From positions 1-64,000 of the forward strand of contig CAMYLR010000021.1 of NCBI GenBank assembly GCA_947259315.1: 64,000 nucleotides of DNA. Reading direction: 5' to 3'. The translations under genes were made by a program, and so were the position numbers. The notes under the pieces were generated by a model. That model saw nothing but the letters and a program-made list of their open reading frames with translations, did not search any database and had not been told where the DNA came from. The stretch comes from an uncultured Gemmatimonadales bacterium. GTDB taxonomy: Bacteria; Gemmatimonadota; Gemmatimonadetes; JACCXV01; JAHWKZ01. Positions 1-64,000 of the stretch are shown here, one piece after another. How positions within the stretch are numbered: the stretch's first letter is position 1; each line of letters starts with the position of its first letter.

Positions 1-24
1 TGGTGGGTGGTGAGGGGTGGAACG

Positions 25-1317
25 CTACCGTTTTTCGATTGGCGTGTAGTCCCGTTGTGCAGGCCCGGTATACAGCTGTCGCGGTCTCGCGATCTTGCCC
101 GCCGGATCAGAAATCATCTCCCGCCAATGCGACGCCCATCCAACAGACCGGCCAAGGGCAAACATCACCGTGAACATCGAGGTCGGAATACCGAGGGCGC
201 GATAGATTATCCCTGAGTAAAAGTCGACGTTCGGGTAGAGGTTCTTTTCGATGAAGTAGTCGTCCTTGAGGGCAACCTGCTCGAGCTCCTGGGCCAGGTC
301 GAACAACGGCGTATCCTTGCGGTCGAGTCGCTGCAAGATTTTGTGGCACATGTCGCGGATGATCGTCGCTCGGGGATCGAAGTTCTTGTAGACGCGGTGA
401 CCAAAGCCCATCAGCCGGAATGAATCTGACTTGTCCTTGGCCTTGTCGACGTACTTCTTGATCTGGCTGACGTCCCCGATTTCTTCGAGCATTTTGAGAA
501 CCGCCTCATTGGCGCCACCGTGTGCAGGTCCCCAAAGTGCGGAGATGCCCGCAGCAATTGCCGAATAGGGGTTTGCGCCGGAGCTACCGGCCATCCGGAC
601 CGTCGAGGTCGAACAGTTTTGTTCATGATCGGCATGCAAAATGAATAGCAGGTCGAGTGCTTCGGCGGCGACCTCATCGATTTCGTAGGGCTCTGCCGGC
701 ACAGCAAACAACATGTGCAGGAAGTTCTGGCAATAGTTCAGATCATTGCGAGGGTAGATAAACGGCTGACCCGTATTCAGCTTGTAAGCCGCGGCGGCGA
801 TCGTCGGCAGTTTCGCGAGAATCCTGTGCGCGAATATGTCGCGGTGATCAGGATTCGATGCGTCCATCTCGCTGTGATAATACGCCGACATGGATCCGAC
901 GACAGCGGACAACATCGCCATGGGGTGTGCGTCGTAACGGAAGCCCTTGAAGAAGTTCAGCATGCCCTCGTTGAGCATGGTGTGCCGGCGAATCGTCCCT
1001 TCGAACTTCTCGAGCTCACTGGTCGTCGGCAGATTGCCGTGTAACAAAAGATAAGAAACTTCGATGAAACTCGATTTCGCGGCGAGCTGCTCTACCGGAT
1101 AGCCCCGGTACATAAGAACGCCTTGTTCGCCATCGATGTAGGTGATGTCAGATTCGCAGCTGCCGGTCGAGACGAAACCGGGGTCGTAGGTAAAGACGCC
1201 CTGTTCCTTGTACAGCTTCGCGACATCGATAACTTCGGGACCGATCGTCCCGGTCCTCACGGGCAGCTCCAACTCGGTACCGTTGGGGCTGATCAGGCGG
1301 AATGCATCCTGGCTCAT
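25..1317 (-). CDS. gltA: Citrate synthase (type II, proteobacterial-like)
   Basis: 430 aa ORF with [37 protein letters not shown] and PNVDFYSG motifs typical of citrate synthase. Confidence 0.97.
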
Positions 1318-1434
1318 GTTTCTTCCTCAAATGTCCTTGAATAAAGCGCTATGAGCATAGCAGAGCTCCGCGACCCGGGGAGTCGTGGAATAACGCAATT
1401 GGACCAGGGTTGCTGTCGAAACAGCGGCTGGTTG

Positions 1435-1638
1435 TCAGCTCATACCGTATTTGCGGCGGAACTTGTCTACGCGTCCGCCGGAATCGACAATCTTTTGCTT
1501 GCCCGTGTAGAACGGGTGGCAGGAGGAGCACACCTCGATCAGGAGATCCTCGCCGAGCGTCGAGCGCGTCGTAAATTCGTTGCCGCAACTACAGGTGACT
1601 TTGATGGCAGTGTAATTGGGGTGAATGTCGGCTTTCAT
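1435..1638 (-). CDS. rpmE: 50S ribosomal protein L31 (zinc-binding form)
   Basis: [27 protein letters not shown]...[32 protein letters not shown] track start is 10 codons upstream. Confidence 0.96.
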
Positions 1639-1719
1639 CTTGGCTCTCCCGAGCGCGCTGCTTCGCAAAAAGGTCGCGTAGGATATAGCGAAGCGCCTGC
1701 AGCCGCAAGCCCCGGACTC

Positions 1720-1742
1720 TTATCCACAGAACCTGTGGATAA
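1720..1742. promoter_or_regulatory. Inverted pair of consensus DnaA-box sequences upstream of rpmE
   Basis: TTATCCACA (1720-1728) gaacc TGTGGATAA (1734-1742), exact matches to TTATNCACA, followed by ACTGTGGATTG. Confidence 0.5.
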
Positions 1743-2022
1743 GACTGTGGATTGAAATTGAGTGAATGGCCTAAGGTGCGGATTTGCAAGCAGGCTTGTC
1801 AATTTGACTATTTTGTGTCCATATTTGATTCCGCAGGAAAAACAATCATTTAGGAGCGCTTCACGACCCACAAAGTGAATTCGGACGTCTCTTTTACTAC
1901 TAATCAAAGGACTCCCGAAATCCTTGTGCATAAATGTACGATGCGGAAAATCTCCCGAGCGTCGCCAGGCAAGGCCGAATGGCACCAGAACGCGCGCCGG
2001 AGCCCCGCCTTCCTGACCGCCT

Positions 2023-2856
2023 TCAGGACTTCTCCGGCAAAAATTCAGCCTGCAGGTCGTTGAGGAAACGCCTGCCAAGCGGCGTTGCCCGCCAGCGCGA
2101 TTCGTCCTGCCGCGCAACCAACCCCTTCTTGCAGGCCTCGCGCATGACCCTCGGCAGCTCGTCGGCGGACAGCCCCGTCCTTTCGCGAAAGATCCTGTCA
2201 CTGAAGCCGTCGCTCAGTCGCAGCGCATTCAACATGAATTCGAAGACGAGATCCGTCGCGGCTACAGGGACCAATGCAGCGCCCTGCTCCCCGGCCTCGA
2301 TGGTCTTCATATACTGCAGCGGGTGGGCGGGCTTTTGGTACCGGAATACCCCCCGGGAATTACTTACCTTGCCGTGGGCACCGGCCCCCGCCGCCAGGTA
2401 ATCGCCGAAGAGCCAGTAATTCAGGTTATGTGCGCAGACCTTGTCGTCGCGCGCAAACGCCGAGACCTCGTATTGCCGGTAGCCGTTTTCGGCCAGCAAC
2501 GCCTGTCCACGCTCCTGCATTATGTGCGTGATCTCTTCATCGGCCACGGTGTAGCCAAGATCGCCCGACCCGGCTATCACGATCCTCGTCGGTCCCGAGC
2601 GGGTCAGCTCAAACCCCGGCACCCCGAACCGATCCTCGAACCCGAGCTGGATCGTCTCGCCGCCCTCGATCGGATCGTTCGGCGGGTAGTTCATCGCTTC
2701 GTCATCGAAGAACGCCGTCAGTCCCTGCGCGTTGCCCTCGATGATCAATGCCTGACTCAGCGAATCGGCCGATCGCAGAGCCGCGACTTCGGTTTCCATG
2801 TCGACGTTCGAGCAGGCGGTCGCCGCGATGATCAGGCACAACAGCGCGCGAGACAC
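2023..2856 (-). CDS. Chimeric ORF: N-terminal lipoprotein with SnoaL/DUF4440-like domain joined in frame to C-terminal part of HemW
   Basis: N-term ALLCLIIAATACSNVD lipobox and DUF4440-like ...FFDDEAMNYPPND...SGDLGYTVA; C-term EEITHIMQERGQALLAENGYRQYEVSAFA...HNLNYWLFGDYLAAGAGAHGKV...FEFMLNALRL is HemW C-terminus without its radical SAM domain. Confidence 0.75.
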   Translation of the reverse strand: MSRALLCLIIAATACSNVDMETEVAALRSADSLSQALIIEGNAQGLTAFFDDEAMNYPPNDPIEGGETIQLGFEDRFGVPGFELTRSGPTRIVIAGSGDLGYTVADEEITHIMQERGQALLAENGYRQYEVSAFARDDKVCAHNLNYWLFGDYLAAGAGAHGKVSNSRGVFRYQKPAHPLQYMKTIEAGEQGAALVPVAATDLVFEFMLNALRLSDGFSDRIFRERTGLSADELPRVMREACKKGLVARQDESRWRATPLGRRFLNDLQAEFLPEKS

Positions 2857-2974
2857 CGCTAATCTCCCATGCGCTTGGTTCTCGTCGGTTCGATCGGGCA
2901 CAGCGCGGTATCGTACTAGAACACGTTTCATTCCCAAGCTCCTTTCAGGGCCACAACTCACAAAGGAGGCATCG

Positions 2975-3223
2975 ATGAGTGGCAAGACGATAGAAGCCGG
3001 GGAAGGTCGGTTACAAGAGTTGACGCCGGATGTGATCCGCGCGTTGAACCGGCTGCGAAAGGCGACCTACGTCGAGGGGGTACTACCGCAGCGGATCAAG
3101 GTCGGGGTCGGCCTCGCGATCTCCGCGGCGATCCGGTGCGAGCCGTGCATCGAGGGGTACGCCCACTCGGCCGCGAAATCGGGCTTGAGCACTACCACGA
3201 GCCAGTACCGGGCTCGCCTTTGA
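2975..3223 (+). pseudogene. Truncated carboxymuconolactone decarboxylase/AhpD-like protein
   Basis: MSGKTIEAGEGRLQELTPDVIRALNRLRKATYVEGVLPQRIKVGVGLAISAAIRCEPCIEGYAHSAAKSGLS then homology stops; RBS AAAGGAGG upstream; runs into the 3' end of the convergent gene. Confidence 0.55.
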
Positions 3224-3746
3224 TGGGACCCACGATCTCGCTCGTGACCCATCCACCGTAGAAACCACCTGGCTGAGGCTCGACCCGCTCGCCGTCGACG
3301 AGGCACTCGAGCTTGGCGGGATAGAACGACACGTAGTTGGACATCGACTCGAAGCCCTCGAATGGCTCCGGATAGCCCCACGCGGCGTCATCGATCGTGC
3401 GGCCGTTGACTTTCACCGACCAATACGCCGCCCGTCCCTTCCACTCACAGAGCGTGGACGTCGGGGAAGGCCCAAGAAACTCGCGCCGCACATCGGACAT
3501 CGGGATGTAGAAGACGGGTGGGCTCGCGGTCTCGAGCACACGAATAGAGTTCTGGCTGTCGGCGATCACGACCCCGCCACTCGACACTTGAACCCGACGC
3601 GGGTCAAGGGCGATCCGTGGCGGACGGGGATAGTCCCACACCGATTCCTGACCGGGCCCCGGTTCGATGGCAAAAAGCGGCCGGGTCTCTCCCGTGTAGC
3701 GCCACTTCTCACGCATCCGCAGTATGGCTGGCGAGACGTCACTCAT
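3192..3746 (-). CDS. DUF427 domain-containing protein
   Basis: VSSGGVVIADSQNSIRVLET...YIPMSDVRREFLGPSPTSTLCEWKGRAAYWSVKVNGRTIDDAAWGYPEP. Confidence 0.85.
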   Translation of the reverse strand: MSDVSPAILRMREKWRYTGETRPLFAIEPGPGQESVWDYPRPPRIALDPRRVQVSSGGVVIADSQNSIRVLETASPPVFYIPMSDVRREFLGPSPTSTLCEWKGRAAYWSVKVNGRTIDDAAWGYPEPFEGFESMSNYVSFYPAKLECLVDGERVEPQPGGFYGGWVTSEIVGPIKGEPGTGSW

Positions 3747-4340
3747 CTACTCAGCTACTTCGAGCGGAGCTATGGCGAATAAAACGTGGAACGGCCGGCA
3801 GTAGATGACGACGCTCATCTGAGCACTCACGTCCACTTCGTCGGGAATCGGGTAGTTCTGGTTGCCGACATTCCCCTTGAGCTTGTCTAGCTCGATGTAC
3901 CCTCGGGATTCGAGCTCGTCCCGATTCTCAGGGTTGGGGTGTCCAGCCAACAGCACCCGCAGGTCGGGACCGTTGGTGACGCGGAAGTCCTCGACCCGAA
4001 GGACGTGTGAACCGTCTTCGAGGCGATAGATCGTGGCCGCGCCGCTGCCCTTGTGGAACGCGTCGGCGTCGCGAAAAGAGCCTCTCTTGACCACGGTCGT
4101 GTTCACCATCGGCGCCGGCATGGCCTCGTTCATCTCGTGCACCTGATCGGCGACGGTCGCCATCTCCGCCTCGACCTCGGCTCGTGTCATGTCATCCGGA
4201 ACGACGGCCGCTGCCGCAAAAGGGAATTCCTCGTCAACCGTCTGGTCGAGAAACAGCGGCGATATGAGCCACCAGCCAACCACGACATGCGGAACAGCAA
4301 CAAGGACGGCTATCCAGAATCGTTTCCCAGTGGGCATCAA
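3747..4340 (-). CDS. DM13 domain-containing membrane-anchored protein
   Basis: N-terminal TM; KRGSFRDADAFHKGSGAATIYRLEDGSHVLRVEDFRVTNGPDLRVLLAGHP is DM13-like. Confidence 0.8.
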   Translation of the reverse strand: MMPTGKRFWIAVLVAVPHVVVGWWLISPLFLDQTVDEEFPFAAAAVVPDDMTRAEVEAEMATVADQVHEMNEAMPAPMVNTTVVKRGSFRDADAFHKGSGAATIYRLEDGSHVLRVEDFRVTNGPDLRVLLAGHPNPENRDELESRGYIELDKLKGNVGNQNYPIPDEVDVSAQMSVVIYCRPFHVLFAIAPLEVAE

Positions 4341-4362
4341 TCGCTCCTGTCAAATAGGTTGC

Positions 4363-4926
4363 CTAGTGTGTTTTTCTGCGCACGATCGGTCGTCCCCCGC
4401 GGCGCTCGATCTCCTCGAACCCGGCGTCGTCGAACATCGCGAGGGCGCCTGTGAACATAGCGGCGTTCTCCTTGCGGCCGCGCGAGGCGTCGATCGGATA
4501 CCCCTCGACGTGCACAGCGCCCCTTCGCTTGGCGTATTTGATCGCACCATCGAGCAGCTGGGTCGCCACGCCGGTGCCGCGGTGCCCGCGCTTTATGTAG
4601 AAGCAGACGATCGACCACACCGGCGTGTCGTCAACGGACTTGAGCTTGGGCGAACGCTGGAGTCGACCGAACTGTTCGCGCGGACCCAGCGAGACCCACC
4701 CGACCAGTTCGCCATCGAGATAGCCGAGAAGACCCGGGACTTCTTCGTCGTCGACGAGCTTTTTAAACCGCTTCTTTAGCCTCTTCCCGGCCTCGGCGCT
4801 GAACTCCTTCGAGGTGACCCGCCACCACATGCACCAGCAACCGGAGTAGGCGCCCGACGGGCCAAAGAGCTCGAGCAGATCGTCCCACCGGTCGGGGGTC
4901 AAGGGACGGACTTTGAGCTTGGCCAA
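4363..4926 (-). CDS. GNAT family N-acetyltransferase
   Basis: LVGWVSLGPREQF...VCFYIKRGHRGTGVATQLLDGAIKYAKRRGAVHVEGYP acetyl-CoA binding motif; probable TTG start inside the longer ORF. Confidence 0.8.
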   Translation of the reverse strand: MAKLKVRPLTPDRWDDLLELFGPSGAYSGCWCMWWRVTSKEFSAEAGKRLKKRFKKLVDDEEVPGLLGYLDGELVGWVSLGPREQFGRLQRSPKLKSVDDTPVWSIVCFYIKRGHRGTGVATQLLDGAIKYAKRRGAVHVEGYPIDASRGRKENAAMFTGALAMFDDAGFEEIERRGGRPIVRRKTH

Positions 4927-4931
4927 ATCGG

Positions 4932-5741
4932 CTACGCGGAGTACGTCGGCTTCTCGACGCCCAGCACGCGATCCTTGAGCGGCGGGAAGCTCTCGCGTGC
5001 CTCGCGCACTGCGTCGAGATCGATCTCGGCGCGCAGGATCCCGGGCTTCTCGTCGAGCTCGGCTATCCGTTCGCCCCACGGATCGTAGACCGCGGAATGG
5101 CCGGCGTACGGATACGCCGATTGCTTGCCGGCCGCATTGCACGCCGCCAGCGCAGCCTGGTTCTCGATCGCGCGCGCCTGGAGCAACGTCCGCCACGCGT
5201 CGACTCGCGGGTAGGGCCACGCGGAGACGATCAAGAGCAGCTCGGCGCCCTTGTCGACTTGCTGTCGGTAGATCTCCGGGAACCGCAGGTCGTAGCAAAT
5301 CGTGAGTCCGATATTGGCGCCCAGCGCCTCGAACGTGACCACGTCGTGGCCGGCGCTGAGCACGTCGGCCTCGCGCGCTTCTTGATACGAGAAGAGATGG
5401 ACCTTGCGATAGGTGGCCAACCGCTTGCCGTCGGGGTCGTAGACCAGCGCGGTGTTGTACAGCTTATCGCCGTCCCGTTCGACGATTGATCCCGCGACCA
5501 ATACGACACCCGCTTCTTTGGCCAGCGCCAACATCGCTTCACCGATCGGACCGTCGACAGATTGTCCGATCTCCGCGTAGTGATCGAAGTCGAACCACCC
5601 CCTCAACCACATCTCGGGGAGCAACACGACATCGGCTCCTTCACGGGCCTCTTCACGCACCATCTTGATTGTGCGCGCGATGCGTTCGTCGGTCGTCTCG
5701 TCGACGCCAACGTCGAGTTGTATGGCGGAGACGCGGACCAT
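4932..5741 (-). CDS. Carbon-nitrogen hydrolase (nitrilase/omega-amidase family)
   Basis: VVLLPEMWLRGW, KVHLFSYQEA, GLTICYDLRFPE: E-K-C catalytic triad contexts. Confidence 0.92.
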   Translation of the reverse strand: MVRVSAIQLDVGVDETTDERIARTIKMVREEAREGADVVLLPEMWLRGWFDFDHYAEIGQSVDGPIGEAMLALAKEAGVVLVAGSIVERDGDKLYNTALVYDPDGKRLATYRKVHLFSYQEAREADVLSAGHDVVTFEALGANIGLTICYDLRFPEIYRQQVDKGAELLLIVSAWPYPRVDAWRTLLQARAIENQAALAACNAAGKQSAYPYAGHSAVYDPWGERIAELDEKPGILRAEIDLDAVREARESFPPLKDRVLGVEKPTYSA

Positions 5742-5754
5742 GTCGTCCACGAAG

Positions 5755-6453
5755 CTAATCCGAAAACAACGAGGGCGTGCCCTCCAGCGACAGCAACCGC
5801 CGCTTGTAGCTGATACCGCCGCCGTATCCACCGAGCGAGCCGTCGGCTCTCACGACCCGGTGGCACGGCACGACGATCGCGACCGGGTTGTGATTGAGCG
5901 CGTTCCCAACCGCACGGGCGGCCTTTGGACTACCGATCCGCCGAGCGACCTCGCTATAAGGAACGACTTCGCCGAACGGGATCGTCTGGACGCACCCGAG
6001 AACGTCTTGCTCGAACCCGCTCAGTCGAGTCAGATCGACCGGCAGCTCGAACCGCGACCGTTCGCCGGCGAAGTATTCGTGGATCTGACGCTCAGTCTGA
6101 GCCAACCGCTCGGTGTCGTGAATCGCCGGCCGTTCCGGGTACAACGACGCGAGGTGGCGGACAAACGTTTCCGAGTCAGGCTGCTGCCAAGACACCCGCG
6201 ACAACCCAGTATCGGTTGCGGCAACGTTCATCGCTCCGAACGGAGTTTCGAATTGGTGCCAATGAATCGCTTCCTCGGCGCTGCACGACTGCAGACCCCC
6301 TAGCAATGACGTGTATTCGGTGGCCTGATCGCGACACCGGCGACACTCACCCAAGTGTTCCGCCAGAGCCAGGCTCGACTTCGGATCCATGTCTCCGATC
6401 ACGAACGCCAGCACCTGCTCTTCGGAAACGTCGCGGCACGGCTCACGCTTCAT
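5755..6453 (-). CDS. Fusion of zf-HC2 anti-sigma-type zinc finger with O6-alkylguanine-DNA alkyltransferase (Ogt/MGMT)
   Basis: N-term CRDVSEEQVLAFVIGDMDPKSSLALAEHLGECRRC (HxxxCxxC); C-term FGEVVPYSEVARRIGSPKAARAVGNALNHNPVAIVVPCHRVVRADGSLGGYGGG (PCHRV active site). Confidence 0.93.
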   Translation of the reverse strand: MKREPCRDVSEEQVLAFVIGDMDPKSSLALAEHLGECRRCRDQATEYTSLLGGLQSCSAEEAIHWHQFETPFGAMNVAATDTGLSRVSWQQPDSETFVRHLASLYPERPAIHDTERLAQTERQIHEYFAGERSRFELPVDLTRLSGFEQDVLGCVQTIPFGEVVPYSEVARRIGSPKAARAVGNALNHNPVAIVVPCHRVVRADGSLGGYGGGISYKRRLLSLEGTPSLFSD

Positions 6454-7007
6454 CGCTCCACCTCTTCCTCCCAGATGTCCAATAGACTCTCACGTAATCT
6501 CTTCACCCCATAGTGAACGTTGGCTCGAGCGCTTTCCGTGGACGATTCCAATCGCTCCGCGATCGTCGGGTAGTCGAGACCTTCCGCCCAGCGCAACCAC
6601 ACCGCCTCGCGTTGCTTTGTCGGGAGCTTGGCGCACTGCTCTCGCACCCGGGCCCGCGTCGCTTCGTCGAGGCCCCGGAAGCCGGCATCGGGCGGTTGTT
6701 GATCACCCGCGGCCGCTCCGGGATCGATACCCTGCAGCGCGCGTCGACTGAACCGTTTGCGGGCGAGGCTGTCCAGGGCGGCGTTTGTCGCCACTCGATA
6801 GAGCCACGCCCGCACGTTCGATCCGGGTCCGTCATCGGGCGGCTTCTCGACCGCCGAGACCCACACCTGCTGCAAGATGTCTTCGGCGTCGTCATCGTTG
6901 CCCGTCATCCGTCCGAGATGTCGCCGTAGCTCCGGTCCGTACCGCCCGACCCATCCCTCCACGCGGTCCTGCGAGGCGCGACTCAATACGGTTGGCGCTT
7001 TGCTCAA
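6450..7007 (-). CDS. ECF-type RNA polymerase sigma factor
   Basis: Sigma region 2 (GNDDDAEDILQQVWVSA...VRAWLYRVATNAALD) and region 4 (KLPTKQREAVWLRWAEGLDYPTIAERLESSTESARANVHYGVKRL); TTG start overlapping upstream TGA; ATGA overlap with downstream gene. Confidence 0.92.
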   Translation of the reverse strand: MSKAPTVLSRASQDRVEGWVGRYGPELRRHLGRMTGNDDDAEDILQQVWVSAVEKPPDDGPGSNVRAWLYRVATNAALDSLARKRFSRRALQGIDPGAAAGDQQPPDAGFRGLDEATRARVREQCAKLPTKQREAVWLRWAEGLDYPTIAERLESSTESARANVHYGVKRLRESLLDIWEEEVER

Positions 7008-7129
7008 GCCAGCGGCGCCGGATAGAGCAGCCCGACGATCGGGCCCAGCAGGATGAACGGGAGCAACACGCACGATCCCACCAGGATCCACTCTGCGGTC
7101 TCGGTCCAAGCCCGAATGCGGTGTTTCAT
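7004..7129 (-). CDS. 41-aa putative single-TM peptide at head of sigma/anti-sigma operon
   Basis: MKHRIRAWTETAEWILVGSCVLLPFILLGPIVGLLYPAPLA*, read directly from reverse complement; absent from ORF track (too short); stop overlaps sigma start. Confidence 0.6.
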   Translation of the reverse strand: MKHRIRAWTETAEWILVGSCVLLPFILLGPIVGLLYPAPLA

Positions 7130-7212
7130 GTCTGCCTCTCTAGTGCTTGTGAACTCGTCAGCTAGTTTTTGTCGTTCTGCTACCCGTATAACGACTGGCG
7201 TGCGCAGACATA

Positions 7213-7252
7213 AAAAGCAGACGGTCCTGCGAGAAAACCCTCACAGGACCGC
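7213..7252 (-). terminator. Intrinsic terminator after the 7279-7803 gene
   Basis: Minus strand CGGTCCTG-N14-CAGGACCG stem followed by TCTGCTTTTT. Confidence 0.6.
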
Positions 7253-7278
7253 CCAAACCACAAGCTCAGGATTGCGTC

Positions 7279-7803
7279 CTACATCCCGTCGTCGTCGTCA
7301 TCCTCGCCAGTACCGACGGTGCCCATGATGCGCCCCTCGACCTTGCCCTCTTCCATCATCGAGACATAGATCTCATCTGAATGGTGGGCGTAGTACTTGT
7401 TGAACAGCGCCTGCGCCTTGTCGTACTCTTCGCGCTCCGGGGTCCCTTCGTCGGGCACCGGATTCGCCTCCTGCCAATCGTCGCACGGTTGGCCACAATC
7501 GGCCTGGATGTCCTCAAAGTTGGCGTACTCAGCCGCTATTACAACGGCCGATGCATTGGACCCCCAGTTGTGGACCATCCAGCGGTAGTTGATCACGTTT
7601 GGATTGAGCAGCCCGCCGGGGTGGAAGTACTGCTCCATCCACGGGAAAACGGTGCCACGATCCCCAAACGGCACCTTGAACGTTGTAACCGTCATGATCC
7701 GGTTGCTCGGCCCGTCGTCATCCTGAGCGAATGCGGCGGGGGCACCCATCAAACCAAAGACCATTACGAGCGCAAAGACGACCCACGCGGTTTTCCGCGC
7801 CAT
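7279..7803 (-). CDS. Secreted protein of unknown function
   Basis: MARKTAWVVFALVMVFGLMGAPAAFAQDD signal peptide; acidic C-terminus GEDDDDDGM. Confidence 0.7.
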   Translation of the reverse strand: MARKTAWVVFALVMVFGLMGAPAAFAQDDDGPSNRIMTVTTFKVPFGDRGTVFPWMEQYFHPGGLLNPNVINYRWMVHNWGSNASAVVIAAEYANFEDIQADCGQPCDDWQEANPVPDEGTPEREEYDKAQALFNKYYAHHSDEIYVSMMEEGKVEGRIMGTVGTGEDDDDDGM

Positions 7804-7893
7804 TGCTAACCTCCTTGATTGTGTAAGAAGAGCGGCCGGCCCCACTCGGAAGCAGCCAGATAGTACTCGCTTCACTGTCGCGGGTCGAGCGAC

Positions 7894-8247
7894 TCAGTCG
7901 TTCAACGTATCGAACAAATCTCGCGGTACCTCGAGCCGCATCCTGAGAAGCGCGGTCGAGTACACCTTCCCCTGGGCGTCGGTCATCAAGCTCACCGTCC
8001 CACCGCCATCGAGTGCGCCGTGCAGTAGAAAATTCAGCGCCTCCAAGTTGTCGAGCTCGAACCGCTCGACCCGACCGTTGATCATGTCTCCAAAATGAGC
8101 CGCCACGCGATCGACCGTCAGGTGCTCTCTGAGAAACGCGTAGCCTTCCGGCGTGTAGGCGATCACGCCGACGTTGGCGGTGTCGCCCTTGTCGCCCGAG
8201 CGGGCGTGAGCCAATTGGCGGAGCTCGACTTCCGGCATCGGTAACGC
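7894..8247 (-). CDS. AtuA-like C-terminal (ferredoxin-fold) domain protein
   Basis: LRQLAHARSGDKGDTANVGVIAY...FGDMINGRVERFELDNLEALNFLLHGALDGGGTVSLMTDAQGK. Confidence 0.85.
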   Translation of the reverse strand, partial: ALPMPEVELRQLAHARSGDKGDTANVGVIAYTPEGYAFLREHLTVDRVAAHFGDMINGRVERFELDNLEALNFLLHGALDGGGTVSLMTDAQGKVYSTALLRMRLEVPRDLFDTLND

Positions 8248-8312
8248 CAAGCTAGTTTGCGATCACTAGAATGCCCGTTTGACATCCATCTTATTTCAGG
8301 AGGACGATCGAT

Positions 8313-9164
8313 ATGACGACCGCTCGGGCGACCTGCATCGCCGTGTTTCTCGGCTTCATGATTCCGGCTACCGCTGCCGCGCAGGACGACGAACCGGAGC
8401 TCGGCTGGCACGACGTCGCCGAGATCACGTTCGTCTTGACCGAGGGGAACGCGAAATCGAACACGCTGGGCGGCAGGAACTTGCTGCAGTATCTGTGGGC
8501 CAACGCTCGTCTCAGCTTTGACGCCGGTGCGATCCGGACCGAGTCGACAACCGTCGAGAAGACCGCCGTCGGCGACTCACAGGATTTCCAGGTCGCCGAG
8601 CAGTCCGATGAAGAGGTCACCGCCGAGAACTACTTCGCACGCTCACGTTACGATCGCGACATCAGCGAAACCTTTTTCTGGTTTGTCGGCGGTGGGTGGG
8701 ACCGGAACACCTTTGCCGGCATCGAGAACCGGTACAACGGCGTCGGCGGCGTGGGAAACGTCTGGTATAAGAGCGACGTCTCGGGTTTTCGCACTGATTA
8801 TGGAGTCACGTACACGTATCAAGACAACGTGGAGGGCGACGACGATGAGTTTGCCGGGCTCCGGATCGGTTGGGACTACTGGCGCCAACTGACCGGCAAC
8901 ACGCGGTTCGTTAGCATCCTGCTGCTAGACGAGAACCTCAGCGAAGGGTCCGACTTCCGGACTGACTTCACCAACTCGCTGGCGGTCTCGATGAGCGACA
9001 ACCTGGCGCTCAAGGCGAGCTATCAGCTGCTGTTCGACAACGAGCCTTCGGGAAGCCTGATCCCGCTGGTCACGTTGGTCGGCGTACCGACCGGTACGCT
9101 CGTATTGGCGCCGCTCGACGAGGTCGACTCGATTTTCACGCTGGCGCTCGTAATCGACATGTAG
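8313..9164 (+). CDS. DUF481-family outer-membrane beta-barrel protein
   Basis: Signal peptide, TEGNAKSNTLGGRNLLQYLW and alternating beta-strand C-terminal half typical of DUF481. Confidence 0.8.
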   Translation: MTTARATCIAVFLGFMIPATAAAQDDEPELGWHDVAEITFVLTEGNAKSNTLGGRNLLQYLWANARLSFDAGAIRTESTTVEKTAVGDSQDFQVAEQSDEEVTAENYFARSRYDRDISETFFWFVGGGWDRNTFAGIENRYNGVGGVGNVWYKSDVSGFRTDYGVTYTYQDNVEGDDDEFAGLRIGWDYWRQLTGNTRFVSILLLDENLSEGSDFRTDFTNSLAVSMSDNLALKASYQLLFDNEPSGSLIPLVTLVGVPTGTLVLAPLDEVDSIFTLALVIDM

Positions 9165-9256
9165 CCGGTGGCGGGCTCCTAAAAACCCGAAGGGGCCGGC
9201 AGAGAACCACTCCGCCGACCCCAACGAGCCTCTGACCGCTTCGCTGGCAGCGCGTC

Positions 9257-9826
9257 TTACTCCACGTCTCCCAGCGGGACCATGATGTGAGCGTACGGTG
9301 TTCCTGCCCACATGACCCACGGTCCACCCGTCGTGTAGTCTGTCGACAGAGCGTCATACGCGGTGGCATCGGGCACGATGATCATCAGGTGCGGACCGGT
9401 CTCGACCCAGTCCTCGGTCGGCCCTTCGGCATAGGGGTCGGTGTTGCTGGCCCCATCGTCGCCCTTCAGCATGTAGCCGATTCCGACCTTGTCGATCACG
9501 ACATCGGTCTTGGCTCCATACGCCTGGGCCCAGGCCATCCACGGTTCATCGAGGCACATCGGGCCAGACTCGATCCCTGGCGGCGGCGGCATGCAGGTCC
9601 ACCCGTTGGTGCCCTCCTTGAGCGTGTTGCCTTCCCAATCCATCACCGCCGCATCGGCCGTGATCGACTCCGGGCCCGCTCCGAGCGCCTCTTCGATGAC
9701 CGAGTAGGTCTCGGGCTCCTCGGCGTAGGCGGCCTGCTCTTCTTGCGCGATCGCCGGGCTGACGGCAAAGGCCACGAGCACCAAGCCGACGACCCCGATC
9801 CTAGTCCAGCGATCCATCAACACCAT
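9257..9826 (-). CDS. Secreted protein of unknown function
   Basis: Signal peptide MVLMDRWTRIGVVGLVLVAFAVSPAIAQ; directly downstream of TonB receptor gene. Confidence 0.65.
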   Translation of the reverse strand: MVLMDRWTRIGVVGLVLVAFAVSPAIAQEEQAAYAEEPETYSVIEEALGAGPESITADAAVMDWEGNTLKEGTNGWTCMPPPPGIESGPMCLDEPWMAWAQAYGAKTDVVIDKVGIGYMLKGDDGASNTDPYAEGPTEDWVETGPHLMIIVPDATAYDALSTDYTTGGPWVMWAGTPYAHIMVPLGDVE

Positions 9827-9851
9827 CTCCTCTCCTCCATTAGCCTGACAG

Positions 9852-12593
9852 TTACAGCGTTAGCCGGATCCGACCATAGTAGAAACCACCGTTGCTGCCG
9901 AACTGGGTGACCCGGCGGCTGTACACAAACCGCCCGTTCGACAGGTTGGCGTCCTTCTGATGCTCGTCCGGGAACGTGTTGAACAGGTTGTTGGCACCAA
10001 ACGCAACGCGGACACCCCTGGCGATCTCGTACGAGATATCCATGTCAAAGATCGTTTTGGCACCAAACGTCTCGTCGTTATCCGGGTTCGTCGGCCGATA
10101 CTCGATTTCGCCGAAGAACGCCGCCGCTCCGTACAAGCTGAGCGGCCCCTGCGTGTAACGCGCTGACAGGTTGAACTTCTCCGACGGCAACGCGCTCTCG
10201 AGCCGGTTACGCTCCTCGCGATTGAACAACGTCGACCGCACCGCGTCGAGGTCGCCACCGGCAAAGATCCGAGCCGTCTCGGCCGGCACGTTGGTCGACT
10301 GGACCTCGGTGTCGGTGAAGTTCAGTGAACCCGTCAGGTCCAGTGTCCCGAGTCCCACCTGGGTCGCGTAGGAGACCACGATGTCAACGCCCTGCGTCTC
10401 GGTGTCGACCGCGTTGGCGAAGAACTGCGCCGCGCCTACCCCATCACGCTCGAAGGGCTGCAGGATCTGAGCGACGATCGGGTCGCTGCTGTCGAACCGG
10501 CTGGTCAGCACGATCCGATCATCGATGTCGATGCGGTAAAAGTCAGCCGTGATCGACAGGTTCGGTTGCGGCCTGACAGTGACACCGGCGCTGATGTTGA
10601 CCGACGTCTCCTCCGCGAGGTCGGGAATGCCGAACGCCTTTGTCACCGGGCTCGCGTTGTTGCTCGTCAACACGCGTGTCGGCTCCAGTCCGTCAGGAGT
10701 CGTCAGGAACTGAATGCTGACGTTGTTGAACCAGAACTGCTGCAACGACGGAGCCCGGAAACCGTTGCTCACCGCACCGCGGATCCCTACCTCGGGGCTG
10801 AACTGATACCGGGCCGCGATCTTCCCGTTCACCGTGCTGCCGAAATCGCTGTAGTTCTCGAACCGGCCGCCGACATCGACAAGGAACTGTTCGCTGAGCT
10901 CTGTCTCCAGACCGATGTAACCGCCGATGCTGGTCCGGAACCGATCGACCTCGTTGCTTGGCTGGAAGCCGGGGAACACCTGAGAACCCGGGTCCTTCGG
11001 CTGTCCGTTGGGCAGCGTGACGAAATCGACGCCGGGCTCGTCTCCGCCGTTACCCAGCAGATACGACTCCGGTTGGCCGGCCTCGAGCTCGTAGTTCTCG
11101 AGACGGTACTCGCCGCCGACGACGAGCGCAGCCGACTTGACCGCACCACCGGTGTCGATCAACCGTACGATGTCGAGGTTCCCGACCGTCTGCTCGAACT
11201 TGAGCTCGCCGGCGTCAAAAGTCGTCGGGCTCGAAGGCCCGATCGAAGCGTTGTTCGAGTTCTCGACGTTGAACAGGAAGCTGTTCCGGCCATGGGTCAC
11301 GCTGAAGTCCATGTCCCATCCGTTCCTGGACCCACGCACGCCACCGCTGAGGTGGGCGTCGTTGATCTTGGGGTTGATCTGGGGCAAGAACCCGTTGGGG
11401 TAGATCTCCGGCACGACGCGCGCTTCCGAGTTGGGAAGTCGGTAGAAGCCGGTCGCAAACCCCTCGCGGTGCGACAAGCCGCCAAAGGCATAGACCTCGG
11501 CGTTGTCCGAGATCGGATAGACCGAGTTCCAGAACCCCATTCCGACCAGCGCCTCGCTCTGACCGGTCTTCATCGTGAAGTCGCGACGGGTGAGCCCACG
11601 CCGAGCGAGCTCGGCGTCGGTCGCCGCGGTGCCCTCGATGCCGGGGAAGATGTCGCCAGCCCACGGATCGGAACGATCGGTGCGGTTACGATCGAGGTAC
11701 ATCCCAGCGACGTTGAAATAGCCGTTGTCGCCGATCGAGAAGCCGTAGTTGGCGTCGACCTTTAGCTGCTCGCCGTCGCCCTCTCCGGTCCCACCACCCT
11801 GCACGTCGATCAACAGCGCATCGGTTTGATCCTCGAGCACGATATTGATGACACCCGAGATCGCATCCGATCCGTACTGGGCCGAGGCGCCGTCACGCAA
11901 CACCTCGATACGCTTGATCGCCGCTGTCGGAATACCGTTCAGATCGACGCCCACCGTGCCGCGGCCGAAGGTGCCGTTGACGTGCACCAGCGCACTCGGG
12001 TGACGCCGCTTTCCGTTGACCAGCACCAACACCTGATCCGGCCCCAGACCGCGCAGGCTGGCCGGGTTGATGTGATCGGTTCCGTCGGAAATCGTCTGAT
12101 GCGACGCGTTAAAGCTCGGTATCGCGACCGCTAGCAGCTGATTGACCTCGGTCTGACCGGAGATCTTGATCTCCTCCGATGACAGCACATCGACCGGTAC
12201 CGGCGTATCGACCTCGCTGCGCGTCGTGCGTGAGCCGATCGCCACGATCTGTTCAGCCAGCAGTGGCGCCGGGGCCAACGTGAAATCGACCGAGATCGTC
12301 TGGTCGGGTTCGACGATGACCTGTTGCTCGGCGGATTGGTGAGCGAACGAGCGCGCCCGGAGCGTGTAGACCCCCGACGGCGCCGAGAGCCGATACTCAC
12401 CGAGGTTGTTCGTCACCGCACCCCGAGCGGTACCGACGATCGATACGTCGGCGCCCGGAATCACTTCACCTTCTTCGGTACTGATTGTCCCTACGATGAC
12501 GCCTTGCTGGGCAAGCGCTTGGGTGGGTGCGAGTACTAAAAGGCTGGCGAAAACGACGTTCCAAAAGAGCGTCCCGAACGTTCGTCGTGTCAT
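9852..12593 (-). CDS. TonB-dependent receptor with carboxypeptidase-regulatory-like N-terminal domain
   Basis: GVIVGTISTEEGEVIPGADVSIVGTARGAVTNNLGEYRL; plug LRGLGPDQVLVLVNGKRRHPSALV...IKRIEVLRDGASAQYGSDAISGVINIVL; C-terminal barrel. Confidence 0.95.
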   Translation of the reverse strand: MTRRTFGTLFWNVVFASLLVLAPTQALAQQGVIVGTISTEEGEVIPGADVSIVGTARGAVTNNLGEYRLSAPSGVYTLRARSFAHQSAEQQVIVEPDQTISVDFTLAPAPLLAEQIVAIGSRTTRSEVDTPVPVDVLSSEEIKISGQTEVNQLLAVAIPSFNASHQTISDGTDHINPASLRGLGPDQVLVLVNGKRRHPSALVHVNGTFGRGTVGVDLNGIPTAAIKRIEVLRDGASAQYGSDAISGVINIVLEDQTDALLIDVQGGGTGEGDGEQLKVDANYGFSIGDNGYFNVAGMYLDRNRTDRSDPWAGDIFPGIEGTAATDAELARRGLTRRDFTMKTGQSEALVGMGFWNSVYPISDNAEVYAFGGLSHREGFATGFYRLPNSEARVVPEIYPNGFLPQINPKINDAHLSGGVRGSRNGWDMDFSVTHGRNSFLFNVENSNNASIGPSSPTTFDAGELKFEQTVGNLDIVRLIDTGGAVKSAALVVGGEYRLENYELEAGQPESYLLGNGGDEPGVDFVTLPNGQPKDPGSQVFPGFQPSNEVDRFRTSIGGYIGLETELSEQFLVDVGGRFENYSDFGSTVNGKIAARYQFSPEVGIRGAVSNGFRAPSLQQFWFNNVSIQFLTTPDGLEPTRVLTSNNASPVTKAFGIPDLAEETSVNISAGVTVRPQPNLSITADFYRIDIDDRIVLTSRFDSSDPIVAQILQPFERDGVGAAQFFANAVDTETQGVDIVVSYATQVGLGTLDLTGSLNFTDTEVQSTNVPAETARIFAGGDLDAVRSTLFNREERNRLESALPSEKFNLSARYTQGPLSLYGAAAFFGEIEYRPTNPDNDETFGAKTIFDMDISYEIARGVRVAFGANNLFNTFPDEHQKDANLSNGRFVYSRRVTQFGSNGGFYYGRIRLTL

Positions 12594-12638
12594 GAAAGCA
12601 CCTCCCGAGTGTACGACCCTTCTGTCAGATTGGCCTGA

Positions 12639-14819
12639 TTATGAACAGAAAGGCGTACTTGCGTCAAGAAACGCCCTAATGTCCACCGCAACAGCGCGAT
12701 CGGAGTAGGCAAAGACGGGGTTGACCTCGATCTCCGAGATTTCTGGGTGGGATTCGAAGCACGCCGCAAGGCTCAGGGCGAGATCGACGAGCGTCGCGTG
12801 GTGGGCTGGGGGGCGACCGCGGTAACCGCCGAGGATGGGCCCGACCGATGGGTCGCTGAACATCGTCGCGACCTCGCTGGCGGTCACTGGAAGGACCCGG
12901 ATCGCTGGATCACCGTACAACTCGACGGCCACGCCACCAGGGCCAACGACGACGACCGGACCGAACTCCGGATCGCGACGGACCCCGATTAGAAGCTCGG
13001 CGACCGGGGGCTCGAGCATCGCCGATACCAATGCGCCGCGAACGTCGGGCTCGAGGCCCCGCGAAGCGGCATACGCTCGCACCGCCGCGACGATTCGCGT
13101 GTACGCCTCGCTCGCCGCTTGGCCCCCGATCACGTCGAGCGCCACGCCACCAGCCTCGGTCTTGTGCGAGACGGTCGCCGAGACCACCCTGACCGCTACC
13201 GGGCCGTCGATATCGTCGGCCGCCCGGGCGGCTTCTTCCGGGGTTCGGCACCACGTCGCTGCGACAACCGGAACACCCGTCGCCGCGGCGAGCTCCCGCG
13301 CCTCGGGCTCGGTCAAAACGGTGCGCCCCTCGGTTCGCGCGGCGGCGATGACCGGTGATTCGGGCGCACTCGAATCTCGACCCCGCGGGGTCCAGCTCGC
13401 GATCAGGTCCGCGGACGATCCGTCGCCCAGGACCTGTCCGCAAAGCGAGGCCGAAGCGATCGCGCACACCGCGACCTCGAGCGAGTCGACGACCATGATG
13501 CCGGCGGCCAGCAACCGTTCGAGAGCCTCCGTTCGATGGGTAGCGAATAGAGTGTGAACGACGAGTGGCCGGCGAGCTTCGCGGACGATCTCGATCATCG
13601 CGCTGGCGGCGTCGGACTCCGGCTCGGCCAGCTCTTCGGCGAATCGAATCGCATAGCCGCCGAACAGTCCAGCGGTTAGAACACCGCCCACCGCGGGATC
13701 GTCATAGATCATCTTCAGGGTAGCAGTGAAGACCTCCGGCGATGTGTCTGCCGCGCCAGCCAAGTCGACCGGGTTGCGGACACTCGCCGCCGGGCCCAGC
13801 AGCGACCGCAGCCGGTCACGCGTTTTCTGCGACAGCTCGGCTCGCGGCACGTCGAGCGCGGACAACGCATCCGCCGCCAACGTCGCATGCCCGCCGCCAT
13901 CAGCCAGCACCGCAACGCCCGCACCCGAGGGGATCGGCGGTTGCTCGGCCAGCGTCATCCCTACCGGTAGCAGCTCATCGGTGCGCTCGACCTCGATCAC
14001 TCCCGCCTGCCGCATCGCCGCTCGAAATACCGGGTACGCGCCGGCAACTGCGCCAGTGTGCGATCGCGCCGCTTCGCGACCGGACTCGCGCCGGCCCCCT
14101 CGCAGCACCACGATCGGCTTTTTCCGGCTCACACGGGACGCCGTCTCGATGAACCGGCGCCCGTCTCGGAACCCTTCGACGTACATGAGGATCGCCTGAG
14201 TATGTGACTCGTCAGCCAGGTACTCGAGACACTCGTGAAAAGCGACATCACACTCGTTTCCTATCCCGACGTACACCGACACACCGCGCCCGAACGACGC
14301 CGCTTCGGTCATGAGCGCCAACCCGATGTTCCCGGATTGCGCGATGATCGCCAACCCACCGGCCGGTATCCCATCGGCGCCAACCAGGTTTAGTCCGATC
14401 GCTGTATTGAGGACTCCGGAAGTGTTAGGGCCAACGACACGAATCCCGTTGCCCTTCGCCACGGCAGCGATTTTCCGCTCGAGCGCCTCACCCTCTGGAC
14501 CCGATTCGCGGAATCCGACCGCCGGTACGACCGCGCCGCGAATCCCTGCTTCGCCGCATTGTTCGAGAATCCCCGGCACGGTTTCCGCACGGGTCGCGAT
14601 AAAGGCCAGGTCGGGCGAGTCATCAAGTCGATCGATCGAGGTCGCGACCGGAAAGCCCAAGATTTCGCCGCCCTCCGGGTGTACGGGGTAGACCCCGCCC
14701 CCAAAGCCCGCTCGCTGAAGCGCGCGGACGACCTGGAAGCCACGCTTTTTGGCGCTCCGAGATGCGCCGATCACCGCCACCGAGCGCGGCTCGAAAATCG
14801 CTTGGAGTGAGTTTGTCAC
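12639..14819 (-). CDS. ADP-forming acetate/acyl-CoA ligase family protein (CoA-binding plus ATP-grasp)
   Basis: IFEPRSVAVIGASRSAKKRGFQVVRALQRAGF; SQSGNIGLALMTEAASFGRGVSVYVGIGNECD; ATP-grasp C-terminus GPVAVRVVSATVSHKTEAGGVALD. Confidence 0.9.
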   Translation of the reverse strand: MTNSLQAIFEPRSVAVIGASRSAKKRGFQVVRALQRAGFGGGVYPVHPEGGEILGFPVATSIDRLDDSPDLAFIATRAETVPGILEQCGEAGIRGAVVPAVGFRESGPEGEALERKIAAVAKGNGIRVVGPNTSGVLNTAIGLNLVGADGIPAGGLAIIAQSGNIGLALMTEAASFGRGVSVYVGIGNECDVAFHECLEYLADESHTQAILMYVEGFRDGRRFIETASRVSRKKPIVVLRGGRRESGREAARSHTGAVAGAYPVFRAAMRQAGVIEVERTDELLPVGMTLAEQPPIPSGAGVAVLADGGGHATLAADALSALDVPRAELSQKTRDRLRSLLGPAASVRNPVDLAGAADTSPEVFTATLKMIYDDPAVGGVLTAGLFGGYAIRFAEELAEPESDAASAMIEIVREARRPLVVHTLFATHRTEALERLLAAGIMVVDSLEVAVCAIASASLCGQVLGDGSSADLIASWTPRGRDSSAPESPVIAAARTEGRTVLTEPEARELAAATGVPVVAATWCRTPEEAARAADDIDGPVAVRVVSATVSHKTEAGGVALDVIGGQAASEAYTRIVAAVRAYAASRGLEPDVRGALVSAMLEPPVAELLIGVRRDPEFGPVVVVGPGGVAVELYGDPAIRVLPVTASEVATMFSDPSVGPILGGYRGRPPAHHATLVDLALSLAACFESHPEISEIEVNPVFAYSDRAVAVDIRAFLDASTPFCS

Positions 14820-14848
14820 ATCGTCCCGATCGGGCGGCTCGTGTCGAG

Positions 14849-15343
14849 CTACTCGACGCGCTCCCAGTGGTCGACGAACTCGCCTTCCACGGTGGCGGTG
14901 AGTCTGTCGCCTTCGAACACGGCGTGCGGTTCGTCGAACAACGGCAGGTCGAACTCGATCCTGCCGTCCTCGATGTTGACCGAGCTGCCTCCGCTAACCT
15001 GAGAGAAATCGTAGGTCAAGCCTGCGCCGCCGATCTCATCGTTCGCCATATGGAAGACGTTCGTCTCGGAGTACCCGTCTTCGGTCAGCGTGTACTTCCG
15101 AACCGTGGAAATGGAAGTGGTTTTCCCCTCCGCATCCTTCCAATAGATATTGAAGTTCCGAAAGGTCTTTGTGTATGTGATCAGACCGTCGAGAGCCGGT
15201 GGTTCGATCCGGGTCCCGTCCGGAAGATCACGCGCGACCAGCCGGTACGTCCCCTCGATGCTCGGAGCCTGGGCCGCTACCGGGGCTTCCGAGATCACGA
15301 GAAACACCAGAGACAGAGCGACAACCCCCAAGAGCTGCTTCAT
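14849..15343 (-). CDS. Secreted lipocalin-like protein
   Basis: Signal peptide MKQLLGVVALSLVFLVISEAPVAAQAPSIEGTYRLVARDLPDGT; short beta-rich protein. Confidence 0.6.
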   Translation of the reverse strand: MKQLLGVVALSLVFLVISEAPVAAQAPSIEGTYRLVARDLPDGTRIEPPALDGLITYTKTFRNFNIYWKDAEGKTTSISTVRKYTLTEDGYSETNVFHMANDEIGGAGLTYDFSQVSGGSSVNIEDGRIEFDLPLFDEPHAVFEGDRLTATVEGEFVDHWERVE

Positions 15344-15387
15344 GTCCAACCTCCAAGTTGACCCCCCAAAAAAAACAACTGAAGAAA

Positions 15388-16176
15388 CTAATCCCCGGTG
15401 AACCGCGGCGGCCGCTTCTCGCTGAAGGCACGTTGACCCTCCTCCCAATCGGCTGACGCCAGACAATCGAGCAGCGCCTCGGCTTCGAGCGACAACGCGG
15501 TTTCCGCATCGACGTGACGCGCTTTGTCCAGCAGACGCTTGACCAACGTCAGCGACAACGGCGCCCGGGTCGCCAGCTCCGTGGCCAGCGAATGGGCCAC
15601 CCCAAGCACCCGATCGGCGGGTACGGCCCGGTTAGCGAGCCCCATCTCGGCGGCGTCCCGACCGGAGAAGAAATCGGCCAACATCAGCAGCTCCTTAGCC
15701 CGTGTCAGCCCGATCCGCTGGACCAGCGTGTAGGTCGTCCCGCCGCCCACAAACGTCCCAAAAGCCAGCTCGGGGAACCGCAGCTTGGCATCTTCGGCGA
15801 CGATCACGAGATCGCAAGCCAGCGCCAGCTCCAGGCCGGCACCCACCGCCGCGCCGTTGACGGCCGCCACGATCGGCTTCGACAGAAGCTGCAATCGCCG
15901 GTGCACACGTTGGCCGACTTCGACGTACGCTCCGCGCGAGCCGGCGGTGTCTCCCGCACCATGTTCCTTCAAATCCGCCCCGGCGCAGAACGCCCGCCCG
16001 GCACCGGTCAGAATTACCGCGCGCACGGTGGCGTCGGTCTCGATCGCGTCAAGCGCGTCCGTCAGCTCGTCGTACAGCGGCAAGCTGACCGCATTCAGGC
16101 GATCGGGGCGGTTGAGCGTGATCGTCGCGACCGCACCCGTCGTTTCGACGACTACTGGGCTGGACGCCGAAGTCAC
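15388..16176 (-). CDS. Enoyl-CoA hydratase/isomerase family protein
   Basis: ITLNRPDRLNAVSLPLYDELTDAL, GAGRAFCAGADLKE, KPIVAAVNGAAVGAGLELALACDLVI; GTG start. Confidence 0.95.
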   Translation of the reverse strand: MTSASSPVVVETTGAVATITLNRPDRLNAVSLPLYDELTDALDAIETDATVRAVILTGAGRAFCAGADLKEHGAGDTAGSRGAYVEVGQRVHRRLQLLSKPIVAAVNGAAVGAGLELALACDLVIVAEDAKLRFPELAFGTFVGGGTTYTLVQRIGLTRAKELLMLADFFSGRDAAEMGLANRAVPADRVLGVAHSLATELATRAPLSLTLVKRLLDKARHVDAETALSLEAEALLDCLASADWEEGQRAFSEKRPPRFTGD

Positions 16177-16186
16177 GGCAGCGCGA

Positions 16187-16960
16187 CTACGACTCCGCCG
16201 GCACCGGCTTACGGAACTTGAGCAGGTACCGATCCATCTTGTAGCGCCCTTCCTGGAAGCCTGACACGCTGTGGTCATCGTCCGGGTTGGCCAGCATGTC
16301 CGACGTCTCGGCGAGCTCGAAGCCACCGTTTTGGAAGTCCTCGATCACTTGAGCGGCGTTGAGACGGTGCGTCTCTTCATCCCATCCCGGCCGGTCCGTA
16401 GCGACATCGACGAGCCCCACGACCCCACCCGGTTTCAAGCACCGAAGCAGGTGGGCCACGGTTTCCTCGCGCGAGTACTCTTCGAACACCCACTCGACGT
16501 CGTGGTAGTTGCGGACAACGACCACCGCGTCCAGGCTGGCGTCCGGAACGCCCGCGAACCGAGATACGATCTCGACGTTGTCGAGACCACGCTCCTCGAC
16601 GCGCTTGCGAAGGGTGACATCGATCGCTTCTGGAACTCCCTGAAACGTCAGCCCCTCGATGAACTCGAGAATGCTCACCACGCGCCCTTCCTCACCGACG
16701 AGCCTGGACAACAGGTGGGTGTTGTAACCCGTCCCAGGGTAGGCATCTCCAACGGTCATCCCGGGCTGGATCCCGACCCAACTGTAAACGTCGATCGGCT
16801 TGCGGTACTCGTCTTGGTTCCGCTCGGCCTCGGTTCGGAGCTCGTCGTCGAGGACCGAAGCGTCCAGCGACACCATCTCCTCTTGACCCGACGCGACACC
16901 ACCGGCGACAAACAACACCAGCAGCGCCAGCGGGAGTGATCTGCGGTACAGAACCTTCAT
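16187..16960 (-). CDS. Secreted class I SAM-dependent methyltransferase-like protein
   Basis: Signal peptide; GMTVGDAYPGTGYNTHLLSRLVGEEGRVVSIL; RCLKPGGVVGLVDVATDRPG. Confidence 0.75.
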   Translation of the reverse strand: MKVLYRRSLPLALLVLFVAGGVASGQEEMVSLDASVLDDELRTEAERNQDEYRKPIDVYSWVGIQPGMTVGDAYPGTGYNTHLLSRLVGEEGRVVSILEFIEGLTFQGVPEAIDVTLRKRVEERGLDNVEIVSRFAGVPDASLDAVVVVRNYHDVEWVFEEYSREETVAHLLRCLKPGGVVGLVDVATDRPGWDEETHRLNAAQVIEDFQNGGFELAETSDMLANPDDDHSVSGFQEGRYKMDRYLLKFRKPVPAES

Positions 16961-16988
16961 GCTGTTGCCTCCTTGTATTGAACCAGCT

Positions 16989-18365
16989 TCACGCTTCGAC
17001 CACCTCTACACGCAGACGCGACTCGATCTGATCACGATCAATCAGCGCCGGCCAAAAAGCGACGATCTCTTGGACCCGTGGACGGCCGCCGGCGAAACCG
17101 GTGACGCTTGGCGGGCCCGATAGTATCAGCGGCGCGATCTCACGCGTAAACCGGTCGACCGGCGCGCGCTCGGCCGCTCTCACCGCGACCCGAAGCTCGA
17201 CCTCGGGAACGTCTTCCGCCGGCGGTCCGACCAGCGCGCCATGAGTCGCGTTCCAGCCGACGAATTCGGTGCGAATGACATCGAACGCCAACCCCAATCG
17301 GTCCAGCCGCTCGCGCAGCACCTGATCCGCGCGTTGCGCTTTTGCGACCGCATCAGGCCAGCCGTAGACCAGCGTTCCCACCGCCTTGTAGCCGGCGTTG
17401 TAGCTGATCGACACCTTGAGCTGATCGGTCCGCGGTGCCCCCTTTACGCCCGAGACCTTGACCCGATCTGGTCCGTCGGCGTCGAGCGAGATCGTCGTAA
17501 AGTCAGCCACACCATCGGGCGTGATGTACTCGCAAGGGTCACCCATCTCGTACAGGATCTGTTCCTTCACGATCGCCGGTGTGATGCGGCCACCGGTGCC
17601 GTCGTGCTTGGTGAGAACGAAGGTCCCGCCCGACTCTGCCTCTACGATCGGATACCCGATGTCGGCTAGATCGGGGATCGATTCCCAGTCGACCAGACAG
17701 TTACCGCCCGACGCCTGCGCGCCACACTCGTTGATGTGACCGGCGACGATGCCGTGCGCGATCCGGTCCCACTCGTCCGGCGCCCAGCCAAACTCGTGGA
17801 TCATCGGTCCGTACGTGAGCGCGGTATCGGTCGATCGGCCCGTCACCACCACCCGTGCGTCCTGTTTCAACGCTTCGACGATCGGTGCGGCGCCGATGTA
17901 GGCGTTGGCGCTTTGGACTCTATTGAGCACCTCCGAAAGCGGACGACCGTCGTCCATGTTGGTGAGCGCGTGTCCATCGTCGATCAGCTCGCCCAAGCGA
18001 TCGAGCATGTCGTCGCCGATCACGGTGCCGATTCTGACTCGCCCGCCGACGCCGGCCTCGCGCGCCGCCTCCATCAATCCGTCGCGGCACGCCTCGATGT
18101 TGACGCCGCCGGCGTTCGACAACACGCGGATGTCGCGCTCCACGATGTCGGGGAAGATCTCCTGCAGCAGCGGAACGAAGTCACGAGCGTATCCTTGCGA
18201 CGGATCGCGTGAACGCTGTTTTTGCATGATCGACATGGTGACTTCGGCGAGGTAATCGAGCATCAGGTAGTCGATCGGTCCACGGCGAACCTGCTCGATC
18301 GGGGCGTCCAGCCGGTCGCCCCAAAACCCCTGGCCACAAGCGATGCGGATCGTGTCGCGACCCAT
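16989..18365 (-). CDS. AtuA/DUF1446 family protein (acyclic terpene utilization)
   Basis: [42 protein letters not shown]...[17 protein letters not shown]. Confidence 0.93.
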
Positions 18366-18412
18366 GAGTGGCGAAGCTATACCCGCCTATTCAGCTACGC
18401 GAAGGACTTTCT

Positions 18413-18562
18413 TCAGGGCGAGGGCTCAGCGGCGACCGTGTCGACCGGTGCGGGCGCCCACGGCCCGCGCTGAAACTGCGGTCGCGGCCACAACATCCCA
18501 CCGACGACGATGGCAAACGCCGCGACCACGACGAGGATTACGAGGATCATTCGTTTCGACAT
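18413..18562 (-). CDS. 49-aa putative single-TM protein in Mo-oxidoreductase operon
   Basis: MSKRMILVILVVVAAFAIVVGGMLWPRPQFQRGPWAPAPVDTVAAEPSP*; ATGA overlap with upstream stop; absent from ORF track. Confidence 0.6.
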   Translation of the reverse strand: MSKRMILVILVVVAAFAIVVGGMLWPRPQFQRGPWAPAPVDTVAAEPSP

Positions 18563-19275
18563 CAGAGACCGGCGTACCAGTCGTACCCCCGGTCCTCCCA
18601 GTAGCCACCGGTGCGGTGCGACAGAAAGTTGATCTCGGTCAGGTACTTCACGCTCTTGTAGCCGTATTTGAGGCTCGAGTACAACCGCGCCGGCGCGCCG
18701 TGACCGGGACCGAGCAACGCGCCGTTCATGCCGACAGCGATGAGTGTCTGCGGGTGGAGCGCGGTCTCACGGTCCCAGCTCGACCAGTAACCGTCATCGA
18801 ACGAGCGGAAGTCGACGTACTTCACCGCCGGGTCGATGTTGACCAGCTCGGCCAGGTGCGAGAGCTGAACGCCGCTCCACTCGGCCACACCCGTCCAACC
18901 CTCGATGCAGTAGTGACGCACCCGCGTTGTCGTCATCGGCATCTTCAACAGATCGTCCAGCGACAACGACAGCGGTCGCCCGACCATTCCGCCGATGTCG
19001 AGCCGCCACGCAGCGGTGTCGGTCATCGGAACGGAGTCGCTGATGTAGTACGTCGGGAACGTCGCCGTCTCGCTCCCGGGCGGGTAGAGCTTGGCGCTGC
19101 GTCTGGGCGTCGTCAGCGCTTTCTGCAGCACCTCGTTCGGGTTCCACCACCACTGCAAGACGTCCTCGAAGGGTCCGCCGCGCCAGCCGCAGCCAGCGGT
19201 CCACAGACCGAGTGCGCTCGCGCCGGCCAGCTTCAGGAACTGCCGTCGATCGGACTCGCGCCGCTTACTCTCCAT
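18562..19275 (-). CDS. Sulfite-oxidase-like molybdopterin-dependent oxidoreductase
   Basis: RRQFLKLAGASALGLWTAG leader; LDIGGMVGRPLSLSLDDLLKMP...VRHYCIEGWTGVAEWSGVQLSHL Mo-ligand Cys motif. Confidence 0.9.
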   Translation of the reverse strand: MESKRRESDRRQFLKLAGASALGLWTAGCGWRGGPFEDVLQWWWNPNEVLQKALTTPRRSAKLYPPGSETATFPTYYISDSVPMTDTAAWRLDIGGMVGRPLSLSLDDLLKMPMTTTRVRHYCIEGWTGVAEWSGVQLSHLAELVNIDPAVKYVDFRSFDDGYWSSWDRETALHPQTLIAVGMNGALLGPGHGAPARLYSSLKYGYKSVKYLTEINFLSHRTGGYWEDRGYDWYAGL

Positions 19276-19930
19276 CCGGCTTCTCCCGGTACGCGCCGAC
19301 GATCATCGACCGTGTCGACTCGCGATCGACGATCAGCGTCATGAACAAATGAACCGCCAGGAACGCGACGAACGCCCACACGATCAGAAAGTGCCAGAAC
19401 CGAGCCCAGGCGTAGCCGCCGATGATATCGGCCAAAAACGGTAGCGAGACCGGTTTCCAGATCGCGAACCCGGTGAACACCGCCAACGCGCCCAGCGTCA
19501 TCGTCCCGCTGTACGAAAGTTTCTGGAGCCCGTTGTACATCTCGTACGGCGGTTTGTCTGCGCGTAGCCGCAGGTAGTAGAGATGCATATGCCACGCGCC
19601 CTTGACGTCGCGCAACCGGAACCAGCGTCGACGCCACTCACCGCTGGCGAGCTGATACCCACCGTACACGAGCCCATTGACGATGAAGAACCACATGAGG
19701 AAGAAGTGCCACCGCAGACCACCCGCCAACCAGCCGCCGAGCCGCACCGCTTCAGGGAAGCGAGAACCGGCGAACGGGTAGCAGCAGAATGTCCCGCCGC
19801 GTTCGGCAAAAGCGGGGTAGGCGTGGAAGATCTGCAAACCGCTGGCGATCATGCCCAGCAACAGGACGGCGTTCAGCCAATGGGTAGCGCGGATGATCCG
19901 CGGATGATAGAACTTGACGCGGCGTTCCAT
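19265..19930 (-). CDS. Cytochrome b561-like membrane protein (partner of Mo-oxidoreductase)
   Basis: HPRIIRATHWLNAVLLLGMIASGLQIF...WHFLIVWAFVAFLAVHLFMTL; overlaps downstream oxidoreductase gene. Confidence 0.87.
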   Translation of the reverse strand: MERRVKFYHPRIIRATHWLNAVLLLGMIASGLQIFHAYPAFAERGGTFCCYPFAGSRFPEAVRLGGWLAGGLRWHFFLMWFFIVNGLVYGGYQLASGEWRRRWFRLRDVKGAWHMHLYYLRLRADKPPYEMYNGLQKLSYSGTMTLGALAVFTGFAIWKPVSLPFLADIIGGYAWARFWHFLIVWAFVAFLAVHLFMTLIVDRESTRSMIVGAYREKPDGE

Positions 19931-20029
19931 CGGATAGTCCGTGAGCTTGAGGATTGACCGTGGTCGCGGACCTCAATATGATCCCGCCGAAACACGCCCG
20001 CTAACCCGTTCGCCGAAGGGGGGTTGAGG

Positions 20030-20719
20030 ATGCGACTACGACGACTGATCGATCTGACTGGATCCGCTCTGCTGCTGGCCATCGTGGCTTGTGCACCCAC
20101 ACCCGAGGAGCCCCCGGCCACGGAGGAGCCCCCCGCATCGCTCCCCGAGCCAGTCGTCACGTACCAGGGTGGCGAGACGGAAGAGGCCCGCGTCGAGCAC
20201 GGAGAGCTCATCGTCGATGTCGACGAAGCGCGATTGGCGCTCCATGCTCAGCATCACGCGCACGGAGTGATCGAGACGCGCAGGGTCCCGGGTTCGTTCG
20301 AACCCGCGGCGATGACCGAGATCAGCGACTTCGCGCTATCGAAAGACGATCTGGTCGTGATCAACCCCGGCCCCGGCGAGTACGTCCACGTCATGGAGGG
20401 ACAGCGCCACGGGTACCTGAATCTGACGGTGGGGATTACGTACACCGCGCCCGGCGGCGCCCCACCGATGCACACGCATCTGGGGGAAGAGGCCCACGTG
20501 TTGACCAGCAATCAAAAGGTCTTGTACGCCTTGGGGGACGATATCTTTGAGATGACGGGACCCTACGTCGTCAACATTCCGCCGATGGTGCCGCACTCGT
20601 TCCAGAACCTGGACGATCAAGTAGCTGAGCTAGTGGTGATCTTCCCAACCAACGTGTGGGAGTACGACGTGCTCGACTACTTCCCGTTCGCGGATCTCGA
20701 ATCAATGGAATCGAGGTAG
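20030..20719 (+). CDS. Cupin-domain lipoprotein
   Basis: Lipobox LLLAIVACAP; cupin-like GGAPPMHTHLGEEAHVLTSNQKVLYALGDDIFEM...VPHSFQN. Confidence 0.8.
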   Translation: MRLRRLIDLTGSALLLAIVACAPTPEEPPATEEPPASLPEPVVTYQGGETEEARVEHGELIVDVDEARLALHAQHHAHGVIETRRVPGSFEPAAMTEISDFALSKDDLVVINPGPGEYVHVMEGQRHGYLNLTVGITYTAPGGAPPMHTHLGEEAHVLTSNQKVLYALGDDIFEMTGPYVVNIPPMVPHSFQNLDDQVAELVVIFPTNVWEYDVLDYFPFADLESMESR

Positions 20720-20722
20720 CCG

Positions 20723-21592
20723 GTGGACGTCCTGCAACAGGTCGTGGAACGGTTGCGCGCCGAGTTCGCGCCCGACGCGGTGAGCGCGCAACTGACGAGC
20801 TTCCTCGTCAACGCCTTGACAGCGCTCGTGACGTTGACGGTGTTCATTGTCGTCTGGATGACATTGCGCGCATTCCTGCGCCGCGTCTTCGCCCGCTCTC
20901 GGCTCGACGAGACCGCCCAGGGCTTCGCGCTGACGGTGCTCCGCTACTTTGTGCTTCTGATCGGCATCGTGGCTGCCCTCGGTGCGTTCGGCGTCAACAC
21001 CGCATCGCTTGTCACGAGCGTCGGCGTGCTCGGTCTGACGATCGGGTTCGCGGCTCGAGACGCGCTGTCAAACATCATCTCAGGAATCTTCATTTTCTGG
21101 GACCGACCTTTCGTGATTGGCGACTTAATCGAGGTCGGCGACCATTACGGTCGGGTTGATCGCATCACGATGCGCTCGACGCGGGTGATCACAAACGATG
21201 GCAAGATGCTCGCCATCCCGAACAACGAGATGGTCAACTCGATCGTCGCTTCTTACACCAATTTCCCGAACCTGCGCCTCGACATCGCCGTCACTGTGGC
21301 GGTCGATACGAACCTCGGGGAAGCGCGCAGGGTGCTGATCGATCTAGTCGCTCACGACGACGACTTCCTGAAAGAACCACCGCCGCGGGTCGTGGTGACT
21401 GCGCTCAACGACTACAACGTGGCGCTGGAGCTCCAGGTGTGGCTCGAGCATGAGCGCAGCCACGTCACGAAGCGCTTTGCGCTGCGCGAGGCAGCGTTTG
21501 AGGCGTTGAACGCAGCCGGGATCGAAATGCCGTTCGAGACGCTGGCGCTGCAACCGATCGAGGTTGGCAGCAAGACTAGCGAAACGAACTGA
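20723..21592 (+). CDS. MscS-family mechanosensitive ion channel
   Basis: GVLGLTIGFAARDALSNIISGIFIFWDRPFVIGDLIEVGDHYGRVDRITMRSTRVITNDGKMLAIPNNEMVNS. Confidence 0.93.
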   Translation: MDVLQQVVERLRAEFAPDAVSAQLTSFLVNALTALVTLTVFIVVWMTLRAFLRRVFARSRLDETAQGFALTVLRYFVLLIGIVAALGAFGVNTASLVTSVGVLGLTIGFAARDALSNIISGIFIFWDRPFVIGDLIEVGDHYGRVDRITMRSTRVITNDGKMLAIPNNEMVNSIVASYTNFPNLRLDIAVTVAVDTNLGEARRVLIDLVAHDDDFLKEPPPRVVVTALNDYNVALELQVWLEHERSHVTKRFALREAAFEALNAAGIEMPFETLALQPIEVGSKTSETN

Positions 21593-23227
<1,635 letters not shown>

Positions 23228-23286
23228 GGCCGTGGAGTGAAGATATCTCGGGTCCTCTAGGACGCTAGCGAACGACTCATCGAATC

Positions 23287-23324
23287 GTTCAAGGATTGTT
23301 CAACCCTCCGCAACGATCTGTTCA
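23287..23324. promoter_or_regulatory. 11-bp periodic GTTCA repeats (Pho-box-like) upstream of TonB receptor cassette
   Basis: GTTCA at 23287, 23298 and 23320 (spacing 11 and 22 bp). Confidence 0.5.
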
Positions 23325-23499
23325 CAACTCACCAATAGAATAGTGCCATACGACTCCCGGCCGGCGGGGACAACCGGTCTGGGGGCGATACGGAACCGGG
23401 CGGACGCCGTCATGTCAACCGCAGGCGACGGCGTCGCGCCCGCTTTCCACACAAAACCGACCCGCCTTACGTAACGGGTAGACGAAGGAGAAATGAAAC

Positions 23500-26301
23500 A
23501 TGAGGCACACGCGTCCGTTGCTGATCACCGCACTCGCCATAGCGGCAGCCCTGGCGCCACTAGCGACTTCAAATGCCCAGGAAGTTCTTCAAGGCAGCGT
23601 CTTCGACGCCTCCACCGGTGAACCGCTGATCGGTGCCCAGGTAGCGATCGAAGGCACCGACAGCGGTGCGATCACCGATGTCGACGGCCGCTACCGGCTT
23701 CAGCTTCATCCGGGTTCGTATGACCTCCGGGTCGTGTACCTCGGGTATCGTGACAAGATCGTCGAGGGCGTCACCGTTGAGCCGGCTGGAGTGACCTTCC
23801 AGGACGTCGCCCTCGAGCCCGATGTGATTCAAACCGAAGAGATCGAGGTCGTGATCTCGGCCGAGGCCGAACGTGGATCGATCATCGGCGCGCTCGCCCG
23901 GCAACGGCGGTCGACCAACGTCGTCAACGGGATATCGGCCGAAGAGATCGCCGGTGCTCCCGCATCGAACGCGGCGGATGCGATCAAGCGCGTCTCGAGC
24001 ACGTCGCTGGTCGACAATCGTTACGTCTACGTGCGCGGTCTGGGCGAGCGGTACAGCGTCTCTCAGGTCGACGGCAGCACGCTGCCGACGCCGGAACCCG
24101 AAAAGCGCGTGCTCCCGCTCGACATCTTCCCGGCCAACATGGTCGAGAGCTTGTTCACCGTGAAGTCGTACACCGCCGATCTACCAGGCGATTTCGCCGG
24201 CGGGTTGATCGACATCCAGACGAAGGACATCCCCGAATACGGCTTCTTCACGTTCAGCACCGGCGTCGGGTACAACAGCAACCTGAGCGACATGAACCGG
24301 CTCGACTACGAGGGCAGCGACCTCGATTGGCTCGGGTTCGACAACGGTGCGCGATTGTTGCCCAAGGGGTTTCCTGACCGGATCCCGCCGAGCGCAACCG
24401 ATGGTGAGCGCGCCGATCTCCACAGCCGCTTCGACGGTGATTTTGTGCTGTCCTCGGAGTCGATCGGGTTTGGCGACGTCAACAAGTCGTTCAGCATGTC
24501 GACCGGCAGCCCGGTGAACTGGTTCGGAAAAGAGGGCGGTTACCTGCTCGGTGTCAACTACTCGATCTCGACCAACGCCCGCGAGCAAGAGGAGTTCTTC
24601 CCGACGCTCGAGGAAGGCCGCGACCAGTACGACTTCGACACGACGATCGGCACCCGTGAGGTATCGTGGGGCGCAATCGGCAGCTACAGCATCAACACGT
24701 CGCCGACGAGCCGACTCTCGTTCAAGACGATGGTCACCCACAGTGGTGACGACGAAGCGCGCTTCGTGGAGGGGCCGTTCGACCAATCGACCAGCGGCTT
24801 TGGGCAGATCACCCGCTTTCAGTTCATTGAACGGACACTGGTCAACACCAAGACGACATACGAGCAGAAATCGGGCTGGCTCGGCGACTCCAAGTTGACG
24901 TGGGACGGCTCGTACGCGCTCGCGCAGCGCGAGGAGCCCGACACGCGGCAGACGTCTTTTGTCGCCACCGAAGAAGGCGGTGAGTTCTTCTTCAACGAAG
25001 CCGGCAACAACAGCCGCTTTTTCTCAAATTTGACCGACCACATGTTCCAAGGTGGGATCAAGTCCGAGAGCCAATTCGATCTGTTTGGCGACCGCGCTGT
25101 GCTCGACACAGGGGTTCGGGGGGGATACCGGACGCGTGACTTCGAGGCCCGGAGATTTGCCTACGAAGGCGCTCGGTCCAGCGTGCGGTCACTCCCCCCG
25201 ACCGAGCTGTTTACTAGCGACAACATCCGCACCGGGAACATCGAGTTCCTCGACGTTACCGAGCCCAACGACGAGTACGACGCGACCGAGCTCACCGCCG
25301 CCGGATACGGAAGCTTGCGGCTCGGTCTGTCGTCGACCGTGGCGTTGACCTCGGGCCTCCGGGTCGAGTACAACGACACCGACGTCGAGTCGTTCGACCC
25401 GCGGACGGCGACCAAGATCACCGCGCTCAGCGCCGATCTCACCACCTGGGAGTTTCTACCCTCGGTGGCGATGCAGTGGGACGCGACGCCGCAGCAGACG
25501 GTCCGCGCCGGGGTGGCGCGTACGATCGTCCGACCCCAGTTCCGTGAGCTCGCTCCGTTCCGTTATGACAACTATCTGGAGTCGACGCTCGGCAACCCGT
25601 TTCTCGAGAACGGTGAGATCTACAACATCGATGCCCGGTGGTCGTGGTACCCGACGCTCGGAGAAGTGCTCTCGTTCGGCGCATTCTACAAGATCTTCAA
25701 CGACCCGATTGAGATCGTTCGCCTTCCGACCGGCGGCGCGAGCCTCGGCACACCCGAGCCGTACAACGGCCCGTCCGCCGAGACGTACGGATTCGAGATC
25801 GAGCTTCGAAACGATCTCGGTCGATGGACGCCTCTCACCGGTCTTGGTATCACCGCCAACCTGACGATCGCTGAGTCGAACGTCGATCAGGATGAGCCGG
25901 TGGAAGTGTTCAGCGGCGGCAGCAGCAGCGATACGGCGACAATTCTCGACCCGGCCGTGTTCACCAACGCTTCGCGGCCGATGGTGAACCAGTCTGACTT
26001 CCTCATCAACGCGTCGCTGAACTACGCGACACCGGGCGGCCGCTCCGAAGTGACGTTGCTCTACAACGGCGTCGGGGAGCGACTCTCGCAGGTCGGAGTC
26101 CAGGGATTCGACGACATCTTCGAGCAGACGCGTCACGTGTTCGACTTGACGTTCGAACAACGCATCAACGGTGCGTTCAATCTCAAGTTCGCGCTCGCCA
26201 ACCTCACCGACGAGCCGTACGAGTTCAAGATCGGAGACGACACGACCGAGAAGTACAAGTCGGGCCGGGAAGGCTCCGTGAAGATCTCTTACTCGTTCTG
26301 A
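23500..26301 (+). CDS. TonB-dependent receptor with carboxypeptidase-regulatory-like domain
   Basis: LQGSVFDASTGEPLIGAQVAIEGTDSGAITDVDGRYRLQL; plug VRGLGERYSVSQVDGSTLPTPEPEKRVLPLDIFPANMVESLFTVKSYTADLPGDFAGG. Confidence 0.95.
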   Translation: MRHTRPLLITALAIAAALAPLATSNAQEVLQGSVFDASTGEPLIGAQVAIEGTDSGAITDVDGRYRLQLHPGSYDLRVVYLGYRDKIVEGVTVEPAGVTFQDVALEPDVIQTEEIEVVISAEAERGSIIGALARQRRSTNVVNGISAEEIAGAPASNAADAIKRVSSTSLVDNRYVYVRGLGERYSVSQVDGSTLPTPEPEKRVLPLDIFPANMVESLFTVKSYTADLPGDFAGGLIDIQTKDIPEYGFFTFSTGVGYNSNLSDMNRLDYEGSDLDWLGFDNGARLLPKGFPDRIPPSATDGERADLHSRFDGDFVLSSESIGFGDVNKSFSMSTGSPVNWFGKEGGYLLGVNYSISTNAREQEEFFPTLEEGRDQYDFDTTIGTREVSWGAIGSYSINTSPTSRLSFKTMVTHSGDDEARFVEGPFDQSTSGFGQITRFQFIERTLVNTKTTYEQKSGWLGDSKLTWDGSYALAQREEPDTRQTSFVATEEGGEFFFNEAGNNSRFFSNLTDHMFQGGIKSESQFDLFGDRAVLDTGVRGGYRTRDFEARRFAYEGARSSVRSLPPTELFTSDNIRTGNIEFLDVTEPNDEYDATELTAAGYGSLRLGLSSTVALTSGLRVEYNDTDVESFDPRTATKITALSADLTTWEFLPSVAMQWDATPQQTVRAGVARTIVRPQFRELAPFRYDNYLESTLGNPFLENGEIYNIDARWSWYPTLGEVLSFGAFYKIFNDPIEIVRLPTGGASLGTPEPYNGPSAETYGFEIELRNDLGRWTPLTGLGITANLTIAESNVDQDEPVEVFSGGSSSDTATILDPAVFTNASRPMVNQSDFLINASLNYATPGGRSEVTLLYNGVGERLSQVGVQGFDDIFEQTRHVFDLTFEQRINGAFNLKFALANLTDEPYEFKIGDDTTEKYKSGREGSVKISYSF

Positions 26302-26351
26302 CGGTTTGCGATCTCGATAATCACAAGCACAAAGGAGAGGGAAAAACCAGT

Positions 26352-27806
26352 ATGAAGCATTTAGCACGTAAGCTCGTACCGTTTGTACTCGGTGGTCTCG
26401 TCGCCATCACGCTCGTAGCGTGCAACGACGACGACGATGGCCCAGTTGGAAACGGCGGAAACGGCGGCAATGGTGGTAACGGTGGCTCCAACGTCGTCGT
26501 CCTGACTGGCGACATTCGCGGGACCCGGACCCTCTCGCCCGATTCGATCTACGTCATCGAAGGCTTCCTCGAGGTGCAACCCGGCGGCACGTTGATCGTC
26601 CCGGCGGGCACCGACTTGATCAGCGATACCAACACGCGTGGCTCGATCGTCACGCTAGCGGCGGTGGGCGACGACCCGAGCGGGCGGCTCGTCGTACAGG
26701 GGACCGCCGCCGCGCCGGTGATCTTTCGGCCCGGTACGGCGGCGCAAGCTGCCGCCGGTCTAGTGCCGGCTCAAGCCGAAAGCTGTGACCGTGGTGAAGC
26801 CGGCGGGATCGTGATGCACGGCGAAGCACCGATCAACCCGCTCGGCGGAACCGCCGTATCGGAGGGCGTAGCGCGTCCGTTCGGCGGCGACAACCCGGCT
26901 GACAACAGCGGCGACATCCAGTACCTGGTGATCCTCTGCGGTGGCGTCAAGGTGACGCCCGATAACGAGATCAACGGGCTCACGATGGCCGGTGTGGGCA
27001 GCGGGACGCGCGTCAGCTTCGTCCAGGCCCACCTTATCGCCGACGATGGCTTTGAGTGGTTCGGCGGCACCGTCAACGGTGACCACCTCGTCAGCTCTGG
27101 TAACGACGACGACGCGTTCGACTGCGACTTCGGCTGGAACGGCACGGTGCAGTTCTTCGTGGCCGTCCAGGATCCGGGTCTAGCCAACCGCGGTATGGAG
27201 TGCGACAACGACGGTAACGGCAGCGACAACGCACCGATCACCGAGCCCACGATGCTCAACGGCACGTGGATCGGCACCGGCGTGGAGCGCGCCAACAGCG
27301 AGACCAACGACGGTCTCTACCTGCGGCGGAACTCGGCACCAAAGATCAACAACGTCATCATCTCCAACTTCGGCAACATCGGCATCGTCGTCGACGGCAG
27401 CGCGTCGAAGAACCAGGCGATGACCGGTAACTTGATCGTCGATCACGCCCTGTTCTTCAACAATCTGCGTCTTGCGGCACCCGCCAACCTGCAGGTCGCG
27501 CAGGGTGACCCCCTGACGAACATCAGCTTCCGGTTGAGCGGTGAGTACACCTCGACCGATGTGCCGTCTGCGTTCGGTGGAGGGACGTACATCGAAGGCG
27601 ATCCGCTGTTCCCCACACCAGTGAGCAATGCATGGTCCGGGGCCTGTCCGAACCTGGTGCCCGGCGCCGGCTCGCCGGCGCTCGATGCGGCCAACGCCAC
27701 GACGCCGAGCGGACCGGGCGTCGTCGACGGTTCCGCGAACTACCTCGGTGCGTTCGGCGGTGTCGACTGGATGTGCCAATGGACGCTCTGGCAGCAAGCT
27801 CAGTAA
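26352..27806 (+). CDS. Lipoprotein with Gly/Asn repeat linker and probable right-handed beta-helix domain
   Basis: Lipobox AITLVACNDDDD, linker GNGGNGGNGGNGGSN, then repetitive beta-rich sequence. Confidence 0.75.
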   Translation: MKHLARKLVPFVLGGLVAITLVACNDDDDGPVGNGGNGGNGGNGGSNVVVLTGDIRGTRTLSPDSIYVIEGFLEVQPGGTLIVPAGTDLISDTNTRGSIVTLAAVGDDPSGRLVVQGTAAAPVIFRPGTAAQAAAGLVPAQAESCDRGEAGGIVMHGEAPINPLGGTAVSEGVARPFGGDNPADNSGDIQYLVILCGGVKVTPDNEINGLTMAGVGSGTRVSFVQAHLIADDGFEWFGGTVNGDHLVSSGNDDDAFDCDFGWNGTVQFFVAVQDPGLANRGMECDNDGNGSDNAPITEPTMLNGTWIGTGVERANSETNDGLYLRRNSAPKINNVIISNFGNIGIVVDGSASKNQAMTGNLIVDHALFFNNLRLAAPANLQVAQGDPLTNISFRLSGEYTSTDVPSAFGGGTYIEGDPLFPTPVSNAWSGACPNLVPGAGSPALDAANATTPSGPGVVDGSANYLGAFGGVDWMCQWTLWQQAQ

Positions 27807-27877
27807 CACGGCAAGACTGCGGGGGCTACCCGAACCGGGGGGGGCGTGCTCGACGCCGCTCCTCTCGGTTCCCCGCG

Positions 27878-28444
27878 GTGATAGGTGGCCTGATGTTGGC
27901 GCTTGGTTGCGGCCTGGGGAGCGACCCTGAGGCCAACCAGGCCACCGTATTGCCGGTCCCGGAGCCGATCCCCGGGATCAATTACGAGATAAAGCGCCTA
28001 CCGCCCGAGCAGCTCGAGCTGACGGGCGCTGCGAAAAGCCTCAACGACCTACTCCGAACGATCGAACGGGCGATCGGCGAGCGCGACACGACGCGCTTGT
28101 TCGACTTGATGGTCACCGAGCGTGAGTACCGGCAGATCTTGTTCCCGGCGTTCCCTGCCGCCCATCCACCGATCAATGCCGATTTCGCTTCTATCTGGGT
28201 CAACCACTTCAGCGACGCCTACCGCGGACTGCACCAAGTCGAGCGACAGTATGGTGGCAAGGATGTGCGGATCGAGAACGTGGCGTTCGAGGCCCCTGAT
28301 CAGGACTTCGTAAACTTCGTGTTGCACGAGACGAGCCGCGTCGACGTCGTGATCGACGGTCAACGGCACGAGAGGATGCGGCTGTTTGGATCGGTCTTCC
28401 GGGTCGGCGATCAGTGGAAGGTGCTTTCCTACCCCGAGCTGTAG
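27878..28444 (+). CDS. Lipoprotein of unknown function
   Basis: GTG start, lipobox LMLALGC, ~189 aa in frame; follows the beta-helix lipoprotein gene. Confidence 0.6.
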   Translation: MIGGLMLALGCGLGSDPEANQATVLPVPEPIPGINYEIKRLPPEQLELTGAAKSLNDLLRTIERAIGERDTTRLFDLMVTEREYRQILFPAFPAAHPPINADFASIWVNHFSDAYRGLHQVERQYGGKDVRIENVAFEAPDQDFVNFVLHETSRVDVVIDGQRHERMRLFGSVFRVGDQWKVLSYPEL

Positions 28445-28463
28445 CAGTCCTCTAGAAAGCTCC

Positions 28464-29366
28464 TCACTCCGCGATCTCGTATCCCGGTGCCGTTGGGACG
28501 ACGGTTGCACCGGGAGCGATCTGGCGACCCTCGAAGTAGCCGGCGATCTGGTCGGAGATTCCGTACTTGCCGCTCGCCCGCCGGCGCTCGTTCAGCAAAC
28601 GCCAGATGTTCCACTCGTCGTGGCTTCCGAGACTGAAGTTGACGCCGGCGCGAATCGTGTAGTAACGAAAGAAATCGTTGCGTCGCCGGACACGCTCGGC
28701 CTTCTCGGCGTCGCCTTCTAGAGGATCTCCATGCTCGTCGTGGAACGGCGGATCGAATGCGGCACGGAAGTCCTCGTCCATGGCGTACTTGCGCGCGAAG
28801 TACTCCTCGACACCGGCGGTCCACGTGCGCGATCCGCCCTCGGTAAAGAAACCCCGCACGTCACTCGGGCTCATAAAGTAGAAAGCGTCCCACCGCCGAC
28901 CGGTGTTATCGACGTCGTCCTCGACCATGATGCGCGTCCACATCCGCATGTAGTCACCGCCGCTGGGCGGCGATTCGGCGAACAGCTTATCGATATCGAT
29001 CGAGATCCCGCGTTCTTTTGACAACGTCGCCGCGTGGCGGTTCATGAGCCCGGTCCCCTCTTTTGATTCCATCTGATAACGGCCCGGGTTCAGGACCCAG
29101 AATCGATGCCCCCAGTCCTCCATGAGGCGCCGGGCGACGTGATCGGCGATCTCGACGTTGGTCGAGAAGTGGCTCCCGACGCGACCGCTGAGCGGCGTGC
29201 TCAGGAACACCATCACGTCATCGGCGGCCTTGGCGCGGGCGATATCGTACTCGAGGAGTGCGATCTGGCGCTCGAATAAATCGTACCAGATGCCAGCCTG
29301 CCACCGATACTGCATCGGAAAGCCTTCGACCGGGAATCCCGTTTCATACCTTGCTTCGCCTGTCAT
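28464..29366 (-). CDS. Conserved protein of unknown function, possibly nucleoside 2-deoxyribosyltransferase-like
   Basis: ADDVMVFLSTPLSGRVGSHFSTNVEIADHVARRLMEDWGHRFWVLNPG recalls NDT-like Rossmann N-terminus; weak. Confidence 0.5.
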   Translation of the reverse strand: MTGEARYETGFPVEGFPMQYRWQAGIWYDLFERQIALLEYDIARAKAADDVMVFLSTPLSGRVGSHFSTNVEIADHVARRLMEDWGHRFWVLNPGRYQMESKEGTGLMNRHAATLSKERGISIDIDKLFAESPPSGGDYMRMWTRIMVEDDVDNTGRRWDAFYFMSPSDVRGFFTEGGSRTWTAGVEEYFARKYAMDEDFRAAFDPPFHDEHGDPLEGDAEKAERVRRRNDFFRYYTIRAGVNFSLGSHDEWNIWRLLNERRRASGKYGISDQIAGYFEGRQIAPGATVVPTAPGYEIAE

Positions 29367-29514
29367 TCGCCTCCGTTCCTCGTCACTCCGCACGGTCCCT
29401 CTGCTAAGGCGACAGATTAGATCACGGCCCGCGTCGCGACCATCGACAATAAGCTGATCCAGGACTACCCTTTTTGCGCCTCCAGGCACCGTCCTTTTCT
29501 AGCGGGGTCGCGAT

Positions 29515-31287
29515 ATGACGTGGGAGATCCTCTTCGTCTTTGCGATCATTCTGATCGCGCTAGCGCTCTTTATCACCGAGCGCTACGCGGTCGATCAGGT
29601 GGCGCTTGTAATCCCGGTAATTCTGTTGCTGGCGGGGATTCTAACACCCGGAGAGGCACTGTCCGGGTTCAGCAACGAAGCCACCATCACCGTAGCCGCG
29701 ATGCTCTGTTTGTCGCTGGGGCTCGTCAAGACGGGCGCCGTCGACACGCTCGGGCGGTGGGCCCAAAACGCACCGCTCGGCGGGCCGAGGCTGCGTCTCG
29801 TCGTCCTGTCCCTCGTCGTCGCCGGGGTATCCCCGTTTCTAAACAACACCGCGGTCGTGGTCGTCTTCCTACCGGTGTTTCTGGCGTTGGCCCAGCGCGA
29901 CAACCAACCGCCATCGCTGTACCTCATGCCGCTCTCGTTCGCCGCTATTCTGGGTGGCACGATCACCCTGCTGGGTACTTCGACCAACTTGCTCGTCTAC
30001 GGTCTCATCCACTCCCGCGGTTTCGACGAGCTGTCGATGTTCTCGATCGCCCCGTTGGGTCTGATCTTCACCGTGATCGGGCTGGCGTACCTGTTCACCG
30101 CTGGCCGATCGTTGATGCCGCGCCGGGTTGGCATGACGGACCTGACCGGCAAGTACGAGGTTCGCTCGTTCGTGACCGAGCTGACCGTCCGCCAAGGCTC
30201 ACCAGCGGTCGGCCAATCACTCGGCGAGCTGAAATGGGGTTCCGAGTTCGACGTCTCGGTCCTCGGGCTCCGGCGCCGCCAGCGTACCCTCTGGAGTCCG
30301 GGACCCAACCGACGGTTGATGGTCGGCGATACGCTGTTCGCCAAGGGCCATCACGAGGATCTCCTGTGGCTGGCGATCAAACAGGGGCTGGCGATGCCGA
30401 CGCCGTCGGTCGGACCGGATTTGGAATCGGAAGACGCGCATCTGGCGGAGGTTCTGGTCGCTCCCGGCGCGTCTATCGTCGGCCGAACCCTGGCTGGAGC
30501 CCGTTTCCAGCAGCGATATCACGCCACCGTGCTGGCGGTGCAGCACCTGGGCGAGACGATCCGCACGCGGCTCCCTCACGTGCGACTGGAGGCCGGCGAC
30601 CTGCTGCTCATCCATGGGACGGCGCCCGACCTGGACGCGTTGGTCGGGGAAACGGGGCTCGTCCCGCTGGGCGCCGTCCGACGACCCACCAGGCCGCGAC
30701 CGCGGGCGCTCTTCGCGGTCGGTGTTCTCATCGCGGTGGTCGCCGTGGCCGGACTAAACCTGTTGCCGATCATGACCGCTGCGCTGACCGGCGTGCTGCT
30801 CATGGTCTTCACACGCTGCGTGCGACTCGAGGAGATCTACGTTGAGCTCGACTGGATGGTGATCTTCCTGCTGGCCGGCGTAATCCCTCTCGGCGTGGCG
30901 ATGGACAAGACGGGCGCGGCCCAATGGCTGGCGGACGCAGTGGCTGCGTCGGTGGGTCCGTTGGGCCCGCACTTTACGGTGGCCGCGTTCTACTTGTTGA
31001 CGTCGCTGCTCACCTCGGTCATGTCGAACAACGCAACCGCGGTCGTACTGACGCCGATCGCCCTGCTCACCGCAGCCGACCTGGGGATGAACCCATACGC
31101 GTTGGTGGTAGCGGTCATGTTTGGCGCTTCGGCGTCTTTCATGACGCCGGTCGGGTACCAGACGAACACCCTGATCTACGCTCCCGGTGGGTACCGGTTC
31201 TTCGACTTCCTCAAAGTCGGCACACCGCTCAACTTCTTGCTGCTCGTAACGGCCACGATACTGATTCCGTTGTTCTGGCCGTCCTAA
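29515..31287 (+). CDS. SLC13-type permease with tandem RCK_C/TrkA_C domains
   Basis: Multi-TM, ILGGTITLLGTSTNLLVYG and SVMSNNATAVVLTPIALLTA motifs; two central RCK_C-like segments. Confidence 0.9.
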   Translation: MTWEILFVFAIILIALALFITERYAVDQVALVIPVILLLAGILTPGEALSGFSNEATITVAAMLCLSLGLVKTGAVDTLGRWAQNAPLGGPRLRLVVLSLVVAGVSPFLNNTAVVVVFLPVFLALAQRDNQPPSLYLMPLSFAAILGGTITLLGTSTNLLVYGLIHSRGFDELSMFSIAPLGLIFTVIGLAYLFTAGRSLMPRRVGMTDLTGKYEVRSFVTELTVRQGSPAVGQSLGELKWGSEFDVSVLGLRRRQRTLWSPGPNRRLMVGDTLFAKGHHEDLLWLAIKQGLAMPTPSVGPDLESEDAHLAEVLVAPGASIVGRTLAGARFQQRYHATVLAVQHLGETIRTRLPHVRLEAGDLLLIHGTAPDLDALVGETGLVPLGAVRRPTRPRPRALFAVGVLIAVVAVAGLNLLPIMTAALTGVLLMVFTRCVRLEEIYVELDWMVIFLLAGVIPLGVAMDKTGAAQWLADAVAASVGPLGPHFTVAAFYLLTSLLTSVMSNNATAVVLTPIALLTAADLGMNPYALVVAVMFGASASFMTPVGYQTNTLIYAPGGYRFFDFLKVGTPLNFLLLVTATILIPLFWPS

Positions 31288-31289
31288 GG

Positions 31290-31787
31290 TTAGTCGACCA
31301 GCTGCCGAAAAAGACTCGACTCGCGCTGAAAAAACCCTTGCGTGTGGAACGAGTCGGGTAGACCGAACAGCTCGTAGTCGAGATGGTGACAGAACTCGTG
31401 TAGCAAGGTCCGGAGAAACGTTCGGTAGGCCACCACCTTGCGGCGCGCGGCGGTGCGCATCCACAAGTCGATCTTGGCCGGCGCACCATCGTCGGTGGCC
31501 TCGTACAAGCCGTGCAGCTCACTGTTCGGATTGGAGGGACGCACAGCCAGCACTCGCACCGCCACGCGTGATACCGAGAGGTCGTCCGCCAGCTCGTCGG
31601 CCAACGCCTGGCAGGCATCCCTGATCGGGCCTCGCTTGCCGGCCGCCAGCCTGGTCTCGATGTCGTCTGCCAGCGGTCGCAGCGGTTCGGGCGAAGTCAA
31701 CTCGACCTCGGTGATCGAGTCGCTCTTGTCGTAGATCGCCTGTTCGCGACGGGTCAGCTTTGTGTAATAACCGAAACGAGCGGTCAC
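31290..31787 (-). CDS. Putative HExxH zinc metalloprotease-like protein
   Basis: RTLLHEFCHHLDYELFGLPDSFHTQGFFQRESSLFRQL contains HEFCH (HExxH). Confidence 0.6.
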   Translation of the reverse strand: MTARFGYYTKLTRREQAIYDKSDSITEVELTSPEPLRPLADDIETRLAAGKRGPIRDACQALADELADDLSVSRVAVRVLAVRPSNPNSELHGLYEATDDGAPAKIDLWMRTAARRKVVAYRTFLRTLLHEFCHHLDYELFGLPDSFHTQGFFQRESSLFRQLVD

Positions 31788-31790
31788 CGA

Positions 31791-32180
31791 CTAGACGACG
31801 ACGCTGCCAGACAAGATCATGGCCGACGCAAAGCCAAAGATCGGTGCGCACAACTTGTACGGCAGCGGTGAAGCCTTGGCTCCAGTGAGCAAGCTCACCG
31901 CAGCCATTAGCAGCAGGAAGAGGGCTGACATCCTATAAACGATCATCGATCCGAACTCTGTTGGGCTTCCCCAAACGGTGGTGACCGACACAAGCGCGGC
32001 TACAAAAACCAGCGTGACGCCCTCGAGGATCCATTCCATCGTGAGAACGTAACGGTTGTCATCAGTGAGCGGTTCGAAGCCAGCCACCACTGGTCCGGTC
32101 TTCACTAGATGCATCACCCCCCAGAATGCGATCATCGCGGACCCAGCCAACAGAAGCGTGTGCGATAGCAACTGAATCAC
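31791..32180 (-). CDS. Small integral membrane protein of unknown function
   Basis: 129 aa with about 4 hydrophobic segments. Confidence 0.6.
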   Translation of the reverse strand: MIQLLSHTLLLAGSAMIAFWGVMHLVKTGPVVAGFEPLTDDNRYVLTMEWILEGVTLVFVAALVSVTTVWGSPTEFGSMIVYRMSALFLLLMAAVSLLTGAKASPLPYKLCAPIFGFASAMILSGSVVV

Positions 32181-32201
32181 CTCCGGATTGAACGCTCGAT
32201 T

Positions 32202-33050
32202 CTACTCGTTCCCAACTCGTTTCGGTCCGACATAGACATTGAACCCGTCCGGCTTGGTGAAGCCGATCAGTGTCATGTTAAACTGGCGGGCGACATCGAC
32301 CGCCAAGCTGGATGGAGCGCCGACGGCGACTACCATCGGGATTCCGGCGGCCAGCGCTTTCTGCATGATCTCGAACGATGTCCGCCCACTGACCGCCAGA
32401 AAGTGACCCATCAGGGGAACGCGATCCGCCAGGAGCTGGTGGCCGATGACCTTGTCGACGGCGTTGTGGCGGCCAACGTCCTCTTTTAGCACCACGAGCT
32501 CGCCGGTCGGATCGAACAACCCGGCGGCATGGATCCCGCCTGTCCGATCGAACACCGGTTGGGCCCGTCGCAATGCGTCTGGAATCGACCGGATCACGTC
32601 GGCGTGAACAACCGGGCCATCGGGCAATGGCCTGCAACCCCGTATCTCGATCGCCTCGAGCGACGCCTTGCCACAGACACCGCAGCTCGACGTCATATAG
32701 AAGTTGCGGTTCAGCAATGTGGCGTCAAAGGCAGCCGGGTCGCGTAGCCGCACGGTCACGATATTGTACTCCTGGGGCTCCTCGTCCTGGCAGTAGCTCA
32801 GGTCGACGACCGCATCGCGCCCATCGATCAGCCTTTCGGTGAACAGAAAGCCAGCCGTCAGCTCGAAGTCGTCGCCGGGGGTCCGCATCGTGACCGACAC
32901 ACTCTTTTCCACCGTGCGGTCACCTTCGAGCACCTCCAGCCGGATCTCCATCGGCTCCTCGACGGTGACGACGTCACGGGCGGATTCTGAAGAACCGTCG
33001 CGGTGGCGCGCCAGGTCGACCGGCGAAGTGTTGCGCTTGGGAGAGATCAT
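32202..33050 (-). CDS. fdhD: Formate dehydrogenase accessory sulfurtransferase FdhD
   Basis: SVTMRTPGDDFELTAGFLFTERLI, SSCGVCGKASLEAI, VLKEDVGRHNAVDKVIG, SGRTSFEIMQKA. Confidence 0.95.
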   Translation of the reverse strand: MISPKRNTSPVDLARHRDGSSESARDVVTVEEPMEIRLEVLEGDRTVEKSVSVTMRTPGDDFELTAGFLFTERLIDGRDAVVDLSYCQDEEPQEYNIVTVRLRDPAAFDATLLNRNFYMTSSCGVCGKASLEAIEIRGCRPLPDGPVVHADVIRSIPDALRRAQPVFDRTGGIHAAGLFDPTGELVVLKEDVGRHNAVDKVIGHQLLADRVPLMGHFLAVSGRTSFEIMQKALAAGIPMVVAVGAPSSLAVDVARQFNMTLIGFTKPDGFNVYVGPKRVGNE

Positions 33051-33114
33051 TTCTGTTCGACCATAGTAACATTGCAGGGATGCACAGACACGGGTACTCT
33101 AGGCTCCAAGACCG

Positions 33115-34785
33115 GTGAATACCCCGACGAACCAGGAACTTTTCGATGCGTGGCGGCACGAGCCGGCACCCCTGCTCCCGCTGCTGCACGCGTTTCACGA
33201 TCGTGACGGCTACCTGTCGGAAGGTGCCATGCGCGCGATCGCCAAAGAGCTGCGCTTGCCGCTCGCCGACCTCTTCGGAACCGTCACGTTCTACCACCAC
33301 CTGTCACGCGAACCAGGGGGTCACCAGGCGCCGCGCGTTTGCACCGGCCCGGTTTGTCAGCTCAAGGGCGCAGCCCAAGTTCTGGCGAGTCTCGACGGCG
33401 CGACTTCGATGCCGTGCCCCGGCCGCTGCGACGATCCGGTCCCGGTGCTTGTCGGCGACAAGGTGTTCACCGGGGCCGAACTCGATCGCGCCCGCTCACC
33501 GCTCCCACCGCCGCCACCGGATGGCATCGACGAGTGCGTCTTCGCCGCGATCCGCGCAACGGCCCGCGACAGCATCGAGGGCTACCGCGCCAGCGGAGGC
33601 TACCGAGCGCTACCGACCGCGATCGAAAAGATGCGCCCTGGGGAACTGCTGGATCTCGTCGACGCCAGCCAGTTGGCCGGTCGCGGTGGGGCCGGGTTCC
33701 CGACGGGTCGCAAGTGGCGCGCGGTAGCCGATGCAGAGGGCACCCCAAAGACGATCGTCTGCAACGCCGACGAAGGTGAGCCGGGCTGTTTCAAGGACCG
33801 CGTGCTCATGGATCACGACCCGCATGCGGTCATCGAATCGATGGCGCTGGCCGCCTACGCCACCGGCGCATCGCGGGGTTTTATCTATCTGCGATACGAG
33901 TACCCCGAGACATATCGGCTGCTCGCGCGTGCCATCGCCGAGGCCGAAGCCGCAGATATGATCGGCAACGCCGTCTGCGGCACCGGATTCTCCTTCCACC
34001 TGTACCTGCGACGCGGCGCGGGGGCGTACATCTGTGGCGAGGAAACGTCGTTGCTTAACAGCTTGGAGGGGAAGCACCCGTTTCCCAGGAACCGACCGCC
34101 TTTTCCAGTCACCCACGGGTACGAGAATCTGCCGACCGTCGTCAACAACGTCGAAACCTTGGTTTCGGTTCCACCGATCGTGGTTCACGGCGCGGATTGG
34201 TACCGCGACCTGGGACTCAGCGACCACCCTGGCACCAAGGTCATAAGCCTATCGGGTGACATCAAGCGGCCCGGTAACTACGAGGTCCCGATAGGATTGC
34301 CGCTTATGAGCCTGCTCCAAGATTGGGCCGGCGGACCCGGCGAAGGACGAAGCGTCCAAGCGGTGACGATGGCTGGTTTGTCGGGAGGCTTCTTGGCCGG
34401 CGAAGATCTCGATGTAGCGCTCGACGAGCCCAGCATTCGAGCCAAGGGATCGTTTCTCGGCGCCGGCGGCATCATGGTGTTCGACGACACCCGCGACATG
34501 ATCGACGTCGCTCACAGTGCGATGGAGTTCTTCGCCCACGAATCGTGCGGCAAGTGCTTCCCGTGTCGGATCGGCACGCGGCGCCTCACAGAGCGGCTGA
34601 ATGGGGCCGGTCCAGATGACGTAACCCAATGGGTGGACGAGGTTTCTGACATCGGCGAGACGATGAAGCAGACGAGTGCTTGCGGGCTCGGGATGGCCGC
34701 TCCGCTGATTACCGAAAGCCTGATGAAGTACTTTCCGGAGCGAGTTACAGAACACGTCGGCAACCGAAGGGGCGCGAACCGATGA
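33115..34785 (+). CDS. NAD-dependent formate dehydrogenase beta/gamma fusion (NuoE-NuoF-like)
   Basis: NuoE-like VCTGPVCQLKGA...PCPGRCDDPVPV, then NuoF-like GRGGAGFPTGRKW, CNADEGEPGCFKDR, ESCGKCFPCRIGTRR; GTG start. Confidence 0.93.
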   Translation: MNTPTNQELFDAWRHEPAPLLPLLHAFHDRDGYLSEGAMRAIAKELRLPLADLFGTVTFYHHLSREPGGHQAPRVCTGPVCQLKGAAQVLASLDGATSMPCPGRCDDPVPVLVGDKVFTGAELDRARSPLPPPPPDGIDECVFAAIRATARDSIEGYRASGGYRALPTAIEKMRPGELLDLVDASQLAGRGGAGFPTGRKWRAVADAEGTPKTIVCNADEGEPGCFKDRVLMDHDPHAVIESMALAAYATGASRGFIYLRYEYPETYRLLARAIAEAEAADMIGNAVCGTGFSFHLYLRRGAGAYICGEETSLLNSLEGKHPFPRNRPPFPVTHGYENLPTVVNNVETLVSVPPIVVHGADWYRDLGLSDHPGTKVISLSGDIKRPGNYEVPIGLPLMSLLQDWAGGPGEGRSVQAVTMAGLSGGFLAGEDLDVALDEPSIRAKGSFLGAGGIMVFDDTRDMIDVAHSAMEFFAHESCGKCFPCRIGTRRLTERLNGAGPDDVTQWVDEVSDIGETMKQTSACGLGMAAPLITESLMKYFPERVTEHVGNRRGANR

Positions 34786-37526
34786 TCCGTAGAGCGACTG
34801 AAGAACCGGTAACCCAACAGCCGACCCCACCGGCGATCCACACGCTCACGCTCGACGGTGAAGAGGTCTCGTTTACCGCCGGCGAGACGCTCATCGACAT
34901 CACCTACCGCCACCACAAGGACGTTCCAAACCTCTGCTACGACCCGCGGCTCGAGCCCTTTGGCGCTTGTCGGTTGTGCATCGTCGAGTTGGAAGGTGCC
35001 AACAACCCGGTTGCGTCATGCACGACCCTGGCCGAGCCGAACATGGTTGTAACGACCCGGACAGCGAGACTCGAGACGCATCGTCGTGTTTTGATGGAGA
35101 TGGTCGCATCAGAGAATCGCGACATCGACGTCGACCCCCTGAGCGGTTACGCCTCCCAACAGATGCGCGAGCTCGTCGATCAGTACGACGCCCGAACCGG
35201 CCGTTTCCAGGGTGAACAGTCGGGTACGAGCCGCGAGGACGACGACAACCCGTTCATCAAGCGCGATTACGACAATTGCATTTCGTGCTACCGCTGTGTG
35301 CGCGTCTGCGCCGAGCAGGAAGGCGACTACGCGATAAGCGTTATGAATCGTGGCTTTGACACCCAGATAACGACCGAGTTCGAGGGATTGCTCGTCGACT
35401 CGGCGTGCACCTTCTGCGGTCAATGCATCCAAACGTGCCCCACGGGCGCGCTGGCAGACCTCAAAGCGCTAGCCAACAAAGATGTGCCTGGGGAGACGGT
35501 CACTACACGCACGATCTGTCCCTACTGCGGCGTCGGATGCACGGTCGATGTGATGACTCGCGGCGAGCAAATCGTCGGTGTTCTGCCCGCGATGGACGGG
35601 CCCGCCAACGAAGGCGCGCTGTGCGTCAAGGGACAGTTCGCGTTCGACTTCGTTCATCATCCCGATCGGCTGGCGACCCCGCTCGTCCGGGGCGACGACG
35701 GCGAGCTGCACGAAGCGAGCTGGGACGAAGCGCTCGATCGCGCGGCCACCGGATTCCGAAAGGTGCTCGACGAGCACGGCCGGCACAGCGTGTATGGTGT
35801 CGCGTCGGGCCGCGCACCCACCGAAGCCTGTTACATGCTGCAACGGTTTATTCGGGCTGGCTTCGGGACCAACCAGATCGATAACTGTAGCCGAGCTTGA
35901 CACGCTCCCACGGTCGCCGGTCTGGCGGCCACGATCGGACGGGGAGCGATGTCGAACCCACTCGTGGACATGGACAAGCCCGATGTGATCTTCTGCATCG
36001 GCACGAACATGACCGAGTGCCATCCGGTTGCGGCGACCCGTATCAAGCGGGCGATCGCCCGGGGGGCCAAGCTGATCGTGGCCGACCCGCGCCGGATTCC
36101 GCTTGCCGATCTAGCTGATCTGTACCTGCCGCTTCGGGTTGGATCGGACGCGGCACTGCTATTGGCGATGGCCCACGTGATCGAGCGTGAGGGACTCGTC
36201 GACGCGGCGTTCATCGACGAGCGCACCGTCGACGGTGAGTTGTTCCTCGAGCACGTCCGCAAGTTCCCACCCGAGTGGGCCGAGCGGATCAGCGGCGTGC
36301 GCGCCGAGGATATCGAACGCGCGGCGTTGTGGTACGGCACTGCCGAGCGCGGGGCGATCTACTACACGCTCGGTATCACCGAGCACATCTGTGGCGTCGA
36401 GAATGTGCAGTGCCTGTGCAACCTGGCGCTCATGACCGGCAACATCGGCCGCGAGGGAACCGGTATCAACCCGATGCGCGGCCAGAACAACATTCAGGGT
36501 GCTGGCGACTCGGGCGCGTTACCCAACAACTACGTTGGGTTCCAAGCCGTCGATGACCCGGCACACCAGAAGAAATTCACAAAGGCCTACGGCCGCGAGA
36601 CCGATCTCGAAAAGGGCCCGACGAAAGTGACCGCGCTCGAGATGTGCGGCGATCGGATCAAGGCGATGGTGATCGCCGGCGAGAACACCGTCGTGTCTGA
36701 CCCCGATCGGGACCACTGCGAGCATGCGCTCAAGAGCCTCGACCACCTGGTGGTCATCGACATCTTCTTGACCGAGACCGCACAGTTGGCCGACGTCGTG
36801 CTGCCGGCCACAGCGTGGGGCGAAACCGATGGCACCTGTACCAACACCGAGCGCCGCGTGCAACGGTTACGCGCCGCCGTTCCACCGCCGGGCGACGCCA
36901 AGCCCGACTGGTGGATCGTGTCACAATTGGCCCAGCGGATCGGCTTCAAAGGATTCGAGTTCGAATCCGCTAAAGAGGTATTCAACGAGCTGTGCGAGCT
37001 GTCTGCGACCTACCACGGGCTCGATTGGGACCGCATCGAGCACAGCGAGTATCAATGGCCGGTGCCCCACGCCGGACATCCGGGAACGCCACGACTCCAC
37101 GAAGGAGAGTTCGTCAACGGACGTGGGATCTTCAAGCTGATCGAGTACCGCGACCCGGCGGAGACGATCAACGACGACTATCCGGTGTGGCTGACGACCG
37201 GGCGTCGGTTGGCATCGTACCACACTCGGACCCAGACCGGCCGCTCGGCCGGTATCGACTATCTGCTCCCCGAGGAAACGCTCGAGGTTAACCCCAGCGA
37301 CGTCGACGCTTGGGGATTGGCCGATGGCGAATGGGCCGAGGTGTCGAGTCCCCGTGGGTCGGTGCGCATCAAGGTCCGAGCAACGGACCGTTCGCCACGG
37401 GGCACGGTGTTCGCCAGCTTCAGCTTCGCCGATGTCCCGGTCAACGTGTTGACCGGATCGGGCTACGACCCGATCACCGAAACTGCCGAGTTAAAGGTGT
37501 GTCCCGTCAGGGTCGAACCCGCGTAG
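34782..37526 (+). CDS. fdhA: Formate dehydrogenase alpha subunit, predicted selenoprotein (TGA at 35898-35900 read as Sec373)
   Basis: N-terminal Fe-S clusters (CSACTFCGQCIQTCP class motifs) and CPYCGVGC; ...FGTNQIDNCSRA-TGA-HAPTVAGLAATIGRGAMSNPL continues in frame into the second ORF of the track; ATGA overlap with upstream gene. Confidence 0.93.
35898..35933 (+). promoter_or_regulatory. bSECIS-like element immediately downstream of in-frame UGA
   Basis: UGA-CACGCUCCCAC-GGUCGCC-GGUCU-GGCGGCC: 7-bp stem (one G-U) with GGUCU apical loop. Confidence 0.85.
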
Positions 37527-38523
37527 TGATGCCCTGATCGGTTCTGACCGCCGTGACGACGTCTCTCACGGCTTTTGTGACAGCCTCCGGCGCATCGAAC
37601 TGAATGAAGTGACCGCTGTTCTCGATCACGCGGTGATCGCTGTCGATCGAGAGAGTCGCGAGATCCTCCTGCAACTCGATCCACAGGGGCCGGAACCGCG
37701 CGCGGAGAGCCGGCGTCACGCCAGGGGGGAAGACGTCCGGATCGCGGCCGGCGGTGAGCACGACGAGCGGCAACGAGTCGAGTGCACCCGCCTCCGTTGC
37801 CTGCGACATGCTCGCGTCCTGCGCATCGGACTCCGCCAGAAGCGCGGGAACCGACCGCGGCATGTACGCATTGACGATCGAGGCGACGTCGGGCGGAAGT
37901 TGTCGCAAGGGAACGCCGCCCCTCACTCTCAAAACACCGGTCTGGGCCAGCAGCGGCCCCATGAGCCGAGTTCGCGCCGGAACTCTCGCTCGCTGCACTA
38001 GCTCGAGTGGGAACCGCTGCCACTGGCCCGGGTGTGACGCGTCCACGAAGACCAACCCCACGACCTCGTCCGGAAACCGATCGACGAACACTCGCATGTA
38101 CACGCCACCGATCGAGTGACCGACCAACACGTAGGGTGGCCGGACAGCAGCGGCTGATAGAAGCGCGTGCAGGTCGGTTGCGATCTGTTCCCCATCACGC
38201 GGCGTGTTTCCGCGATCGCTCCACATGAGTCCCGCACGATCGTACGAGCAAACTCGGGTGAACTCGGCGATCGATGGTTGCACCTCGGTCCACGCCATCG
38301 ACGCAGCGGGACCGGTCCCGGCCTCCAAGATGACGGTTGGGCTACCCTGGCCCGAGCAGTGGAGATGGAGTCGCACCCCGTCGATGTCGATAAGTCGCCC
38401 CGGCGCCGGTAGTGAGCGCGCGACTTCGCGACGTGCCCATTGTTCGTATGCCGTCCCGAGCGCCAAGAACAACGCGACACCGGTAACGACCGCAAACAAG
38501 ATGCGTTTCGTCCATCGACGCAT
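37507..38523 (-). CDS. Alpha/beta hydrolase, membrane-anchored
   Basis: HLHCSGQGSPTVILEAGTG, CSYDRAGLMWSDRG, YVLVGHSIGGVYMRVF, SGHFIQFDAPEAV. Confidence 0.9.
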   Translation of the reverse strand: MRRWTKRILFAVVTGVALFLALGTAYEQWARREVARSLPAPGRLIDIDGVRLHLHCSGQGSPTVILEAGTGPAASMAWTEVQPSIAEFTRVCSYDRAGLMWSDRGNTPRDGEQIATDLHALLSAAAVRPPYVLVGHSIGGVYMRVFVDRFPDEVVGLVFVDASHPGQWQRFPLELVQRARVPARTRLMGPLLAQTGVLRVRGGVPLRQLPPDVASIVNAYMPRSVPALLAESDAQDASMSQATEAGALDSLPLVVLTAGRDPDVFPPGVTPALRARFRPLWIELQEDLATLSIDSDHRVIENSGHFIQFDAPEAVTKAVRDVVTAVRTDQGITTRVRP

Positions 38524-38533
38524 CGTCTGCGTC

Positions 38534-38935
38534 TCAGGGTGGGTCCACGGCCGGTTCGAGCGTCGGACGAGCGTCACCGGTCAGTGGCAGTCGCGTGCCG
38601 TCCGACATCACGAATACAGCGCGTTCAACATTCCATCGCTGATCGGCGAACTCGATGTCGGCGTAGAACCGGCCGCTGTCCCGAGCCCCGACGACCGAAG
38701 CCACCAGCGCTCGCGTCGATGGCCCGGCCGCCTCGATGCGTTCCGGATCGAGGTGTCGGACACCCCCCAGCAAACCGACAACGGTGTTGTCACCGGTCAC
38801 GAAAGCGCGTGCTGCGGTGACCGGCGTTGCGACCTCACGCGTGTCGAGAGCGCGACGGCTGTAAGCTTGGAACAACCCGGCAGTTAATGCGGCAAACGCC
38901 GCAAACAAGAGCACGATCCGACTACCCGAGCGCAC
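38534..38935 (-). CDS. Hypothetical protein with N-terminal TM
   Basis: MRSGSRIVLLFAAFAALTAGLFQAY; overlaps 3' end of upstream HD gene. Confidence 0.5.
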   Translation of the reverse strand: MRSGSRIVLLFAAFAALTAGLFQAYSRRALDTREVATPVTAARAFVTGDNTVVGLLGGVRHLDPERIEAAGPSTRALVASVVGARDSGRFYADIEFADQRWNVERAVFVMSDGTRLPLTGDARPTLEPAVDPP

Positions 38936-39473
38936 GTTTTAGCTCGTTCGTCACGGTTCTTAACCGTTCGGTGAACCACGTCTCGCCAGCATCTTCGAGA
39001 ACCGGGATGAGTTCGCGCGGGGTTTCGTCCACGTACTTGCGTTGAAAACGCTCGTATCCGTCGCTCAACGCCTCGCGCATGTTGTGGAGCCGATCCGCCG
39101 CCTTGACGAGTCGCACTGCTCGGGGACCGTTTCGGATTCCGGCCCAGTACACGTCCGCGCTGCGCTCAATGCCAAGTGCGACGATCCTCAGCGACAAGAG
39201 GGTCACCCCCTCTTGGACCTCCACTCCATAGCGCTCGAGCAGGATCGTTGGATGGATATCGCAATCCTCGAGAACGTCGTGGAGCAGGGCGATGGCGAGC
39301 GTCGCGTCCTCGACCGGTTCGGGGAACTCGTCCTCGAGGATCCTCCGAACTCCGCGCGGGTGAGTGATATACGGGACTCCTGAGGTGCGCTGCTGGCCGC
39401 GGTGAGCGGCCTCGGCAAAGGCGTCGACCTCGGCTAAATCGATCTCTGGCCCAGAGCCATTCCCCTCTGACAT
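38922..39473 (-). CDS. HD-domain protein, stand-alone SpoT/RelA hydrolase-like
   Basis: AEAAHRGQQRTSGVPYITHPRGVRRIL...AIALLHDVLEDCDI...LVKAADRLHNMREA. Confidence 0.85.
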   Translation of the reverse strand: MSEGNGSGPEIDLAEVDAFAEAAHRGQQRTSGVPYITHPRGVRRILEDEFPEPVEDATLAIALLHDVLEDCDIHPTILLERYGVEVQEGVTLLSLRIVALGIERSADVYWAGIRNGPRAVRLVKAADRLHNMREALSDGYERFQRKYVDETPRELIPVLEDAGETWFTERLRTVTNELKRALG

Positions 39474-39496
39474 GCCCCGAAGCTACAAGAAAGTAC

Positions 39497-39502
39497 TTGA
39501 CA
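39497..39502 (+). promoter_or_regulatory. Putative -35 (TTGACA) upstream of long csp leader
   Basis: Exact TTGACA in divergent intergenic region; -10 not clear. Confidence 0.4.
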
Positions 39503-39588
39503 ACCGCCTCTGTACGTGAGACACTATTCGCGCTCTAAGGGATCTATGCAACAGGGATCGACTGCACGGAAAAGACAGAATTCGTCAG

Positions 39589-39627
39589 ACGCCGGTCTCG
39601 AGAACACCAGAGGCGCGGCGTTTTTTT
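39589..39627 (+). terminator. Terminator-like hairpin plus T7 inside csp leader
   Basis: ACGCCG...CGGCGT stem with inner CTC/GAG pairing, followed by TTTTTTT. Confidence 0.5.
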
Positions 39628-39762
39628 GTGCGACGATGACCCAACGGACCCTTGGAAAACGGCACGAGGCAACAAGCTCGAGTCGAGTAGTGTTAACCCT
39701 GCAGTAGCAACAAGGAGCAACAACGCGAAATGCAAAGCGAAACGCAAGGAGTACAAAGCACA

Positions 39763-39978
39763 ATGAGTGAAAGACTCACAGGTACCGTGAAGTGGTTCAA
39801 CGACGCCAAGGGTTTTGGGTTCATCCAACAGGAGAACGGCCCAGACGTTTTCGTTCACTTCTCTGCCATCCAGGCTGACGGCTTCAAGAGCCTCGCCGAG
39901 AATGATCGGGTCGAGTTCGAGGTCACCGACGGGCCAAAGGGTCCGCAGGCCACGAACGTAACAAAGGCAGAAGCGTAA
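39763..39978 (+). CDS. Cold shock protein (CspA family)
   Basis: [44 protein letters not shown]. Confidence 0.97.
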
Positions 39979-40009
39979 GCCGTTCTTTTCCTTACAAACA
40001 TTTACGTTT

Positions 40010-40039
40010 GACAGACGTCTCATAAACGTCGTATAAGGA
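40010..40039 (+). promoter_or_regulatory. Sigma70-type promoter
   Basis: TTGACA-N18-TATAAG in csp/SLC13 intergenic region. Confidence 0.5.
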
Positions 40040-40044
40040 ATAAA

Positions 40045-40235
40045 GAACATCGGCGGTGGCGGGCTTCAGGGCCGCCCGAACCGGCAAACCCAGATCAAGC
40101 GTCCCGGCCAGGACGCGAATCGGACAGCACCGTTGTGCTGAGCCGCTGAAAGGGACAAGAGCCGGAGGTTTCGCCAACGTCGTTAGCTGACCGGTCAGTT
40201 GTGCGCCCCGCTTTCGAGCGGGGCGCACTTTTTTT
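40045..40235 (+). ncRNA. Candidate structured RNA / attenuated leader of unknown class (~190 nt)
   Basis: No ORF; starts near a TTGACA/TATAAG promoter, contains hairpins GCGTCC-cggcca-GGACGC, AGCAC-cgtt-GTGCT and CTGACCGGTCAG, ends at a strong terminator. Confidence 0.45.
40201..40235 (+). terminator. Strong intrinsic terminator
   Basis: GTGCGCCCCGCT-TTCG-AGCGGGGCGCAC perfect 12-bp stem then TTTTTTT. Confidence 0.93.
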
Positions 40236-40282
40236 GCCCTCCGGTTTGACTGCAGCCGCACAATCCCCACCTTAGAAGCAAG

Positions 40283-41761
40283 ATGCGCAACGACGACCAA
40301 CCGGTTGCGGCGTTCGAGCCGAGCCTTGACCGGCGTGGCCGCCTAGGGCTCGCTCTGGGACCGATCATCTTTGCCACGCTCATCTTGTCGCCCGCCCCAA
40401 CCGGCCTAAGCGACGCTGGATGGCGAACGGCAGCAGTGGCCGCCCTCATGGCGACCTGGTGGATCACCGAGGCGATCCCGCTACCGGCGACAGGGCTCCT
40501 GCCGCTGGCACTGTTGCCGCTGCTAGGAACGACATCGATTCGCGATGCAGCGGCTCCGTTCGCTCATCCGGTCATCTTCCTGTTCATGGGAGGGTTCTTC
40601 CTGGCTTTGGCGATGGAACGGTGGGCGCTCCACCGCCGAATCGCGCTGCACATCATTCACGCGATCGGCACCCGACCCCGACGTATCATCGCTGGCTTCA
40701 TGGCTAGCGCGGCGTTCCTCAGTATGTGGATTAGCAACACCGCAACGACGTTGCTTCTCCTGCCGATCGGACTGTCGGTACTGGCACTGAGTCGTGAAAC
40801 TCCCGGCGGTGGGGAAAACGACTCGCCTGGGTCCGACTTCGAACCCGCGTTGCTGTTGGCGATCGCGTTTGCTGCCAGCGTCGGCGGCATTGGAACGTTG
40901 ATCGGCACCCCGCCCAACGCTCTAACGGCGGCGTTCATCGAAGAGGCGTATGGGATTCGGATCGGTTTTGCGCGTTGGCTGCTGGTGGGGTTGCCGATGG
41001 TGGCGGTCGGGCTGCCGCTGACATACGCGATCGTCACGCGACTGGCGTTTCGCATTGGACGCGGTGAGCTGCCCGGCGGGGCCCAGTTGGTCGAACGGGA
41101 AATCGCTCGTTTGGGGCCGATTTCAAGCGGTGAAAGCCGCGTGGCGATCGTATTTGTGCTCGCCGCCGTCGCCTGGGTCACGCGCCCGCTTATCGAGCGA
41201 TGGGTACCCGGAATCACCGATGCCGGTATCGCCGTCATCGTTGGATTGCTGTTGTTCATGATCCCCGGTGACCTAAAACGAGGCGAGTTTCTGCTCAGTT
41301 GGAAGTGGGCCCGACGGTTGCCGTGGGGCGTGTTGTTGTTGTTCGGAGGTGGACTCAGCTTGGCGTCCGCGATCGATCGTAGCGGTTTGGCAGCCTGGCT
41401 GGCCGACAGCTTTGCCACGCTTGGTGGATGGCCGTTGGCGGCGATCCTGATCTTGGTAATCGTCAGCGCGATCTTGTTCAGCGAGCTTGCCAGTAACACC
41501 GCGACGGCGGCAGCGTTTCTTCCAGTGGTCGGCGCACTGGCGATTGCGATCGGCGTCGAACCGCTGCACCTCGTTATTCCAGCCGGATTGGCTGCCAGCG
41601 GCGGTTACATGTTGCCGGTCGCTACCCCGCCCAACGCGATCGTTTACAGCACCGGTCGCGTCACCGTGCCGCAGCTCGTTCGTGCTGGGGCGCTTCTCGA
41701 CCTGGTCTTCCTAGCGGTCGTCATGGGAATCGGCTATTTGATCGTCCCGCGGCTGTTCTAG
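40283..41761 (+). CDS. SLC13/DASS family anion:sodium symporter
   Basis: WWITEAIPLPATGLLPLALLPLLG, SMWISNTATTLLLLPIG, ELASNTATAAAFLPV, LPVATPPNAIVYSTG. Confidence 0.93.
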   Translation: MRNDDQPVAAFEPSLDRRGRLGLALGPIIFATLILSPAPTGLSDAGWRTAAVAALMATWWITEAIPLPATGLLPLALLPLLGTTSIRDAAAPFAHPVIFLFMGGFFLALAMERWALHRRIALHIIHAIGTRPRRIIAGFMASAAFLSMWISNTATTLLLLPIGLSVLALSRETPGGGENDSPGSDFEPALLLAIAFAASVGGIGTLIGTPPNALTAAFIEEAYGIRIGFARWLLVGLPMVAVGLPLTYAIVTRLAFRIGRGELPGGAQLVEREIARLGPISSGESRVAIVFVLAAVAWVTRPLIERWVPGITDAGIAVIVGLLLFMIPGDLKRGEFLLSWKWARRLPWGVLLLFGGGLSLASAIDRSGLAAWLADSFATLGGWPLAAILILVIVSAILFSELASNTATAAAFLPVVGALAIAIGVEPLHLVIPAGLAASGGYMLPVATPPNAIVYSTGRVTVPQLVRAGALLDLVFLAVVMGIGYLIVPRLF

Positions 41762-41779
41762 CACCTGCTCTCCCCCGGG

Positions 41780-41819
41780 TAGGCAAAGTCCCCACAAACC
41801 ATTCGGGCGACTCCCGACA
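41780..41819. promoter_or_regulatory. Tandem operator-like sites upstream of DUF4136/CBS/UspA operon
   Basis: AGGCA-AAG-TCCCC-ACA (41781-41796) and CGGGC-GAC-TCCCG-ACA (41804-41819). Confidence 0.5.
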
Positions 41820-41857
41820 GACACGCCACCACATCGTTTCTACAATGTGATGGGAGA

Positions 41858-42430
41858 GTGTCGATGCAATTCAACTCTGTTCATATCCTTTTCTTGATCG
41901 TGATCCTTGCGGGTTGCAGCTCGATGCGCGTAGCGACGTTCGGTGATCCATCGATGTCGTTCGCCGGTTTTCAGACCTATGCGTGGAGCAACGGCCAAGC
42001 AACCGGCGGCGATGAGACGAGCAACGGCGAAGTGGTCGATCGCCGAATCCGTGAAGTGGTCGATCGTAAGATGGCGACAAAAGGGTACCGATTGGTCGCT
42101 TCGGATCACTCCGACTTGTTGATCCACTATCACGCCGCAATGGACGAGAATCTGGATGTCGCTGCCGAGTACGAACGGTACCGGCTGGGCACAGATCCCT
42201 ACGGGCGAGAGACGTCCCGCGCGCAGGTCTTCAAGAAAGGCACCTTGGTCCTCGACGTGGAACAGCCCACGAGTCGACGTCTGATCTGGCGCGGCTGGGC
42301 GACCGACGCGATAAACGACGTACCGCGCACGGAGGAGATGCAGTCCAAGATAGATACCGCGGTCGACAAGATTCTCGACCGGTTCCCCGACTGTCCACGG
42401 ACCGAGTTGGCCCGGGAGCGGGAGGAGTGA
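41858..42430 (+). CDS. DUF4136-like lipoprotein
   Basis: Lipobox VILAGCSS; FAGFQTYAWSNG...VDRKMATKGYRL. Confidence 0.8.
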   Translation: MSMQFNSVHILFLIVILAGCSSMRVATFGDPSMSFAGFQTYAWSNGQATGGDETSNGEVVDRRIREVVDRKMATKGYRLVASDHSDLLIHYHAAMDENLDVAAEYERYRLGTDPYGRETSRAQVFKKGTLVLDVEQPTSRRLIWRGWATDAINDVPRTEEMQSKIDTAVDKILDRFPDCPRTELAREREE

Positions 42431-42912
42431 GTCAAATGTCCGTACCAGTAGCCCAAGCCCATGTCAAAGACGTGATGAACGCACCGGCGGTGACCGTGCG
42501 TGGGAGAACAAGTCTCAGGGAGACTGCCCGTCTGATGCTCGATAAGGGGATCGGGTGCGTGCTCGTTGTCGATGCAGACGGCGAGCTCGAAGGCATCATC
42601 GCCGCGCGCGACTTTTGTGCCCGGGAGGTGCGGGTACCGTTCTCGACGCTCGAGTTGCCCCAGGTCTTCGGCCATTGGCTCGGCAGTGAGGGCGCCGAGC
42701 AGGCGTATGCCGAGGCGGGCTCCCTGCCCGCCAGGGACATCATGCGCAGTCCGGTTTATTCGGTCGATGAGGACGACTCGATCGATCGCGTCCTCGAACT
42801 GATGCTCAAGCACGACATCGGGCATGTTCCGGTGCTGCGGGGCGGCCGACCGGTGGGGGTCGTTTCCGGGCGTGATCTTCTGAAACTCATGCTCGACCAT
42901 ATGCACGATTAG
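42427..42912 (+). CDS. CBS-domain-pair protein
   Basis: VKDVMNAPAVTVRGRTSLRETARLMLDKGIGCVLVVDADGELEGIIAARDF...GRPVGVVSGRDLLKLML. Confidence 0.93.
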   Translation: MSQMSVPVAQAHVKDVMNAPAVTVRGRTSLRETARLMLDKGIGCVLVVDADGELEGIIAARDFCAREVRVPFSTLELPQVFGHWLGSEGAEQAYAEAGSLPARDIMRSPVYSVDEDDSIDRVLELMLKHDIGHVPVLRGGRPVGVVSGRDLLKLMLDHMHD

Positions 42913-42926
42913 GGAGGAGGCAATCC

Positions 42927-43853
42927 ATGCTCAACATCAAGAAAGTCCTGATGCCGACGGATCTGTCGGTATGCGCTGAGCACGGAATGCGACAGGCGGT
43001 GCTGTGGTGCGAGCGATACGATGCCGAGCTTCACATCTTCCACGTCGTCGCGGATACCGAGCCAGGCTCTGTCAAAGAGAAGAAGGACCGGGCCAGGACC
43101 GCGCTGGCAGATCACATCGAGCGGTACGAACCGTTCGGCTTCAAGACCAAGCTCGAGCTCCGGTTCGGGGGTCCAGCCGCGAAGCAGATCGCCGAGTACG
43201 TAACCGAGGAGTCGATCGACCTCGTCGTCATGGGCACGCATTGCCGGACCGGGCTATCGGGGATCTTCATGGGAAGCGTGGCCGAGAACGTGGTCCGGGA
43301 CGCGCCGTGTCCGGTGCTCGTCGTCCCGATGCACGAACGCGAACTGGGCGAAACACCACCGTCCCGAATTCTCGTGCCGGTGGATTTCTCGGACTGGTCC
43401 CACAACGCCGTTGGCTACGCCAAGACGATCGCCGAAGCACACGGCGCGAAGATCTTGCTTCTGCACGTTATCGAGGACGTCGTGCTGCCGGACTTCTACC
43501 TCGCCGCCGGTAGTGCGTTGTTCCTGCAAGAGCCAGAGATACGACGCAAGTCCGAAGAGCGTCTGAAGACGCTGTTTAGCAGCGCAAGCGGACCCGATGT
43601 CCCGATGGAAGCCTACGTCATCAATGGCCGCGCCGCGCTCGACATCGCAGGATTCGCGGAAGAGAAAGACGTCGACTTCATCGTGCTCCCGACGAGTGGG
43701 CTCAGCGGGATCAACCGATTGCTCATCGGCAGCGTCGCCGAGAAAGTCGTCCGTCGGGCTGTCTGCCCGGTGTTGACGCTCAAGCCATTTGGACACCAGC
43801 TGATCGACACCGCGGCAACTCAGACAAAAACCCCGGCGGAGGTTTCATCATGA
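42927..43853 (+). CDS. Tandem universal stress protein (UspA x2)
   Basis: IKKVLMPTDLSVCAE...LVVMGTHCRTGLSGIFMGSVAENVVRDAPCPVLVV and second repeat SRILVPVDFSDWSHNAVGYAK...GSVAEKVVRRAVCPVLTL. Confidence 0.95.
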   Translation: MLNIKKVLMPTDLSVCAEHGMRQAVLWCERYDAELHIFHVVADTEPGSVKEKKDRARTALADHIERYEPFGFKTKLELRFGGPAAKQIAEYVTEESIDLVVMGTHCRTGLSGIFMGSVAENVVRDAPCPVLVVPMHERELGETPPSRILVPVDFSDWSHNAVGYAKTIAEAHGAKILLLHVIEDVVLPDFYLAAGSALFLQEPEIRRKSEERLKTLFSSASGPDVPMEAYVINGRAALDIAGFAEEKDVDFIVLPTSGLSGINRLLIGSVAEKVVRRAVCPVLTLKPFGHQLIDTAATQTKTPAEVSS

Positions 43854-44197
43854 CAGGCAGCGTAACGACAACGCTCGCTCGGCCACAGTGGGCCCGAGAA
43901 TTAGAGCGGTTTAGCGAACGCAACGCTGGACGGACGACGATCCTGGAAGTCGATGAAGCCGACCTCGGGGCTCAAGAGGTTCTCCGCTTACAGCTGGCCG
44001 GGGTGTCGTACGATCATGCCAACGATGAAATCGAGATCATGTTTGGGGGCTTTGTCGATCCCGGACAACACATGACCCACGTCATCCGCGGCGTGAGCGA
44101 GATCGATCGGTTGACTTCGAGCGACAGCCACGATGCGGCGCTTCGGGTAGTCACCGCGGCGGGACAGACCCTACTGCGGTTCCCAACTCAAGAATAG
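43850..44197 (+). CDS. DUF5335-like protein
   Basis: 115 aa; WARELERFSERNAGRTTILEVDEADLGAQ...LAGVSYDHANDEIEIMFG; ATGA overlap with UspA gene. Confidence 0.65.
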   Translation: MTGSVTTTLARPQWARELERFSERNAGRTTILEVDEADLGAQEVLRLQLAGVSYDHANDEIEIMFGGFVDPGQHMTHVIRGVSEIDRLTSSDSHDAALRVVTAAGQTLLRFPTQE

Positions 44198-44228
44198 CCA
44201 AGCGAGCGGCCGTATATTTGGACGCCAA

Positions 44229-44972
44229 GTGTCGATCAGCGTCCTAACGGTATTCCTCTACGCACTCGCGACCGCGCTCGCGACCGGTCTCGGAGCGCTC
44301 CCGTTCGCGCTCGTACGCCAGCCCACGAGAAGCTGGCTCGGGATTTCCAACGCCATCGCCGCTGGACTGATGTTGGCAGCCAGCGCCGGTCTCTTTCGAG
44401 AGGGATTCGCCTACGGCGTGTCGCAGGTGTTGGTGGGCGCCGCTCTCGGCGTCGGGTTTATCGTGTTGACCGGCCGCTGGCTCAAGAACGATCACGGACT
44501 GAGGATCGGCAAGCTAAAGGGCGTAGACGCCCGCAAAGCGCTTCTGATCATCGGCGTCATGACCCTCCACTCGGCGACCGAAGGCATCGGCGTAGGGGTG
44601 TCGTTCGGGGGCGGCATGGCACTGGGCATTTTCATCACCGTGGCGATCGCGGTGCACAACATCCCCGAGGGGTTGGCGATCAGTCTGGTCCTGGTCCCGC
44701 GCGGGGAGTCGGTCTCACGGGCGGCGGCCTGGAGCGTGTTCTCGAGTCTTCCACAGCCGATCCTGGCGGTACCCGCGTTTCTGTTCGTTGCCGCGTTTGA
44801 GCCCTTCTTGCCCTACGGGCTCGGGTTTGCCGGTGGGGCGATGATCTGGATGGTCTTAGCGGAGCTCATTCCCGACGCACTCGAGGATGCGCCGATCATC
44901 TCTGTGGTCATTACCGTGCTGACGTCGATCCTGGCGATGCTCGCTTTTCAAGCCGTGCTGCGTGGGTCATAA
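44229..44972 (+). CDS. ZIP family metal transporter
   Basis: LHSATEGIGVGVSFGGG, AIAVHNIPEGLAISLVL, FAGGAMIWMVLAELIPDAL. Confidence 0.92.
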   Translation: MSISVLTVFLYALATALATGLGALPFALVRQPTRSWLGISNAIAAGLMLAASAGLFREGFAYGVSQVLVGAALGVGFIVLTGRWLKNDHGLRIGKLKGVDARKALLIIGVMTLHSATEGIGVGVSFGGGMALGIFITVAIAVHNIPEGLAISLVLVPRGESVSRAAAWSVFSSLPQPILAVPAFLFVAAFEPFLPYGLGFAGGAMIWMVLAELIPDALEDAPIISVVITVLTSILAMLAFQAVLRGS

Positions 44973-45779
44973 AGCTCGGGCTGAGAAAAGCTTCTTCCCG
45001 GCTAGGAGGCCTCCCACACACCAACCGACCATCGAGGCTCCAGCCAGCGCCACCACCCCGGCCTGGCCGAATCGGCCGAGCAAGGCCTGGCCAACCGCGC
45101 CGAGCGAAGTCGCATCTGGATCCATGATCGTGATCCCCGCCAGTCGATACGCCTCGATCGGGTTGATGACCGCCCACACCTGGAGCAACGTCGGTTGCAG
45201 TCCCCATTGCACGAACGAGCTCATGATGCCCAGCGTGCCCAACCCCAGGAGAATCAGCCACACCGTCAGGCCGATACTCGTCGCGCGCGTCCGCGATCCC
45301 GTAAATGACGAGACGAGCAGGCCGATCGATACGAACGCGGCGGCGAGCAGCAACGACAGCGCCAACAAACCGAAGATCAACACGCCCGGGACACCTCGCG
45401 CCAGGGCGACCACGCCCGTGATCCCGAGTCCGATCAGCACCGAGATCAACACCGCGGTCGCGACACCCAGCCACTTGCTCGCAAACACTTGTGACGCGGT
45501 GACCGGCTGAGCCAAGATGTAGTCCAACGTTCCCGTCTCGCGCTCGCCGGAGATCGCTACCACGGCCGGAATGATCGCCATCAGCGGGACAAAAACCAGC
45601 GCAAGGTGCATCAGGCCGGCCAGCGAGCGGGCGAAGCCCCGGTACCCCAGGACCATCACGTCGGACTGACCGAACAACATGAGCAACAGCCCGGCGCTCG
45701 CGAACGCCACCGCGTTGACGACGAACCAGTAACGACGAATTGCGTCTCGGATCTCTCGGCGTACGAGCGGCCCGATCAT
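44967..45779 (-). CDS. nosY: ABC transporter permease, NosY-like
   Basis: ABC-2-type permease ...SGERETGTLDYILAQPVTASQVFASKWLG; nos operon context. Confidence 0.88.
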   Translation of the reverse strand: MIGPLVRREIRDAIRRYWFVVNAVAFASAGLLLMLFGQSDVMVLGYRGFARSLAGLMHLALVFVPLMAIIPAVVAISGERETGTLDYILAQPVTASQVFASKWLGVATAVLISVLIGLGITGVVALARGVPGVLIFGLLALSLLLAAAFVSIGLLVSSFTGSRTRATSIGLTVWLILLGLGTLGIMSSFVQWGLQPTLLQVWAVINPIEAYRLAGITIMDPDATSLGAVGQALLGRFGQAGVVALAGASMVGWCVGGLLAGKKLFSARAL

Positions 45780-46516
45780 CGGTCGCCCGCGGGTTGATCG
45801 GCGGCCGTCAAGAAACGCTTGACGACCTGCTCCAACTCCCGCCCGCCGATGGTGCCGCGCGCGTCGGTGCCGTTGGAGTCATCCAGCGGGCCGTCAAAGA
45901 CGATCCCCCCCCGATGCAGAATGATCAATCGGTCGGCGATCGACTCTGCCTCCTCCAAGCGATGCGTAGCCAGCACCATGCCGCGATCTCCATTGACGTC
46001 TGCCAAGTGCTCGATGAACTCGCGTCTGGAGCCCGGGTCGAGACCCGCCGTCGGTTCATCCAGCAACAGCACCGCGGAGTCTGCCGCCAGCGCCAGGGCC
46101 AGATACGCCTTCTGCAGCATCCCGCCCGAGAGCTGTCGCATCGGCTTGTCCGCATAGACGTCCAGGGCGAGCCCAAGATCCGATAGCCGCGACGCGACGC
46201 TGGCCGGATCGACATCACGGATGGCACCAAAAAGATCCAGGAATGCGCTCAGGGACAGATCGAAGACCGGAGGCATCTGAGGGACGTACGCCAAGCGCTG
46301 CCGGACTGCGCGGCCGCTCGACTTGACGTCCAGACCGTCGATCGTGAGTCGGCCCTCGAAGCCGACCAATCCCAGCATGCACTTGAGAAGGGTCGTTTTC
46401 CCGGCGCCGTTGGAGCCCAACACGGCGACGCGCTCCCCGTCGCCGATCTCGAGATCGATCGCCTCCAGAATTGTGTGTTTTCCGTACCGCTTGGTGAGCT
46501 GATTGGCCTGGATCAT
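45776..46516 (-). CDS. nosF: ABC transporter ATP-binding protein, NosF-like
   Basis: [52 protein letters not shown]. Confidence 0.92.
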   Translation of the reverse strand: MIQANQLTKRYGKHTILEAIDLEIGDGERVAVLGSNGAGKTTLLKCMLGLVGFEGRLTIDGLDVKSSGRAVRQRLAYVPQMPPVFDLSLSAFLDLFGAIRDVDPASVASRLSDLGLALDVYADKPMRQLSGGMLQKAYLALALAADSAVLLLDEPTAGLDPGSRREFIEHLADVNGDRGMVLATHRLEEAESIADRLIILHRGGIVFDGPLDDSNGTDARGTIGGRELEQVVKRFLTAADQPAGDR

Positions 46517-47922
46517 CGGTCACGACCTCGATCCACGACGACCCCCCATATCAGCAGCATCGCGCCGAGCGTCATCGCCGCTACCACCACGCTCCAGCGG
46601 CCACCAACGGCATCCTCCCTGCCGATTCCAACGGGTTGTTGTGCCATAGTCGCTCTCCACGGATCGAGTGCCGACGCGTTCAGCCTCGGCGCACTATCCA
46701 CGACCATCGGGATCGGTCGGAGCAGCGGAAAGAATCGCATCGCCCGATCGAGCATCGACAGTGCCGGGCTTCCAGAAAAGAACCGCAGATCCGGGTGTCG
46801 ACTCAGCAGTTCGTCCGAGAAACGCACGTGGGAGAACGGAGTGTCTCCTATGCCATCGCCGTCTTCGTCAAACCCGACGTACTCACTCCAGTAGTTCTGC
46901 GCCCATTGGTTCTGTGCGACCTGTTCCCGAGCTCCACCGGCGACGCCCACCGGACGACCATTGGCAGAGAACGCGTTATCGACAAAGCGATTATTGGCGA
47001 CCGCGGGTAGCAATCGAACGGCCATCCCGTTGTACGCGAACGCATTGTCCCGGAACTCGTTGGGCATGTTCGCGCTACGCGGCGAGTTGTCGAGGTGAAC
47101 GCCGACCGCGTTCTTCAGTATCAGGTTGTCGCTCACCGAAACGCGATCGGCATCTTTGAGCCCAAGCCCCATACCGGTCGCTCCTCGGGCCCCAGCAAAC
47201 ACGTTTCCGCTCAGTTGTAGATGCGTCGAGTACATCAGAAACGCCCCCACCTGGTTACCGGCCAACCAGTTGTCCTCGACCATGCTGTAGTTGCTGTACA
47301 TATAGTGGAGACCATAGCGCCCGTCGAAAACCCGGTTGCCGCGCATCGACAAGCTGTCAGAAAAGTACACCACCAAGTCGCGGGCTTGTCGAACGTCGTT
47401 GTCGAGAACTTGAGTTCCGGCGCTGTACCAAAGACGGATACCATCTCCCCGCCGGGCCAGAGCGAGTGGCTTGCCGACAACGCGGTTACCGGCGACCAGT
47501 GACCCTGGAGCTTGTTTGACGTAGACGCCGTACAACACGTCATCCAGCTGGTTGTCGACGATTCGGGACGGCCCGGCGCGCACCATGAGGCCCGAATCCT
47601 CACCGTCGACGTCGTCGCCCGAGCTCCGGATGACAAAACCTGAGATCGAGATCGGCGCCAGCGCCTCGATCACGTGGCCGTGGCCGCCGCCATCGATGAT
47701 CGGCCACGCTTCGCCGATCAGGACGACCGGGCGATCGATGACGAGCCGCTCTCGGTAATTGCCGGGGGCGACGGTGATCGTGTCGCCGGAACTGGCAACC
47801 GCGAGAGCCTCGTTGATCGTGGAAAAGGGAGCTTGGGGTCCGACGCGCAACTCTTGGCTGGCCGGTAGAAGAGTCGGCCATAGGAGCAACAACAGCAGCG
47901 TCCGCATGGAAGCGATCCTCAA
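46513..47922 (-). CDS. nosD: Periplasmic NosD (beta-helix, copper centre maturation)
   Basis: APFSTINEALAVASSGDTITVAPGNYRERLVIDRPVVLIGE...RGNRVFDGRYGLHYMYSNYSMVEDN. Confidence 0.93.
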   Translation of the reverse strand: MRIASMRTLLLLLLWPTLLPASQELRVGPQAPFSTINEALAVASSGDTITVAPGNYRERLVIDRPVVLIGEAWPIIDGGGHGHVIEALAPISISGFVIRSSGDDVDGEDSGLMVRAGPSRIVDNQLDDVLYGVYVKQAPGSLVAGNRVVGKPLALARRGDGIRLWYSAGTQVLDNDVRQARDLVVYFSDSLSMRGNRVFDGRYGLHYMYSNYSMVEDNWLAGNQVGAFLMYSTHLQLSGNVFAGARGATGMGLGLKDADRVSVSDNLILKNAVGVHLDNSPRSANMPNEFRDNAFAYNGMAVRLLPAVANNRFVDNAFSANGRPVGVAGGAREQVAQNQWAQNYWSEYVGFDEDGDGIGDTPFSHVRFSDELLSRHPDLRFFSGSPALSMLDRAMRFFPLLRPIPMVVDSAPRLNASALDPWRATMAQQPVGIGREDAVGGRWSVVVAAMTLGAMLLIWGVVVDRGRDR

Positions 47923-48521
47923 CTCGCCGCGCGTCGCCGCCGTACTAGCTCGTAGATCAATATGATCGGTCCCAGCGCTCCGGCGAGCAGCATGATCATC
48001 CCACCGGCAGCCGGGTAACTGGTGACCTCAAACTGCCCGATGCTCGTGACACCGAGGAACTTTGGCGTGAACGGATCGATCGTGAGCGGTGCCCCGGAGG
48101 CGAGTCCCTGACCAAACCGTGTCAGCCAGGTCTGAAAATCGAACATCATCACCGCGCCAAACACCGAGAAGTCGATGTAACCGATGGCAGCGATCGGCAT
48201 CCGCCCGACCAGCGCGGCCAGAACCGCGAAACCTAGAAACCGGAGAATGAAGAACGGGATAAAGATGAACTCGCGAAACTCGTCCGGCTCGATCTCCGCC
48301 ATCCCGATGTAGTGATTCAGGATGTTGATCTCCTGAAGGTCACCGGCCAGTTCGTGCGAGTAGATCTTGAGCTCCAAGCCCTGCGGGTACTGCGGAGCAT
48401 TGAGCCCGATGTTCCATACCGGCAGAAAGAGACACGGAATCAGCGCCAGCGCCACCACCAACAGAGCCACGCGGCTGGCCCGTGAGATGTCGCCCCGGAA
48501 AAACTCCGTTATGTCTGTCAA
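47919..48521 (-). CDS. Integral membrane protein in nos operon (NosB-like position)
   Basis: Multi-TM 200 aa, ATGA-type overlaps with CBS gene and nosD. Confidence 0.6.
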   Translation of the reverse strand: MTDITEFFRGDISRASRVALLVVALALIPCLFLPVWNIGLNAPQYPQGLELKIYSHELAGDLQEINILNHYIGMAEIEPDEFREFIFIPFFILRFLGFAVLAALVGRMPIAAIGYIDFSVFGAVMMFDFQTWLTRFGQGLASGAPLTIDPFTPKFLGVTSIGQFEVTSYPAAGGMIMLLAGALGPIILIYELVRRRRAAS

Positions 48522-48943
48522 ATCACGCCTGCGACCTCGGCGCGAACGAGCGCAGAGGCCGTTCCGAGAACCCTCCCCAAGTGGATAAGGATGTCATCCA
48601 GCGAAACCACTCCGATGAGCTCGTCATCATCATCAACGATCGGGATGCGCCGAACACCGTGCGCCTCCATGCGCTCCAGACATTGCTCGACGTCAACGTT
48701 GGCCGACAAACAAAGCGGCATGCGCGTCATGACCGACGATACGGGCGCCTCCAACGAACCGTGCCCGTCAGTGCCCACCCGCAAAACGATGTCGCGATCC
48801 GTCAGAATCCCGATCACCTTGTTGTCTTCGACGACAACCACTGAGCCGACGTCCCGGTCTTTCATGATTTGAGCTGCGTCAGCCACCGTATCGTTTTGAC
48901 AGACAGTAGCCGCGGAACGTGTAATCAGGTTCTCGATAAGCAT
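48518..48943 (-). CDS. CBS-domain-pair protein embedded in nos operon
   Basis: MKDRDVGSVVVVEDNKVIGILTDRDIVLRV...MEAHGVRRIPIVDDDDELIGVVSLDDIL. Confidence 0.93.
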   Translation of the reverse strand: MLIENLITRSAATVCQNDTVADAAQIMKDRDVGSVVVVEDNKVIGILTDRDIVLRVGTDGHGSLEAPVSSVMTRMPLCLSANVDVEQCLERMEAHGVRRIPIVDDDDELIGVVSLDDILIHLGRVLGTASALVRAEVAGVI

Positions 48944-48959
48944 CTCAAACCCTCCTTTG

Positions 48960-50906
48960 CTACTTCACCAACAGGTACCCCGCCATCTCGAGGTGAAGCG
49001 CGGAGCAAAACTCGGTGCAGTAGAACGGGAAGACACCTGCCCGATCAGCGACAAATCGAACGGTCTGCGTCTCCCCCGGTTCGAGGCTCAGATTCACGTT
49101 GTGCTTATCGATCGCGAATCCGTGCGTCGCATCCTGAGCTAGCTCGATGTTGGTGATGTGCAGCACCACCTCGTCACCCCTGTTCACGGTGATGTGCTCG
49201 GGGGTGAAATGACTCCGGATGGCGGTCATGAAGACGTGCACCTCGTTACCACGGCGCTCGATCCGCTCATCTCCGGCCAACGGCGCTGATTCCGCCTTGG
49301 CCATCGTGTGCGGATCCCAACCGACCTCCGGATACGTGGTCCAGACGTTGAGCTTGTCGGCCTTGATGATCTGCGCGTAATGCGGCTCACCTATGCCGAT
49401 CGGTGAGTCGTAGAGCAGCGCCATCTCCGGCCCGCTGATATCGACGAGCTGGAAGTTCTGTGGGTGGAGCGGTCCAACCGGGTGGAAGCGGTCGATGGCC
49501 CACTTGTTGAGCGACACGAGATAGCCCCCGTCGGGCGACTTCGTATCGCCTTCCGCGGTAGCGATGTGTCCAACGTTGTAGTGAACCTCCTGTTTCTCGA
49601 GCAGCTCGAGCGTCTCGTAGTTCCACTTGGCAACCGCCGATTCGAGGAACAAGCTGGTGAACGCCATTCCGTCGGGGGCGTACTGCGTGTGGAGCGGTCC
49701 AAGCCCCAGCTCCAGTTGGCCTTCGATAACGGCGTCAAAGTCGAGGATCGGGACCCCGTATTCGTCCTCGCCCGAGAACTGGCTGTTGGCGATGGCGGCT
49801 TGGATCTTCTCCCACGAGTAGACGGTGGCGTGCGGATCCAGCTTGCCGCTGACGACCATCTTCGTGCCGTCTGGTGTTACGTCGATCCCATGCGGGCTCT
49901 TGGGCTCAGGCACGAAGTACAGCAACCCTTCGGACACGGCGGTCGCCATCGGGATCACCCGACGCCCCTGGATCGTAACCGTCTTGCCCGGCTGAGCGGC
50001 TACATCCGCTGCCTGCTCCCAGTTGATGATGGCGAGGTAGTCCATGTCGTTCTGTGATACCCCGGCTTCGAACGGCGGATTGCCGGACTCGATCCCACCC
50101 GTCGCCATCTCGGTGTTGAACGAGTTGAGGAACATCCACCCGGCCGACGGACCCTTGCCTGCATCAGACAGATCCTGCCAATACGGAGGCAGTTCGATCG
50201 AGAACGACTGATCGAGGTCGATCCGGCCGCGCTCGCGATCGAACTTGAACAGCGTCACCGCACCACGGTACTTGTCCTTGTACTCGTCCAAGCTTGCGTA
50301 GCTCCCGTCGAGCGGCGCCGCGTACTGTGACGCTTCGATCACGTACTCGGTGTTCGGTGTGACAAATGCACCACCGTGGTTGGAACCCATCAATGGGTCG
50401 GTCACGATCTGCTTGGTTTCCATGTCGCGCAGGTCGATCACCGCGATCCGAGGGTTGGCCTTATCGTTGATGAACAGGAACTGCCCGTCGTAGTCGCCAT
50501 CCGTCTCGGACAACGCGGGGTGATGCGTGTCGCCCCATGTGATCTCGTGACCCGACATCTCGCCCGAGGCCATGAGCTCTTTGTGTTCCTCGGCGCCGTA
50601 CCCATATCCCTGCCAGGGCTCGGGTGTGAAGACCCCGATGACCTTCAGAAGTCGCATCGACGGTATCCCGATGACCAAGACCTGACCCGAGTGTCCGCCC
50701 GAGGAGAACATGAGATACTCGTCCATACGGCCAGTCGGGACGTACGTCTTGGCGGCAGCCAACACATCGGCTTCGCTCAACTCGCGAGCCTCGGCGACAC
50801 CGCCCACAGACGTCGTGTCAACGCCAGCACGACACGCGCTGAGGCCTACAAAAGCCACCGCCGCGAGAACCAGTGCGAGGTGAGAACGACTACCGATCCG
50901 CTTCAT
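48960..50906 (-). CDS. nosZ: Nitrous-oxide reductase, clade II-like, lipoprotein signal
   Basis: GDTHHPALSETDGDYDGQFLFINDKANPRIAVIDL; C-terminal CuA FPFYCTEFCSALHLEMAGYL; lipobox AFVGLSACRAG; ATG overlaps stop of upstream cytochrome gene. Confidence 0.95.
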   Translation of the reverse strand: MKRIGSRSHLALVLAAVAFVGLSACRAGVDTTSVGGVAEARELSEADVLAAAKTYVPTGRMDEYLMFSSGGHSGQVLVIGIPSMRLLKVIGVFTPEPWQGYGYGAEEHKELMASGEMSGHEITWGDTHHPALSETDGDYDGQFLFINDKANPRIAVIDLRDMETKQIVTDPLMGSNHGGAFVTPNTEYVIEASQYAAPLDGSYASLDEYKDKYRGAVTLFKFDRERGRIDLDQSFSIELPPYWQDLSDAGKGPSAGWMFLNSFNTEMATGGIESGNPPFEAGVSQNDMDYLAIINWEQAADVAAQPGKTVTIQGRRVIPMATAVSEGLLYFVPEPKSPHGIDVTPDGTKMVVSGKLDPHATVYSWEKIQAAIANSQFSGEDEYGVPILDFDAVIEGQLELGLGPLHTQYAPDGMAFTSLFLESAVAKWNYETLELLEKQEVHYNVGHIATAEGDTKSPDGGYLVSLNKWAIDRFHPVGPLHPQNFQLVDISGPEMALLYDSPIGIGEPHYAQIIKADKLNVWTTYPEVGWDPHTMAKAESAPLAGDERIERRGNEVHVFMTAIRSHFTPEHITVNRGDEVVLHITNIELAQDATHGFAIDKHNVNLSLEPGETQTVRFVADRAGVFPFYCTEFCSALHLEMAGYLLVK

Positions 50907-51388
50907 TGACTGGCTCCTTTCACGCCTTTGGACGATTCCAACCGGACGTGTTCCCACATCGGCACGACCTCGTCCTGGGCGACATTCATGTTCGTCATCG
51001 GGGTTGCGTACTCGGCGAATAGCCGCCGAGCCTCGGGGTCATTCTGGATCATTGAGTCGGGGTACATGACCATGTGATAGAACCACTCGAATTCTCGTCG
51101 ATCGGTGACCCCCGCCAGGTCAGGTCCAACCAGTCGGCCACCGCCGATCGTGTGGCACGCCACACAGCCACGCTCTTTGAACAGTTGCGCCCCTCTGGAT
51201 GCCAACTGTTCATCGATCGGTCCCTGCGGCGCACGGACGGGTAAACCCGCGGTCTCCGCCACCGCGGCCGAGTCCCCTGCCGATGGGCCGGGTTGCTCTT
51301 CGGTTTCAGCCGTGCCGCACGCCGCGAGGGATAAGGACCCGATGATCAGTAGCACCAGGCCGCCAAATGCAATTGTCTGTTTTCGCAT
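50903..51388 (-). CDS. c-type cytochrome lipoprotein of nos operon
   Basis: Lipobox LSLAACGTA; FKERGCVACHTIGGGRLVGPDLAGV (CxxCH); distal Met candidates. Confidence 0.9.
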   Translation of the reverse strand: MRKQTIAFGGLVLLIIGSLSLAACGTAETEEQPGPSAGDSAAVAETAGLPVRAPQGPIDEQLASRGAQLFKERGCVACHTIGGGRLVGPDLAGVTDRREFEWFYHMVMYPDSMIQNDPEARRLFAEYATPMTNMNVAQDEVVPMWEHVRLESSKGVKGASQ

Positions 51389-51475
51389 GCCGGTTGGTAT
51401 CGTAGCGAGGTCGCTTGTGAACGTCTGTCGGGAGGGCCCTAGAGTAGGGTGTGGAGAAACACAAGCCGCGCTTGC

Positions 51476-51491
51476 GGGGAGTTTCCCCACA
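51476..51491. promoter_or_regulatory. Perfect palindromic operator candidate upstream of cytochrome c-nosZ operon
   Basis: GGGGA-GTT-TCCCC-ACA, about 90 bp upstream of the cytochrome ATG. Confidence 0.55.
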
Positions 51492-51496
51492 GACCC

Positions 51497-52144
51497 TCAG
51501 TGGACCTTCAACAAGCCCGTCCGGAGCGCGAAACGCACGAGCTCAGAGCGATGTGCGATCTCCAGTTTCCGCATCACTCGTGACCGATAGGTGTCGACCG
51601 TCTTTGGGGAAACCCCCAACCGACCGCCGATCTCGACAGCGGTAAACCCTTCCGCCGTCAAGGTAAGGACCTCCCGCTCGCGGCGGCTCAGTCGTTTGAG
51701 CTCGCTGGCCGCCGGTTGTTCAGCCCGGCGCACGTATCGGTCTACGATGTATGTACTTGCTTCAGGCGGCATGTAGGCACCTCCCTGCGCCACCACCCGC
51801 AGTCCCTCGACCAGCTCCCGATCGGCCCTGGTCTTGGTGAGGTAGCCGCTCGCACCGGCTTCGATCACGGGACCGAGGTGCTCTTGTTCAGAGTGCATCG
51901 TGAGGACGATCACTTTGCTGCCGATGTCCAGCGCGCGAATCCTCCGCGTCGCTTCCAAACCACCGATTCCGGGCATCGACAGATCCATGACGACCACGTT
52001 CGGCTTCCGATCCCGAACGAGGTCGATCGCTTGCTCCCCACAGGAGGCCTCGCCAACCACGTTGATGTCGGCCTCAGCATCCAGCAGCGAACGAAGCCCC
52101 GCCCGTAGGACGGCGTGATCGTCCACGAGAAGAACGCTGATCAT
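51497..52144 (-). CDS. NarL/FixJ-family response regulator
   Basis: MISVLLVDDHAVLRAGLRSLLD...VVVMDLSMPG...LSRREREVLTLTAEGFTAVEIGGRLGVSPKTVDTYRSRVMRKL. Confidence 0.95.
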   Translation of the reverse strand: MISVLLVDDHAVLRAGLRSLLDAEADINVVGEASCGEQAIDLVRDRKPNVVVMDLSMPGIGGLEATRRIRALDIGSKVIVLTMHSEQEHLGPVIEAGASGYLTKTRADRELVEGLRVVAQGGAYMPPEASTYIVDRYVRRAEQPAASELKRLSRREREVLTLTAEGFTAVEIGGRLGVSPKTVDTYRSRVMRKLEIAHRSELVRFALRTGLLKVH

Positions 52145-52204
52145 ATACCCGATGCTACTGGGACTTAGCCCGCTTGTCTGTCGGGCGGGGGCGTAACTCC
52201 GAGT

Positions 52205-52220
52205 GGGGAAAGTCCGCACA
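52205..52220. promoter_or_regulatory. Operator candidate upstream of response regulator
   Basis: GGGGA-AAG-TCCGC-ACA; a related GGGAC-TTA-GCCC lies at 52160-52171. Confidence 0.5.
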
Positions 52221-52237
52221 TACCGGTGGGAAGAGGG

Positions 52238-52856
52238 CTAGAGGTTCTTCAGCAGCCCCACGTTGAGCGCGAAACGGACCAATTCTGACCGATGGGAGAG
52301 CTCTAGCTTCTCCATGATCCGGGACCGGTACGTGTCCACCGTCTTGGGCGAGATGAACAGCTTCTCGCCGATCTCACGCGAGCTGTACCCCTCGGCGGTC
52401 AGCGCCAGGACCTCCTGTTCGCGCAGCGTCAGTCGTTCCAGGGCCCCCGGCTCCCCCTCGGATGCCATCTTGTACTCACGCAGCAGACGACTGGTGGCGC
52501 TGGGCGGGAGAAACACCTCACCCCGTGACACGACCCGAATCGCCTTCACCAGCTCCTGGTCGGCGCTGGTCTTGGTCAGGTAGCCGTTCGCGCCGGCCTC
52601 GAGTACCGGCACCAGGTGATTCTCTTCGGCATGCATCGTCAACACGAGGACCTTGGTGTCGAGCTCGAGGGCGGCGATCCGACGCGTCGCTTCGAGGCCA
52701 CCCGAACCGGGCATCGACAGATCCATCACGACGACCGGTCGACGCATGACCAATGACCTCCATATCCGATTCCCCCGACAGCAGCGACTCCAGGCCCGCC
52801 CGGAGAATCGCGTGGTCGTCGGCGAGAAGGACCTTAATCCGGTCGGTCACCGTCAC
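52238..52856 (-). pseudogene. Second NarL/FixJ-family response regulator, receiver domain frameshifted/deleted
   Basis: MTVTDRIKVLLADDHAILRAGLESLLSGESDMEVIG in one frame and RPVVVMDLSMPGSGGLEATRR...HTH in another; about 38 nt missing relative to the paralog at about 52740-52750. Confidence 0.75.
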
Positions 52857-53904
52857 CTCCCGATCCGATCGATGGTATCATTACCCTCACTCTCGTGCCT
52901 CCGCCCGGATGACTGTCGATCGACAGCTCGCCGCCTGCATTTCTGGCACGCTCCCGCATACCGACGATCCCGAGCCCCCGGAGACCGACCTGGGTCGGAT
53001 CAAACCCCCTCCCATCATCCTCGACCATCGCCGAGATTCCCGCCGGGCCGGTCCGAATACGGACGATAACGTCCGCAGCCTCTGCATGTCGCATCGCGTT
53101 GGCCAGGGCTTCCTGCACCACCCTGTACAGGGCCAACTCGGTGTCACGATTCAAGCGTGGCGCGCCTGGGCCGCGCTCGACCTCCACCTTCATCCTCATC
53201 TCTCCTGAGTCACGCAACGAACGTACGTGCGCCTGAATCGCTGCGACGACGCCCACTTCGTCCAACGCTGGCGGGCGCAAGCCGCGCGCGATGCGTCGCA
53301 CCGCCTCTGCGCATTCCTGGATCTCGCCGCGCATCCCCTCCATCAGACTCTCTCGCTCGTCCTCGTCCGGAGATTGGCGCGCGAGACGCAGGTGAACCAT
53401 CAGCGCCGCCAACCGTTGCGCCATGTCGTCGTGCAGCTCGAGCGCGATCCGCTCGCGCTCCTCCTCGGCTGCTCTCAGCGCCGACACCCCCCACTCTCGC
53501 AACCGATTCCGCTCGGTCACGTCGCGCACCGCAGCGATGACGAGCGTTTCCCCGTCGACACGGACCGGACTCAAGGAGACGTCGACCGGAAAGGTCGCAC
53601 CGCTCTTGTGGCGGCCGGCGAGATCCAATCCCACACCCATCGGCCGCGCGCTCGGCGCAGACGAGAACTTGGCGCGATCGTGACGGTGTTGGCTTCCCAC
53701 CTCCAGAGGAACCAGGATCTCGACGTCGCCACCGATCAGCTCCTCGGGGTCGTACCCGAACAGCTCCTCGACCCGCGCGTTGAGAGCCCGGATCCGGCCC
53801 TCCTGGTCCACCACGATCATCCCGTCTGGCGCGGCATCGAACACCGCTCTCAGCGCCTCGGCTGCGAGGCTCTCGCTCTTGGGGCTTCGTGCGGTCTTCA
53901 CGAC
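52834..53904 (-). CDS. PAS-domain sensor histidine kinase (HisKA_3 type)
   Basis: PAS: AVFDAAPDGMIVVDQEGRIRALNARVEELFGYDPEELIG; EEERERIALELHDDMAQRLAALMVHL; VVQEALANAMRHAEA; DDGRGFD; likely GTG start. Confidence 0.93.
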   Translation of the reverse strand, partial: VVKTARSPKSESLAAEALRAVFDAAPDGMIVVDQEGRIRALNARVEELFGYDPEELIGGDVEILVPLEVGSQHRHDRAKFSSAPSARPMGVGLDLAGRHKSGATFPVDVSLSPVRVDGETLVIAAVRDVTERNRLREWGVSALRAAEEERERIALELHDDMAQRLAALMVHLRLARQSPDEDERESLMEGMRGEIQECAEAVRRIARGLRPPALDEVGVVAAIQAHVRSLRDSGEMRMKVEVERGPGAPRLNRDTELALYRVVQEALANAMRHAEAADVIVRIRTGPAGISAMVEDDGRGFDPTQVGLRGLGIVGMRERARNAGGELSIDSHPGGGTRVRVMIPSIGSGGDGDRPD

Positions 53905-54077
53905 GAGGCGACTCCTACGAGAATAGATATACTCGACGCCATGGATCCTCGATCGAGCTGGGTTAACGACAAAAACGTCGCGCTTCTGACCGATCTTTTC
54001 CAGTTCCCCAATGGCGTTCACCTTTTTTGGGGTCGGAATCGACTCGTCGGCGGTGAATCAGACCGGGGCCAAGCGAC

Positions 54078-55516
<1,439 letters not shown>

Positions 55517-55520
<4 letters not shown>

Positions 55521-56350
55521 GCGGTCGCACCATCGGGTGGCTGGCGGTCGTGTTGCTCTGCGGTTGCGGAAACCGCGATACGACACCGGTACCGCCACCC
55601 GGCATGATCGTCATCGATGGTGGAGCGTACCGAGTGGGGAGCGACGAGGCTGAGCGCGAGCTCGGCTACCAGCTCTCGCCCCCCGTGGTACGGGAGCAGC
55701 GGTGGTATGACGCCTGGGAGTCCCCGCCGCGCGAGGTACGTCTGGATCGGTTCGCGATCGATCGAGCGCCCGTCACGCAGGCTGAGTACGGTGCGTTCGT
55801 GGCCGCCACCGGTCGCGACGCGCCTGGTATCGATTCGTTGGCCTATCTAAGACAGGGCTTTCTGGTCCACCCGTTTGATGAAGTCCGCCCTTACTTGTGG
55901 CAGGACGGCGAGCCACCGCGACGACTCGCGGATCACCCGGTCGTGCTCGTCGATCGTCTCGATGGTGAAGCGTTTTGCGCGTGGCGTGGCAAGCGCACCG
56001 GTCACCGCGTGCGGCTGCCAACCGACACAGAGTGGGAGGCCGCTTGTCGCGGGACCGCCTCGCGCGTGTTCCCGTGGGGAGACCAGTGGGCCGACGGACG
56101 GATCCAGGCCGACACGACCGGCACTGCCGCTGTCGGCGATCACCCCGAAGGCGCGACACCAATCGGCGTGCTCGATCTGGCGGGCAACGTGTTCGAGTGG
56201 ACGGACGCGTCGATGCCCAACGGCGACCCGGTGCTCAAAGGATGTGCCTGGGATGACGCGCCGGGAACGTGTCGGTGTGCCTTTCGCCACGGACGGCCAG
56301 TCGGGTCGAAGCACATCCTGATCGGATTTCGGTGCGCGGCGGATCTCTGA
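55517..56350 (+). CDS. Formylglycine-generating-enzyme (SUMF1)-like lipoprotein
   Basis: GTG start overlapping decarboxylase stop; lipobox VLLCGCGN; VDRLDGEAFCAWRGKRTGHRVRLPTDTEWEAACRG...VLDLAGNVFEWT...FRCAADL. Confidence 0.87.
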
Positions 56351-56366
56351 TCGCGCTGGCGTCGGT

Positions 56367-56648
56367 CTACTCGACCTCCACCCCGTGCCAGAACGCCACG
56401 TGATCCTTTATGTGGCTAGCCTTTGACTTCGGGTCGGGGTAGTACCAGGCGGCATCGGCGTTCAGCTCACCGTTCACCATGACGTGGTAGTAGCTCGCCT
56501 CGCCCTTCCAGGGGCATGACGTCTGGGTTTGGCTCTCCTGCAGGTAATCGCGATTGACCGAGCCAGGTGGGAAATAGTGGTTACCCTCGACCATGACCGT
56601 GTCTTCGCTCTCGGCGATGACTGCGCCGTTCCAAATCGCTTTTGGCAT
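56367..56648 (-). CDS. DUF427 domain protein
   Basis: MPKAIWNGAVIAESEDTVMVEGNHYFPPGSVNRDYLQESQTQTSCPWKGEASYYHVMVNGELNADAAWYYPDPK. Confidence 0.93.
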   Translation of the reverse strand: MPKAIWNGAVIAESEDTVMVEGNHYFPPGSVNRDYLQESQTQTSCPWKGEASYYHVMVNGELNADAAWYYPDPKSKASHIKDHVAFWHGVEVE

Positions 56649-56765
56649 GACCCGTCCTCCTTATGTCGTTGTTGCCGATGTCGTGACCTGTCTTATCGGG
56701 TACGAATCTCGGGCCGGCTCCATTCCGCTCCCCGCGCCGACGCTAGGGACCCACCGGCTCAGACG

Positions 56766-57503
56766 CTAGGTCAGAAAGAACTTGATGCCAGCGATCAGCA
56801 GGACGACCGCCAGGAGCCGTCGGATCGTCGGGCCCCGGAACCGGTCGCTGCCGAGCCGCGATCCGATCGTGCCGCCTACCGCCGCGACCACCGCCAGCGG
56901 CAATAAGCCGGCCGGGAGACCACCGGCTACGATCGCGCGCGCGGTAAGACCGGCGATCGAGTTGACAAGGATGAACGCGGCTGATGCTGCCGCGGTTTCC
57001 TTGGCCCCCGCCCAGCCCACGGCTAACAGTAGCGGGCTCAGGAAGATCCCACCTCCCACACCGGTCAACCCGGCCAGCAGCCCCAGCGCCCCACCCACCG
57101 GTAGAGCCAGCCCTACGACCGGTGGTTTGACTCCCGGCTCCGGCGCGCTGGCCGCGGTTCGCACCAGCTGGTAGGCGGCCACGACCAACACCGCGCCGAC
57201 GAGCCATCGATAGACAGGGTCATCGAGCGCCAGCGCTCCGCCGACCGCCGCCGCCGGGATCGACGCCACTGCGAACGGGAGGAAAAGACGCCACGAGAAG
57301 TAGCCCGCGCGCGCAAAATGAAAGACCGCGAGCAACGAGACGACGATGTTGAGCGCCAGTGCGGTCGGCCGCATCACCAGTGGGGCCACGCCAAACAGCG
57401 CCATCACGGCGAGGTACCCCGATGCACCGCCGTGCCCAACCGTCGAGTACAAGATCGCGACCGCGAGGATGGCGAGCGCCAACCCCCAACTGTCGGGCGT
57501 CAT
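56766..57503 (-). CDS. TauE/SafE family sulfite exporter-like permease
   Basis: YSTVGHGGASGYLAVMALFGV; GLLAGLTGVGGGIFLSPLLL. Confidence 0.9.
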   Translation of the reverse strand: MTPDSWGLALAILAVAILYSTVGHGGASGYLAVMALFGVAPLVMRPTALALNIVVSLLAVFHFARAGYFSWRLFLPFAVASIPAAAVGGALALDDPVYRWLVGAVLVVAAYQLVRTAASAPEPGVKPPVVGLALPVGGALGLLAGLTGVGGGIFLSPLLLAVGWAGAKETAAASAAFILVNSIAGLTARAIVAGGLPAGLLPLAVVAAVGGTIGSRLGSDRFRGPTIRRLLAVVLLIAGIKFFLT

Positions 57504-58147
57504 TCAGCGTCGGCGACGCGAATCGCGAACGCCTCGAATTCGAAGGTGATCTCGTCGGCGACCTTGATGGTGCCGCCGGCAGCGCTGTAGGGCTTGATGC
57601 CAAAATCGGTCTGCTTGGCCGAGAAGGTCCCGGTCGCTGTGAGCGTATCACCGCGCTGCGCGATGGTGACGTCGACCGCGACAGGGCGTGTCCGTTCCGC
57701 GATCGTCAAGTCGCCAACGACTTGGACTCCGTCGTCGATCGCCGAAACGATCCGTGAACCGAACGCGATCGTCGGATACCGGTCCGGTGGCAACACCGAT
57801 TCGCGCATCGCCCGTTCGACCTTGGGCGCGTCTTTTTCGTCAGCCCCTTCGGGCACCACGATCAGTCCGGCGGTCTGAAGAACCACCTCGATGCTCGACC
57901 CAAAAGCGTTGTCGGGATCGTAGACGATCGTCCCGTCGAACTCCGTCGCCCGTATCCGATGCTTGTGCCCGAACGCGCCAAAGAGCCCGGCCTTGCCGGT
58001 AATCACGTCGAAGCGGCTCTCGGGCGCGATCCGGTACGCGCCGGGCGACGTCACCGATTCCAGGGTGGAATGTCGGGTTGTGGTTGGTTCGAGGTTTCCT
58101 GAGATCGCGAGCGGTGTCGCCAACAACAGCAGTGCGGCACGCATCAA
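57500..58147 (-). CDS. YceI family protein
   Basis: YRIAPESRFDVITGKAGLFGAFGHKHRIRATEFDGTI...VVGDLTIAERTRPVAVDVTI. Confidence 0.92.
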   Translation of the reverse strand: MMRAALLLLATPLAISGNLEPTTTRHSTLESVTSPGAYRIAPESRFDVITGKAGLFGAFGHKHRIRATEFDGTIVYDPDNAFGSSIEVVLQTAGLIVVPEGADEKDAPKVERAMRESVLPPDRYPTIAFGSRIVSAIDDGVQVVGDLTIAERTRPVAVDVTIAQRGDTLTATGTFSAKQTDFGIKPYSAAGGTIKVADEITFEFEAFAIRVADAE

Positions 58148-58156
58148 GCGACGACC

Positions 58157-59560
58157 CTAGGCGACCGCGGCGCCTTTCAGCTCCTTGACCATCGCGTCGA
58201 CGATCTCGCGCGCGTCGCCAAACACCATCATCGTGTTCTCGCGGTAGAAGAGCGGGTTGTCGATACCCGAGAAGCCTGGGTTCAAGCTTCGCTTGACGAC
58301 CATCACCGTGCGCGACTTGTACGCATCCAGGATCGGCATCCCGTAGATCGGAGAGCTGGGCAGATCGAGCGCGTCGGTGTTGACGATATCGTTCGCGCCA
58401 AGGACGAGCGTCACGTCGGTCTCTGGGAAGTCGCTGTTGATGGAGTCCATTTCGAGGACTTGGTCGTAGGGGATGTTGGCCTCCGCCAGCAGCACGTTCA
58501 TGTGGCCCGGCATGCGACCCGCCACCGGATGGATCGCAAACCGCACCCGCACGCCCTCCGCTTCGAGGCGCTCGGTCAGCTCGCGCACCGGATGCTGGGC
58601 CTGAGCGACCGCCAGCCCGTAGCCCGGGATAATGATGATCTCGCGAGAGCCGCGCATGAGCTCGGCAGCGACCTCGACGTCACCGATGTTGACACCCCTC
58701 GCGGCAGCCTGCGCTTGGATATTGGCCGCATCGCCGGCCTCCAAGTCACCCTCGCCAAACCCGCCCATCAGGACCGACGAGATCGATCGGTTCATGCCGC
58801 GCCCCATGATGATCGACAGGATGAAACCGCTGGCTCCGACCAGCGAGCCGGTGATGATCAACAGATCGTTGCCGATGATGAAACCTGTCGCCACCGACGC
58901 CCATCCCGAGTAGCTGTTGAGGATCGAGATCACGACCGGCATATCGGCTCCACCGATGGCGATGATCCACAAGATGCCAAACAGCCCGGCCACGACGACT
59001 GTCAGGTAAAGCGGCATCGCTTCGTGGGTCACGACGAACCACGCTCCGAGGGCGAGCGCGGCGATCCCCATCAGCATATTGAGCGCGTGACGACCCGGCC
59101 AAGTGATCGGCGCACCCGACACCCGACCGTTGAGCTTCAAGAAGGCGATCACCGAGCCGGTCCACGTGACCATACCGATGACCACACCGAGGAAGATCTC
59201 GATCGAGCCGATCGTACCTGTGTGCCCACCCTTGTGGAAGGCGCCCAAGCTGACCAGCGCGGCCGCCAACCCGACAAACGAGTTGAACAGCCCGACCGTC
59301 TCGGGCATCGCCGTCATCGGGACTTTCTTGGCGACGATTCCGCCGACGATGCCACCGATCGCGGCGAAAAGCGCGATCCTCCCGTACGCTTGAACTTCTG
59401 GCTGGACAAGCGTAATCCCGACCGCGATAAACATGCCTATGATGCCGAGCAGATTCCCTTTGCGCGCGGTTGCCGGTGACGACAACCCCTTGAGGGCCAA
59501 GATGAAGAGGATCGAGGCCACCAAATAGGCAACGGTCGTAATGGCTGGGAGCGACGTCAT
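58157..59560 (-). CDS. pntB: NAD(P) transhydrogenase subunit beta
   Basis: [62 protein letters not shown]. Confidence 0.97.
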
Positions 59561-59835
59561 CGCTTGCGGAACATCCCCAGCATGCGCTGGGTGACCCAAA
59601 ACCCGCCGACGACGTTGATCGCTGCGAAGGCGATCGCGACCATTCCCAGTTTGCCCGGGAGATCGAGCAGCGCTTCACCACCAGCGATCATCGCGCCTAC
59701 GAGGATTATGCCCGAGATCGCGTTCGAAACCGACATCAAGGGCGTGTGTAGCGCGGGCGTGACCTTCCAAATCACTTGCCAACCGACAAAACAGGCCAAG
59801 ACGAACACCGTCAGGTGGCTTAGAAACTCCTCCAT
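59557..59835 (-). CDS. NAD(P) transhydrogenase alpha subunit, TM part
   Basis: 92 aa, [40 protein letters not shown]. Confidence 0.95.
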
Positions 59836-60995
59836 TACGCCTCCGCTCCGGCCGCGCTCTCGACCGGGGTTTCGGGTTCAGCCGCGCCGGTCGGCGACGA
59901 GCGTCGATCCGTGCCAGCATGAACGACGGCCACCGCGCCAACGATCTCGTCGGTGAGGTCGATCGTTAGACCTTCTTCGTCCCAAGCTTGGAGCAAGAGA
60001 TTCATCATCGTCCGCGCGTAGAGCGCGCTCGATTGGTCCGCCATCCTCGAAGGCAGGTCGGTGTAGCCCAGGATCTTCACGCCATGCGCCTCGACCGCTT
60101 CATCGGCGCGGGTCAAAGCGCAGTTGCCGCCGCGTTCGGCTGCCAGATCGACGATGACCGACCCGGGTCGCATCGATTGAATCATCTCCTCGGTGATGAG
60201 CACCGGGGCATCTTGTCCGGGGATAACGGCAGTGGTAATGATGACATCGACGTCGGCCACGTGACTCGCCAGCAATTCGCGTTCGCGCTCGAGAAACGCA
60301 TCCGACTGCGTACCCGCATATCCACCCGCGGTCTCCTCGATCGCTTCGAGATCGAGCTCGATGAACTTCGCACCCAGCGATTCCACCTGCTCGCGTACCG
60401 GCGGTCGGGGATCGAACGCGCGTACCACCGCACCTAACCGATGCGCAGTAGCGATCGCCGACAACCCCGCCACGCCAGCGCCGATAACGAGAACGTGCGC
60501 CGGCGTCACCGTGCCGGCCGCCGTCATCAGAAGTGGGAAGTAGCGGCCAAAATCGTTGGCCGCTTCGAGCACCGCTTTGTAACCGGCGATGTTGGCCATC
60601 GCCGATAGCGCGTCCATTTTTTGCGCTCGCGCGATTCGTGGGATCGCCTCCATGGCGAGCGCCGTGACCTTCTGATTGACCAGCGCCTGCACGATCTCTG
60701 GAGTTGCTTCAGCAGTGAGCAATGAAACCACGATCGCGCCCGACCGCATCCGCCCGATCTCCTCGAGCGTCGGCGGGCGGACCTTCAGCACGACATCCGC
60801 ATCCCACGCCGTGTTGTCGTTGACGACCGTAGCACCCGCATCGACGTACGCCTCATCGGGTACCGCTGCAGCCAGACCCGCGCCCGACTCGATGACAAAC
60901 TGGGCGCCGCGTTCGGACAGCTTGCGAATCGTCTCGGGCACTGCGGCTACACGGCGCTCGCCAGCCTGCGTCTCTTTAGGAACTCCGAACTTCAT
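59835..60995 (-). CDS. pntA: NAD(P) transhydrogenase alpha subunit, NAD-binding part
   Basis: [57 protein letters not shown]. Confidence 0.96.
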
Positions 60996-61088
60996 GTGCC
61001 TCCTGGAAGAAAACCCGACACCAAGATACCGACCTCGCTGCGCGGTGACACCCTGTTTTCGACATCTCGTGACGAGTATCGTTGGGGG

Positions 61089-61550
61089 ATGAATCGAGGA
61101 CGAATCGAAGCCATCCATATCGTGGCCGCTGCGGGGGAATCCCCGACGGCCGTCGATAGCGTGAAGGCGGTCGCCGGCCAGGGTCTCGAAGCGGATCGCT
61201 ACGCAACGGGGGATGGCATCAAGCCCGGAAAAGCAGGCGGCAAGCGCGCCGCCACGTTGATCGAGGCCGAGGCGCTCGAAGCGCTCGCGCGTCACTACGA
61301 CGTCCAGATCGGGCCCGGGGAGTCGCGCCGCAACATCACCACACGCGGGGTCGCGCTGAACCACCTGGTCGGGCAGACCTTTCGCGTGGGTGAGGCCGTG
61401 TTGCGCGGCGTCGAGCTCTGCGAGCCCTGCAACTATCTGGAGAGCCTAACCCGACCCGGTGTTCGCGCAGGTCTCGTCCACCGCGGTGGTCTGCGCGCTG
61501 AGATCCTGGAGAGCGGCACTATAAAGGTCGGCGACGCGATCAGTGAATAA
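61089..61550 (+). CDS. MOSC domain-containing protein
   Basis: GQGLEADRYATGDGIKPGKAGGKRAATLIEAEAL...GPGESRRNITTRGVALNHLVGQTFRVGEAVLRGVELCEPCNYLE. Confidence 0.93.
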   Translation: MNRGRIEAIHIVAAAGESPTAVDSVKAVAGQGLEADRYATGDGIKPGKAGGKRAATLIEAEALEALARHYDVQIGPGESRRNITTRGVALNHLVGQTFRVGEAVLRGVELCEPCNYLESLTRPGVRAGLVHRGGLRAEILESGTIKVGDAISE

Positions 61551-63792
61551 CTGGGACTGGACTACGATTCGAGATTCGCGATTGGTGCAGGTCCTGGTCG
61601 TGTATTTGGCTGGTGGCTGGGCGGTACTCGAGGCGGTCGGGTTGCTGGTCGATGCCTTCGACGGGCCAAAATGGGTGGTCCGGGGCGCGTTCGTGGTTCT
61701 CGTCATCGGGCTCATCGTCACCCTGCTCGCCGTTTGGGCGCATTCACAGCGCGCTGTTCAAGAGGATCAAACCCGTCGAAGGAATCGAGCGCTGCTAGCC
61801 GGCGTCCTGACGATCTCGCTGCTGTTGATCGCGGCCGGACTATTTTTCATCGTGCGCGACCGGGGTCGCAGTCTTGGTCCACCCTTAGCGGTCGCCGAAA
61901 GCGCTGGACCCGGCATCGCGATTCTACCCTTTCACGTCAACGACCCTGAACTGAATCGCTGGCGCGAGGGGATGGTCGACCTGCTGTCGACAAACCTCGA
62001 CGGCGCCGGCGGGCTACGGGCGATCGACAGCCGGACGGTGTTGGCGCGGTGGCGTCAGCTGGTAGCGGCCGACGAAACGGCCGATCTGCCGACCACCCTG
62101 CAGATCGCTCAGTCGAGCGGTGCTCGGTACGCTCTGGTCGGCAGTGTCGTCTCGAGTGGCGACAACATGCGCGTAGTGGCCGATGTGTACGATCTCGAGA
62201 GCGGGACGAACCTGGGTCAGGAGCGGGTTGAGGGCGTGCCGGACTCGATATTCGGACTCGTCGACCAGCTGTCGATCCAAGCGCTGGGCTTGGTCCTCGA
62301 AGAAGGCGATGACGAACTCCCAAATGTCGACCTAGCGGGCATCACGACGCAATCGGTGACAGCACTCAAGTCGTACCTCGAGGGCGAGACGCTGCTGCGG
62401 TCGTCGAGCTTCCGCGAGGCGATTCCGGCGTACGAGGAAGCGATCGAAGCCGACTCAACGTTCGCGCTGGCGTACTATCGGCTGAGCAATGCTCTCGGCT
62501 GGCTGGAAACGCTGGAGAGCGGGAGAGCACAGGAAACGCTAGACGAAGCGACCCGGTACGCCGACCGTCTGCCGGAACGCGACCGCAATCTGCTCGAGGT
62601 CAGCCAGGCGTACTACGACGACGATCGGTACGACTCAAGCGAGCTCGCGTTGGCCGCCACGCAGCGGTATCCGGACGACCCCGAGGCGTGGTTTCTCCTC
62701 GGCGAGGTTTACTTCCACAGACCGGCCCAGACGATCGCCACGCGCGAGGACCAAGACGGTGCGTTCACCCGCGCGACCGAGCTCGATCCATTCTATACAC
62801 CGGCCTATATCCACCCCCTCGATAACGCGTTCAAGTACGCCGACAGCACGGCAGCGACACAACTAATCGAGCAGTACGAACAGTACGCCGCCGGCACTGA
62901 GTACGACGTCGCCTACGAGACCGCGTATAAGCTCCTGTTTGGCGACTCACTCAGCCGGGCCGAACCGTCCATCCTGGACACGCTTTCCACCTTCGTTCTG
63001 GCCCGAATAGGCAACCTGCTCCAGCACCCGCGGGGCGCCCGGCTGCGCACTGAGGCGATGCTACGACTCGTCGATCGACCGGAGTCGCAGGACCTGTATG
63101 CGAACTTCCTGCCGCTCATCATGATCAATGAGGGACGGCTCGGAGATGGGCTCCGCGCCCTGGCGGAGAGACCCGCCAACGATGAGTACTTCAACTTCCT
63201 GTTGGCTCTCTATTACGGCGGTATGAGAGAAGATCTCGCCGCACTGACGGCGGCCTCCGAGCTCGGACCGGCGGACAGCCTCCCGAGCACCAAGTGGGCG
63301 GTCGCCGCGTTGATGGCGATTGAAGAAGGGCGCGAGCAAGAGGCCGACTCCATACGAGTGTTGGCCGAGGAATTTGTTGATCGTTTCTACGCTGAGGGCG
63401 ATTCGGCCCAGGCGCACGGGATCGAGATCGGCATTAAGACCCTCGACGGCCGCCGCGCCATGCTGGCCGGCCGCGACGACGAGGCGTTCCGATTGTTGGA
63501 TGAAGTGTTCCGCGAAGGTCCACCGGCGTTTGTTTTCGGGTGGATCATGGAGCTGCTCGACCGCATGGGGCGGCCGGAAGAGGCGATCCGTTACGGGTTG
63601 GTTTTCGGACCGAACCCCTGGATGGGGATCCCGTTGGGAAAGCTGTACGAGAAGACCGGCGATCGAGACGGAGCGCTAGAGGCTTATGGCTGGGTCACCC
63701 TAGCGTGGGAAGACGCCGACCCGCTGCTCCAACCCATAATCGCCGAAGCCCGCCAGGCGATCGCTCGACTGCAAGGACTCCAGCGCGGCTGA
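61543..63792 (+). CDS. Membrane-anchored TPR protein
   Basis: Two N-terminal TMs, AGPGIAILPFHVNDPELNRWREGMVDLLSTNL module, TPR-like C-terminal repeats; GTG start overlapping upstream stop. Confidence 0.8.
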   Translation: MNNWDWTTIRDSRLVQVLVVYLAGGWAVLEAVGLLVDAFDGPKWVVRGAFVVLVIGLIVTLLAVWAHSQRAVQEDQTRRRNRALLAGVLTISLLLIAAGLFFIVRDRGRSLGPPLAVAESAGPGIAILPFHVNDPELNRWREGMVDLLSTNLDGAGGLRAIDSRTVLARWRQLVAADETADLPTTLQIAQSSGARYALVGSVVSSGDNMRVVADVYDLESGTNLGQERVEGVPDSIFGLVDQLSIQALGLVLEEGDDELPNVDLAGITTQSVTALKSYLEGETLLRSSSFREAIPAYEEAIEADSTFALAYYRLSNALGWLETLESGRAQETLDEATRYADRLPERDRNLLEVSQAYYDDDRYDSSELALAATQRYPDDPEAWFLLGEVYFHRPAQTIATREDQDGAFTRATELDPFYTPAYIHPLDNAFKYADSTAATQLIEQYEQYAAGTEYDVAYETAYKLLFGDSLSRAEPSILDTLSTFVLARIGNLLQHPRGARLRTEAMLRLVDRPESQDLYANFLPLIMINEGRLGDGLRALAERPANDEYFNFLLALYYGGMREDLAALTAASELGPADSLPSTKWAVAALMAIEEGREQEADSIRVLAEEFVDRFYAEGDSAQAHGIEIGIKTLDGRRAMLAGRDDEAFRLLDEVFREGPPAFVFGWIMELLDRMGRPEEAIRYGLVFGPNPWMGIPLGKLYEKTGDRDGALEAYGWVTLAWEDADPLLQPIIAEARQAIARLQGLQRG

Positions 63793-63848
63793 TCCTGTCG
63801 TTAGCGAAACCCTTCATCGATCGGGTCGTAGGATTGGAAGGGTGCCGC

Positions 63849-64000
63849 CATGGAACGTAGGAAGCGAACACGACGCAAGCTCCTAGCTTATTTGGCATTC
63901 GTGTTTGGCCTTACGTGGTTCTTCGCTGGACTGCTCATCCTTTCTGGCGAGACAGCGCGAGCGAACCCCGGTCACGTACTCGGCATCATGTGGTCGCCGG
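63849..64000 (+). CDS. Partial membrane protein truncated by window end (possibly CPBP protease-like)
   Basis: MERRKRTRRKLLAYLAFVFGLTWFFAGLLILSGETARANPGHVLGIMWSP... Confidence 0.45.

Follow-up and report, generated by a model that had tools for sequence, protein, structure and literature searches.

Here we describe a sigma-ogt module in an uncultured Gemmatimonadales bacterium, whose anatomy, conservation, and nearly operon-specific promoter are directly observed, and in which an ECF sigma factor gene overlaps a gene encoding an O6-alkylguanine-DNA alkyltransferase (Ogt) fused to a ZAS anti-sigma domain. We lean towards reading the module as a sigma/anti-sigma switch that regulates itself, whose anti-sigma factor would be the repair protein and in which alkylation of Cys197 would free the sigma factor. 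The whole stretch of DNA analysed, positions 1 to 64,000 (64,000 nucleotides) of contig CAMYLR010000021.1, is referred to below as the window.

Part of this arrangement has precedent. With reference to Casas-Pastor 2021, a review of 2022 (PMC8999054) gives 6-O-methylguanine DNA methyltransferase neighbours for group ECF122, with an example from Cellulomonas, lists the mechanism of the group as unknown, and files it among groups without an anti-sigma factor. The window operon resembles ECF122, compared by description only, in pairing an ECF sigma factor with a conserved neighbour of this kind, and a 6-O-methylguanine DNA methyltransferase gene does adjoin the sigma gene at the window locus. Because the review already gives the sigma-methyltransferase neighbourhood for ECF122, we treat that neighbourhood as prior art. 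The window differs in its ZAS-Ogt fusion, of which the review makes no mention. A preliminary description of this DNA knew of no characterisation of the arrangement; neither the ZAS-Ogt fusion nor an anti-sigma role of Ogt was found in the literature searched (Casas-Pastor 2021 itself lay outside it). The word sigma is absent from a 2023 review of alkyltransferases (PMC10779285).

Operon organization

The operon reads, on the minus strand, from a 41-aa membrane-peptide ORF through the ECF sigma gene to the 232-aa ZAS-Ogt fusion (Table 1).

Table 1. Features of the sigma-ogt operon and its flanks in the window
Feature	Position	Strand	Remarks
Candidate sigma-dependent promoter, TTTTAT-N16-CGTTATACGGGT	7182..7215	-	CGTTATACGGGT common to homologous operons
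41-aa single-span membrane-peptide ORF	7004..7129	-	Stop overlaps sigma start (TTGA)
ECF sigma factor gene	6450..7007	-	185 aa, TTG start; sigma2 and sigma4, DAED motif, without extra domain
ZAS/zf-HC2 anti-sigma domain, fusion residues 1-65	6259..6453	-	Putative zinc ligands C6, H33, C37, C40
O6-alkylguanine-DNA alkyltransferase part, fusion residues 66-232	5755..6258	-	R180, N189, PCHR 196-199, E224 intact
Carbon-nitrogen hydrolase gene (nitrilase family)	4932..5744	-	Directly 3' of fusion; a GNAT gene comes next

The sigma ORF (7007-6450) is intact and its product matches the Pfam families Sigma70_r2 (58 bits) and Sigma70_r4_2 (33 bits); it has only the sigma2 and sigma4 regions and carries the core-binding DAED-type motif, as expected of an ECF sigma factor. 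The fusion ORF (6453-5755) begins with ATG, encodes 232 aa, and overlaps the sigma ORF by ATGA. The two reading frames and the Pfam domains of their products thus confirm the preliminary description of an ECF sigma gene overlapping a zf-HC2-Ogt fusion, including the zinc-finger residues H33, C37, and C40 exactly as first given.

The membrane-peptide ORF (7129-7004) is kept in G072, G027, and G030 with a [LV]P-hydrophobic-[GA] core; the peptide is conserved in three families (listed as f1, f9, and genus g20) and is absent from genus g5. Nitrilase-family and GNAT genes (4363-5744) come immediately after the fusion and accompany it within the genus only. The nitrilase gene is probably co-transcribed with the fusion, and is not counted in the core module because it is conserved solely within the same genus; outside the genus, no other window neighbour stays beside the sigma-fusion pair. 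The sole other Ogt-like match in the genome, L002 (G000:C8:38710-38961), comprises a C-terminal Ogt domain alone in a 140-aa open frame, and is possibly an alkyltransferase-like protein.

Conservation of the fusion

The preliminary description had called for a search for zf-HC2 and Ogt architectures beside ECF genes, and would have been refuted had the fusion been confined to this contig. Among 400 Gemmatimonadota genomes searched, the fusion was found in 21, hence in 20 beyond that of the window, together with the sigma gene and the 4-nt overlap. Full-length homologs, 46-82% identical where measured, occur in genera g1, g5, g20, g40, and g45, all of one Gemmatimonadota class, and every fusion examined has an ECF sigma gene directly upstream that overlaps it by 4 nt. 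Genus g5 also contains two related Ogts (L023 and L026) without an adjoining sigma gene. Among the matches listed from the genome collection, the named records with a ZAS-Ogt fusion are Gemmatimonadota. Four-base overlaps are frequent in operons generally; the arrangement seen here is beyond chance, given that 20 other genomes repeat the architecture, the sigma gene, and an overlap of exactly 4 nt.

Anti-sigma domain and alkyltransferase active site

In Pfam, the zf-HC2 match of the fusion scores 19.1, slightly under the cut-off of 22.2. A profile of 13 N-terminal domains compared against the PDB matched RslA (3hug, E 3.5e-4; we take chain 3hug_B to be RslA) and ChrR (2q1z/2z2s, E 0.003). A low-confidence AlphaFold model of the fusion (mean pLDDT 60), built from 4 sequences, places three helices (residues 11-18, 24-36, and 38-56) before the Ogt fold, and a Foldseek search with this low-confidence model matched Ogts, the top anti-sigma match being ChrR (E 0.036). 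The earlier assignment of the N-terminal module as an anti-sigma (ZAS/ASD) domain is therefore upheld by the profile match and, weakly, by fold. As in ZAS proteins, an HxxxCxxC motif lies in a helical ASD domain, and the gene sits 3' of an ECF sigma gene to which it is coupled. By analogy with these families the domain likely binds and sequesters the sigma factor, and C6 is the probable fourth zinc ligand beside H33, C37, and C40.

The remainder of the fusion matches Methyltransf_1N (38 bits) and DNA_binding_1 (113 bits, including PCHR with C197) in Pfam, and has the PCHR active site, Arg finger, Asn hinge, Glu, and fold of an Ogt; judged by its residues, the alkyltransferase part is complete and catalytically intact. 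Canonical C-H-C-C zinc ligands are retained in 9 of 20 aligned fusions, window included, C6, H33, C37, and C40 being intact in the window and in every fusion outside genus g5. In six g5 fusions the His is gone and an extra Cys has been gained (RCTTC...CPxC), possibly giving a Cys4 zinc site, and in the other five (g5: L042, L046-L049) three or all four ligands are gone and the rest of the domain is kept. C197, H198, R180, N189, and E224 are invariant, including in fusions whose zinc site is lost. Because the ligands vary while C197 does not, what is conserved throughout is the alkyl acceptor and not zinc.

Sigma-ogt pairing in other lineages

Pairing of the two genes extends beyond the fusion. 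When Ogts of other organisms were sampled by similarity, 11 of 77, from Chloroflexota and Actinomycetota, proved to lie behind an ECF sigma gene, in most cases overlapping it in the same way. These sigma-coupled Ogts have N-terminal extensions of ~15-70 aa without a zinc finger, as do those of Gemmatimonadota family f10, and no recognisable anti-sigma domain was found in the sigma-coupled Ogts of any of the three groups; the zinc-finger-less proteins would consequently need another contact with sigma. A predicted model of one of them (mean pLDDT 90) places helices at residues 2-10 and 19-32 before the first Ogt strand, and these two N-terminal helices are a possible sigma contact.

In an Ogt tree, 32 of 33 sigma-linked rows fall into one group of 39 rows, with 7 unlinked rows, and this clustering of sigma-link labels was equalled in 0 of 500 shuffles. 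The remaining linked row, L113, represents a second, actinomycete Ogt lineage; a close relative of this Ogt is present in 49 genomes of a class-wide sample of 297 actinomycetes, and of the 30 best-matching Ogts of the L113 clade, 28 have a coupled sigma gene in front of them. When a Gemmatimonadota sigma profile was searched against 11 non-Gemmatimonadota genomes, the top match was the ogt-linked sigma in eight; in G404, G408, and G409 it was not.

Promoter and predicted regulon

The motif TYTCAC-N16/17-CGTY lies upstream of ogt-linked sigma genes and is common to Gemmatimonadota, Chloroflexota, and Actinomycetota; operons of other genera have the form TTTCAC-N16/17-CGTTnnA, and the -35 half of the window promoter matches the consensus at just 4 of 6 positions. 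Slightly relaxed, the motif precedes 24 of 33 linked sigma genes, where dinucleotide shuffles predict 0.8, against one of 72 unlinked ogt genes; at two more linked loci it lies farther upstream than the 200-bp limit. It also precedes 21 of 28 additional, actinomycete loci; this set is more independent, as some of the loci counted before had served to derive the motif. The sigma factor thus appears to read the promoter of its own operon, as judged from these upstream regions, and the operon is likely autoregulated, which fits a self-replenishing form of the adaptive response suggested in the preliminary description.

The long-form motif has 14 matches in 24 Gemmatimonadota genomes, mostly the promoter of the sigma-ogt operon itself. 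In 31 genomes of a Thermoleophilaceae family the motif has 18 matches, six of which are sigma-ogt promoters. GTTATASGGGT has one copy only elsewhere in the window's genome, inside a tRNA gene. Since exact matches fall mostly on the operon, the predicted regulon would consist mainly of that operon, joined in one lineage by at least one alkylation-repair gene. In a Thermoleophilaceae genome, a second, stand-alone and complete ogt has its ATG only a few bases past a copy of the promoter (L192, G411:C86:2251-2278). Matches L194 and L209 lie upstream of one orthologous gene in two Thermoleophilaceae genomes, a candidate extra regulon member. Four matches were set aside: L068, inside a tRNA gene, as RNA constrained; L188 and L204, inside argH and upstream of an AAG/MPG-like glycosylase gene, as coding constrained; and L070 (TTTCAC-N17-GTTATA), found in the same genus at a contig end, where a dnaE2-like gene has its 3' end, as a probable chance occurrence.

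Distribution of Ada

Neither an Ada_Zn_binding (PF02805) nor an AraC-type HTH domain was matched in the fusion by Pfam, and the former has no match anywhere in the window's genome. Across 101 relatives, Ada_Zn_binding is present in 44, comprising none of the 22 Gemmatimonadota genomes with a sigma-ogt pair versus 44 of the 79 others. The contrast also holds inside families f1, f3, and f9, and at genus level gives a Fisher p of 9e-4, although genera are not fully independent. As a general rule, exclusivity failed in the Actinomycetota, where Ada occurs in 34 of the 49 genomes with the Ogt versus 214 of 297 overall, and it therefore provides no general argument.

Proposed mechanism and alternatives

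Recurrence of the pairing and of its promoter in three phyla suggests that sigma is probably kept bound by the repair protein for as long as the latter has not been consumed in mending alkylated DNA. Unalkylated ZAS-Ogt would be made together with sigma from the overlapping genes, and its ZAS domain would keep sigma inactive. Transfer of an alkyl group from O6-alkylguanine to Cys197 would leave the Ogt spent and destabilised. As alkylated AGTs are destabilised and then degraded (PMC4605297), consumption of the fusion would also remove its anti-sigma function, and anti-sigma protein would be lost in proportion to DNA damage. Freed sigma would then act at TYTCAC-N16/17-CGTY ahead of its own operon, replenishing both proteins until unalkylated Ogt was back in excess. 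That alkylation of Cys197 is the trigger for sigma release we infer with somewhat better than even confidence.

A zinc-thiol switch of the ChrR/RsrA type, in which sigma is freed when oxidants or electrophiles drive out the zinc and the Ogt is only a co-delivered effector, draws on RslA and ChrR being the closest relatives of the ZAS domain, on the intact ligands of the window and every non-g5 fusion, and on the sensing of oxidants by other ZAS anti-sigmas (review PMC8999054). This alternative is a real one for the window itself, but it leaves unexplained the five aligned fusions that lost three or four ligands yet kept gene order and Ogt active site, as well as the sigma-coupled Ogts of other phyla without a zinc finger, and we regard it as unlikely overall. 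The same observations bear on the suggestion in the preliminary description that methylation of a zinc-ligand Cys is the switch: with ligands lost in 5 of 20 fusions, His swapped in six more, the sigma-coupled Ogts of other phyla without a zinc finger, and the Ogt active site with Cys197 kept, it is unlikely to be general. In its Ada-like form, where a ZAS Cys would be methylated by a phosphotriester or a methylating agent and so free sigma, the suggestion has the analogy with Cys38 of Ada (PMC10779285) and the CxxC...CxxC of some g5 fusions, which could hold zinc by four Cys as Ada-N does, but the fusion has no Ada_Zn_binding match, there is no other ground for phosphotriester chemistry, and we hold it to be very improbable.

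It is also conceivable, though quite unlikely, that the Ogt senses nothing and that the overlap only sets stoichiometric co-expression, sigma being controlled otherwise, for example by the membrane peptide or through transcription. The zinc-finger-less Ogts have no known anti-sigma fold, and some genera do have a coupled membrane peptide, both of which would agree with such control; against it, a ZAS domain is fused in 21 genomes, g5 lacks the membrane peptide, and no other window neighbour is conserved beside the pair outside the genus.

Relation to known systems and significance

Like the ZAS anti-sigmas ChrR, RsrA, and RslA, the fusion has an N-terminal HxxxCxxC domain and is encoded 3' of a coupled ECF sigma gene, and as in ChrR (ZAS plus cupin) a second domain is C-terminal; unlike in these proteins, that domain is an alkyltransferase and the zinc ligands are dispensable in one clade. 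Stand-alone Ogt/MGMT proteins share the complete Ogt fold and catalytic residues, but are neither coupled to sigma nor extended N-terminally as the fusion is. In E. coli Ada, as in the proposed switch, a suicide alkyltransferase governs its own synthesis; Ada, however, has the AraC and Ada_Zn domains that the fusion lacks and becomes an activator once methylated at its own zinc domain, whereas the fusion would inhibit sigma when unalkylated.

We give an even chance to the broader proposition of an Ada-independent adaptive response, spanning at least three phyla and explaining ECF122, in which a suicide repair enzyme is the anti-sigma factor and its consumption by damaged DNA derepresses its own replacement. 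If true, damage-proportional gene control would here take its simplest form, with a consumable repair protein that also represses its own synthesis. For ECF122, given in the review with an unknown mechanism, this provides a concrete one, and the ZAS-Ogt fusion makes that mechanism testable, the promoter, sigma, and sensor forming a set small enough to be rebuilt in a laboratory strain. For bacteria without Ada, the module is a candidate adaptive response.
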